Assembly (NCBI RefSeq): GCF_041146795.1 | Contig: NC_135185.1 | Coordinates: forward strand, 11,939,529-12,003,528 | Source of the DNA: Maylandia zebra | Taxonomy: Eukaryota; Chordata; Actinopteri; Cichliformes; Cichlidae | DNA: 64,000 nucleotides | Direction: 5' to 3' | Part shown: positions 1-64,000 of the stretch, piece by piece | Numbering within the stretch: position 1 is the first letter of the stretch | Layout of the letters: each line of letters opens with the position of its first letter | Notes under the pieces: model-generated | The model's database searches: none | What the model was told of the DNA's origin: nothing | What the model saw: only the letters and a program-made list of their open reading frames with translations | Translations under genes and position numbers: made by a program

Positions 1-2600
1 CATGATCCTCTTCCCATGTCATGGCCTCCTGAGGCCACGGGAGGGGATGGCGGTGGGGAGGAGGAGGGGGCTGGGTTTAGGTGGCATGCCAGAGCTGAAC
101 TCTTAACAGCCCTCCTAGCAACAGCCAGCCCGCCTCTCGCACTCCTCCAACCTGCCAGCTCGAGTTGTCATGGTAGCCAGGTGTCCCCCGCCTCCCCTCC
201 CTCCCACTCACCCACTCACTCGCAAACATACTCACTCACATAAACACACTATAGACTCTCACCCTCTGAGGGCTCCACCTAAGCTGCAACACTATCCCCC
301 ATCTGTTGCACTACTATGCCTTACTTTCCCTGCGTTCCTCTGTCGGTTTCTCCACATCTCACCTCCTGTTGGTCCGTTCCCCGAGCAGGATGTGAGGAAT
401 CCCCGCAGCAGGAGGAGGACTGACAGATCTGTGCTCTCTTTATTTTATGTGTTGTCATTTTTGAGGAATGTATAGATATATAGGCCTGGATCACATCTAT
501 GGTTTTAATTTTCCCCAAAGCCACTTGAAGGAACTGACCATGATGTTGATCCAAAGATTGTAGCTTATAGAATATGTCTGTTAAAGGAGGGCTCACGCCT
601 TCCTTTCGGAGGATTAGTCACTGGAGGTGTTAGTTCGGACCAAGATTGTGTGTCTTATACGCGTGAAGAAATTGAGATAGTCGTAGTTTTAGTTATTTTC
701 TCCTTCTCGTTTTAGAAATCCTTGTACATTGTGTCAAATTTGAGGGCTTCATTGCCCTCAGGATATAAATATATTAATGCCTGTAATATGATCTTTGTAT
801 AAGAGGGGGGAAAAGCTTGAAACTTTCATCATTACTTGTCAACATATCAAACTGTTTTTAATGACCGAAGTCCTGCTATCTTTATTAGAAATGTGAAAAC
901 TGAAACATTTCATTAAATCAATTTGAAATTCTACCTGTCGTTTGCTGTATTTCTGATTATCTGGATTTGTAAGGTTTGTGTGTGTGGTTATGATGGTGCT
1001 GTTGCCATGGGCTTTCTGACCCTGGCCTGGCCATGCTGGCAGCAGCAGGAGTAATCTGACCCTCCTCCCATCTGTCTCCCCTGCTGCTCTACCCTGCTTA
1101 GAGGAGCATAATGGAGCCCCACCAGGAGGTACAGGTGCAATTGGTTGCAGCATCTACAGGTGCCCTGCCTCTCCTGGGCCACATAAAGACGCAAGAAAAG
1201 TACTTGACTGTAATTGGAGCCCTTAAATTGTGCATCCGTGAGAAAGAAACCTAATGTTGCCCCATTTTCACCCGGCTCGGCACTGTTTGCTTGTTTGTCA
1301 CCGACTCTGAGATACGTTACGACAGAACAGGCTGATATCCCCGTGAATACTACCAAATTGTGTTATTTCATGTGTTACGCTGGCAGCTGCAGTCAATTTT
1401 CACACTTCAGATCTCACTCTTTCTTAATGTATTGTCAGTGTTGCCTGGAGGAGCTCGAGGGGGTAACACTGAAAAGTTGGCCTTCTCTTTGGCCTTGCAC
1501 CGCTGCAGGAGTTTTAATAAGCACAAGAACTCTGCAGAAGCAGGAAGAGACTGTGAGGAGTTCAAGTTAGTGAAGAGGTGATGTTTTTAAATGTGTGTGT
1601 GGGTGTATATATTTTTTTTTATTTTTACACTACATTAGTCTTTCAGTTGACCACCTTTTTTGTCATCACTGATCGGCCTGTGAGGTCAGCTATATGTGTC
1701 TTTTGCTAAATTACCACCAACTTAATGCTTTATGGATTCTGGAGGTCAGCTTTGAAGCCGGTTGTGCCCTGATGTGTCCTAAATCATTTGAAAACAACCG
1801 AAGCAGGAAAAGAAATCGAGTTGTGTGAGTTTTCCAAAGCAGACAAATGTTTTACTGCTGCAGAGGTGAGCTCTGATCCACCACCTCTTTGTCCTGCTGT
1901 CATGTCCTGACGTGGTATTAAGAGGGTGAATTTATGATTAGGCCTTAAGTGCTTCACTGAGGCAGCGAAACGGCGTCTATGGAGCCACCGCAGCGATGAT
2001 TTACGCAGAATAAGTCTGATGTCGAAGGCACAGGGGGGTTTAGCCAAGGGAGTTGGACTTTCTCCCTGTTAAAGACGACTAAATAGATTGGTATCGTTTT
2101 GGAGTGTCACCATGTGTGGGAGAGGTGTTGAAGAGGAACCTTTACAGGTTTTGAAAGGTGACTTGGTTTAATTTCACTCTGTCAAAGTTTAACAATTTGT
2201 CATCTCGCTCCTGTACTTCAGAAGGCTGCTGTCAGAATCAACTTCAAATCAGCTGATCAGGCATAAAAAATGGGACAAAAAGTGCCCACGATGCCTCCTG
2301 TAGAACATTTTAGTCGAATAGAGTTTAAAATATGTGTGGAGGAACGGAGCGGGATTTATTTTGGTGCGTGTTCCTGTGCGCAGTTTGCGGGTTGAAATTA
2401 AGAAAACGATTGATGCACGTGGGCAATTTGGCATTTCTTCTCGGCTTTTCCAAAAGGAGCAAAACCAGAACGAGCCACGAGCTCATTGTGATTTAGTAAT
2501 AATTATTGTAGCACGAGGAGTTTTGTTTGGACATAAAGTTCATGGTGTCGTGTGCGGCTTCCTGTCTGTGTGAAAAGCGTCTTGAGACCACGTGTCCTTT
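1..2600. other. Intergenic, 3' of insm1; no gene seen
   Basis: No reading frame here resembles a known protein or has usable splice sites. The first 250 bases are purine-rich then C/T-rich and low in information. The rest is ordinary AT-rich unique-looking sequence. I see no transposon, RNA gene or promoter that I can name. Confidence 0.6.
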
Positions 2601-2609
2601 GGAAAATAT

Positions 2610-2615
2610 TTTATT
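2610..2615 (-). terminator. insm1: Poly(A) signal of insm1
   Basis: TTTATT on the + strand reads AATAAA on the minus strand, about 1.07 kb beyond the insm1 stop codon. A 3' UTR of about 1 kb, AT-rich with T runs (2740-2765, 3171-3186), would fit. Other usable signals may exist nearer the stop codon. Confidence 0.45.
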
Positions 2616-3685
2616 TCGATAGACAACAACGATATACACATACAATCAAAGCGCTATAAAAGCCAACATTTAAGAAAAATAACTTGTCCTTAAAAAAGAT
2701 TGCATCTAAGGTAAGAGCTTTACGTTTTTTCCTCTTTTTTTATTTTTTTATTTTTTATTTTTTTTACAAGAGCTGTGGAGATTGAAGATTAAAACCCGAC
2801 CCACGACATTTATCACAACTCATAAATTTGACAAAAAAAAAACAAAACAAAAAAACACAAAAGATTTGGCTATACGACATGTAAACTGCCAGAACGATTC
2901 ACAGGAAAAAATCACGACAAACACAACAATAAGTTACATAAAATAATTAGAATAAATAAATAAATAAACATATGATGACAAATATTGCAACAATTTTCAA
3001 GAATAATAATAAAATATGTGCCAGCATTCAAATTAAAACAATCTATGTTGACTTTTTTAAGGCAGTTATACAGCGGGATTTGGATGTGTACGTAGGCTAT
3101 TTCGGACTAGGCTTATTTGTATACTAAAGGCATTTGTGGTTCTACTAAACAGGGAATTCCTCAGTCACTCCTTTTTTTTTTTTTTTCTCCATCAACACAA
3201 AGTAAGTTCTGTCATTCACAAACTAGCGTAAAGCTACAGTGATAGAGCAATCACGGCCGGTGAAGTCAACAGGCTTTGATGGGGAAAAGGATTTGTGAGA
3301 AATTTAAGACATTTCTTAGGTCTAGAAGCTATCGTTGAACATGTGCTGTCCTAGAAAAATACCCTTTAACAGTCAAACTAACGCTTTGTATTCGTTTGTT
3401 TTTTTTTTTTATCTTGATAAACTAATTTGAGAAAGAACATCTCAAAATAGGCCTATATGTAATTCAAATATAGAGAGAAGCATTCAACAATCACTGATTG
3501 GCATGGAAAAGACACCACTTAAACATTAAACCGCCCTGCCTTTCATTGGCCTAAAGTTATGGCAGTGAGCACAAACCCTTTGTGTTTTCGTTTTTCTTTT
3601 TTAACCCCCTAAGACACTTTTCTATCCGCTTCTTAATTATTATTTTTAATTTCCCCCCATCAAAGGCACGAGTTCTGTGTTGTCT

Positions 3686-5140
3686 TTAGCAGGCGGGGCG
3701 CACCGGCATTTGGAGCAGGATCACCTGCCTGTTCTCCGAGGGGTGGCACTTGTTTATGTGCCTGGTGAGCCCCGGCGAGCTGTAGAGGGTGGCGGGGCAG
3801 TATTTGCACGGGTAAATCTGGGAGGAGTGCATGAGGCGCAGGTGTCTCTCCTGGCCGGCCCTGCTGGTGAAGCTCTCCCGGCACACCGGGCACAGCAGGC
3901 AGTCCACCGGGCTCAGATTGAGGGGGCTTTGGTTTGAGGCTTCCGCTGAGGATGAGGATGATGACGCTGATGAGGAGGTGTTTGACTCCGGAGCCTGCTC
4001 TGCCGGGCGGTCGCTGGTTTGAAACCCGCGCTCCTCCAGCACTTTCTTTTGCAGGGCCTGGTGTCCCATGATGTGTTTCCTTAGGCACGCCTGCCGCTTA
4101 AACCTCTTCCCGCAGAACTGGCAGTCATAGCAGCCATCTTCAGAACCCGATTCGGACAGACCTGGACTCGGGGTGTCTCTGTCACTCATGTCTTTGGCTT
4201 CGTCGGAGACTGACTTGACACCTAGTGGTGGCATTTTGGCCATTTCAGGTTTGATGCCCTGCGCGGGTGGCATGGCGGGCGCGCCGGTGGTCCGAGGTTT
4301 GTGCCAGCGGCGGTGAGAGGCGAGGTTTGCCGGGCAGCTGAACATCTTATCGCACTCAGGACACCGGTACTCGACCCTGACTATGCGGGAGCACTTGTGC
4401 TGAGCCAGGGAGAACGGATCCGCGTACGCCTCCTTGCACAGCTGGCACACGAACTCCCCCAGAGGTTTGTTTCCTGCGGAGGACTGAGCCCGCGGCTTCA
4501 TCTCCACCGGACCCTCTTTGATTTTGAGACCAAGCACCGGAGAAGTCGTCACCTCATCTTCAAAGTTGAGTTTTCTAATGGCTTTGGGTTTTTTGGATGC
4601 GGCTTTAGATTTGCGCTCCGTTCCATCAGTTGCGGGTCTTTTGGTGCCGACCCGGTTGCTTGGTCCCGGGAGGCTGCTGCTGCTGGTGGTGCTGGTGCCG
4701 CTGCGGCTGCTGTTGCTGGTGCCGATTTTCAGGTCGACCGGGGCGTACAGGAGGTGATCCAGACCGGAGAGGGAGGCGGGTGTTGGGAATGACTCGGCAG
4801 AAATAGGCGAGCCCAGATTGAAACTTCGCTCGAAATATCCCCTGTCGTGCTCCTTGCTGATGGGCCGGGTGGGGCTGTAGAGGGCTTGGCACACGGCTTC
4901 TGGGTTGCCGAACTGTGCCGGCTTCTCCATTCTTGGCACCGACGCGTCAGCTGCGGTGAAATCCGGCGATGCGGAGGCGCGGTCCGGACTGGACGCCACT
5001 GAAATCGGCGGGGATGGGTCCGTGTGACTCGGCAAGGCAGCTGGGGTGGGTGGCTCCTGGAGGTCATCATCGTCTGACCGAGTCCTGTAGGAAACATGTG
5101 CAGATTTCTTGTTTCTTTTTACCAGGAATCCTTTGGGCAT
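3686..5140 (-). CDS. insm1: Insulinoma-associated protein 1 (SNAG/C2H2 zinc-finger repressor)
   Basis: Intronless gene for a 484-residue nuclear transcription repressor of neuroendocrine and neural progenitor cells. Residues 1-11 ([11 protein letters not shown]) are the SNAG repression domain that recruits LSD1/CoREST in this family. They are followed by a Pro/Ser-rich region and a basic stretch near 165-190 ([20 protein letters not shown]) that looks like a nuclear localisation signal. Five zinc fingers follow at about 230-250, 258-280, 338-360, 415-438 and 443-465. The first ends C2HC-like (HKC) as in INSM1. Ser-rich linkers (388-400) separate the fingers. Human INSM1 is also single-exon and 510 residues, so length and structure fit. 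The start is fixed by the SNAG motif, which must be N-terminal. Teleosts carry two copies (insm1a, insm1b) and I cannot tell which this is. The long opposite-strand frames here come from its GC-rich codons. Confidence 0.97.
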
Positions 5141-5303
5141 CTTGGCGAGGAACGGCGAAAAGGCACTTCGGGGAGGTGGGTAAAATCTGGAGTATCCAGG
5201 TTTGAAAAATATGGCAACACTAGAGGCTTATGGGACTTGATTTCCCCAGTATATCGATCCCTCTGTTGCTGAAATGTTTTCGTCTCCAAGGCATAGCTCC
5301 ACT

Positions 5304-5312
5304 CTTTTTATG
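5304..5312 (-). promoter_or_regulatory. insm1: TATA-like box of insm1
   Basis: On the minus strand the sequence CATAAAAAG lies about 165 bases before the insm1 start codon. It would place transcription start near 5275-5280 and give a 5' UTR of about 135-140 bases with no room for an intron. ATTGG/CCAAT-type sequence lies about 50 bases further upstream (about 5358-5362). This is inferred from position only. Confidence 0.45.
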
Positions 5313-5319
5313 CCGGAAT

Positions 5320-8120
5320 GATGCTATTGTTCTCGCCCCCCCTGTTGCAGCATCCCCGACCAATCGGATGAAACCAAGATCCCAGTGGGTTTTATTGTGG
5401 GAGGGCTCAGATCCTGGGTTTGCTGGATTTCGTTGGAGGATGTGCAGATAGCTTAGCAGATGTACTGGCGGTTTATTACATTAATGTGTGCGCTCTGCCC
5501 CTCCCCGACAGAGGCACACGCCGGGACCCTCCTCTTTTTACGGTCTGATGGGCCCCTACACAAATGCACACGTGCCACTGCTTTGTGGTTCTCCTCCGGG
5601 GGTCCCGGAGTTGCCAAAAGGAAATGTCCGTCACCGCCACAATTATCACAATTTCGAATTAAAACTGGGTGAGACAAGCTTGGTTAAACAGAAACCCAAA
5701 GGTGTGTTTCTTCACGTGTCCGCTGTGGTGTTGGTCAGAGAGGCGGCTCGCCTCACACACGGCTGTAAAACTGTGTTTGCAGTGCACAGTCATCCAGTTT
5801 GTTTTAAGACTAAACATTTTTTCTATCCACGCACTTGACTCGTTTACGCGTGACCTTTACGCGCGTTCCGCGGGCACATCAGTGAACTAAAGACACTTTT
5901 TAAAGACCTTTATTTTGGTCTTGAATAAACACTACAGAGGGAGTGTTTCTTTATTTTAGGGCACGTGTCTGTCTCGGTAGTTTAACTCGACATATAAATC
6001 AGTCATCTCGCTGCATACATAAGTAATAAGAAGGCCCTCTGGTCTTTGTGCACAATGGCTACGTCTGCCCGTGCTTGGATATCCTGTCTCTCTTTTTTCG
6101 GTTTGAAAGGCAAATTGACCTCTTAACTGTGAAACGGGACTCACGGCCAATCTGGCCCACAGCTAGACGCGTGCTGGGCGGAATCAGTGCTCCAGACAAA
6201 GAAGGCCGAAACCGAATTTCGTGTTGGGGAGAAATGCTGCCCAGATATTCAGAGCTAAAATGTGGCTGATGTAGCTGCTGGATAGCCCAAAAGTGTTTTC
6301 GGGATGTTAGAAGTTGAGTACAATTCTGCTGGAAGAAGCTAATCTAAGTTTGGATTGTGTCGAATCCACGTTTTGAACAAACTGAACGGTTTGATTTACT
6401 TTCAAATGTCTCAAAGCAAAACTCAGCTTGCGTTAAACTGACTCATTTCGCAGCACGTCTCCATCTAACAAAGACAGACCGCACTGTTGTCTATTTCTCT
6501 TCCCCGTCAGCGCTCTGTGAGTCTCTCATATTTTGTGTGCAAGTCTTCTTTTTTTCGCCATAATGGCTAAATGTATGCGGCAGTGCGCCACTTGGCAGAA
6601 TGTGCATTCTTTTTCCCTTTCAGTCAGCAGACCAGGGAGGAATTAATCTCCATCATCGGACATTGTTCCCCTCATTTGCATAAAGCTGCAGTATGACCAA
6701 GTCAAATAATTGCACAATCGGAGCCGAGCCGCAGGCCTGTGCCTTGCTTTCAATAGGCCTCTGTGCCCCGGTGCCTCCTCACCTGCCTGAAAACACACCG
6801 TTATGTTTGTTGGAAATGGTTAAATGATAGATTAGCTGAATAATAATAAAGTCTGAAATGCCCACGAGGCAGACTTAAAACTGCGGGAAACCTTTAAATT
6901 ATTTCAGTAAGTGACAAAGTTTGACCACGATTTTGAAGTTTCTCTGAGAATCACGTTTAAACGTGTCGTTCATCTAATCGTAGCTGGGGGTTTTTGTTGG
7001 GTTTTTTGTATGTTGTTTTATTTTCACGGGTTTCATCGACTGGCCCAGAGGTAATTACAGATTTTCTCTAAATGAGAAACCTCTCTAAAACCTGATTTCT
7101 GTCCCTGCTGCATCACGCTCTCCTCCGCCGCTCTGTTGTTGAACTGTTGTTCTTTCAGTCTGCGCGTCTATTAGTCGTGGTTTGTTGGGACTACAAGCTT
7201 TGATGGCATTTTAACGAGTTCCTCTTTCCCCCGAGATAATTTCTGTGGGGCGCGTGGGCCGGTGTGTTGGCCTTGGCCGTACCGACGCATGCGCGTGTTT
7301 GCTCAGTGGCGCGTGCTGCCCTGCGCGGACGGGAAGCATAGGCGCCTAATTAGCATACAGCTGCAGCTGCTTTAACGCAGGCCCAACACCATCCTTTTAA
7401 CCTTATGGCATGCTATAGGAGTCCAAATATTGCTCGAGTTTGCCTCTTTCTTACAGGTTATGATGTTTATGTTGAAATATAATATCGGTAAACGTGTAAA
7501 ATATCAATAAGTACATTTTAGATGTTTTTTTTTCATTGAGGTTAAATCACATTTCTTTGCTAAAGGCACGCTTTGTTTTGTTTTTTGTCCATCCTTTTGC
7601 AAATAAGCTCTTACAATGACTGCTAAACCTTTGTAGGCCTGTTAGTTTATGGCTTAACTGCATCACCAGAAGCCTGATTTGAATACTGGTCCATTTCTGA
7701 GATTCTGGCTTCAGAGCTCAGCTCTTACTTCATTGCACCACCTACAGGATGAAGGGTTAAACTCGGTGACAAAGGCAGAGTTTACCTCCAGTCATCAGAA
7801 CCTTATGGTCTTTTAAAAGGCATCAACACATAGTTTGTGTTCAGCATTACTCGTGATTACAGACGGAGCTTTGGAGCCGTTTGGTCATGTCACACAGATT
7901 GGATTACACTTATTCTCGCTGTAGCTGTACAGAGACCTCCTGTACATCCCTGATGAATGATTGCCTCCATGTGCTGTGCCAATCAAAGCCAATTTGAAAG
8001 TGCAATAGGACGTGACTGTAATTGGTGCTCACTACAGGGCCACATTCAATGCACTGTCAATCAATTATTGTAATGGATTAGCTGAGCTCCTATTCTGGCT
8101 GGTTGTAATCTGATAGAGGG
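5320..8120. other. insm1 upstream region, non-coding
   Basis: No gene is seen. Stretches around 6620-6790 (with an octamer-like ATTTGCATA near 6675) and 7900-8120 (several TAATTG/CAATTA homeodomain-type cores and CAATCAAAG-like sequence) have the non-repetitive, motif-dense look of conserved non-coding elements. No comparison was possible. A paired E-box and a REST-type site are listed separately. Confidence 0.35.
7358..7369. promoter_or_regulatory. Overlapping CAGCTG E-box pair
   Basis: CAGCTGCAGCTG, two E-boxes sharing a palindrome, lies about 2.1 kb upstream of the inferred insm1 start, next to a TAATTAG homeodomain core (7348-7354). CAGCTG is the preferred site of Ascl1-type bHLH factors, and insm1 is a known Ascl1/NeuroD/Neurogenin target. 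Assignment to insm1 is inference. Confidence 0.4.
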
Positions 8121-8124
8121 CTTT

Positions 8125-8145
8125 TTCAGCACCATGGAGAGAGCC
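8125..8145 (+). promoter_or_regulatory. RE1/NRSE site for REST (site 1)
   Basis: The 21-base RE1 frame reads TTCAGCACCATGG then AGAGAGCC. Against the usual matrix (TTCAGCACCATGG then ACAGCGCC) only two positions differ. The GGAGAG centre is, from memory, that of the classical SCG10/STMN2 element. It lies about 3.0 kb upstream of the insm1 start codon. REST silences neuronal and neuroendocrine genes outside those tissues, so insm1 is the natural target; that link is inference. Confidence 0.75.
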
Positions 8146-8285
8146 AGCGAGGGATCCAGATTTAATCAGACTGGCTGTGGACACAGCACAGCCTCGGCTA
8201 CAGCCTTTGTCCCCAACGCTGAGAGCAGGCAGAGACCAGCAATAGAACAGAGATGCAGCAGAACAAAAGAGCCTAATGAAGCCAT

Positions 8286-8310
8286 TGGGGTTTTTTTTTT
8301 TTTTTTTTTA
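8286..8310 (+). repeat. Poly(T) tract
   Basis: An uninterrupted T run of roughly 20 bases between RE1 site 1 and an L2 LINE scrap. It may be part of an old insertion boundary. Confidence 0.5.
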
Positions 8311-8514
8311 ATATCCTTGTTCAAAACACACAGACACAATTTTTATCAAGGGAAACAGTGTTTTACTTCCCTCTTGTCCAGTCATCTGGCTTCACCGGCT
8401 CCATATTCCTCGACTTATTCAATACCTTCAAAGCTCTCAGCGACTTGGCATTCTCATATTTTTCAGACCTTCACCCTTACGCCCCTTCCCAGTTTCAGCT
8501 GCTGTTCTGACTGC

Positions 8515-8660
8515 TCCTCACTTCAAACCTAACACCACGGGTGCCCGAGCTTTCAGCTGTGTTGCAACTCATCACCTCTACACCTTCGCCAGCTCGACTC
8601 TTTGTCACAGTTCAAATCTCAGCTCAAAACCTGCCTGTTTTCATTTGCATATCAGCTGTA
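8515..8660 (+). mobile_element. L2-type LINE fragment, reverse transcriptase C-terminus
   Basis: Read in one frame, 8595-8660 gives SLSQFKSQLKTCLFSFAYQL, the standard end of fish L2-clade proteins. Residues just before it (LHLRQLD) match the LPLQLR-LDS part of the same motif. Compare the fuller L2 copy at the right edge of this window, which ends VDSFKKQLKTLLFKQAF. Upstream frames are eroded. Only this C-terminal scrap is recognisable, so it is old and 5'-truncated. Confidence 0.7.
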
Positions 8661-10636
8661 ATCATCCTGTTATGTGTTACTTTCTCAGTTATTTTTATCT
8701 TTTAATAGTGTTCTTGTTGTTTAGCGTTGTGTAAGATGACCTCGAGTGTTTGAAACAAGCCAACGGATGAAACGTGTTATTGCTTTTGTTGTCTCCAGCT
8801 CTAAGTTAGTCCGTGCGTTTTCCCTCACTGTGGGGAAAATAAATGTATTTTTAAAAATAACTGCAGTTCTAAAACACCTTTTGTATTCCAGTTTCCAGAT
8901 ACTGACTGTAAACTGAAGGATTTTAGTGCTTGAAGTACTTTGTTTGAAGGTCACATCTCTAATGCGAGCTAACACCTTAGTTTCCTGCTCTCTGACCAGA
9001 GATCATTGTGGCTGTTTTCACAATTTGCGTCCCGTGTGACCTGGAAAACCATCTGTAGGCGATGTGTGGGAATTCAACAAGTCCCTGTGAGGCAGGAGTC
9101 AAACTGCTCCTGTAAAGAGCAACAATAGTAAAAGGTTTGTGGAAAAGAAGTCAGACAGTAGAGCCAGAGGATCAATGGGGAAATTGGCTGTTTAGCAAGG
9201 AGTGCAGCACGGAGGTCACTGTCTAGACTTTAAAGTGTACTTTGGATGGATGCCCATGAGACCAGGTTACTGTGAAAAGCCCATAAAGTGGTATAGCTCC
9301 GAGCTTAAGACTAATGGACCTGGTGGACCTGACTGGGAATGTCCCTGATGCCATCTGTACGTTTGACGGTGATGCTGATGACTTTATGACAGCACAGACA
9401 GATGTTTTCTGGCTTTAATGACATTTCTAAAAAGGTTCTGTGGATCTAGCTGGCAAAACAGTCTTTTTGGAATATAGCCGCAGTGCATCTTTAGAGGGGG
9501 ATTATGATGACATCCAAGGCGAATAAACGAGAACGCCACGAATGCTTTTAGTGTTTATATCAAACATCGTATGATCAGACATGTGAACAAAGGCTTCAAA
9601 GGGACAACACCAGATTTTTCCCCCCTTGTAAAGAGGCTGTTATTAAAAGGAGGTCTTTCTGCATATCAGGCATCAGTTGCTGGAGTCCCAGGGGCATGTT
9701 TAGCTCTAATTTACCCATCAAAAACATCAGAGTGTCTCTCAATAATCTCTGCAGTCCATTGGTTGTTTGGGGTGGAGTCCCCTGTCAGAAAGCATGCCCT
9801 GGAATGTTAAACACTAATTCACCTCTGAGCGGTGGAGGTGGATAAAGTGATTGTTCTATCTGGGAGCTGATTAAAACAGGCTCTAGCCCGTTTCTCCCCT
9901 CTGCGTTCACCTCTGACGTCCATCACATTCATTTCAGTATTCATGAGTGGATGAGAAAGCCCAGGCAGAGCGACTGCCGTATTACAGATAATAAGGCCAG
10001 CGGGCACCACATTCACTGCCACAGGTCCCCCCCCCACCCCTGCCCCAGCTCATTCAATTACTCTACAAGAGTTCTCTGAGGCACAGCTGCACTATGGGGG
10101 TAAAGAGGAGCAAATTGAGGTACATTCATGTAGACGCACACGCACTCACGCACCTCACAGATACAAAGAAGTGGAGGAGGTACGCACACGGCAGCGAGAG
10201 CAGCCAGCGTATAAAGGATCTCACTGACAGGCATTTAGCTTAGTAGTCAATACATTACACAAGTAGACAACAAAAAAAGGCTCATCCTCTCTAACTCACT
10301 GGCTCCCTGAAGATTATATTGATAATGACTCTATAAGAGAAATGAAACCAAGGCCATTCCTCATAGACTCCATATATGAGGTTGCCATTATCTTGATGAA
10401 AGTGTAGACAGCAGCTGTATCATCTACGAGCATGAAAGATGGACTCTGGCAGACCTAATGGGCCATATCCGTTATCTATTGATTATCATCCATTCATCTA
10501 AAGATGCATTAGGGCCGTGTGAGAATCTCTGTTAAAAACATAACTGCCTGCTTCCTGAATTATTTACAAAGTTAGGTTTTAAACAATGGCTCTAAATGCG
10601 ATTGTCCACCTGGTGTCATCACTCAAGAGAAGACTG
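8661..10636. other. Intergenic desert, no gene seen
   Basis: No exon-like sequence is recognised. 9890-10030 holds TAAT/bicoid-type sequence in otherwise high-complexity DNA that could be a conserved element. A C run lies near 10027-10035. The short frames here show no family resemblance. Confidence 0.45.
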
Positions 10637-10657
10637 GCTGCTCTCCGTGGTGCTGAA
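10637..10657 (-). promoter_or_regulatory. RE1/NRSE site for REST (site 2, inverted)
   Basis: On the minus strand this reads TTCAGCACCACGG then AGAGCAGC. It matches the RE1 matrix at 18 of 21 positions, and its first 17 bases equal the SCG10-type element as I recall it. It faces the opposite way to site 1, about 2.5 kb further from insm1. Two independent near-consensus 21-mers this close are not expected by chance. Confidence 0.65.
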
Positions 10658-10659
10658 CT

Positions 10660-13380
10660 TCTCCCCTGGAGTTTACAGCAGCAGCTGTCTCGTAGAGCAC
10701 TGAGGATGTAAAACACTTAATGTGTAAATCTTGCTCTCAGTGCGCCAATAAAACACCCATTTTTCCACTGTGCGTGCTTTGATTGGTTTTTAAAATTAAA
10801 ATTATACATAATACTTTTTGGAAATTCATGTATTTGCTCATGTCCCACACAACGATTGGCCAAATCTTTGCATTTCTAATGGAAATGTCTGGCTTGTCTT
10901 AGTAAAGCACAGCGCTCTCCTTTTAAGTACATTTATCCTTTTGTTTGTATCCTTTTGTTATAAGTGTTATAAGGGTAAAACCACAGCCTGTAACATGATA
11001 TCGCGAGTTTGGCTGTTTCCCTTGCTTTCAGCTTTTCTGCTGCTTCATATTTACTTAAATCAGCGAGAGTGGTATTGATTTTCTTTTCAAACACTTACTC
11101 TAGCAACTTAAATTGTAGGCTACAGAAAAAGATGAACGTAGCCACCGTGATGTCTCCAGTCAGATTTGAAGCTTTATGCTGGAGCATCTTGGATTTTTTG
11201 TTTTTAGCGGTGGATCTATGAAACTGAGGAAATCCCAATGCAGACTTGTAAAAAGCTAAAGATTGAGATCATCGATTCAACAGGAAAGCGTTTAATAAGG
11301 TCATAAATTAAGGGAGCGAGAAGGTCATTTCCTCATAGATTTCTATACAATGCATATTTTTTTAAGGAACAGGAGTCGCCCCCTGCTGGCAGTCAGAAAA
11401 AATGCAGATTTAGGGCACATGTGCACTGGCTTCAGTGCAGCATGTGGTCTATGTTTAGTGAGCCTGTTTCACAGACATTTCTTTGAGTATTACAGCCACA
11501 CGTTGACTTTAAAAACGTACCTACTTTCAGCCGCTCCTTTATTCACCGGGGCCGTCACAGCAGGTAACTCTGCACGTGTGATTGGCAGATTTTTTTACAC
11601 CAAATCAAACGTCCTTAGATGAATGTGTAAACCACTTTATCTTTCATTAATATAATAAATGCTATGTCATCATGACATATCTTTGTCTCCTGCTCTCACA
11701 GTTCTCCGCTGAGATTTATCAAAATCTAACAAATGCACAAGTCTTGGAGACATTTTGAGCTCAATTATCAAGTCCACCCTTAACACATGTACATTTCTTG
11801 ACATTTGATTTGGGAATTTTCCAAACAAAGAATTCACAGAATTGGTACACTCTTCATTAGATTGCATAATTTGCATTCTCTTGTAATTGTGCTGCTTCCT
11901 TGATTATTAAACGATCACCCTAATTAGGGAGCATAATAGGGTTAATCAGACTCTGCTCGTCACACTTATTATTCCTCCAAAAAATGAAGGAAAAAGATAC
12001 AGTACTTGATTAATTATATCAGCCTTTTCATCAGCTGGGCTACCATCCCCCCCCCCCCCGAAATTAATATCATGTTGTAAATGGAAGGAAGGAGCTGGCC
12101 GGACACAGACAGATGAAAGATTTCACTCAAATTAATTAAGCACTAATTATGCGGCGGGAGTTGGGAGCAGTTTGCATAATGAGCTCTATCAAAAGAGATC
12201 AGTCATGAAGAGGGACTGTAGAGTTTCTATACAGCCTTCAGATCATACAGACACACCACTGCACTGCACGAAGAGGGCTAGCAGAGAAGTGGGAAGAGGG
12301 TTAAAGCACTTCGAGGCTTGAGTCGTGAGGTTGAGGAGTGTTTTGTTTGGTTTGTCAACATGCCGAGGATCAGAGCCTTCCTCACTTGTGCTACAAATAT
12401 GGATTATTCCATTCTCACTTAAAGGTATCACATCTGTCCCGAGGCTGTGTATGTAATTTTTTTTCTCCCAGCTTAAGAATGAGATAATGAATTCCCTGGT
12501 CTGGCAAGAGCAAATAAGAACAGAATGTACCTATAAGTCCAAGCTAATCACAAACAACCTGCATCCACACTCGAGGGAGTTTTAAAGACCCTAATCACCT
12601 CCCACTCCAATTCTTGTGGTGTTCTGTTATTGCTGATCAGGGACTACACTGTGGCTATCTATTTAGACAATGGGAAAAGGGATTAAATAGACAGAAACTC
12701 TAGGTCTTAATCGCCTGTTTAATCACTGCAACTGTGCAGTCTGTGGAGCTGAGTTACTTGAACTGATTTGTGCCATAGCAGCAGCAATCATGCATTGGCT
12801 AATCAGGGTGCACAGCCCGGAACTGCCCTTCAAGGTCTCCGAGTGGAATTACAAAGACTATGATTAGTTAATCAAATGAAGAACCCAATGTCCTTTCTTT
12901 ATTTGTGTATACACCTTATCTAAATGGAAATTGTATAGCTGAGGCACTTCCAGAAGGGCACATCTACATGTGAATGATCCTCCTCGAGTCCTTGGCACTG
13001 AATGCAGAATAAGATCTTTCACTCCCAATCATCGTGTTATGGCATTGTGGGGACTTTTACATGTCTGAATGATATTTGTTGTCGATGCGCGTGCGAATGA
13101 TGCAATCACTCCGTCTGTTGTCAAGTAAATCACAAAGCAGTAGACGTCAACTCTTCGAACGCTCATGATGATCTGTGGCAGAATGTCAAGACTATTACTT
13201 TGAGAAAGGAGAGAGGGGGAAGCAGACGGACAGCTTTCTGATTATGACGATAAACAAAAAGGAATGAATCAAATGTGCAAAAGGCTAGTATGTATGTATG
13301 TGGCACAGAGATGCTGTATGTAAGCCTTTAATCATGTTGGGTGTCTGCTAATCAGGTAGCCTCCTCTCATTGTTTCCTAG
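10660..13380. other. Intergenic desert with candidate conserved elements
   Basis: No coding sequence is seen. 11880-12000 and 12120-12215 are rich in ATTA/TAAT homeodomain cores (for example TTAATTAAGCACTAATTATG). 12560-12900 carries many TAATC, ATTAG and GATTA cores in high-complexity sequence. These read like developmental enhancers, which fits a regulator such as insm1. This is judged by eye only. Confidence 0.35.
11374..11391 (-). promoter_or_regulatory. CTCF-like site
   Basis: On the minus strand the core reads CCAGCAGGGGGCG within TGCCAGCAGGGGGCGACT, a close match to the CTCF consensus. It lies inside the desert. Occupancy cannot be judged from sequence. Confidence 0.5.
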
Positions 13381-13382
13381 CA

Positions 13383-13414
13383 GAATCCAGATGATCTTTC
13401 CATCATCTGGATTC
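13383..13414. repeat. Perfect inverted repeat, 13-base arms, with two E-boxes
   Basis: GAATCCAGATGAT and its exact reverse complement ATCATCTGGATTC are separated by six bases (CTTTCC). Each arm carries a CAGATG E-box of the Neurogenin/NeuroD type. The whole could form a hairpin or bind a paired bHLH complex. Confidence 0.7.
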
Positions 13415-16034
13415 ACTTACTGGTAATATCACAAATCTGTTGTAAAGACAACCAACCAACACATCAAACAAATACACCAAAGATTAAAGTTGTGTTCAAG
13501 CATCTATATGTGTTACTGATGCTCAGCTCATCTAAACTTTAGTCTCTCCTCTCAGCACACAGAGGTCAGAGCGACCTTCCAGGAATGGTGGTGCTATGGT
13601 CCAGAGAATTGATTGGTCAGTATCATAACCTGCTCCAGAAAGGTTATCTGGATAAGATGAAACCCTGCTTTGTAAAACTGGGCCCTGTTCTGACAGTAAA
13701 TTAAGAAAATATTGAAAAAGTCACCATGTGGAATACACAGTTCTGTTCTTTAACTCTACAGGTGACCGTTTTCATGTCATCATTTTAGCTTTTCTTTTAT
13801 GATCTGCTGACTCATATCTTAGTGACCGGCAGTAGTGGCACATCCATCCTTTTTGGTTCTTTTGGACACAACTGGGTTCCATGATTAACCGAAGCAACGC
13901 CATGCCAGAACCAACTGGACCATAGAGTCATCAGGAATGTGCTTATTGAGTTCGCTCATCAAAGAAGCCAGTGTTTAAATTTCCGTAAGCTTCTACACTA
14001 AGGACTTGTTTTTGCAACTACAGGAGATTACAACAAATGTAGATTAAGCCACTTACTTCACTTGTCTGACCCAGAAGTTAGGTCCATCTTTCATATACAG
14101 TCTATCGCCTGGTTTTTGTCCTTCTGTAATAAATTTTTCTCCTGGACATTTTTACTAGTTTGCATTAATTTGCTAATGCATTAATGGCTTGTGTAGGTTT
14201 TCTCTGCACAAAAACATTTCTGTTATGTTCCTTTGTGACTCACCTAGTTCATTTAAATCAGTTTCAAAAAATATTTTGAGTCATTTTCACTATAATCAAA
14301 ACATCTAAAACTCCGGTAAAACCTTCACTTGAACTACAACTGAATTCTAGCATCAACAGTCAACAACATGCTACATTTTAGTTGCTTCCAGTTGCTTTTA
14401 AATAACAAATATGTTCTGGGTTCACTACATGGTGTGCAAGAGTGTACAAGTCCAAGCTGGGAATGCCATAAAATGGATGCATCCGTGTATCTTTTATTGA
14501 AATGCTCGTGCTAATGAAACAAGAATTCCAAAGGATGCTGTAAGATCGTCGTCGACTGGGCCCAGCCAAACGCACATTATCATACACAGTCATTAAATGC
14601 GCTCTTTTCTTTTAGGTATTTAAAAAGCGTAAAATGCTTCCCCATATTTCCCCCCCACTATTTATCACTCATAACTGTGCGCTGAATTACATTTAGATTG
14701 ATTTTAAATAAAGTCATTTTTTAGTGTTAAAGCTTTCTCTGCCTTCTGTCAGACATGCTGTTTGACATTGTGACTCTTGTTCGTAAGGAGAAAAGAATTT
14801 CCCTCCATTGCTTTGTGATAACTTCCTTCCAGGGCCAGCAGACTTGACCCGCACACTCCTACTAGAATCACCTCTATTATTAGTCCATGACAGCAGCCCC
14901 GTGGAGGGCGGGGGCCTCCCTGAAAGGTACAGGGTCGCGGATGTCCCAATCCATCTCTGTCTGCCAAGCGATTGATTGTGATTTAGTGCACGGGGCACGA
15001 GATGGTGGGGTTCCTTTCTGATGAGCGATAGGTGGGAACCCTTTGACTCCCAGCACATGGCAAGCAGAGGCAGGGCTATGATGAGGGGTCACAGGCAGCT
15101 GGTGGGGGTAACTATGGTGGGTAGAAGCAAGGTGGGGGTTGTGTGGATCACAAGATAGAAGATGTCAGAGATCCAGGACAAAGCCCCTCTTCCCCAGCAG
15201 ACAACCAACCGCCCGAGTCCATCACTTTACCCATCTATCACCCATCCGGCTTTGTGGGCAGCGTAGCAGTTGCCTGCTAATTGTTCATCATCAGGGGGAT
15301 CCATCATCAGCAACGATCAGTGTGAATAGAGAGGGGCAGGGAGGCCACATCAAAAAATATAAGCCCCTATGAGGGGCGTCGTGCCAGCTGCTTAAAAAAG
15401 TGGGTTTAACCCACTGAAAGAATGAGTGACATTACCACCCCGGATTTACCTCCAAGACATATGAACACCAAGAGTGTAAGATAGAGCTGATTGGATGCTT
15501 AGAAATGAACAGCTTCTTCATTTTTGGATTCTGAATCAGGATTTTTCCAATATTGTGCTCTCAGAAACTCTGGGCACATACTGTGTCTGCCTTGATTAGG
15601 AGACTAAAATATGGCCAGAGTGAAGAGGATATATTTGATATCCTGTCAGATGCTCCAATTTCCCAGTTCTCCTCTAAATATTACCGACCCCAGACAGATA
15701 TGCATAATACACAATATCTGACTGGAAATCAGAGGGAAATGGCTTTCACTTTTTTCTTTTTTAATTTCATTTTTAAATCTCAGTACTCAGGAGCAAAGTT
15801 CAGACAGAAAATATTCATCCCGCTGTTTTTTTTTTCTCCCACTTCAGGCCTGGTGTGAGACACAAGCTGCTCTAGGATGGATGTTAAGCCCAGCCGCAGC
15901 CTCGCTTCACTGGGCCGCTCCGGCAGCTTAACTCCATAATCAACCTGAGACCAGCTTTGCTAGGAAATACACTGCACGTGTTAGGCTGCATTTTTATATA
16001 ATGAGGGGGGTTATCTGCTGTTTACTTTTTATTA

Positions 16035-16105
16035 TCCACCCAAACATCCATTAGCCGTTCTCGCTTACCCTTTTAAAGGGTCGCGCAGGGCTGGAACTCC
16101 AAACA
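16035..16105 (-). mobile_element. SINE tail fragment
   Basis: The words CATCCATTAGCCG, CGCTTACCCTTTTAAAGGGTCGCGCAGGGCTGGA match, with changes, the tail of the tRNA-headed SINE at 47100-47425 (TCCATTCGCTTCCGC, CCTTTTTCAGGGTCACGG). Only this short piece remains. Confidence 0.5.
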
Positions 16106-17485
16106 CAAACGCCGTAGCCAGCCAAACCCAGAACCTTTTTGCTGCGAGACGCACTTCATACCATCGTGATTTATATATTTTTGTTTTTGTCCATTTAGAT
16201 TTTATCCAAAAACATTGTCTCAAATACGTGTGACCTTAATATTATGAGGCCAGCAGTGAATAAGGCCAGCATATTGTCAATCACAGGAAGTTGTCAGCCA
16301 GGTCAATGTGTAGCCAGTAACCTGAGCTGCTGTTGACAGAACAGGGACAGGTGCACCAGCCAAACTAATCCATACATGCATGCCAGACACAGGTCATCCA
16401 TTAAGGCAGATTGATTCAAAGCATTAAAAGACTGTTCCTCAACAATCCCTGACCCGGCCTTACCTTTGCTGTTGCCACGATACCAAATTGCAGTAATTCA
16501 AGATGGCCTGAACTGGAAAGGGAAAGGAATGTTCACTGTTTGCCCAGCTAATGCTGGAAACATTTTGTCACACAGCGGCCGAGGGAACATTTCTGGAAGT
16601 TTTGTCTGAGCTTTAGAAAATGAAAATGAACTGGTTGGTTTAGCATCTGATGTATTAGATATAGAGACTCTTTATTTAACCCGAATTTCTTGCTGCAGAA
16701 ATATCGAGTACCTCGGGCTCGTGGGAGGACTTATACCCTGCGTGGCCATTTCACATAATAGCCTTGTACAAAAACATATAAACCAGATTTCACTTTGATT
16801 CAGTGTTATTATCAAGCCCACTCCTGTGAGGCCCCAAATGCCAAATAAAGGTTAACTGGCAGAGGCTAGACATCTGCTGCTTTCTGATTGGTTGATAATG
16901 CAGCAGTAGTCTCACCTGTTTTCCACAGCCCAGTGCATGGTAAACACCCTGAGTCAGACCTGCAGGGAGAAGGAGCCCATCTGGTCAGCAGCATTAACAA
17001 CTAGCTCTTTAACAATGGCTTCCAGGAAAAGGAGAAGGGCACAACAGGCCATATCAGCCAATAAAAACAGGCTATGCATGACATTTAGCGCCTGATGTGG
17101 GGCTTAGGAGTATACAGGTTACCTACTGTCCACACCAGCCTCTGGCAATAAAACAAAAGCCAATCTCACAGAGTGAGGGGGATGCTGTGCATAAAGCTGC
17201 CTGTTTCAGCTGTTGATCTTATAAAATCTGTATAAAGATGCACACGGAGCATCAAGGAAGAGGATCATTTTCATATAAACATCAAGCAGCATAAAAAGCT
17301 CTTTTTTTATGCTATGCACAATAGTTTTCAATAATCAAACGGACCGCGAGAGTTAATGGATAGGCTCGTTTAGAAAGATGAAAAACATGAAAAAGTGCGA
17401 GACAGATAAGAGGAGAAAACCACGTCTACTTCTAGATGTGGACGCATATCTACAGAAAACCACTGAGGAGGTTATTTGACTAAAC

Positions 17486-17499
17486 AGTGCCATCTACTG
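17486..17499 (-). promoter_or_regulatory. CTCF-like site
   Basis: The minus strand reads CAGTAGATGGCACT, close to the CTCF form with AGATGGCGC. One core base differs, so support is weaker than for the other sites. Confidence 0.35.
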
Positions 17500-18291
17500 T
17501 TCTGCTGTTAAACTCTGAAACTGCAAATGTCACATTGCTGAATTTGTGATCACACCAGCTTCCTCACTGCTCTACAAACAGTTTTTCATTATTGTCAAAC
17601 CTCCTGTGGAGCTGAACTAACGCACATTGCTACAAGAGGCCGGACAGGCTAGGAAACGGAGGCACCTCGGGTTTTTAAATATCTGATCGTGTCTGTTTTT
17701 TGCAACTAGGACGCAGAGGATGGATGCAAACTCTAAATAAGATCTAGGATTTATCAAGAGGGATGTGAAGACAGAAATGTTCGGGGTGGAGTTTGAACAG
17801 CAAGCAATGGGCTCTCTACAGCTGCTGGCACTAATGAGGATAATTACCCCCGTAATAACATTAGCCTATCTGAGGGAATGGAGGGGAAGGACAAGTGGTT
17901 GTGTTTGTGTGTGGGAGGGTATTCAAGCTTGTGTGTGTGCGTGCGTGCTCGTGCCTTTCCTTCTATCTCACTTGCGGTCTCTCCCTCATTCCCTGAATCT
18001 CAATATCTCTTTGTTAGCCCACAATAATTGTATTTGGGCCTCATATCCGCCATATCAGATTCGAGTTTGTACAAGGTAATTAGCAGAGGAAGGGAAGCCT
18101 CCACACCAGGAGGACAAATGCCCCCATGACATCATTCTGGCTCCACTCAGGAGGGGAAGCTTTTTCCCCTCGCTCCCTCTTACTCATCTTTCTTGTCATT
18201 CGGCTGTCAAGAAAGCGCAGTTAATGGGGGCAGACTTGTAGTAACAGGCAAAAAGTTGATGACATTGAAAAGGAGAAGAGCCGGGATTAAG

Positions 18292-18343
18292 AAGATAAAG
18301 AAATGAAGAGATGGAGGAGAAAATGGGGTGGAAAGTGATTTGA
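18292..18343 (+). repeat. 52-base duplicated segment, copy 1
   Basis: This purine-rich 52-mer, beginning AAGATAAAGAAATGAAGAG, recurs at 19369-19420 with four differences. See the second copy. Confidence 0.7.
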
Positions 18344-19368
18344 GATGAGATGGAGGGCTGTGTTTTTGCAGCAGGCCTGTAATCTCCAATCAGCTTCTAC
18401 TAACAGACAGCAGGGGAAAGTTCCTCGGCGTTAATGCAGCTTGCCATTCAGAAGGAGCCGGTGTATCCAGCTGGGAGTCGGGGGATGAGGGGAGGATTAA
18501 CGGGCACTCAGGTGGAGAGAGATGAAGAGAATCAGATGGTCACACCCTCTCTCCCTCCATCTCTCACGCTCCTTTTTATTTTTGATGAACAAATGTACTC
18601 CGCCGTTTTAAAAGTGGAGTGGCGAAAGAAGGAGGAAATGATAGAAGCTTTACTTTAGGGGTGACTTCTCTATCTGTTGATGATTCTAATTTGGATCTGT
18701 CCTCCAGAAGACAAATCAAAAGCTTCTCCTGTATAGTGAAGGACTTGGATCTAGTATCTGCCTGCCGTGAAAGAACATCCCAGATTTTCCTTACAGATCA
18801 GTAAAATATGATCAGACAAATTTAAAAAGCTCCACAACGTAGAAGTGGTTTACTCTTGTGCTCTAATGTATCATTGTAAAAAAGTCAACTATATGCAGAG
18901 GCATTGTCAAATTAGTCATTCATCATATCAAATGAAGCACGACTGACAAACATCATGTCTTTTAATTTTATTTCTTTTTTTGGCTGATCCCATGTGCTGG
19001 TTGAGACATTTTTTCCTGAAGCCTCCTCATCAGCTGCTCCTCTAAACTGACTTAAATTAATGGCAGGTAATCTGCAGATGCCAGCTGTGCAGCATCACTG
19101 CCTTCCTCCAAATGATCAAAGAGTTCTTCCTCTTCTTCCTCGTGGCTACACGGCCTTTCATCGACTTCATCTTTGCAAAGAAGATTAAAAAAAAAAAAAA
19201 GAAATAAAATATGTATGGTGTAGTTAAAATGGGTTTGCCATCCAGCTGAGAACAGTTAACAGACCTTGTTGTCTGAGAACTCACTTCTCTGAAAGTATTG
19301 TGGGAGATGCGACAGCAGCAGAGCGAGTCTGTCTGTCTCGAACAAGGCTGAACAGAAATGGGACTAAA

Positions 19369-19420
19369 AAGATAAAGAAATGAAGAGATGGAGGAGAAAA
19401 TAGGATGGAAAGTATTTTGA
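19369..19420 (+). repeat. 52-base duplicated segment, copy 2
   Basis: It matches 18292-18343 at 48 of 52 positions in the same orientation about 1.08 kb away. Flanks do not match beyond this. It may be a small segmental duplication or the scrap of an unrecognised repeat. Confidence 0.7.
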
Positions 19421-19744
19421 TAGACCCTAAGACAATTTTGTGTCTTGGCAGTTTAAGTCAATGCAGGTGAATGATGGTGCAACACATGTGAGTAAGGTCT
19501 GCACATTTTGTTGCTACTGTGTCATCTCAGCTTTCAGTCCAGTTTTGTTTCAAACAGAGGCTCTTTACTGAGGGATGATGGAACATATGACTCAACGCCA
19601 GCTTTTCTCTCTTTAGTAAAAATAGATCTGTTTCTCCATCTGCAGTAATTTATATTTTGTGGTATGGCTATTTTCTGGGACCTTTTCACACTTCCATATC
19701 CATATCTGAAAAACCTAAGGTAGGGAGAGCACTCATCCCTGCCT

Positions 19745-19860
19745 GTGCACGTACAGTTAGGCCCACATGTTTTAGGACAATGACACATTCTTTGTAATTT
19801 TGCCTCTGTAAACCAGTAAAATTAGGGGGGAAAAGTTTCACTGTCCAAAAATCTATGGAT
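19745..19860. mobile_element. End fragment of a Tc1/mariner-type transposon
   Basis: The words ACAGTTAGGCCCACATGTTTTAGG, ACAATGACACATTCTTTGTAATTTTGCCTCTGTA match in spaced blocks the terminal region of a widespread fish Tc1-like family. The fuller copy at 55400-56100 shares the AATTTTGCCTCTG word. No transposase part remains. It sits in the last intron of the decayed kazald gene. Confidence 0.55.
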
Positions 19861-21109
19861 CAAAATGTACACAGACCCCTCGCAGAACAGGGGATTCATA
19901 AATAACAGACTGTGAGATCAGAAATAACATGAATGACATTAAGTCAGTGTAAAGGCGGGATGTAAAAAAAACAGCTTGCAGAGTGTGCAACAACTGCATG
20001 CAGGTTGAAGCAGCTTAAATACTTTATATTTTTGCAGATAAATTGAGATAGCACAAGTTTTCCTGTTTAAATTCATACTTCTCTGGTTAACTATTATACT
20101 TTGACAAGATGATAGTCAAACAACAGGTAACAGTTAACAATGTAAAAGCGTATTTTATTGTAACCTACCTTTTAAGCCACATGGATCATTCGGTATTCCA
20201 GAAATAAAGGGTCTGGTATCTTTTACAAAGTCATTTTGGTGATTATTATCCAGTGTTTGTTGTTTTCCATTGTGCAAAATCAGTTTAAATATTCTTTAGT
20301 ATTCTTGATTAGATGATTTCTGGATGAAGGGGTGTTAAACTGGCACAGGACACAGTTTAATCTAACAGAAATTCTTAGTGAAACACTCAGTTGTGTATAA
20401 AAACTGAAGGTCTGCTCAAACCTGAACAGAAATGTTGGGATCATCTCCTGTCAGGAAGTCAGTCCCGGTCCTCCTCCGGTTCAAGCCTGGAAGAGGGTAG
20501 GCTGCGCTCTCGCAGCCAAAGGTGATGTCACTCCCTGGATAGCTGGAGAGATTTATGGGACCTCAAAGGATACAGCAAACTGCAGTAAAAGGAAAGGAAC
20601 ACCCCAGTGTTTAATCGCCTAAAACTGCTCCATGTCAAGATAATAATGCATTTACAGTTTTAAAATATGAACTTTCCTAAACTATGATGTATGAAAAACA
20701 GAAGTACATTAACTGGAATAACAGGGTCCCCTCCTGCTGAGGTTTTTGGTTGTGTTACTGCTGCTGGCAGCCTCTCTCAGCTGGCAAATACTGGGGTGGG
20801 TCCACCCATCTGAGCCACACACAGGGACTTTCTCCTGGCACGCACATGAAGGCTCTGGCTTGGTCCTGTGTCCCTTCTTTGGTAATTTAATCTGGCAACC
20901 AAGGCAATCTCCACAGTGGTCATATAACTTCTAAGCTCCATCTGGGTCACGTTACACGTTTGCACACAGCATCTGTAAGTGTCCTGCACCCAGTCTGCAG
21001 AGCAGCTGTCCGGCACTGGAGGGCAGAGGTGCTCGTCGCACTCCCTGCGACCCTCCACCTCCTCCCACAGCCGCAGACGAATATGGTGCTGGGTCTGCAG
21101 CCTGGGGGA

Positions 21110-22640
21110 GCGTGCACCATTACATCCATGCATACATAGACACAAGCAGAGCTGAGGCCTGCTGCTAACACACATCAGTGCACAAAGTCAAAAATGAAGT
21201 CTAAAGTAACCAACTGAGGCCAGACAATGTAACTGCAAAATGAACCACATTCATAAGAGAGACTGCATTCCTGTTTTTCTGCTCTCTTACAGTCAAACAT
21301 GTTGTTCCTCCTCTGAGTTTTAAATGTTTCCTTCTGTCTCCTCTCCTCTGTCCTCTTCTGAATGGTTGATTTAGTTTTTTTTATTAATACCATTGAACAT
21401 TGCTGAATTATATTGCCATGCTCGTGCCCCTCCTTTGAGATTTCTTCATCAGCTTCGATTCCTTCCTAACAAAGAGATGGAATTTACAGGGAATGAAGCG
21501 AGCAAACTTCATCTCTCAGGTATCTCTTTCCTTTTTTTTTCTTGCTTTACTCACAATTCTGCTGCCTTTCATCGTGTGCCAGTGAGACAGGACTGGAAAC
21601 TGGGATTTACAAGAGCTACGGGAGATTCTGTGCAGTCTGCAGGTTTCAGGTTGAAGAACTTTTGTCAGCTATGATATTCACGTCTCTTAGAATTATGACT
21701 GAAACTTTAACAGATATAACTTACATTCAAGGTGCTGTATCTGACCAGTGAGGAAAATCATCATGTTTAGATTCACTAAAACATGAAGTCATTTTGCATC
21801 TGCGTGTTCGTTTTTTGTTGTTGTTGTTTGTTTATTTTTACAGAGCCTGCTATTATTTTTGGGATTTGAAATGTTAGCCTGCAGTTTGTGTCTTAACCCT
21901 GTAACACTACCATATTTGACGCATGGGTTCTCTAAATCAGTGTGGTTTTATTTTAATTTCTCAGAGAGTTTAATAAATACTCCAGTTTACAAGAAAATTG
22001 ATTTCTGGCAACTATTTCACAGTACAGGCATTAAGGGGTTAATATAATTGATTTCAGCTTCCCAAAACATGTTTTAAAGTGTTCACTGAGATGTGCTGTG
22101 TAGCTTAACTGAGTTTCATAGGCTGCTGTGTCATAAAGACACTGGTGACTTAATTATTTGGGTTGGAGCAGGGTTCGGTCACCAGCAGCGGCTGAGACTG
22201 GGTGGAGGGCAGTTTGTTCAACCACGTCTTAATGTCATTTGCTTAAATCAAATCCATAAACATGCTATAATAATACGTTGTAATACTATATCATATGAGG
22301 CATTTAAATGCTATGAGGCCTGGTTTAAAAGCCTTCTGTGTTTGTGTTTACTCCTGCGAAGCTGCACTGCCGGTAAGTCCGGTGTTTAGGTAACGTGGCA
22401 CTTTTCCTTTCGCCATCTAGTGTGGCTCTGTGCGTACACAGAGGTGGAGGCTCTGCACAAACGCTTCCTTGTGTAAATGGAAAAGAGGCGTGGCTTACCT
22501 CACACGTCACGTCGCTCACGTAGCACGGCAAGAGGATTGGAGATCCGTGAAGTTAATGAAGATGCGTCATTAAAATCCGTTTGATGCTTCAAAGTAAGAA
22601 ATAAATTTGTTTAATGTTCCCAATAAATGTTAATATTACA
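21110..22640. other. Intergenic, no gene seen
   Basis: Between the kazald remnant and a repeat cluster. Short frames exist but none has a domain or splice pattern I recognise. The missing first exon of kazald was searched for by eye here and not found. Confidence 0.45.
22411..22425 (-). promoter_or_regulatory. CTCF-like site
   Basis: The minus strand reads CCACACTAGATGGCG, which contains the CACTAGATGGCG core typical of CTCF sites. It lies about 0.9 kb upstream of the first gale exon, between the insm1 desert and the gene-dense block. Confidence 0.5.
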
Positions 22641-22649
22641 TTTATAAAA

Positions 22650-22865
22650 GAGCACAGAGGCTGCACATTTAGGGGTCACCCCAACAGATCATCTGCCTCA
22701 CCTTTTCTCCAGCGTCCTCCTCTGTCACCCCAACACTCTCCATCAATGAACCTGTTTTCCTCCTCCTGCTGCATCCAATATATATTCAGTGTTCCTCTCC
22801 TGCACATGTCTCAGCCCCATCCCTCTAACTTTAACTCCAAACCTGAGCTGTCCTTCTGGTCACTA
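22650..22865 (-). mobile_element. RTE-type LINE fragment
   Basis: Blocks such as TCTGTCACCCCAACACTCTCCATC, ATGAACCTGTTTTCCTCC, TTCCTCTCCTGCACATGTCTCAG and CTCTAACTTTAACTCCAAACC follow, with gaps, the antisense 3' end of fish RTE elements. In these the sense strand encodes the RHMCRR...GKRKRGRPK...RFMDVV tail. It is short and eroded. Confidence 0.55.
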
Positions 22866-23075
22866 GCCTCCTAGCCTCACATAAGAAGGTTCTGGGTTTG
22901 AATCCAGTCTGGGGGTCTCTGTCTTGAGTTCGCACGTTTTTCCTGTGCTTACCTGGATCCTATCTGGCTTCCTCCGACAGACCAAAGACAATTAGTAAAG
23001 TAAGTATATAGGTAAATTTTGGTGAATTAGATTAGCAGATGAGAATGGATGGATAGACTGCTACTAATAAAGCAT
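22866..23075 (+). mobile_element. tRNA-headed SINE fragment
   Basis: It begins with a B-box-like GGGTTTGAATCC (tRNA consensus GGTTCGANTCC) preceded by GCCTCACATAAGAAGGTTCT. It goes on through GGCTTCCTCCGACAGACCAAAGACA and ends near GAATGGATGGATAGA. This is the same family as 47100-47425, in the opposite orientation, with the A box lost. It abuts the RTE scrap. Confidence 0.6.
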
Positions 23076-23339
23076 CTGATGGCCAGTGGGGTTAAAGTAT
23101 TTATCAGTGTAACATTAATGGATGTCAGAATTTAAGGAGTAAAGGAAAAAGCGACAGATCTAAAACTAAACTAAACTGATGGACTGTAAAGAAGTCCATC
23201 AGTTATATTTATCCCATATGGTTTTACAGAAGTTGATTTCGCTTTCTTGAAACTAAAGTGAATTTACCATTTGTGCTTTTATTTTGAAAGTAGGCGTATA
23301 GGAAGTTGTCTGTTAAACTTTCGCTTGACTCCGCCCCAC

Positions 23340-23494
23340 GTTTTACAGGAAGTAAAGAAATGTCTACAGGAAAAACTAGAAGACTTCACTGAATGAACTG
23401 ACGGATAAACCTTCAACACTCACCTCTTCTGCTTCCGACAACGTTTATCAAGAGTCTCCACCGGAAACGCCTTTTCATCTCTCAAAGAGAAACG
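23340..23494 (+). other. gale: gale 5' non-coding exon
   Basis: The sequence ends in a good donor, AACG followed by GTGAGT at 23495, before a 649-base intron into the exon that carries the start codon. The 5' edge is unknown; I place it loosely after the CCGCCCCACG box at 23331. Inferred from the donor and the position of the next acceptor. Confidence 0.5.
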
Positions 23495-24113
23495 GTGAGT
23501 ATTTTACAGAAACTCTAAATGAAAGTGAACTGTTGTGTCATTTTAGCACTTATTACTTAGGTTATGTTTTTATTCTTCAAGTAATATTATCAGTTTCGGT
23601 TATTTAGCCTGAAGAAGCAGCTTTTACTTTTTTCTCTTTTTAAAAACAAAAAGCCTTCAACGTTGCTCTGATCCAATATTTCATCCATTTGAATTAACTA
23701 TAATATGTGGAGTTCTGTAGAGAGATAAAGTATAAGCCTTGAGATATTCTGATTGCTTCCGTGGAACAAACAGGATGTCTTCAAGCTGAGTAATAACTGG
23801 AACTGAGTGATAAAGTTTCATCATACAAAGTGCAGGGAAGTTGTGGCCTGTTGGAAAGAGAATATCACTCTCTCGAAAGATAAGATGGCTCTTAACAATA
23901 GCCAGTAGTCACTGACGTGTTATTCTTCGAGCAATATAATTGTTTCATGTGGTTGGACAGGTGAAGGCTTGAACCTGCTGACGTGGGACAATACAGGTGT
24001 GTCACTTGGCTTTAGACAGGTGTGTCAGGATAAAGCATCTCCTCATCCTCCAGTCAGGGTGGCATAGTTTTGCTTCCACTACAGCATTCAGACTGAGAGA
24101 GGATTTTGATTGA

Positions 24114-26695
<2,582 letters not shown>

Positions 26696-26949
26696 CGCAA
26701 CCCGAGCAGACTGTTGCTTAAAAATCCTCTTTTAAAATCACCAAAGGGAACCACCAGCTTCCTCATTGGCGCAATGACACATAAGACCTCAAGAGAAGCT
26801 GCATTGTTTTTATTTTTGTTAAACTCTAATGATTCAGCTGACTACAAGAAGAGTATCTAAATGTTTGTTTACTCTTTGCTGTTAGATCAGACTTAACAAC
26901 TGATATTTTCTCTATAAATGTATTGATCTGTGAGCCATAACAATGAAAG

Positions 26950-26955
26950 AATAAA
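26950..26955 (+). terminator. gale: Poly(A) signal of gale
   Basis: AATAAA lies 255 bases after the gale stop codon, in an AT-rich stretch about 400 bases before the zbtb8a start codon. Confidence 0.6.
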
Positions 26956-27364
26956 TTAATTTTCTTACTGAATAGCTGAAACGCGCACTTTGCCTTGACT
27001 GTCTGGAGTGATTGTGACCCCGGTTTTTGTTGTTATATACATATAAAAAAAATTCTGAAATACGGGGGCAGATTAAAGACTCGGACCTGTGTGGTAAGGT
27101 TAGAGGAGCATCATGAGCCCTGCACAAATACTGTATGAATATCGCTCCTTTCGCAACGAGGGCGTCTGTTTAAACGGGGCACTGGGACTTTAAATGGCTC
27201 CTTGAACCCTCGGGCACCCAGTTAATAAACACCCACGTCAGCACTGTGCTCCAGTCGGTCTAACCGGGTTTCGGTCTTTAGGGCTGAGCAGGAAGTGCCT
27301 GACTGTGGACCCTGGACGAGCAAAGAAAAGAGCGGAGGGGGGGAAAGGCAAACGGGAATTAAAC

Positions 27365-30192
27365 ATGGATATGGTGGCGGACTTGGGGGCGAGCAGGCTG
27401 TACAGGGCGCCGGGTGAATCGAGCCACCAGTGAGTATCGATGGATTTTGTCAGGGGGGGTAAGAAGGCGTGGGGCGTAAGCGGGTCCTGCCGACACCTCG
27501 CGCCTGCGAAGCAGTCGCTCGCTTTGGGCAGCAGTCAAATCCTCCCCGCTGCTCGCCGGACCTCCGGAGAGAAGTGGGGGTGGTCTTGAGGATGAAAACG
27601 GGCGTGTTAGTGCGTCGTTGCCCTAGACTGTTACACAATGCGAATAGATGTGTTTTTCCAGCTCGCAGCGCGCTCACTTGCCGGAGGTTTGTGTCTGTTT
27701 TTCTATTGTGTGCTGGCTGAAGCCTGAAGTGGGCGTCGCTCCAGGACAGACAGACTGGGCTGCCCGCTTTCCTCTCGCAGGACTGCAGCACTGTCGTGTT
27801 GCTTTGTAGGTCGAAGGATGTCTGATTTTACGCGGAAGAGCTCGGTGGGGACGGTAGTCTTGATTTCGCGTGCCGTGAAAGGCACCGTGGAGTCCTGCGG
27901 GCGGGCGTTGCACCGTGGGTTGTCGGGCGCTGCGGAGGTTGTCACACAGCCGCGCTGATGGCTCATTAAACACGAAAGCGTGCAATCCCGAGCCTGCACG
28001 AGCACGGATTGAACAGGTTACCGTGAAATGAGAACTGTTCTGAAAATCAGGGTGCTGGACATTTTTTTTCTCTTTGCGTGTCCGGCTGCAGTGTTTTATT
28101 TTCTCTTCCTACAAGTCTGACGCGTTTACTCCATCGGGGGTTTCCGGAGCGCGTGAGACCTCAGAAATGATTAAAGGTTTTGTCACCCGATGCTCTCTGA
28201 CTGACTTGAGTCGGGTGTAACCCATTAGGAGAAGATTTTGCCTGAAGGATCCTTCAACAAATCAAAATGCAGAAAAAAGTCAGGTGGGCGGGCCCTCTGC
28301 TGAGCCCGTGTAAAGACAAAGATGCAATAATTGACAGCTGCAAGCATGTGGTGATGCTGCTGTGTTTGTTATGCTCAGATCAGTGTGCCATGATTACCAT
28401 TGTAGGCTGTTACCAGACCATTAAAATCCAGGAGCCCGTGTTTCCTTTATTTATCTGTTAATTTGGCATTGGGAGAAGTTCAGTAATAAATGTCCACCGG
28501 GTCTGCGGGACCTCTGTCATTTCTTATTTTCTTGATAAAGAAGTGAGTGTGTCCTGCATACAGAGCTAGTGAGCAAGCTGTCATGTTGTCTCCTGCAGGC
28601 AGCCTCAGAGGTGGTTCAACACGGCCGACATCACAGTGTCTCACCAAAGCAACATGCTGAAGCAGCTCAACCAGCAGCGTCGCCAGGAGCTTTTCTGTGA
28701 CTGCAGTGTGTTGGTGGAGGGCCAGCTCTTCAGGGCTCACCGCAATGTTTTGTACGCCAGCAGCGGCTACTTCCGCATGCTGCTGTCCCAGGGGCCCGAT
28801 GACTCTGTCAACGCCACCTTCGACGTCTTCAGCCCTGAGACCTTCACCGTCATCCTGGATTTCATCTACTCCGGCCAGCTGGACCTCTCCAGTCACAATG
28901 TGATTGAAGTTATGTCTGCAGCCAGCTACCTGCAGATGAACAACGTCATCAGCTACTGCAAGAACTTCATCAAGTCCTCCTTGGACATCAGTGTGAAAGA
29001 TGAAGACAGCGATCGCTGCCTCAGCTTGTCTGAGACCTGTAGCTTTACCAGCGGAGCAGGAGAAGACTCCACAGAGCAGCATCAGGGCCCCTGCTCTGTT
29101 AGCCCTCCACCTGCGCTCTGGACTCGGGACAACTCCAGATCACAGTCTAGCTTTATGGGAAAGGACTCGGACCAGGATCCTTCGGCCTCAGCCCTGAAGA
29201 CTGACCCTAACAGCCCTGTTAACGAGCTCAGTGCAGATGCAGAAGACCTCCAGGACCCTCAGGACCCTTTGTACACCTTGCCTGGATCAGAGCGTCGGCG
29301 TGGAAAAGGGAGCACAAAGAGGCGAGCGTCCAACAGCGCTCGGTCCAACCAGCACGAAGACTTGGACATCCAGGAGGCACGGACACGAAAGGCTGAAAAG
29401 GCAGAGGAGCTTTACGCTACTCTACCACCGATTGTGGGTGTTATTGGACACTTTAATAAAGGTGTGTGCTGCCAGAAGATGATGATGACTGGAATACTTG
29501 GACAGAGATGATAGGAAAAAGTCAAATGTCACAATTTCTCTGTTCCTCTTTGCAGATTCGAATCCTACCATGCGCTTCAAATGCCCCTTTTGCACACACA
29601 CAGTGAAGAGGAAAGCAGACCTGAAGCGTCACCTGCGCTGTCACACCGGGGAGAGGCCGTATCCATGCCAGGCCTGCAATAAGCGCTTTACTCGCCTGGA
29701 GCATCTACGCAGCCATTTTGAGACAGTAGGTGTTTTCACAGCAGATGGTAAATTTACACTTTCTTCTGTGTCTGTGTCGGCTTACAGCTCCAGGAAAACA
29801 AGCTGCTAAACAAATTTACTCTAATATTGAATAAATCTTTATCCGATCTTTTCTTTTTCTTTTTAATCTCCCAGATTCATCAAGCCAGGAAGCTGGTGTG
29901 CAGGAAGTGTAAGTGTCAAGTGACCGAGGAGACCGGGCATGTGGTGTGTGAGGGCACGAGACGCTACCGCATGTGCACGGCGTGCATCCAGGAAGTGGGC
30001 TGTGACGACGTCCCCATGAACAGCCTGGAGGGGCACAACGAGGAGCCGGCACTGTTACTGGGCGTGGACGGGGAGGAGGAGGGGGACACAAAGAGGAGCT
30101 GGATGGTGACTGACGACGATGACCTGGCAGAAGACTCGGGCGCCGACCTCATCATCCAGCAAGTGGACGTCAGCGACGAAGAGCTGCAGTGA
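27365..30192 (+). CDS. zbtb8a: Zinc finger and BTB domain protein 8A
   Basis: BTB/POZ zinc-finger nuclear protein, a presumed transcription regulator. Exons: 27365-27429, 28599-29461, 29556-29725, 29875-30192, giving 471 residues with agreeing phases (human ZBTB8A 441). The BTB domain covers about residues 38-150 ([65 protein letters not shown]). A Ser-rich and basic linker follows. Two C2H2 fingers lie near 317-339 (FKCPFC...HLRCH) and 345-368 ([10 protein letters not shown]...HFETIH), split by the last intron as in the family. The C-terminal Cys-rich [13 protein letters not shown] segment and acidic tail (ADLIIQQVD) match ZBTB8A better than ZBTB8B. Start choice: exon 1 has an ATG (second at 27371) open through to the BTB. 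Mammalian ZBTB8A starts next to the SHQS motif, so the extra N-terminus of about 35 residues is less sure. Confidence 0.93.
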
Positions 30193-31650
30193 AACTGGAC
30201 CAAAGTGTGCGTGTGTTTGTGTGTGTGCAGATGCGTAACCATATTTGAAGTGTTTGTGTTTTAAAGTGCCCCTGGTATGCTTATTTTCAGTTTAGGGGTT
30301 TACTACAATAAGTTTACATTCATTAGTATTCAAAAATCATTTTTCTCATATTGTACTGTGCATAGTGTTACTGCTGCTTCTCTTTTCACCATCGGCCTGA
30401 AATGATCTGTTCTAGGAAAGCGAGGTATCCAGCCAGAGTTACAAGTACCCCAGAGAGTACTTTAGCAAGAGCAGTTAATTAAATTACAATTTCATTAAAG
30501 AATTGATTGAACTTAAAGAATTTTTGGCAGATAATTAATTGAAAGTAATGGTTAAAAAGAAGAATTGGGCGAAAATAGTCATGCATAAATGATTCAAACA
30601 TATAAGAAATGATCAAAAATGAAATATCCTGCTAAAAGCACAGCTAAAATCTTTAGCTAAGAGAATATGCAGTTCAAATGGTTCAATAGTGGATGAATAT
30701 AACAGTTATATAACAGTTACAATTAAAACACAACAGAAAAATAAAACCTGTTTTCTAGGCTGTATTATAACACAACTAAAGATGGTTAGCCGTGCAGCAT
30801 TTTTGTGATTTCTACTGTCATTAGTTTTTTTTTAAATTAAAAATGGAATAAAAGAAATTCACCAGGTCTTCAGTTCATCAGCCGGAGGGCACAAAAGCTT
30901 GTTTTCATTCTTCCAGCCTCGCAGAATACTTGGTTTGCTGACATGTTTTACATTTCGTTTGTAGAAAAGAGAAAAATGGCAGACTTTTAGGCAGCTGGTG
31001 CAACTGGATGTAGCTGAGGCATTCTTTGTTTAGCTGCTAAACTGGCATTTTACATGGTGACATAGAGAAGTAACGGAAGAACAGCCAGTTTCACAGGCAG
31101 TTTCACTTCAGTGTTTTGTGTGGGTGGGTGAAACTTTACTTTTAATAAAGGTGTGAAGAATAGGGAAAAACCCCAAAAGCTTAACAGGGGCACTTTAAAG
31201 CCATGCAGGAGAGTTTATGCATAAAATGTGGGATTCACTCATGTAAAAACATACGTTTATGATATGTTGTGTATTAGTTTAGTCTTTTCTTATCAGTTTG
31301 TTGAGCTTTGTCAGAAAAAAAATGAAGGTTTTCTGTTAAGCTTCATAAAGATATGCAGTATCTGAAGCATGCATATTATGTGTTTCCTTTGCTTCAATCA
31401 TAATATGATATTATAATCTTTTCAATAAGCTTTTTTTTCTCTCGTGCATGAAAAGCTTTGGTCCTTTTGGCTGCTTTCTGCCAGCCTTTCAGCAAAAAGG
31501 TGAAGAACAGAATGATCACCTGTATCCTGTAGGGACAGTCTTTTTAAATGTTTTGTTATGATATGCAGTATGATACAAACGCATAATTTATTTGTTTGTT
31601 TGTTTGTTTGTTTTTTACTTTTGGACACATTAAAGATATTTTTATAAATT
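30193..31650 (+). other. zbtb8a: zbtb8a 3' UTR, extent uncertain
   Basis: AT-rich sequence after the stop codon with AATAAA signals at 30847-30852 and 31144-31149. A (GTTT)n microsatellite lies at about 31583-31612. No coding sequence is seen. Confidence 0.4.
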
Positions 31651-33100
31651 TGTTTCTGGGTCTTTAACTTTAATCACGAACAACCGAACGACTTCTCATT
31701 CAAAGGAGGCTCTGTTTTTTATTATTCTTATAGGAGTATTAAATGGTGTAAAGTAAGATAGAAGTAAAGTCATAGAAAAATAAATAAGATAAAGGACAAC
31801 GATTGTGGGAAAACTGGTAACAGTGAAAAAGTGCAATAAACTAAACCTGAAAAAATTATAAAATTTTGTACATAGTTATGTCATCTTGGAACAAATACAT
31901 CAGTATATACAAAAACTTTACAACTCTGAATGCAAATTGCATGTTACCAATAAAATCAATTCTGGAGTCATTACGGCATCTGTGATGGAAAAGTTTAAAT
32001 AATAAACGACAAAATATTACAACAATGTTGAATATAACCTATTTAAACAGTTCTATAGTTTGCTTTCATAATGGTGTGTTTTGTAGACGCTGACAATGAT
32101 TTTCTTACATCTTCAAGAATGTTCTTGGTTCGATGTTGTGGGGAGGTTTTTCTTAACCATGGAAATAATTCTGTGATCATTCACTTTAGTTGTCTGCTGA
32201 ATTTCTTGCTATTCCTCTGATACACCTACTTTTGTTCTTTAAACCTTATTCTGAAAGTTCCTGTCGTGGAATTTTTTAGTAATAAAGTCTGCAACACGGT
32301 CAGCTGTGGTCAGGCTATTTTAATTACTGCATGCAGGAGAGCCAACACACATCAAACATCACAGTTCACAGTCATGCGAGCTCTGCCCTTAAGATGTTGC
32401 AGGTCTCTTTTATACCCACACACAGCTCTCGGTATCTTTTCCGTTACAACAGGTTTTTTGTCCCATGGGCTGTTGCTGGGCAGAGAGCAGTTTCCCATGA
32501 AGATCCCGGCACTGGTCTTCTTGGGAGTTTCGTCCTTGTACGCCCTTACAGTTAGCAGATAACACAGTGAAACATTGTTTCACAAGGTCATATTGACACA
32601 TAATGTGAAAACTAGAATTTTCCCCATTACATTACAGATAAAAGCTACCAAACACAAGTTCAACACTTCGACAATAAATCAACTCTATATGTTTTATCTG
32701 GTTAAACTGCCTTGCCATTTACCACTGAAGCTCTGAAAATGAAGGACCACGAACACATAGTCTTTCATCCATAGTTTGCCACTGTAATAGTGTACAGATG
32801 CAAAATTACAAATATTGTGGACCTAATTATATTTTAAAAGGAAAGGAAACATATCTGGCCACAAGGAAAACCAAAAGTGAGCTAAATTAAAAATTAAAAG
32901 ATAATAATTAATAATCTGGTTTTGCTTGAAGTTTCTTCCTGCTAACATTGAGTTATCTCGTTCCACTGTCCACAAGTGCTTGCTCACAGTGGGTCGTTTG
33001 ATTTTGAGTGTATTGTAGAGGATACAAAGCGCCTGGAGGAAACTATTATTGTGATTTGGCGCGTCATAAATCATAAACAATTCTTTCAGTTCCACCCTTT
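31651..33100. other. Intergenic, no gene seen
   Basis: AT-rich sequence between zbtb8a and hmgcl with further AATAAA words (31948, 32280) that could be distal zbtb8a signals. No repeat family or exon is recognised. Confidence 0.5.
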
Positions 33101-33102
33101 CG

Positions 33103-33118
33103 CCCATAGATGGCGTCC
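33103..33118 (+). promoter_or_regulatory. CTCF-like site
   Basis: CCCATAGATGGCGTCC carries the CATAGATGGCG core on the plus strand, 79 bases before the hmgcl start codon. A YY1 reading of the same core is possible. Confidence 0.4.
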
Positions 33119-33169
33119 ACGCGGTGCTTTCGTGAGCCTGTGAGGACTCCGCGCCTGGAAGGGACGTCG

Positions 33170-33177
33170 TGACGTCA
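33170..33177. promoter_or_regulatory. hmgcl: Full CRE (TGACGTCA) in the hmgcl promoter
   Basis: A perfect palindromic CREB/ATF site 19 bases before the hmgcl ATG, in a GC-rich TATA-less promoter. A second ACGTCG half lies just upstream (33164-33169). It must lie in or beside the very short 5' UTR. Confidence 0.6.
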
Positions 33178-33196
33178 AACCGGAGGCTGGACCATC

Positions 33197-35897
33197 ATGG
33201 CGACTGTCATGAAGCTCGTCCACAGGAACGCTTTAACGTCGCTTATGGGGCAGCACTGCCTGTCGTTCAGCTCCGCGGCGGCGCACAGAGCAGTGAGTTT
33301 GAATTGTGTGATATGACGCGCTGCTTAGATGCACGGCCGTGTTTGTCCGCTAGCTGTTAGCGTCCCCTGCTGTTATGCTAATTGTCGTTACATGTTCGAG
33401 GCCCCTAACCCTAGCTGATGGTAATTTAACACCACTTGTTTCTTCTGTTCGTGTTTTAGGCTGGAGTAAGAGCGGCCCAGGCTTTTCCAGGGAAGGTGAA
33501 AATAGTGGAGGTGGGACCAAGAGACGGCCTTCAGAATGAGAAGGTAGCGTGTGTTTACGATGGCGCAGGCGCATAGTTCGTGCTTTGCGTCACCAGGTGA
33601 TAACAGAGTTGCCCGAGTTAGTTATGTCGATACTTACATAACCAACTCTTTGCACTTTCAGACTCTTGTACCAACAGAGGCCAAAATTAAATTAATTAAC
33701 ATGCTGTCAGAGTCGGGGCTGTCCGTCATTGAGGCTACCAGCTTCGTCTCCCCAAAGTGGGTTCCACAGGTGAGTATGCACACGCACACACAGTGCTGGC
33801 ACATCCGGCTAAGGGCAATACACAAACTGCATGACTTCTTTCTGTCACTGCTGACCGGTTTCTGTCATCCAAATGTTAGATGGCAGACCAGGTGGAGGTG
33901 ATGAAGGGTATCAGCAGGAAGCCCGGGGTGACTTATCAAGTCCTCACCCCCAATCTCCAGGGTTTCCAGGCTGCTGTGAGTGTCAAGCATCCAATCTCAT
34001 CAACCGTCACTACATAAACATCCTCCATCGCCATCTTCACACACAATCGTTGGTGCTTCAGTTTAATTCCTCACAAGAAATGCTCTTATTTACTTCAGGT
34101 CAAGGCAGGAGCCCCAGAAGTAGCCATATTTGGTGCTGCGTCTGAGCTCTTCAGCAAGAAGAACATAAACTGCTCAGTAGATGAGAGTTTACAGCGCTTT
34201 GACGAGGTTATGAAAGCGGCTAAAGAGGCCGGTGTGCCAGTTAGAGGGTAAGAATAGTGGCCTCCCCTCAACTGTCAGCAGATCTTTAAATCACTTCAAT
34301 TGCCCTCTAATTCTTGCTTATGTGCTTCTTGTCATCACAGTTATGTCTCCTGTGTCGTCGGATGCCCGTATGAAGGCAAGGTGGCACCTGAAAAAGTGGC
34401 ACATGTGAGTTATGGCTTGTTTAAAAAAAAAAAAAAAAAGCAAAACTATTTTGCATTAATTGATGTTGCCGCTCAATCTGTCCTCTGCCTCACAGGTAGC
34501 TAAGCGGCTATACTCCATGGGCTGCTACGAGATTTCTCTGGGTGACACCATCGGAGTGGGAACTCCAGGCAGCATGACTAAAATGTTGGAGGCAGTGATT
34601 AAAGAGGTGCCCGTCAGTGCGTTGGCGGTGCACTGTCATGACACCTATGGCCAGGCTCTGGCTAACATCCTTGTAGCTTTACAGGTCAGGCTGGTTTGAG
34701 ACTATTTTGTTTACACACACATATTTTAGGGCTGCCACAAACGATTATTTTGATAGTCGACTTGTCAGATCATGCATCCATTGGACCTGAAATGTACAGC
34801 TTATTGCTCCAGCATGTATCTGCTCTTACATAACTATCATTAGCTTACAGCTTAAAGTGTTTAAGGTATGTGCTCCCTAAAAATAAAGATACGATGACAG
34901 TTTATTAAAGATTAGATTAGGTAAAACTTTATTAAAAAATTGTTCTTGAATTCAACCATTTCTAAGACACGTGGGTGAAAATCACCTGACGTTAGTGTTC
35001 TAGGGTTAATCTTTGAGTAATGCAGAAGGATAATTGGGTGTCCTTTTAGCTGATCTGTTGTTTGCAGGATTGTACTCAAATATTTGATTTCTTTAGGCGG
35101 GGTTTGTATCATCAGGCTTGAGTTTGCCTCACTGTTGCCAGCTTGGGCGCTACTTTTTAACCTTCTTTAAAAAAATACAGAGGAAAAACATTATTTGTGG
35201 TTCTGCTTTTCGGAGCAGGAGAGTGAGGAACACCTCTCTGTACACCGAGTGAGCTGCAGCAAGGCTGACGCTTTTATTGTTTGTAAAGGGGGGAAAAGGA
35301 AGAGTTGTTCTGTTGCTTCCAATTTTCTTTCTGTGTGATTATATAGAGGAAGTCACATGACAGCCATTAACTTCCAGCTGGTGGTGCCATGTTGTTTGTG
35401 TGTATTTTTTCTTAATCACCCCATTTTGCTGTTGATTACCACTCAGTCTCTTTAAAAGAGAACCTGGTATTTTTGAATAGCTGCAGCTGGTCACTGTTGT
35501 CTGTTTTCCTGATTTCTATGCTTTGTGTTTGTTTGTTTTTCAGATGGGAATCAGTGTGGTGGATTCATCAGTAGCTGGACTGGGAGGCTGTCCCTATGCC
35601 CAGGGGGCTTCTGGGAATGTTTCAACTGAAGATGTAGTTTATATGCTGCACGGACTTGGAATTCAGACGGTAGGAGGACTTCAGACTTTGTCTGCGTCGA
35701 TGCTGCTCGATCTGCTACCTGGCTGCTTGAAGATAATTACGACTTCCGTGCTTAAGTGCTCTAATATGACCTCTTAAATTTTGTCTGTACCCCAGGGAGT
35801 CGACCTCTCTAAGCTGATGGATGCTGGAGCTTTCATCTGTCAAACCCTCAACAGGAAAACCAGCTCCAAGGTGGCACAGGCAGCCTGCAAACTGTAG
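33197..35897 (+). CDS. hmgcl: 3-hydroxy-3-methylglutaryl-CoA lyase
   Basis: Mitochondrial (and peroxisomal) enzyme cleaving HMG-CoA to acetoacetate and acetyl-CoA, the last step of ketogenesis and leucine breakdown. Exons: 33197-33292, 33460-33543, 33662-33769, 33880-33975, 34099-34247, 34341-34404, 34496-34684, 35544-35669, 35796-35897; phases agree. The product is 337 residues (human 325). The first 30 residues are basic and Ser/Ala-rich, like a mitochondrial presequence. Catalytic and metal residues are present: Arg53-Asp54 ([11 protein letters not shown]), His245 and His247 (AVHCHDTYG), and Cys278 in the glycine-rich loop [12 protein letters not shown]. They equal human Arg41/Asp42, His233/His235 and Cys266 with a 12-residue offset. 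The C-terminus CKL is the known peroxisomal targeting signal. The fifth donor must be read as GG then GTAAGA to keep frame into GYVSC. The gene looks intact. Confidence 0.97.
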
Positions 35898-35984
35898 AGG
35901 AACGACAAACCAGAGGCTCTCTCTCTCTCAGACTGAACACTAAAGCGTGATTATGTAACCTGGAGCTGTCTGTGTTTTTTGTTT

Positions 35985-36006
35985 TTTTTTTTTGGGGGGG
36001 GGGGGC
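35985..36006 (+). repeat. T run then G run in hmgcl 3' UTR
   Basis: A poly(T) tract followed at once by an 11-12 base poly(G) tract, about 90-110 bases past the hmgcl stop. Low-complexity and likely length-variable. Confidence 0.7.
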
Positions 36007-36418
36007 GGCGTTAATTTATCTTCTATGGAAGATCGGGATCAGTAGGCTATGCCAGTCAAATCGGAGTAAAATATCTAATTGGATATTAATATGACAGCAT
36101 TGCTGGAACGGTGCCTTATGTAAAGTAAGTGTAATCACATCATGACCTGTGTGCCTGTGTTTTAATAGTGTGCTTGCATTAGTTTCCAGGCACTGGCGAA
36201 GCCGACATGATCGCCAGACTTTGTTTATAACAATAAATTATCCAGTAAGCATCTTGTGGGCATGGATGACATCACCGTTTGAGTTTCCATCATTCTCCAT
36301 CCTCGACTCAGGCATTGAGCTGGCTGGTGAAAAACTGTATTGACACAGGTTATTTTTATTTTAAATGTATTTATTTTCAAATCTAAAATGCAAATGTTTC
36401 TGTAGACTTTGTTTTAAA

Positions 36419-36424
36419 AATAAA
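36419..36424 (+). terminator. hmgcl: Poly(A) signal of hmgcl
   Basis: AATAAA 522 bases after the stop codon, in an AT-rich stretch. Transcription beyond it would run toward the opposite-strand connexin gene. Confidence 0.55.
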
Positions 36425-36529
36425 GATTGATAAATTGTCTTGAATCTTAAGGATCACCTGTGTCTTATCTGGTATGATTCGTGGCCTGAAAGGTAGCTAT
36501 ACCTATACTCACATTTATTTTGTGCTTTT

Positions 36530-36665
36530 TAACCGTACCTCACACCCACAGCCAATTTAGAGTCATCGGTTAACATGACATGTACGTCTCTGGGCACCAG
36601 AGAACATGCAAACTCCTCCAGAAAGGCCCCAGCTGGGTTTCAAACTAGTACCTTGTAACGATGAG
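36530..36665 (-). mobile_element. tRNA-headed SINE fragment
   Basis: Blocks CAGCCAATTTAGAGTCATCGG, AGAGAACATGCAAACTCC and GGTTTCAAACTAGTACCTTGT follow, with decay, the body and head of the SINE at 47100-47425. The B box is damaged. The orientation is the same as that copy. Confidence 0.5.
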
Positions 36666-37770
36666 TTTGCAATGCAAGTCAATGGAGGTGAGAGTGCATC
36701 TTCACCATTTCTATAGTAATTTTCCAGCTTGCGTAAATGACTCAGGATAAAAACGGTTCCTGCTACACCTTTTAAAACCGGCTTTGTGAGCCTGACAGGC
36801 AGATTGAGATTCCAGAAATGTCCGCTAAAGATCTTAGACAAGCAAAGCCCGTAGGAATGAGTCGGTGACCAAAATCTAAGTTATGTAGTTATCTAAATTC
36901 TAACTTGTTTACAAATGTGAAAGTTGTCAAACGTATGTTGATTTTTCAAATCAACGTATGTTTTTGAAACAACTTGAACATAATATAATGACAAGCAGAC
37001 GTCCCACCTGATCACAGATCGGCCTAAAAAAAAAAATTAATCAAGGGGATTAAAGGCAGCTCTTAATAGCAACAAAGTAGAGGATGAAGCTAGGGCTGTT
37101 TTTAGACATTTTAGGCATTTGAACTGGCATGGAGTGACGCTCTGATAAAAGAACAAACAGAAACATATTCCAAACATTTAACATCTTTACAATTATAAAA
37201 ATGAAATAATAACAAGGACAGGAAATACAATTCCTCAGAGCTTCCACAGTCGCCAATGAATGACTCACAAAAATACTTGAATACAGTTCCGTGAGCCGTG
37301 TGTGTGTCCACAGTCTTCCAGCACTGAATTAAACAGCAGCATTCCTTTCACCTTTAAAATCAACAGTGGTCTTGGATCAGACGGCGTTGTGTACAAGTAC
37401 GTCAAAACACAGCGTGTCTACAGCATAAACTGAGACCAAGCAACATGTCTACCAAGGATTCAGAAGGAACAATGCAACAACAATAAATGCATTTTTTGTT
37501 ACCATAGTTGATCCTAAATGCAATAGAAAACTCATTTTTTAAGCCAGTTTGCACAATTTCTACTATTCCTCAAACATACGTATCACCAAACGAGCCTCCA
37601 CACTCTGCTGCACAACACTTTACTATAAAACTGGGAAAGGAAATCCATGATTTAAGTTCAAATTAAAATAAAGGGATCACAGAAGCAAAACGGGAAGTAG
37701 GGTGCTCAGACATGTGGATACTGGCAGGGAGGATTCATTACCACCACCAACCCCTCACCGCGCAGTGAAC
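36666..37770. other. hmgcl-connexin intergenic, convergent
   Basis: No exon or repeat recognised apart from A runs near 37026. Part of it may be the 3' UTR of the gjb3-like gene. Confidence 0.4.
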
Positions 37771-37771
37771 C

Positions 37772-37777
37772 TTTATT
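37772..37777 (-). terminator. Candidate poly(A) signal of gjb3-like gene
   Basis: TTTATT on the + strand reads AATAAA on the minus strand, 251 bases past the connexin stop. Position is the only support. Confidence 0.35.
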
Positions 37778-38027
37778 AAAAAATTCAAACCGCATATCAC
37801 TAAAAGACCAATTTTGCTTCAAGCCAAAACAAAAGTTCATGTGCTTAAGTGTTGCATGTGGACACAAGGGTCCACAGGATGAATCCAGTACTGATGACTC
37901 AACTTCCAGGCTCTGACAGAATGTAGTTTGGCTCATTGTTCTGAGTCTCTCATTTTTTTAGTTCTGTCTTTGGATTGCAGCCCAAACTCTGCAGAGCTTT
38001 TGCTCTTTGGCCTGGTTTCAGCTCTGA

Positions 38028-38888
38028 TCATGAGATAGATAGGTTAGGAGCAGAGGCTCGTATCTTCTCCTCAAGTCTGATTGCAGATGGTCTGTATGGA
38101 GGAGACTTGTATGAAGATTTGAGGAATGAAGGCTTTTCCTTTAGATCATGCTTCGACCCAACACGGTTGGAGTTGTTAAAGGGGTCCTCAAAGTCGTCAT
38201 GTTGGATGTCCATGGCGCGGTTGCGTCTTTTAACCTTTTTTGCACACTGTACAATGCGCTTGTAGATGAGATAAAAGATCTCACAGATATTCAGGACGAT
38301 GCAGAGGGCTGAAGCTCCGACCATGAAGTATGTAAAGACTTTTTTTTCAGTGGGGTGACCAATGTAGCAGTCCACAATGTTCGGGCAAGGCGACACTTCA
38401 CACTTGACCAGCCTTGGCAGGTAGAAGCTGTTGTATATTCGGTGGAGGATATAGAGGAAAGCGATTTCAATGCCCGTCTTAGCAAAGAGGCTGATCAGGT
38501 AAGTCCACCATAAGCCGCCATGTTTCTTGCCCGTGTTGTTGTACAGCTTGGTGTTCTCACCATGCTTGGCCTTGTACTTGCGCTCACGGTCATCACGATA
38601 CGCCACATGCATGACCACCATTAATGATGGACAGGTGACAAAGATGAGCTGCAAGGCCCATAGGCGGATGTGGGAGATGGGGAAGAAGTGATCATAGCAG
38701 ACGTTGGCACAGCCGGGCTGCTTGGTGTTGCAGTCAAAGTCCTTCTGCTCGTCACCCCACACTCGTTCTGCTGCCACCACATACACCAACACCCTGAACA
38801 CAAACACCACTGACAGCCAAAGACGCCCAAATGCCGTGGAGTATTTGTTCACCCCACTGAGGAGGGCTTGAAAGGTTTTCCAGTCCAT
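38028..38888 (-). CDS. gjb3: Connexin, gap junction beta-3-like
   Basis: Single coding exon for a 286-residue four-pass membrane protein whose hexamers form gap-junction channels. The N-terminus [17 protein letters not shown] and transmembrane 1 ([18 protein letters not shown]) match human GJB3 almost residue for residue. Loop 1 has the connexin cysteine set ([12 protein letters not shown]) and loop 2 the second ([12 protein letters not shown]). The cytoplasmic loop is short, as in beta connexins, with [17 protein letters not shown]. The C-terminal ASAPNLS resembles the GJB3 end ASAPNLTPI. Mammalian GJB3 is 270 residues. An acceptor in the 5' UTR (first exon base 38935, 47 bases before ATG) shows the usual connexin plan of a non-coding first exon plus one coding exon. 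In zebrafish nomenclature it would be a cx35.4-type gene; orthology is from memory. Confidence 0.9.
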
Positions 38889-39811
38889 GGTCTAGTCTGG
38901 CAGTTAAGTATCTTGGTAGCAGTTTCTCTTCAGACCTGGATGTGGTAAAATGAAGAATGGTTGAGCATATATTCACTATCACCTGAATTATCTGCTTTGA
39001 GACTCTGAACGTTAGTGTTTGTGAGCTCTTACATACGAGGCTTTCTTTAAAAATAAAAACATTTTCTTACTTAAAAGGAAAAAAATGGCACTGGATCTTG
39101 TAAAGCTGATTTTTTATTTAAAAACAGCTCCCACTTCTAATCTATCAGTGCTACCAGAAACACCCACAAACGCAATTATGAGGAGGCTTCGTGCCAGCTT
39201 GATCAAAAAGGAAATAGCTGAGCCAACACTAACACACCCAACCTTATACACATAAAATGTACTTTTTGGAACTTTATAGTTAAACAGTTAAACATTAAAA
39301 GGAGATATATAAGCACCAGTCCTATCATGTTAATTTGTTTATGAGTAGACGCGGGTTCTTGGAATCTTTACAGGTCGTTAAAAAAAGCCTTTTACGCACG
39401 GGCTGTCTTGGGTTTTGTTTAGTTTTTTGACTTTTTGGACACCGCGGTACGTACATGGCTCTTCTCATTCACCAGAGATAAATTACAGTTACGTAAATTG
39501 CTCCACGAAAGTCCGCGAATCGATCACTCAGCCTGCGATCATTTCCAGCTTGCGCAAACGCGAAGTACATTTACGAAGTTTAAATGTCAAAATCAAGAGG
39601 AGGAAGAAAAAGGTTTTCACTAACCCAAGAAGGTTAATCCATAATTGTTCCAAACCGATGCAAGCACGTGTTTATTCCCCGATGATCTGTCGTTTCTTTT
39701 AGTTCGTTTGACTCCTTTAGTGCACAGACTTGGCTCTGCTCGCCAGGTAAGGGAGCGCAGTGCTGAGAAATGTCTTTGTGGGTGTGGTTAATACGAAAGA
39801 CTAGAACTTAC

Positions 39812-39900
39812 CCCCAGATTTTCCTCATCTCCCTCTCTCCATGTGCCTCTTGTTCGCCAAGACAGTATAAAAACTATCACAGCAACGAACTGCGTTGTTT
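39812..39900 (-). other. Candidate non-coding first exon, gjb3-like gene
   Basis: On the minus strand a good donor (GGG then GTAAGT, intron starting at 39811) could pair with the acceptor ending at 38936, giving an intron of 876 bases. The upstream edge is unknown. No properly oriented TATA box was seen. Confidence 0.35.
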
Positions 39901-39904
39901 CCGG

Positions 39905-42895
39905 GTAATTCTGGTAGGATTTGAAAATACGGGAGCAATCACCACACTTGGTTCAAATGTACTGGTGGCAATCTGGGGACCACCAGGAATCATTCTGAGG
40001 GTCTGAAGATCAGACTTATCATCACTTCACAATGAATAAGAGTTTTCTTCCCCACACATGTACCTTCTGAGGTGTACCAATATTAATCTGACTGATTAAA
40101 TCTCATCGAACAGCGTTAACGGGCATTAAACCCCTTCAATATATTACTTATTTATTTTTCAAAGGGTTAAAAGGCAAAGCACTTAGCTTCATTTTTTATG
40201 TTTGAGGATTCCAAGAACAGGGTTTGCTGCCTTGCCTCAACTTGTTTCTGAGTGCTTAACAGAGTAGACTAAAAGGAGGACACACCCTAAGGTGAATACA
40301 TTTTTTGTTGTTATGTGTGACTCTTCCTCTTCATGTTGAAACTTTCCCTACACTACTTTTTTTTTTTCTTCTTTTAACGAGGTTAAAGCAAAAGATTAGA
40401 CTTTTGTTAGCGGGGAGATCAGTTTATATATTTGTTTGATTTGTGTTCTTTTCTTTGTAAATGAATCAGTTTTCTTCTTTCAAGGCTGAATATTGTGTTT
40501 CCTTTATGCTTTTTGAAACGTCTACTCGTCTCAGATAACAACTCACAAACTCCCAGAACGCTCAAGCTCCTCTTCATTGTAAGATCATAAGCTGCAGCTT
40601 TTGTCTCCTCTTTATCATAGGTTAAAAACTATTGTATTATTTTGCAGATGAAGATCCTGTCTGGAACATCCAATGTCTGTTTGTTTGAAATTCCAGGGCC
40701 TTGCTACAACTTGCCAGCTCTTGTGCTGAAAGCATTTCTATTCAGTCTTTGAATACAAATAATATAATGCAATAACATAAGTCAGGTTTGTTTGTACTGT
40801 TTAGTATCACAAACACAATGCCCTAATGGGTTTGATACAGGCTCATAATAGCCATGTCTCCCCACCAAACACAAAAGTTAAAATAAGTCCAGGAAAAGTT
40901 CGCAGAAATCACAGAAGTTCCTGTTCAGGTGTCACATGCACGGTGCAAAACCAAACCTGATCATCAAGTTAAGTTACTGTTACTCTTTGCACCTTGTAAA
41001 CCGCTTAAAAGACAAAGATATAATAAGAACTGTGAACCAGAACCAGGTGAAAATGTGCACAACCACAATTAATTCAACTGTATATCTTTAAATGCTTTAG
41101 AAAGAACTTCCTTTACATATTCCAGTCTTGCATTCAAACAACAAACACCTTTGTGTCATTTTGTAAATGTAAAAGCAACACTAGATGCAGATTGTTGGAG
41201 TGGTGCTCTCTTTAAATGACATGGCTGAACTTGAAGCTTCAGCTGTAGCTGAGCTTTTCAGGAAATCCTCTGAGGGCAGGGCAGCACAACATCAGCAATT
41301 CACAACTTAGATCAGTTCAGTGGACAGAAATTACATTCAATTCGGGGAGGGGTTAAAAAAAAGAGTCTTCTAGACTTTAAATGAAGAACTAGTCAAGGCA
41401 GATGAGGCACGCCTGGAAAAATGCAGTCTGTGACTCAACCGTGGCAAGTCTTTACGTGAGAGGCCAAAACAACAGGATAAACACTTCTCTGGTTGTGATG
41501 AAAGTAAGGAAACAGAACAGAGGAAGTTGGTGCAAGATGAGAAGATACACCAGGGAAGGTCTGATGATGAGGCTCATTAAAGAAAAGACCCACACAAACA
41601 GACCACATAGAACAAGCACAGAACAGAGCTGAACATAAAGCTGCTCTAAATTTCAGTGCCAGTTTATATTACACAATACTTTATGTGACGAAGGTTAATA
41701 AAGTTATTATTGGGTTATTGTCATCACCAGAAAATATCAACTATCAAAGGTCCACGTTCGTCTTGTGCCTTTTCCCTTGTGGAAGGATCCTCTAAAAGAT
41801 CTTGGACTAATTTATGTTAATAAGCCAAATCATGACTGGTCACACTGCTTCAGGAAAACCTGCATTGTTCCATGACAGGAAAACATTATGGCCTTAACTA
41901 CAGTTATTCTCATTTCTAATGCATCTAATTGTGCTGGACCTGGTGGGAAACAACCACCTATTCCAAAGTTTCTCCTACCAAAAGCCCCAAACTCAACAAC
42001 AGCGAGTTAAATATATAAGACAATGTAAACTTGCAAATATTCTCATTTGTGGCAGACGGTACCAGTGAGTTTTGGGGGCATTAGTCAAATAATCTCAACT
42101 ACTTAAGATTCTCTCAATCAATATTTAATTCATCTCTAGATGGGCCCAACAAGGACCTCTGGCAGCCTGGAGAATATTTCTGAAAGTTCAGGTAATTTTA
42201 AGGATCGCTTGACCTAAGTCATGTACACACATACCAAAACAAAATTTTCTGCTTAGTGCACATCTGTCATATTTCTGATGGCATTCCACAGTGAAGGTGA
42301 AAGTGGCTTTCCTGAATGTTATTACGATAATCTACAGACCTCAGGGGTAATTTTTGAAAAGAGTGTCTACTAAAATATACTTTAACACTTCCAGTTGAAC
42401 ATTCACGTCTACATGTCTCAATGAGAGCAAAAAACTCTCTCCTTAGATCTACTTCATCTCTCTTACAGTGTAAATACTGAAGCTGTCCATTCAGAATAGC
42501 AAATTCCTGTGCTGGGTGGATCCACACATCAGCAGGGATGAAACAAACCGAGGCGTGGGAGGTTCCTGCTCTGCCCGTTTTAAAGTACCAATCAACTGTA
42601 AAAAGTTATGAGGGCGCTGCTCATGGCAACAAAGCAATTTGTGCAGCCAATGAGAGAGGGCCTTATGAAACACACGGATGAAGGAAGAAAACAAGAGAAG
42701 AAAGTCTGACGCCTTAGTCCAACCACAGAACCTCTAATCCTTTTCTGGACAGGCCGCCTGCTTTACATTGTTCTGCATGGGAATCTGTTTACTGGAACTA
42801 CAGCTCTCATTCTGAAGTTAATACAGTATATGCTGCAGTGTGTGGACCTCTAGGACTCAACCCTGCACTAATAAAAACACACTCAAAATGCAAAA
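39905..42895. other. Between the two connexin genes; no gene seen
   Basis: About 3 kb of AT-rich sequence with short frames and no recognised exon, RNA or repeat family. It may hold the promoter of the gjb3-like gene (left) and 3' sequence of the second connexin (right). Confidence 0.45.
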
Positions 42896-42903
42896 TTATA
42901 ATC

Positions 42904-42909
42904 TTTAAT
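42904..42909 (-). terminator. Candidate poly(A) signal (ATTAAA) of the second connexin
   Basis: TTTAAT on the + strand reads ATTAAA on the minus strand about 600 bases past the stop codon. Weak support. Confidence 0.3.
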
Positions 42910-43507
42910 GAAAAATAATCACAACAAAACTGCATCTCAGTACAGTGAAATATAAACACCCTGATATCACTGACTGCTCTTTGTTCTCTACTGCATGTAC
43001 ACAGGAAATACAGAAAGTAAAATGCAGCAACTTTCCAACCTTTTGATAAATAATGAAAAATACAGTTCACCAAGAGTCTGACACACTGAGTGTCTGAGTC
43101 AGAGGGAAAGACTGCACACAGTTTGAACCAAACATCTTGAGGCTGGGCAAGAGCAGAAGGAAAATCTTACACACAAACCACATGTGTTTGTAAAACCTTA
43201 CTCGCCAAACCAGCGAGTGACTCATGTATTTGATCTCAAGGCTCAGTTGGACACCGCTTTGCACAAATTGTTTTTTATTCCCTGCAAGGGCTAAAGAAAT
43301 GTAAACTGTAAAATAAGTCCCTACAGCAGAGAGGAGTGCAGAATTTAAACTTTTAAAACCATATAGAATAAACTACACTGCAGTTCAGTCTCTGAGAAGA
43401 AGAAAAATCTTCTGTCAAGTCTTTTAAGGAAGTTGCTGTAGAATGGCGAGAGACAGCTTTGCTTTCCCATGTCTTTTTCATAAAGTCTGTGTAATGTTCT
43501 CAGTATC

Positions 43508-44293
43508 TCAAGATACGACGACATAGTACGGCGTCTTTTTAGTGGTGCCTTGTTCCGCTGACTTTAGAGCGTTTGCCTCCATCAGTTTGCTTCCACTGGA
43601 CATTGAGTGGGTGATGACCTGACGAGAGTGATGGGCTGAGCTGAGAAACTCATGGCAGCGTTTTCCGACTAGGTAGAGGATTTCAAAAAAGGAGAGGAGG
43701 ATGCAGGCCAAGCTGGTGACCACCATGAAGATGGTGAAGATTCTTTTCTCAGTAGGCCGAGAGATGAAGCAATCCACCGTGTTGGGGCAGGGATCCTGTG
43801 CACACTTAATGAGACTGGGGAAGCTGTAGCCCTCGTACATGTGGTAAACGAGGAAGACGAAGGTGGCGTCCACGCCTATTTTGAAGACCAAAGTCAGGAT
43901 ATAGGTCCACCACAGGCCTCCACGCTTCTTGCCCGTGTTTGGGTAGAGACGCTTGCAGTTCTCGCCATACTTTAGCTGATTTTTCCGTTCTCGGTCCTCC
44001 CTGTAGGCGACGTGCATCACCACCAGGAATGAGGGGCAGGTGACGAAGATAAGCTGGAGGGCCCACAGGCGCACATGGGAGACGGGGAAGAAGTGGTCAA
44101 AGCAGACATTATGGCAGCCGGGCTGATTTGTGTTGCATGTGAAGTCTTTCTGTTCATCTCCCCACACCTTTTCTGCTGCCACCACAAACACCAGAATTCT
44201 GAAGAGAAAAACAACCGAGAGCCAAACTCTGCCGAAGGCTGTGGAGTATTTGTTCACTCCGCTGAGGAGGCCCTGGAGAACTACCCAATTCAT
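43508..44293 (-). CDS. Connexin, gap junction beta-4/beta-5-like
   Basis: Single coding exon, 261 residues, four-pass gap-junction protein. It begins [17 protein letters not shown], and the MNW start is that of GJB4 and GJB5 rather than GJB3. Loop 1 cysteines [12 protein letters not shown] and loop 2 [12 protein letters not shown] are complete. The segments [24 protein letters not shown] and [13 protein letters not shown] are typical of beta connexins. The end of TM4 ([11 protein letters not shown]) is closest to GJB4/GJB5. The C-tail is short and ends YYVVVS, a possible PDZ-type end. The 5' UTR acceptor (first exon base 44386) gives the same exon plan as its neighbour. The gene lies head-to-tail with it, so the two arose by tandem duplication, as in the mammalian GJB3/4/5 cluster. 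Zebrafish equivalents would be cx34.4-type; I do not assign a symbol. Confidence 0.9.
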
Positions 44294-44774
44294 GATGACT
44301 TTTGTTCACAGTCTGTCTTCTCTTGCTGCTGATGGAAGAGAGAGGCAGCCGTTGGTGGAACAGACCAACGTGAGGGATGAACTAGCCTGAAACAAGAAGA
44401 AAACGCAGTCGAATCACAAATGCATAAAAAGGGAGAAGAAACAAAGTGTGGAGGAGCTGGGTCATAAGCGTACACGTTTGCGTGTTTACACGGATTTGGG
44501 GCGACAGTGAAATACACAAATCCGTGTAACGCGAGCAGAAAAGAGACTAAAAACGTATACAGTGTGTTTTCAGTTGCAAAATGTCTGACTTTGGCAATCA
44601 TCTGCGTGCGGAGTCTCAATCCGTCAAGTCAAACCAGCCTTTCCACTTCACACAGTTTTAACAGTTAACGCGTAATAGCGCAAACCAAAGTAGACAACAA
44701 GCACTAAAAATCCACTGAAACAAACTCGCTTTAATATCTGAGCAACTCCTTTACACATGTCTGTGAATACTCAC

Positions 44775-44950
44775 AGTTTAAACCCAGATGTCGCGGTTCA
44801 AAGTCGGAGCGCAGGAGCGGAGTTTGGACGAACCTCTCCGATGACACTCTCGGAACATTTCCCGACAGGATGGGAGTGGAAGGGGCGGAGTCGCTCGTCT
44901 GCCTCGAGCTCAGTGTGTTCAGGTGAAATAACTGCTCCACCTAGAACGTG
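44775..44950 (-). other. Candidate non-coding first exon and promoter, second connexin
   Basis: The minus strand has a good donor (AAACT then GTGAGT, intron starting at 44774). It pairs with the acceptor before 44386 for an intron of 388 bases. Upstream on the transcribed strand lies a GC box (GGGGCGG on + at about 44881). The 5' edge is not determined. Confidence 0.4.
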
Positions 44951-45670
44951 TTCAGTCATGGGGAGTTATTTTGGCTGCTTTGAAATATGCAACAATAATT
45001 CCGATGCAACTTTTTTTCCTCCTCGCTGTTATTTTTTAGAAGACTAATTAAAAATCAATGATGTGGTGGATCCTGTTCAGCTGGGAAACAACAAGCTTAA
45101 GCAGAGACAGGCAACAGGCACAAGTTAAGGTAAACTGAAAGAATGCATATGTCTATTTACACTGTCTGCTGCACGTTTGTGCTAATTTGCAGTTTTTTTT
45201 ATCTGCATATTCGCTAAATAACGTTTCCCGAACAAAAGTCATTTCAACATTAAAATTTTCTGTAACGCCAAACGTCTACTTTCATTCTTGTTCTAAATGT
45301 CTTTACATTAGAGTTAGATTTATTTAAGTATATTATGCCTAATTTGCATATTACTCTTTGCTTTATATTTTGCAGTTCACATTAGATATTCCTGGATTGG
45401 AACCGGCCCCTCTCTACTTTTGTGAGGGGCAGCCAAACGGAGGAAGCGAGCTTTAAAGGGAGGATGGTCTTTAAGTGAGTTGCACTAAAACCCAGGTTAA
45501 GATTAATTGGGATTATTTGAATCATGCAAGAATAAAATTACGAAGCATATTAGGTCCCTGTAACCTTGCAAAACCATACAACAGTAAATATGTGCAAAAA
45601 ATGGCCTTCACTGTGGAGCTTTGAATAGGTAAGCAGATAAGACAATCAAAGAAACATGTTTCATTATAAA
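44951..45670. other. Connexin-ppie intergenic
   Basis: AT-rich, no gene or repeat recognised. Confidence 0.5.
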
Positions 45671-45675
45671 ATGAG

Positions 45676-45681
45676 TTTATT
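45676..45681 (-). terminator. ppie: Poly(A) signal of ppie
   Basis: AATAAA on the minus strand, 123 bases past the ppie stop. A (CA)n repeat at about 45761-45791 lies within the short 3' UTR. Confidence 0.6.
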
Positions 45682-45760
45682 GAAATATTTACATGGCAGA
45701 AGATCTGGTTTCAAAGTACAAAACAGCAAAAGGTCATCTTGCTCTCAGACATGTGCCGCT

Positions 45761-45791
45761 TACACACACACACACGCACACACACACACAC
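45761..45791 (+). repeat. (CA)n microsatellite in ppie 3' UTR
   Basis: About 15 CA units with one interruption (GCA). In the transcript it is a (TG)n run 13-43 bases after the stop codon. Confidence 0.8.
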
Positions 45792-45803
45792 AGTGCTTTT
45801 TAT

Positions 45804-48800
45804 TCACACATACTCTCCACAGTCCGAGATGATCACTTTCTGCTTCGGCTTTCCGTCTTTGGTTCCCTGAGCCTGCAGAGAGAAAACAACAACAAGTTAT
45901 CTGACATGACACGATCGTTCACTGTCAGTCCTTTAAATGGTAAATGGCCTGTATTTGTATAGCGCTTTACTAGTCCCTAAGGACCCCAAAGTGCTTCACA
46001 CATTCAGTCATCCAGCCATTCACACACTGGTGATGGCAGCTACATTGTAGCCACAGCCACCCTGGGGCGCACTGACAGAGGCGAGACTGCCGGACACTGG
46101 TGCCACCGGGCCCTCTGACCACCACCAGTAAGCAACGGGTGAAGTGTCTTGCCCAAGGACACAACGACCGAGAGTGTCCAAGCCGGGACTTGAACCGGCA
46201 ACCTTCCGATTACAAGGCGAACTCCCAACTCTTGAGCCACGATTTAAAAGTGACATCTACAGGGCCACAGTAGTCCAAGCTGTCTCTGCAGATCATTCCA
46301 GAAACAGGGAGCCACGCGTTTGAAAGCGTTGTTGTCCGATTCTGTTCTGAATGTTGTGAGAGCTTTTATACTAGTATACTGAACATTCTACCCCCATATT
46401 CAACATCCTTTGCTCTCCACCATCTCTCTTCTGCACATGTCCAAAACATCTCAGCATCGCTTCCTTAACTTTGTCTCCAAGCTGCACAACCTGGGCTGTT
46501 CCTGAGAATTTTCTAAACAGAAGGTCCACCACTGAAACGCTCCAGATGCAAAATGAAGGCGTGAAAAGGCGAAACAAAACTGTGCTGGAGAGGTCTGTGC
46601 ACCCATCCGGTGCATTCCCAGGTTTATGGAGCACAAATACTGGTGTATATTGAAAAAGAACAGTTTTTTCTTAACAAAAACCTTTACAAAGTGAAACAGC
46701 CAACACCATTATAAAGAAAACTCCTACTGCAGCTTTGACCCTTACCTCCATTGCCCTGAGTACATCCATCCCCTCCACCAGCTCTCCAAACACCACATGT
46801 TTGCCATCCAACCAGTCCGTTTTGTCAGTGGTGAGGAAGAACTGAGAGCCGTTTGTGTTTGACCCAGAGTTCGCCATGGAGAGTTGCCCTGTGTGCATAG
46901 GAGACAACAGTTAGTCAGTCAGCCCTGCCTGAGTCTAGTTCTGCTCGAGGTTGCTTCCTATTAAAAAGTAGTTATTCCTTTCCACTTTCATCAGGTGCTG
47001 CACATAGGGGATCATCAGATTTTGGGGGTTTAGATCAAATACCGTAGACCATAAACGATCTGCTTTAGTGAATTGGCAGCATTTCAATAAAACTAGCTTC
47101 AACTCTTTCCATCCATTCGCTTCCGCTTGTCCTTTTTCAGGGTCACGGGAGCCTATCCCAGCTGTCGCAGGGCTAACACACAGGGACAGACAACCATTCG
47201 CACTCACATTCACACCTTTGGGCAATTTAAATTAATCAATTAACCTATCCCCAATAAGTGCATGTCTTTGGTGGGAGGAAGCCTGAGTACCCAGAGAGAA
47301 CCCACGCAAACACGGGGAGAACATACAAACTCCACACAGAAAGCCCCCGGCCTGATGGTGGAATTGAACTCAGGACCTTCTTGCTGTGCGGCAACAGTGC
47401 TAACCACCATGCCACCCACCACATTCAACTGAATGTGGAAAATATGTTGTTACAATATGTCTGCACAAAGTCTGTGATAACATTACCAGTATTGCAATGA
47501 TAAAACGTGTGTATTAGCTATACAGGCCTATTGTTCTTCTTTATCAGGTCCAGTCTGCTCGCATAAGCACCAAACGCTGAATAGCCTCGATCCACTCAAT
47601 CAACAAAAGTAAAAGAATTCAAACATGCTTTTACTGAGGTCAAAAATCTGAGGGTAAATACATGCCACGAGTAAATAAAATAGCTTTTCTTATTCACTGT
47701 GGATTTTGCAATGTTCGTTCTGCACGTTCATATAACAATGATGAAGAAATTATGATTTATCAGTCATCTCTATGTCATGAGTCTAAAATCATGCCTTCTG
47801 TGCAGAACCTGCCTACATATAGCAGTGCTGATAACCCAAACAAAAACCTAGAGCACCATGATAGCTGGGTAACATTCTTTGTGTTATGACAGGGAATGCA
47901 CACGTTAACACGCTAATAAAAATATAAGACTCTTGAAGTTACATTTTTAGCCTCTCAGCAGGTAACAAAAAGTTATAGATTAGAAGTGGCACTACGAATA
48001 TTACAGTAACACACCTGCCAGGTTTCAAGTGATCACAGATCGAGTTTGTCACTGAGATGAGTCTTCCATGTAGGATTTGTTACTGCAAACTGTGAGCTAT
48101 TCCAGTATTTACTTTCCTTTAGTCAGTTTGTTGAGTGGGTTGTGCCTACATAGTTAATCATGTAGCCTGCAAACTACTTTAAAAAGAACTCAATTTCATC
48201 TATAACGCTAATTTTAAAAAAGCCTTTGCGTCAGTAAAGTTCAAAAAATCCACCAGTAAGGTTCATTCTTCGTTAAGGCATTACTGTAGTTTTCAGGCTA
48301 ATAATCCTGAAGTGCCAGAATTACACTTAGTGCCATTTATGTTAAATAGTAATTGACAGTAGTGTTAGTTTAAATAAGTGTTAATTAAAAGTCAGATAAA
48401 AAGATTATTATAGCAGCTCTTAGTTACGATGGTATGAGAAAAGTGGTGAGAAAAGTAAGTTTGTCATGAAAAATCCCACTTGTTTGACTCGTGTGAATGC
48501 GATTGGAGGATGGACTGATCTGTTACACTCGCTAACCTGTGACTGAATTCTTGACACAAGTCTGTCAGCGAGTTATTTGTTTCCTCACTTGATTTACGAG
48601 TTTTCAGCTACATATGCAAAGAATTCCAAATGTCAGCAACAGCTCTTCAGTCATGCCACGTTGCTTTTCAACGCTTTAGCAATCACAGGTTTGAAACAAA
48701 AATGCTGGCGTGTCCAATCTGGTCGTAGGAACAGGAAGTACGAGCCAACACACCTTTGTCTTTTGTTGCGCTTCTGACGTAAATCACAAAAGAAATGATT

Positions 48801-51800
48801 CACACTGAAAGACCCATTTTTCCAGTGTTAACAAATCTGGAGACTCTCACCGGATGCTCCTAATTTTATTCTTGGTGATTTTAACAATTGTAATCTTAAG
48901 AAATCACTGAACAATTTCTTTCAATATGTCACTTGTCCTACAAGGAATAACAAAACGCTGGATTTGTGTTATGGACCAATTAAGGGGGCATATAAGTCTG
49001 TGGCCGGACCTGCGCTAGGTTCTTCGGATCACAATGTTATTCATCTCCTCCCTGCTTACAGATCTGTGATTAGGAGGGAGAAGGCCTGTGTGAAGCGGAC
49101 TAATGTCTGAACAAAAGACAGTTGTGTTGCCCTTCAGGGGTGTTTTGATTGCACTGACTGGTCCTTGTTTCAAGAGAGCACTTCTGATTTGGATGAACTC
49201 ACCGATGTGGTGTGTAGCTACATCTCTTTTTGCAAAGACTCTGTGGTTCCAGTCAGAGAATTTAAGACTTTCCCTAATAACAAACCGTGGCTCTCTAAAG
49301 ATATTAAGGATCTGATTCTTAAAAGGAAAATTGCTTTCAACGAGGGAGACGTTCCCACTATGAGAATATTAAGGAAGGAGGTGAGGGCTGCAATAAAGAT
49401 TGCCAAGATGAGGTATAGAAATAAGATTGAGGCAGAACTCAGCAGTAACAACCTCAAAAGAGCTTGGCTTGGTATGAAAACAATGGCAGGGCTACACACG
49501 AAAGGTAAAAGTAATATTACCTTAGAGGGGTTTACCTCTGACAAACATCTGGCAGACAGTCTTAACAGTTTTTACCTTCGTTTTGAGAACTTTGACTGTT
49601 CTAGGCAGACCAGCACACTGAGGGAAAAGACTATCACTCCCCCATCAATTTGTATTGATGAGAGGGGGGTAGATAATCTTTTTAGACACACTAAAAGCAA
49701 GAGTCCTGGACCTGACAACATCTGTGGACAGGTACTGAGAACTTGTGCTGATCAGCTGAGTGGGATTTTTCACTATATCTTCTCACTTTCTTTAGAGCTA
49801 CAGACGGTACCTAAGATTTGGAAACATGCGATCATTGTTCCTGTTGCTAAGGGCAGTTCTCCTAAGGCACTGAATGATTTTAGGCCTGTGGCTCTGACTT
49901 CTTTAGTGATGAAGACATTTGAGAAGATAATTAAGAGGGAGATTTTAATGCAGGTTGAACACCATCTTGACCCCTTCCAGTTCGCCTATAGAGCAGGAAG
50001 AGGTGTGGAGGATGCTGTTGTCACACTCCTGCATCTCTTGTATAAGCATCTTGAGGCCCCTCACACCCATGCAAGATTATTATTTGCTGACTTTTCATCA
50101 GCATTTAATACAATTCAACCCCTCTTACTTGCTGACAGGCTTTACAATCATTTCAAGCTTGACACTAGTCTGGTCGGCTGGGTGACAGACTTTCTGACTA
50201 ATAGGTCACAATGCGTGAGGGTAAATCATGTCTTTTCTGATGTGCTCTCCTCCTCTACTGGATCACCCCAGGGTTGCTGCCTCTCTCCCCTTCTGGTCAT
50301 TCTGTACACGAATGAGTGTCGCAGCAATTTCACGAACAGACATATCCTGAAGTTTGCTGACGACACAGTGATCGTCAGTCTTCTAGTGGGGGACGAGTCA
50401 GGCCATGGACAGGTTGTAGATGATTTTGTGAATTGGTGTGATGAGTCCTTCCTGTCACTTAATATGTCAAAAACTAAAGACATGATTATTGATTTTAGGA
50501 AGTCCTCTTATAGCTCATCACCCACTATCATTAAAACTGCCGTTATTGGGATCGTTGAGAGTTATAAATATCTAGGTGTGGTACTTGACCATAAACTGTG
50601 TTTTGAATCTCATGCTGATGCCACTACTAAAAAAGTTCAACAAAGACTGTTCTTTTTAAGGAAAATGAGATCTTTTAATGTCTCATCCGAGATGTTGTCT
50701 TTGTTTTATAGAAGTTTTATCAAATCTGTGATGTCTTTTTGTATCGCTGCCTGGTTTGGTAACCTGACGGTGAAGAATAAGAATCGGTTGGGACTTCTGG
50801 TAAAAACTGCTAGCAAAATTTCAGGGCGCTGGCAAGATGGACTTTTGGCCATTTACAATAGAAATGTGCTTAGAAAGGCTCATTCTATTATTAATTGTTT
50901 GAACCAACCACTTCACAGTGAGTTTGAGTTGTTGCTTTCCGGCCGTCGTTTTAGAGTACCTCCGAGGAGGACTAAAGGACTCCAGGTCTCTTTTATCCCC
51001 ACTGCATCTTCTCTCCTCAATGGCAAATAACTGTCCTTGGACTTTCTATCACTATTATTGTCATTATTATTTTATAGTATTGTTCTGTTTATTTATATCC
51101 TGCTGCTAAACTAATTTCCCCTTGTGGGACAATAAAGAAATTGAATTGAATTGAATCAGCTAAAAACCAGGAGCCTTGTTGACATGCTTCACTGCACCTT
51201 CTCAGAACAGTATAAACGACTGCTCACCTGGAGCTGTGTGTTTAAGGACAAAGTTTTCATCATCAAACTTCCGGCCATAGATGGACTTCCCGCCGGTGCC
51301 GTTGTGGTTGGTGAAGTCGCCTCCTTGGCACATAAACTGAGGGATGATGCGGTGGAAGCTGCTGCCCTTGTAGCCGAAGCCCTTTTCGTGAGTGCACAAG
51401 CAGCGGAAGTTCTCTAAAATTAAAGAGAAGAGTTGTTCTAACAGATAACACAGGTTTCTTTCTACACACATGGAGACCAGTTCAAAAAAAGAGGAAAAAT
51501 TTGGGATTTGTAGCATATACACATACACACCTGCTGTCATGGGAACAATGTCAGCCCGGAGCAGGAAGCGCAGTCTCCCTGCTGGCTTGTTGCCGATCTT
51601 TATGTCCATGTAGACCTGAGGATTTACTCTGCCCTTTTTAGCCGGAGGCTCACCCTGCAAGAACAAATTACCGCCTCACATCTTAACAGATTTATAAAGG
51701 GAAGACCTCACAGAGACACAGATTAGAAGTGAAATCCTCTCACCTCCTGAGCTGTAGTTTGGGGTGTTTCTCCAGCTGCTGCCTCTGCCTCAGCTTCTTC

Positions 51801-54223
51801 AACGGTCTTCCCAGAAAACTTTTTCAACCAGTCATCATCCGACCACACTGCAGGAAAGGAAGACTTAAAGTTTGAACCGCTATTGTTTTTTTTAAAGAGA
51901 CAAACAAAATGTATGAAATGTTTGTTATTCACCTGGTCGAGAAGAACCTTCTTTGATTCTCATGGGTTTGGCAATATTGACGCGGACAGTCCTTCCAAAA
52001 AGTTCAGACTCATTCTAGAGGGATAAAAAAAACATTTTAACAATAATCAAGCAGATTAAGGTTTTTAACAGAGTGACGTTATCTGTGAGTGTCTGCATAA
52101 CAACCATACTAAGAGCTGCTCCAGATCTCAGACTACTAAGGAAACCTGCTTCAGTGCTTCCTTTAATACCTAATTTAGCAGATGATACACTAGACTGTCC
52201 TTTATGACACTTAATGAAAACAAATGATCAGGTGACTGCTGTGTTTTCAATCATGTGCCACGACTTTCTAATATTTAGGGTCGTGGTGGGGTTGGGGACT
52301 ATCCCCGTTGTCATAGGGCGGGAGGCGGGGTACACCCCGGATAGGTAAAAGGGTTCTTTTGATGCTGTTTTTTGGCTATTCAATGGGAATAACGTCTCTG
52401 GTCTAGCAGTTATATGAGAAACTTACCATGTTATCAATAGCTGCTGCAGCATCCTGCAGAAGATGAGAAAGAAGCCGTAAATAGGTTATGAGGACAGAAA
52501 TATGTTTCTCCTGAAGTCACCAATAACCATTCAAATGACTCACTTTGGTAAATTCCCAGCTCTTAAAATGGCAAGATGCAGATGAACGCTAATTAATGAC
52601 GAATACCCAAGTTAATACTAACTGATGATGCCACGCCAGAGAACAAACAAAACTACTTCAACAAGGAAGTGGAAGATCATATTAAGATTTAATACATTGT
52701 CATTTTTAATTTAAATAAAAGTATACAGAGCAAGATCATCATGTGCATAAAATAATCTGTGATTGGGTCATTTTACCTCAGTTCATCAAATTAAAACAAC
52801 AACAACAAAAAAAGATGGATATTTCAAAAACGAGAGAGAACATCAAACTTTTTTGATATAATATGAACACAAACTTCCTCTTCCTAAAAGCGATGACTTG
52901 GATTTGGTAGGTAGTGTCATACCTGTGGAATTACACACTCGAGATGAATGAAAAGGTGTTTTTGTAATATGTGTAAAACCATTCACCTAATGTGAACCCT
53001 GGCCTTAAAGATACTATGTGCCTTACTGGGGATTTATGCTTCAGTGAGAAATATTATAACTGCAAACCCCTTTGAAACCCTACATCCTAACCTACAGCAT
53101 AACATGATGTCCAGCTCCCACAAAATCTAACTACATGTGGGGTCGATGCAGCCCACAGCTACTGTGAGTGGCCTGCCGCCGTCAAGCAAATTCCTGGAGG
53201 ATGATGGCTGAAACTATCAGAGTGGATGTGAGAGAATGTACAAAGAAGTGGAAGAACTGGAGGGACAAGTATGTTTGACCCTTAAAAAAACTGATCATAC
53301 AAGCACAAGGACCCAGGAGGGAAAAAAAAGTAGCAGTGTTTTATTTGTTTCTATCATAACTCACAGCATATAAAGCACCAGGACATGACTGTTATCTAGC
53401 TTTGTAGATAACAGGTTTTTTAAATGATATCGGAGGAATATCCAAACAGCTGCCTATCTTCATCCCCATTAAGTATATTTAGTAAGATTTTTAATGACAG
53501 CAGGGACCTGACATTTTGCATAATCATTATTAAAAAGAAATTTTTGCCTGGAATTTTTTTTCAGGAAAATCTGACCTGACATAGAATGACCCAACGATAC
53601 TTGTTCCACTGCTGTATCATTTACATAATACCGTTAATAGGCTAATATTAGCACACTGTAGGCTGTATACGCCGGACTCACCTCTGCAAGCTCAAATTCG
53701 ATGAATGCAAAACCTCTGTGCTTCTCTGAAAATGTAAAGCACAAGACAAAGCCAACACTTTCATCTTGTGCTGCTGCAGGGTTTATTGTTAATCGTGGTT
53801 AAAACGGTCCTGATCTTACCCGTTTCATAGTCCAGCGGGATCTGGATGTCGATGATGTCTCCAAAGGGAATAAAGGCAGCATGGAGCACCTTCTCATCCA
53901 CCTCTTCTGCTAAACCACCTGACGTAAACACGCATTTTTAAGATCCGCATTCCAAAAAAGGGAAAAACACTTTCAACAAATACAGTGTAGAGAGCTGGAA
54001 TAACGGACAGTATTTACATGCCGGGTTAAACGTGAGCTCATTTTTCGGGCTAAACTTCGCTTTCGCGCGTCTTTGTCGTGTTCCTGACATGCGCAGAATT
54101 ACTGTTACGATACAGATTTATAATACAGTCGTAAACTCGTAAGCTACATACACTCAAACAGCGAAAATTTAACAAAAACGGCCATAACGTACCCACATAC
54201 AACACCCGCTTGTTAGCCGCCAT
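45804..54223 (-). CDS. ppie: Peptidyl-prolyl isomerase E (cyclophilin 33)
   Basis: Nuclear cyclophilin with an RNA-binding domain; it joins the activated spliceosome and binds MLL1 PHD3 in mammals. Exons in order: 54193-54223, 53820-53918, 53682-53725, 52427-52453, 51933-52014, 51744-51847, 51531-51654, 51228-51413, 46746-46888, 45804-45872. Total 302 residues (human 301), phases agree. The RRM is at about residues 7-85 with VLYVGGLAEEV and HRGFAFIEF as RNP2/RNP1. The linker [15 protein letters not shown] is conserved. The cyclophilin domain covers about 140-300: [15 protein letters not shown] (catalytic Arg), [22 protein letters not shown], and end IISDCGEYV. The linker between the domains is Ala/Glu-rich and varies in the family. 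Intron 8 is over 4.3 kb because of the Rex1-type LINE and SINEs inside it. The gene looks intact. Confidence 0.96.
45925..46245 (-). mobile_element. tRNA-derived SINE, near full length
   Basis: On the minus strand the 5' head reads like a tRNA: an A box in GTGGCTCAAGAGTTGGGAG and a B box GGTTCAAGTCC about 35 bases on. A body with GTGTCCTTGGGCAAGACACTTC follows. A tail ends CAAAGTGCTTTGGGGTCC...CAAATACAGGCC. The family is abundant in percomorph genomes as I recall it. It lies in the last ppie intron. Confidence 0.7.
46375..46510 (-). mobile_element. RTE-type LINE fragment
   Basis: The minus-strand frame gives [19 protein letters not shown] then RMLNMGVE, matching the RTE tail VRWFGHVQRRD...RRMLRMEVPG. 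It is short, in ppie intron 9. Confidence 0.65.
47100..47425 (-). mobile_element. tRNA-headed SINE, near full length
   Basis: The minus strand starts GGTGGCATGGTGGTTAGCAC (A box), with B-box-like GAGTTCAATTCC about 35 bases on. The body includes CTTCCTCCCACCAAAGACATG and a tail GGATAGGCTCCCGTGACCC ... GGAAGCGAATGGATGG. Fragments of the same family are at 16035, 22866, 36530 and 52275. It lies in ppie intron 8. Confidence 0.7.
47426..48800. other. ppie intron 8, unique part
   Basis: AT-rich intronic DNA between the SINE and the Rex1-type LINE; nothing else recognised. Confidence 0.5.
48815..51157 (+). mobile_element. Rex1-type LINE, 5'-truncated, in ppie intron 8
   Basis: Non-LTR retrotransposon inserted antisense to ppie. 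The 5' part encodes the end of an APE endonuclease ([35 protein letters not shown]). After one in-frame stop (TGA, 49108-49110) a frame open to 51028 gives the linker ([16 protein letters not shown]) and reverse transcriptase. RT motifs are [53 protein letters not shown] and the catalytic KFADDTVIV. The 3' end is ACAATAAAGAAATTGAATTGAATTGAAT in spaced units, the short tandem tail typical of CR1/Rex1/L2 elements. With one stop in about 2.3 kb this copy is quite young. The N-terminal endonuclease portion is missing. Rex1 versus a close CR1-group clade is by eye. Confidence 0.88.
52275..52350 (-). mobile_element. SINE tail fragment in a ppie intron
   Basis: Blocks GGGTCGTGGTGGGGTTGGGG, CCCGTTGTCATAGGGCGGGAG and GGGGTACACCCCGGATAGG match the tail region of the 47100-47425 SINE family, including parts lost in that copy. 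Confidence 0.55.
52455..53680. other. ppie intron 3
   Basis: About 1.2 kb of AT-rich intronic DNA between the 44-base and 27-base exons. No repeat or RNA gene recognised, though 53100-53290 has a more even base mix. Confidence 0.5.
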
Positions 54224-54226
54224 ATT
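54216..54226 (-). promoter_or_regulatory. ppie: YY1/TISU-type element over the ppie start codon
   Basis: The minus strand reads AATATGGCGGC across the ATG, matching the YY1/TISU consensus (AANATGGCGGC) that marks genes with very short 5' UTRs. hmgcl has a related ATCATGGCGAC at its start (33194-33204). Confidence 0.5.
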
Positions 54227-54316
54227 GGATTTAACCCTTCAACTTTGAACCCAGCAGCTTCCTATTGGTGCAGAGAACCAGAACTAAAACAGGCAGCCTC
54301 GGATTACTGAACTCTA

Positions 54317-54330
54317 CCGCCCCCTGTCGG
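54317..54330 (-). promoter_or_regulatory. CTCF-like site upstream of ppie
   Basis: The minus strand reads CCGACAGGGGGCGG, with the AGGGGGCGG core of CTCF sites, about 95 bases upstream of the ppie start codon. Confidence 0.4.
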
Positions 54331-55395
54331 AGGAACCTCCCATTATTACAATAAACTCTGAATTTTACTTCAATTTGGATTTAAATATTTGTAGTTTTAA
54401 AGCCACGATGCAATCTGATCTTTGCTTTGATTTTTTTTAAATTAATCTATTTTTGTCCAAGACCGTCCCGCTTAGTTATCAAGCCTATGTAATCAAATTA
54501 CAGGAAATAAGTAACTTTTATCAGCCTGGGTCACACTTGAAAAGTGCCATTAAATCATAGTTACATTGCCATGGATTACTTTTTTGTTTCTCTTTAAACT
54601 GCCACTTTAAATTGGTGTAGAGGGAAGATGTTAAACCATTTTATCACTGGGTTCCTCGAAACAAGTGAAGAAACCCTTACAGGCAAGCTTCCATGTTAGT
54701 AAGCCAAAAATAAAATCATTTGATGTGGGTACAGATTTGATTAAATAAAGGCACGAGCAACAACTTACAGTTCACAGTGTAAAAACAATGGAGCATAACT
54801 TGGTAAGATTGCTTAGTGGCAAAAACAAGAGCAAAGCAGAAATTTAATGGCAGCATCCAACGTGAAGGCAGAGTTAAAACATACTCCGAGGTTTCCAATA
54901 GAAGACTTAGCAAAAATGGCAGGAGGACCTAGAGTTTCCATTACTTTGGGCATAAAATTCGTAAAGGCTCCTGTTTTCTCTTTATTAACTTTTAATAGAG
55001 TCAAACTAATTTCCACATGTCTCTCCTAAATCAAATATTTTCTCTCTGCCTGAACCCAGTCCTTTAATCCGTCAGAGAAATTAATCACAAATAGTAGAAA
55101 ACAATTGCAAACTTCACAATTCCTCAAAACTGTTAATAGGACAAGCTAAAGATAGAGTTTAACATTTTACTACAACCTTTTAATTCTTTGCAAAATTTGC
55201 ATTTTCAGAAGTAATGTGTAAGCACTGCAAAGCCACTTTGACAGTTTCCACACTGGATCATTTGAATATAGGGAAACGTTTCCTAACTTTTTTCCTTCTT
55301 TTTGATTAAATGCTAAAAAAGAAACACCCTAAATAACACCAAACACAACTTATAAGTACGTTATCATGTTTCAGTATTACTTTGTACCAAAGTGT
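54331..55395. other. ppie-pabpc4 intergenic
   Basis: AT-rich DNA with no recognised gene. It ends at the Tc1 remnant. Confidence 0.5.
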
Positions 55396-55399
55396 TTAT

Positions 55400-56100
55400 C
55401 AGACACACACTTAAGTGTGTTTGGTCAATAACAGGCTTTGCAATTTTGCCTCTGCACACCACCACCATGGATTTTATGTCAAACAGTCAAGATGTGACTG
55501 GAGTGACTTTAACCATTTTTAAAAACATAGTTCCCCATTTTCAGAGGTTTAATAGCAGCTGGACAAATTAACTTAATAATTTTTCTTGTTTTTAATATTT
55601 GGATGAAAAATCAATGACTGCTGAAAGACTAGAGCCCATGAATATCATCGGGTGCTTCGTTTCATCACTTGAGATGCTCGGCCAGGCTGTCACTGCAGTC
55701 ACCTTCAGTTGCTGCTTGGTTTGTGGGTCTGTGCCTTCAGTTTTATCTTCAGTAATGAGAAAAGGCTGCTCTATTGGGCTGAGATCAGATGGCTGACTTG
55801 GCCACTGAAGATTATCTAGATTTATTTACCTGGAGTAAACTCTTGCTTTTGCAGCTCTGTGTAATTCTCCATTTGCACGTTGTAGTGCTCTCTGTGCGGC
55901 TTTATTACAGTTGTCTGAACCTGAGCAGAGTCTATAGCTCTGCACACTCCACATCACATCCTGCTGCTTCCATCAACAGTCACATGATCATTAAAGCTGG
56001 TGGTCCAGTTCCACTGCTCGTGCCATAACATTACCTCCATCACGTTTCACAGATTACTTGATATGCTTCTCCGCTTCTGCACACTTTCCTTCTCAATTAA
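55400..56100 (-). mobile_element. Tc1/mariner-type transposon remnant
   Basis: The minus-strand frame (about 55600-55820) gives LQWPSQPSDLSPIEQPFLIT, then QTKQQLKVTAVTAWPSIS and FMGSSLSAVID. This is the C-terminal third of a Tc1-type DDE transposase (family form EWPSQSPDLNPIEH...KQQLK...AW). 55820-56090 keeps antisense blocks of the middle, such as CATAACATTACCTCCATCACG. 55400-55560 keeps the 3' end block TGCAATTTTGCCTCTGCACACCACC. The N-terminal DNA-binding part and the far inverted repeat are gone, so it is inactive and old. Confidence 0.8.
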
Positions 56101-56136
56101 AATAACACAAGGTGAGTCGCCTGGACATATCATCCC

Positions 56137-56142
56137 TTTATT
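56137..56142 (-). terminator. pabpc4: Poly(A) signal of pabpc4
   Basis: AATAAA on the minus strand, 469 bases past the stop codon, just after the Tc1 remnant's end. Confidence 0.5.
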
Positions 56143-56610
56143 GAAATTACCACACACCCATTGATAACGTGTTAGGATGGAGGAGTCATCTCACACCAAC
56201 ATGAAGCTTTCAAGCAAAGACAGAGAACAAGGCTCTTTTTACTTCCTCTCCTTTGCCACAAAATAAAGGGCCTTTGTTCAAGATTCATTTGCATCACTGC
56301 ATCTGGCGTGCAGCGTTAAAAGTATTACAGAACTACAAAATTATGCATTATGTAATATTTTTTCAAAGTGTACATTTAAAATAATGTTTTCCTTTTTTTT
56401 CTTGATTTTTGTTTTTGTGCGATTGTTCAGAAGACTCTGGGCTTTCCAGCGTAGTGCGTCTCTTCCCATCTCCTCTCAGTTTTCTATGCTCTGAAACAAC
56501 ACAATGTCTTCCCATTAGTGCCGCACAATCTTTATTATAGCCTAATGAACCTGATTGATTAGCTTGACTAAACATGGATTTCCATACCAAGTTAGAATAG
56601 CTCAGAGTCT

Positions 56611-61197
<4,587 letters not shown>

Positions 61198-62154
61198 CTA
61201 CAGTGCAGGGAGACGCACATAGACACGACTATGAATGAAGGCAGTTCTTTCATTTTGAAGCAAGTTCGACATTTGGAGAGTGGCGTAAGGCGACTCAAAT
61301 CGGTTTTATCACTTCTCTGGATGTGTCCAGAGAAGAAATTATGTTTTGCTGTTTTAAATGGATTTATTGTTAAACTCCTTTAATTTAATTGTAATTTTTC
61401 ATATATTTTTTCACTGTTTTTAATTAAAGTTTCCTTTCTTTTCTTTTTTTTCCCCCTTAAAGATACAATTACAGATTCTAGGCTGCTGCTATCGGCTACA
61501 AGCTTAAACAGCAATACTGTTTAAGTATTGCTCAAAAGGATCCATTATGCTTTTTTTCTAGAGTAGCTTTGCATGATTGCCTGTCTGGAACAAGCCAGTC
61601 TATCTCCTCAATAAATCCATTTTCCAAATGGAATACCTTCACAAACAGAAAGTTTGAGGGGTGCTTATAAACTATCTGAAATCAAACATTTGGAGTGAAT
61701 CCTGAGGTTTTGGCTTTAAAGGATTATTTGTACATAAACTGACGTCATTACTGGAAACACTTTTCATGTGTAATGTGAGCATCCACCACAGGAAGAGTAA
61801 TCTTGCACCAAATACACCAAATCTGTCAGGAGTTCAGCAACCAACATGCACATCTCAGACCTCTGAAGGTTCTTATCTATATCAGATATTTTGATCACGT
61901 TGCCTAACAACCACCCACCAACAGCTAAAGCTGCCACAGGTTTCATATTTATGCACCTTTAACACCATATAAAGGCACTTTATCGTTCTTATTTTATGAC
62001 AAAAAACATCAAATGTATATATCCTCTCTGAATATAATGATATATGATCTATTATTATACCATCATGTTGCCCGGTGTTTGTTAGTTTGTTGCCTGGGAG
62101 TCACCTATCCACAACAATAATTTACTGGCTATAAAATTTAATGTGTGATAAATA
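61198..62154 (-). other. pabpc4 intron
   Basis: AT-rich intronic DNA upstream (in transcript sense) of the RRM2 exon. No RRM1 exon is visible. Confidence 0.5.
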
Positions 62155-64000
62155 ACTAGTAAGTAAGTAAAGTAAGTAAACTTTATTTATTAAGCGCTTT
62201 TCACAGACAGGCAATCACAAAGCGCTGTACACAAATATTAAAATATTAAAATAAACAATAAAATCAATAGACATTATATACAATGTAAAAGATAAAAAGT
62301 AAATAATGTAAAAAAAATAAAATAAAATATGTAGATCAACAAAAGGCTTGTTTGAACAGAAGAGTTTTTAACTGTTTTTTAAAAGAATCCACAGAGTCAA
62401 GCAAACGTAATTGTAGTGGTAAACTGTTCCACAGCCTTGGTGCAACAGACTGAAAGGCTCTGTCCCCTTTTGTCTTCAATCGTGTACGGGGAACAACTAA
62501 GAGACTCTGAGTCTGTGAGCGGAGATGACGAGCAGCAGTGTATTTTAAAAGAAGCTTGGATAAGTAATCTGGAGCCTGGCCATTTAGTGCTCTGTATGTT
62601 AAAACAAGAATTTTAAAGCGAATTCTAAACTCTATTGGGAGCCAATGTAAAGAATATAAGATGGGAGTGATGTGAACACGCTTGGTAGAGCGAGTTAGTA
62701 GTCTGGCTGCTGCGTTTTGTATTGTCTGGAGGCAAGAGAGAGATGATCTATCCAAGCTAGTAAACAGGGAATTACAGTAATCTAAGCGTGATGACACAAA
62801 TGCATGAATGAGTTTTTCCAGTTCAGCTGAGGAAACCATATGTCGTAGTTTAGATATGTTTCTTAAATGATAGAAACAGGAACGAGACAAAGATTTTACA
62901 TGAGAGTCAAGGCCCAGGGAAGAGTCAAATATTACTCCAAGATTTCGAATATTTGACTTGACAGATGGACAGAAAGAGGCAAGAACCTGACTGATTTTAG
63001 AATGTAGCTCAGGAGGAGCTATGATCATGGTCTCGGTCTTGTTAGTATTTAGAACAAGGTAGTTGCTTGAAAGCCAATCAGAAACCTGGGTTAAGCACTG
63101 GACTAGGGTGGACAGCCTATCCAGCTGATGAGGCTTAAAGGACATATGGAGCTGAATGTCATCAGCATAAAAATGATAAGACAGGTTGCTAAAAGATTGA
63201 ATGATACTAGCTAAAGGAAGCATATAAAAAGAAAATAGTAATGGACCTAAAACTGAGCCCTGTGGGACACCACAGGTCAGGGCAGCAGTGTTAGAGGAGA
63301 ACCTGTCAGTCCTAACAGAGAAGGTCCTGTCTGATAAGTAGGAAGAAAACCAGTCTAGGGCAGAGCCAGATACACCAGCCAAAACCTTCAGCCTGTTAAG
63401 TAGGATTTTGTGGTCGATGGTGTCAAAGGCTGCACTAAGATCAAGCAAAATGATCACAGAACAGTTCCCTGCGTCAGATGCCATTAACAGATCATTATAG
63501 ACTCTTAAGAGAGCGGTCTCTGTAGAGTGCTGCTTTTGAAAGCCAGACTGAAAAGGGTCAAGAATCTGTAATTTACATAATAGAGACCTGAACTGATTTT
63601 CAACAATTTTTTCAAGTAATTTACTGACAAATGGCAATTTTGAAATAGGTCGGTAATTACTAGCAGAGCTAGGATCGAGATTCTGTTTTTTTTAACAGAG
63701 GAGTTACCTCAGCATGTTTAAAATAAGATGGAACACAGCCTTGCCTCAGTGAACTGTTGATGATGGATAGTAATGTGGGACCAATGCTGGTGATAGACCC
63801 AGACAGGACAGAGTGAGGTAATATATCTACAGAGCATGACGAGGATTTCATTTTACCTAAAACTATAATTAAGTCATTTAGTGTGATTGGAAAAAAGGAG
63901 GTAAATGATCCAGGACAGCAAGGGGTATCTTCATAAGGGGAGGCACTTGAGGAAATTTTAGATTTCAAGTCCATCACCTTATTTACAAAGTAATTAAGGA
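62155..64000 (-). mobile_element. L2-type LINE, runs off the right edge, in pabpc4 intron
   Basis: The minus-strand frame 63637-62336 encodes reverse transcriptase: LLDLSAAFDTIDHKILLNRL, CGVPQGSVLGPLLFS, the catalytic YADDIQLHM, then NLGVIFDSSL, HWLPIEFRIRFKIL, GDRAFQSVAPRLWNSLP. It ends FKKQLKTLLFKQAFC. Upstream (63977-63669) the frame continues with SCSVDILPHSVL and AEVTPLLKK, then shifts by one base in an A run near 63690. Apart from that slip the visible part is open, so the copy is fairly young. The 3' end after the stop holds AGCGCTTTGTGATTGCCTG and finishes in TTACTTACTTTACTTAC units, a tandem tail typical of L2. The endonuclease and 5' end lie beyond the window. Confidence 0.9.

Follow-up and report, generated by a model that had tools for sequence, protein, structure and literature searches.

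Candidate RE1/NRSE sites upstream of insm1 in Maylandia zebra and their predicted role in REST repression

The insm1 locus and its neighbours

The window analysed here is a 64-kb stretch (C19:11939529-12003528) of a 962-Mb assembly comprising 63 contigs. It harbors insm1 as one uninterrupted coding frame that bears C2H2 fingers and matches INSM1, a chain of PDB 3zms (E 1.4e-140). A stricter TATA pattern than the one read by eye (Table 1) found no match over 3.36 kb. Two RE1/NRSE-type sites, designated A and B, lie on the upstream side of the gene. Site A is 2,985 bp from the insm1 ATG (5140, minus strand), in line with the approximately 3 kb given in the original prediction, and B stands 2.5 kb farther away.

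The stretch from 5.2 to 28.6 kb has 109 stop-free frames of 60 aa or more, and a Pfam search of these yielded five families with one member each, two of epimerase type and three of Kazal type. Since the Pfam-bearing frames located lie at 20712-20930 and 25202-25654, no detected gene is closer to either site than insm1, with the proviso that smaller exons could escape such a search. Rfam models gave no hit across the window at gathering thresholds, and a hidden non-coding RNA as the target was rejected on this result.

Farther to the right of insm1, the window encodes a BTB protein (28636-29511), which we take to be zbtb8a-like, two connexins (38028-38888 and 43508-44293), and a cyclophilin-type fragment (51202-51666), while the copy of insm1 on contig C15 has cfap61 upstream. 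Two LINE-type reverse-transcriptase frames (Pfam RVT_1) are also present, at 49165-51030 (+, 621 aa) and 62336-63637 (-, 433 aa).

Table 1. Features of the window and of the loci of the insm relatives (window positions unless a contig is given)
Feature	Position	Strand	Remarks
insm1 coding frame, presumed target	3686..5140	-	single open frame, 484 aa
Weak TATA-like CATAAAAAG, possible insm1 core promoter	5304..5312	-	by-eye reading
RE1/NRSE-type site A	8125..8145	+	TTCAGCACCATGGAGAGAGCC; 28.27 bits; flagged by the original prediction
RE1/NRSE-type site B	10637..10657	-	TTCAGCACCACGGAGAGCAGC; 23.95 bits; missed by the original prediction
Non-coding block CNE1	12049..12162	+	similar to C15:24345564-24345678 near the ohnolog
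Kazal-type frame, right of the insm1 desert	20712-20930	-	placed by motif reading of its letters
Epimerase-type frame, right of the insm1 desert	25202-25654	+	Pfam
Presumed insm1 ohnolog	C15:24326898-24328235	-	64-71% identical to insm1
Ohnolog RE1 TTCAGTACCATGGACAGAGGC	C15:24344229-24344249	-	28.3 bits; 16.0 kb upstream of the ohnolog ATG
insm2-like gene (our naming, presumptive)	C19:14861203-14862423	-	protein search
insm2-like RE1 TTCAGCACCTTGGACAGTTAC	C19:14860832-14860852	+	22.2 bits; 351 bp beyond the matched coding end

Sites A and B as RE1 elements

The GGAGAG centre of site A is also that of the SCG10 element and recurs in the predicted mir-139 RE1. Coordinates, strand, and sequence of the flagged 21-mer proved exact, and, as predicted, it deviates from TTCAGCACCATGGACAGCGCC in just two places, G replacing C at position 15 and A replacing C at position 18; TTCAGCACCATGGACAGCGCC is the majority consensus of a 14-site human RE1 matrix as well. 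Site A is a 21-bp bipartite motif with both half-sites and a 2-bp spacer, and it fully matches the degenerate consensus NTYAGMRCCNNRGMSAG, as printed in PMC4430910.

Scoring with a REST matrix, the check proposed with the original prediction, made use of 14 distinct NRSEs from Table 1 of PMC1794552 (matrix 1), which are predicted human sites near miRNAs and not each tested. The 28.3 bits of site A fall inside the leave-one-out range of these 14 predicted human RE1s (11.2-31.2) and correspond to p = 9.1e-11 per position, or E = 1.2e-5 over 64 kb read on both strands, under an independent-base model; under the same model, site B has an E of 6.1e-4 per 64 kb. When 10.24 Mb of order-3 Markov sequence was scanned on both strands, no site scored as well as A and one attained the score of B. 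Sites A and B are the top two of the window at every pseudocount from 0.4 to 8, and the third-best matrix-1 site reaches 14.2 bits compared with 24.0 for B. A second matrix, composed of 17 RE1s of the host genome (13 of 30 fetched consensus loci, scoring at most 19 bits, were dropped), assigns 31.7 bits to A, 27.3 to B, and 14.7 to the third-best window site; it is not independent of matrix 1, which was used to pick its sites.

Across the genome, the consensus TYAGMRCCNNRGMSAG has 1,058 matches (524 and 534 by strand), and the reversed-pattern control has 204 (97 and 107). An excess of this size, five-fold, suggests that the host genome has a functioning RE1 regulon, as far as sequence counts can indicate one. 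Among 30 loci from the head of the consensus list, 17 exceed 19 bits and four score above site A. The 16-mer core of A, TCAGCACCATGGAGAG, occurs four times among the 100 consensus places listed, which cover C1 and C2 to 40.7 Mb, versus 0.025 expected in approximately 85 Mb, and the 16-mer core of B occurs there once versus 0.019 expected (cores were counted by hand). In the 64-kb window, the degenerate consensus has two matches, A and B, where the genome-wide density predicts 0.07; the probability of two or more, 0.0024, is a rough guide, since the window was picked because a site had been seen there.

The control matches to this loose consensus, about a fifth as many as the real ones, leave some room for a chance match that REST does not bind. 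Such a coincidence is nevertheless quite unlikely: the expectation per 64 kb is just 1.2e-5 for A and 6e-4 for B, both sites fall within the upstream stretch of insm1, and none of 1,000 column-permuted matrices reaches the score of site A in the window or yields a window site equal to B.

An RE1 copied within a transposon, and functionless in its present location, could look the same. A LINE fragment (reverse-transcriptase C-terminus, 8501-8652) does start 356 bp to the right of A, but the segment 7850-8300 has a single genome match, itself, and thus does not behave as a multicopy element; as the search skips very common words, this result is strong rather than absolute. Moreover, 7000-12500 is without a BLASTN match elsewhere in the window at E 1e-3, and the likeness of A to B is confined to a common 17-nt RE1 core. 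Because the flanks of the two are without significant similarity (the alignment score was attained in 81 of 200 shuffles), A and B are regarded as separate sites. A transposon origin is therefore very improbable.

The CACCATGG core of site A could also be read as a start codon in good context, since CACCATGGAG suits a Kozak context and the open frame 8086-8529 covers the core. This frame, however, crosses a poly-T tract and is absent from the located Pfam-matching frames, and accATGg is the normal form in a common NRSE of zebrafish, where this variant ranks high (PMC3531662), making a start codon scarcely credible. The identification of the flagged 21-mer as an RE1 is well supported.

RE1s at insm relatives and the age of the sites

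A protein search in which 88 of 1,742 first-look candidates were scored found a presumed insm1 ohnolog and an insm2-like gene, and RE1 scans covered 40 kb around the former and 30 kb around the latter. Each of the three insm-type genes found in the host genome has a strong RE1 no more than about 16 kb away. The ohnolog RE1 fails the strict degenerate consensus despite its 28.3 bits. As controls, the best site in five 10-kb stretches (L003, L012, L013, L015, and L016) reaches no more than 10.3 bits, and the best in the window beyond 12 kb no more than 13.6 bits. Stretches that hold or adjoin an insm gene were excluded from the control, namely L010, L011, and L014, with the ohnolog and insm2-like sites, and L002, with sites of 17.8 and 16.8 bits.

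Three weaker RE1-like sites were kept out of the main argument. Two are downstream of insm1, at L002:2511-2531 (+, 17.8 bits, 7.5 kb left of the window start), which fits the degenerate consensus too, and at L002:3538-3558 (-, 16.8 bits, 6.5 kb left of the window start). The third, L010:4201-4221 (C15:24330200-24330220, 18.0 bits), is 2 kb upstream of the ohnolog ATG and has a good right half and a degraded left half.

The ohnolog RE1 lies past minus-strand frames that match CFAP61 residues ~834-1044, and from this position it is probably inside cfap61, where it may even fall in coding sequence. One PDB chain behind these matches carries the depositors' label CFAP20. In the human genome, CFAP61 presumably adjoins INSM1.

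Sites A and B might be genuine REST sites that serve another gene or a non-coding transcript, given that REST is able to act at long range and that the RE1 of the ohnolog sits beyond cfap61 exons. Against this, the nearest detected gene is insm1, at 3.0 kb from A and 5.5 kb from B, the next domain-bearing frame lies at about 20712-20930, the window lacks an Rfam hit at gathering thresholds, and RE1s recur at the insm1 relatives. Another target is consequently unlikely, and insm1 as the likely target of the candidate RE1s is well supported.

The insm1 and ohnolog loci were also compared outside the coding frames. One strong similar block, CNE1, is left upstream of the promoter region, with 68% identity over 115 bp in the pairwise match (E 1.6e-9, compared with E 0.012 for the best reversed-sequence control); two more forward pairwise hits at E 0.033 were left unused. 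A genome search with 12060-12180 returned itself only, so CNE1 is not a high-copy repeat; as the C15 block was not returned at that sensitivity, the standing of CNE1 rests on the pairwise search. Measured from the block towards insm1, B is found at 1,392 bp and the RE1 of the ohnolog at 1,315 bp, each on the minus strand. Position thus suggests that the two derive from one ancestral RE1, and this stays a suggestion because alignment of their flanks gives no support. Direct flank homology was rejected for every pair compared, the score being attained in 16 of 200 shuffles for B and the ohnolog RE1, 82 for A and the ohnolog RE1, and 81 for A and B.

Site A has no counterpart where one would be expected in the fetched C15 surroundings of the ohnolog. 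The original prediction had placed it at the edge of an element-like stretch (7900-8120); this part did not hold up, as the stretch has no BLASTN match to the same surroundings at E up to 1.

A further candidate block, CNE2 (11352-11427 versus C15:24337435-24337512), was dropped as a dispersed repeat, since 11340-11440 has at least 40 genome matches; its C15 copy is absent among the 40 matches listed. While accepted, it made the ohnolog RE1 appear misplaced. The repeat in 11340-11440 is short and centred around GAGTCGCCCCCTGCTGGC, which we take to resemble a CTCF-type motif.

The arrangement about CNE1 hints that site B arose before the gene was duplicated. In a fuller history, the insm family would already have been under REST control before the genome duplication of teleosts, B and the ohnolog RE1 would go back to a single ancestral RE1 linked to a conserved insm1-upstream block, and A would be a later gain; this is a tentative proposal that may well prove wrong.

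A predicted REST-responsive silencer of insm1

REST keeps nerve and hormone-cell genes off in other cells, acting with the CoREST/LSD1/HDAC and Sin3 corepressors. The gene insm1 acts as a switch in the choice of neuroendocrine and neuronal fates. It is proposed that A and B, 2.5 kb apart, form a REST-responsive silencer of insm1. In REST-making cells, that is, non-neural, non-endocrine cells and progenitors, the zinc fingers of REST would read both half-sites and recruit CoREST/LSD1/HDAC and Sin3, such that insm1, 3 to 5.5 kb from the RE1s, would be kept off; a fall of REST in neural or endocrine differentiation would release it. That REST binds the sites, brings in corepressors, and acts on insm1 is inferred from the features described above, and it is highly probable that REST represses insm1 through the predicted sites outside neural and endocrine cells.

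INSM1 carries an LSD1/CoREST-binding SNAG end, so that, on the tentative history given above, REST would restrain a repressor that itself comes to use this corepressor later. The candidate fish insm1 RE1s offer a directly editable test of insm1 restriction by REST, as well as a case in which to follow how duplicated genes acquire and lose RE1s.

In ChIP-seq of E13.5 mouse pancreas, Insm1 is among the loci with REST-bound regions, and endocrine differentiation in zebrafish increases under a REST inhibitor (PMC8415321). Binding of REST at mouse Insm1 is already reported; the present analysis adds site B, the RE1s near both relatives, and the hint on the age of B. Together with the matrix score, the genome excess, the second RE1, and the RE1s of the relatives, the mouse binding bears out the RE1 and its likely insm1 target as originally predicted, to the exclusion of the element-like stretch. 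Xenopus insm1 is listed with neural- or heart-expressed genes no more than 100 kb from an NRSE and is absent from the 57 ChIP-supported genes in the table of the same paper (PMC4430910).

Elsewhere, Insm1 is unnamed in the main texts of two REST ChIP-seq papers (PMC2573930 and PMC4055426) and of a review on REST in beta cells (PMC5323410). In the portions covered, INSM1 is limited to a reference entry in PMC9110333 and to cited titles in PMC11860772, PMC11226837, PMC5797046, and PMC7070449, and its regulation in prostate cancer is given as unknown in PMC11050209. Among the papers covered by a literature search, none joined insm1a, insm1b, REST, and zebrafish, and, among the matches listed, no title or abstract opening besides that of PMC8415321 placed insm1 under REST.

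Site A resembles the canonical RE1/NRSE in its half-sites, 2-bp spacer, match to NTYAGMRCCNNRGMSAG, and score range, and its minority letters, G15 and A18, are within known variation, both occurring in the predicted mir-139 site. Zebrafish has 1,102 NRSE sites at no more than one mismatch, and NRSEs silence non-neural expression there in a rest-dependent fashion (PMC3531662), as does a canonical NRSE in the same species (PMC3529185). The core of A is at most one mismatch from TCAGCACCnnGGACAG of the zebrafish and fugu transgene NRSEs in these papers; those sat at transgene promoters, whereas A and B lie 3 and 5.5 kb from insm1. With the REST-bound region of mouse Insm1 (PMC8415321), the likeness is at the level of the orthologous gene and the same regulator.
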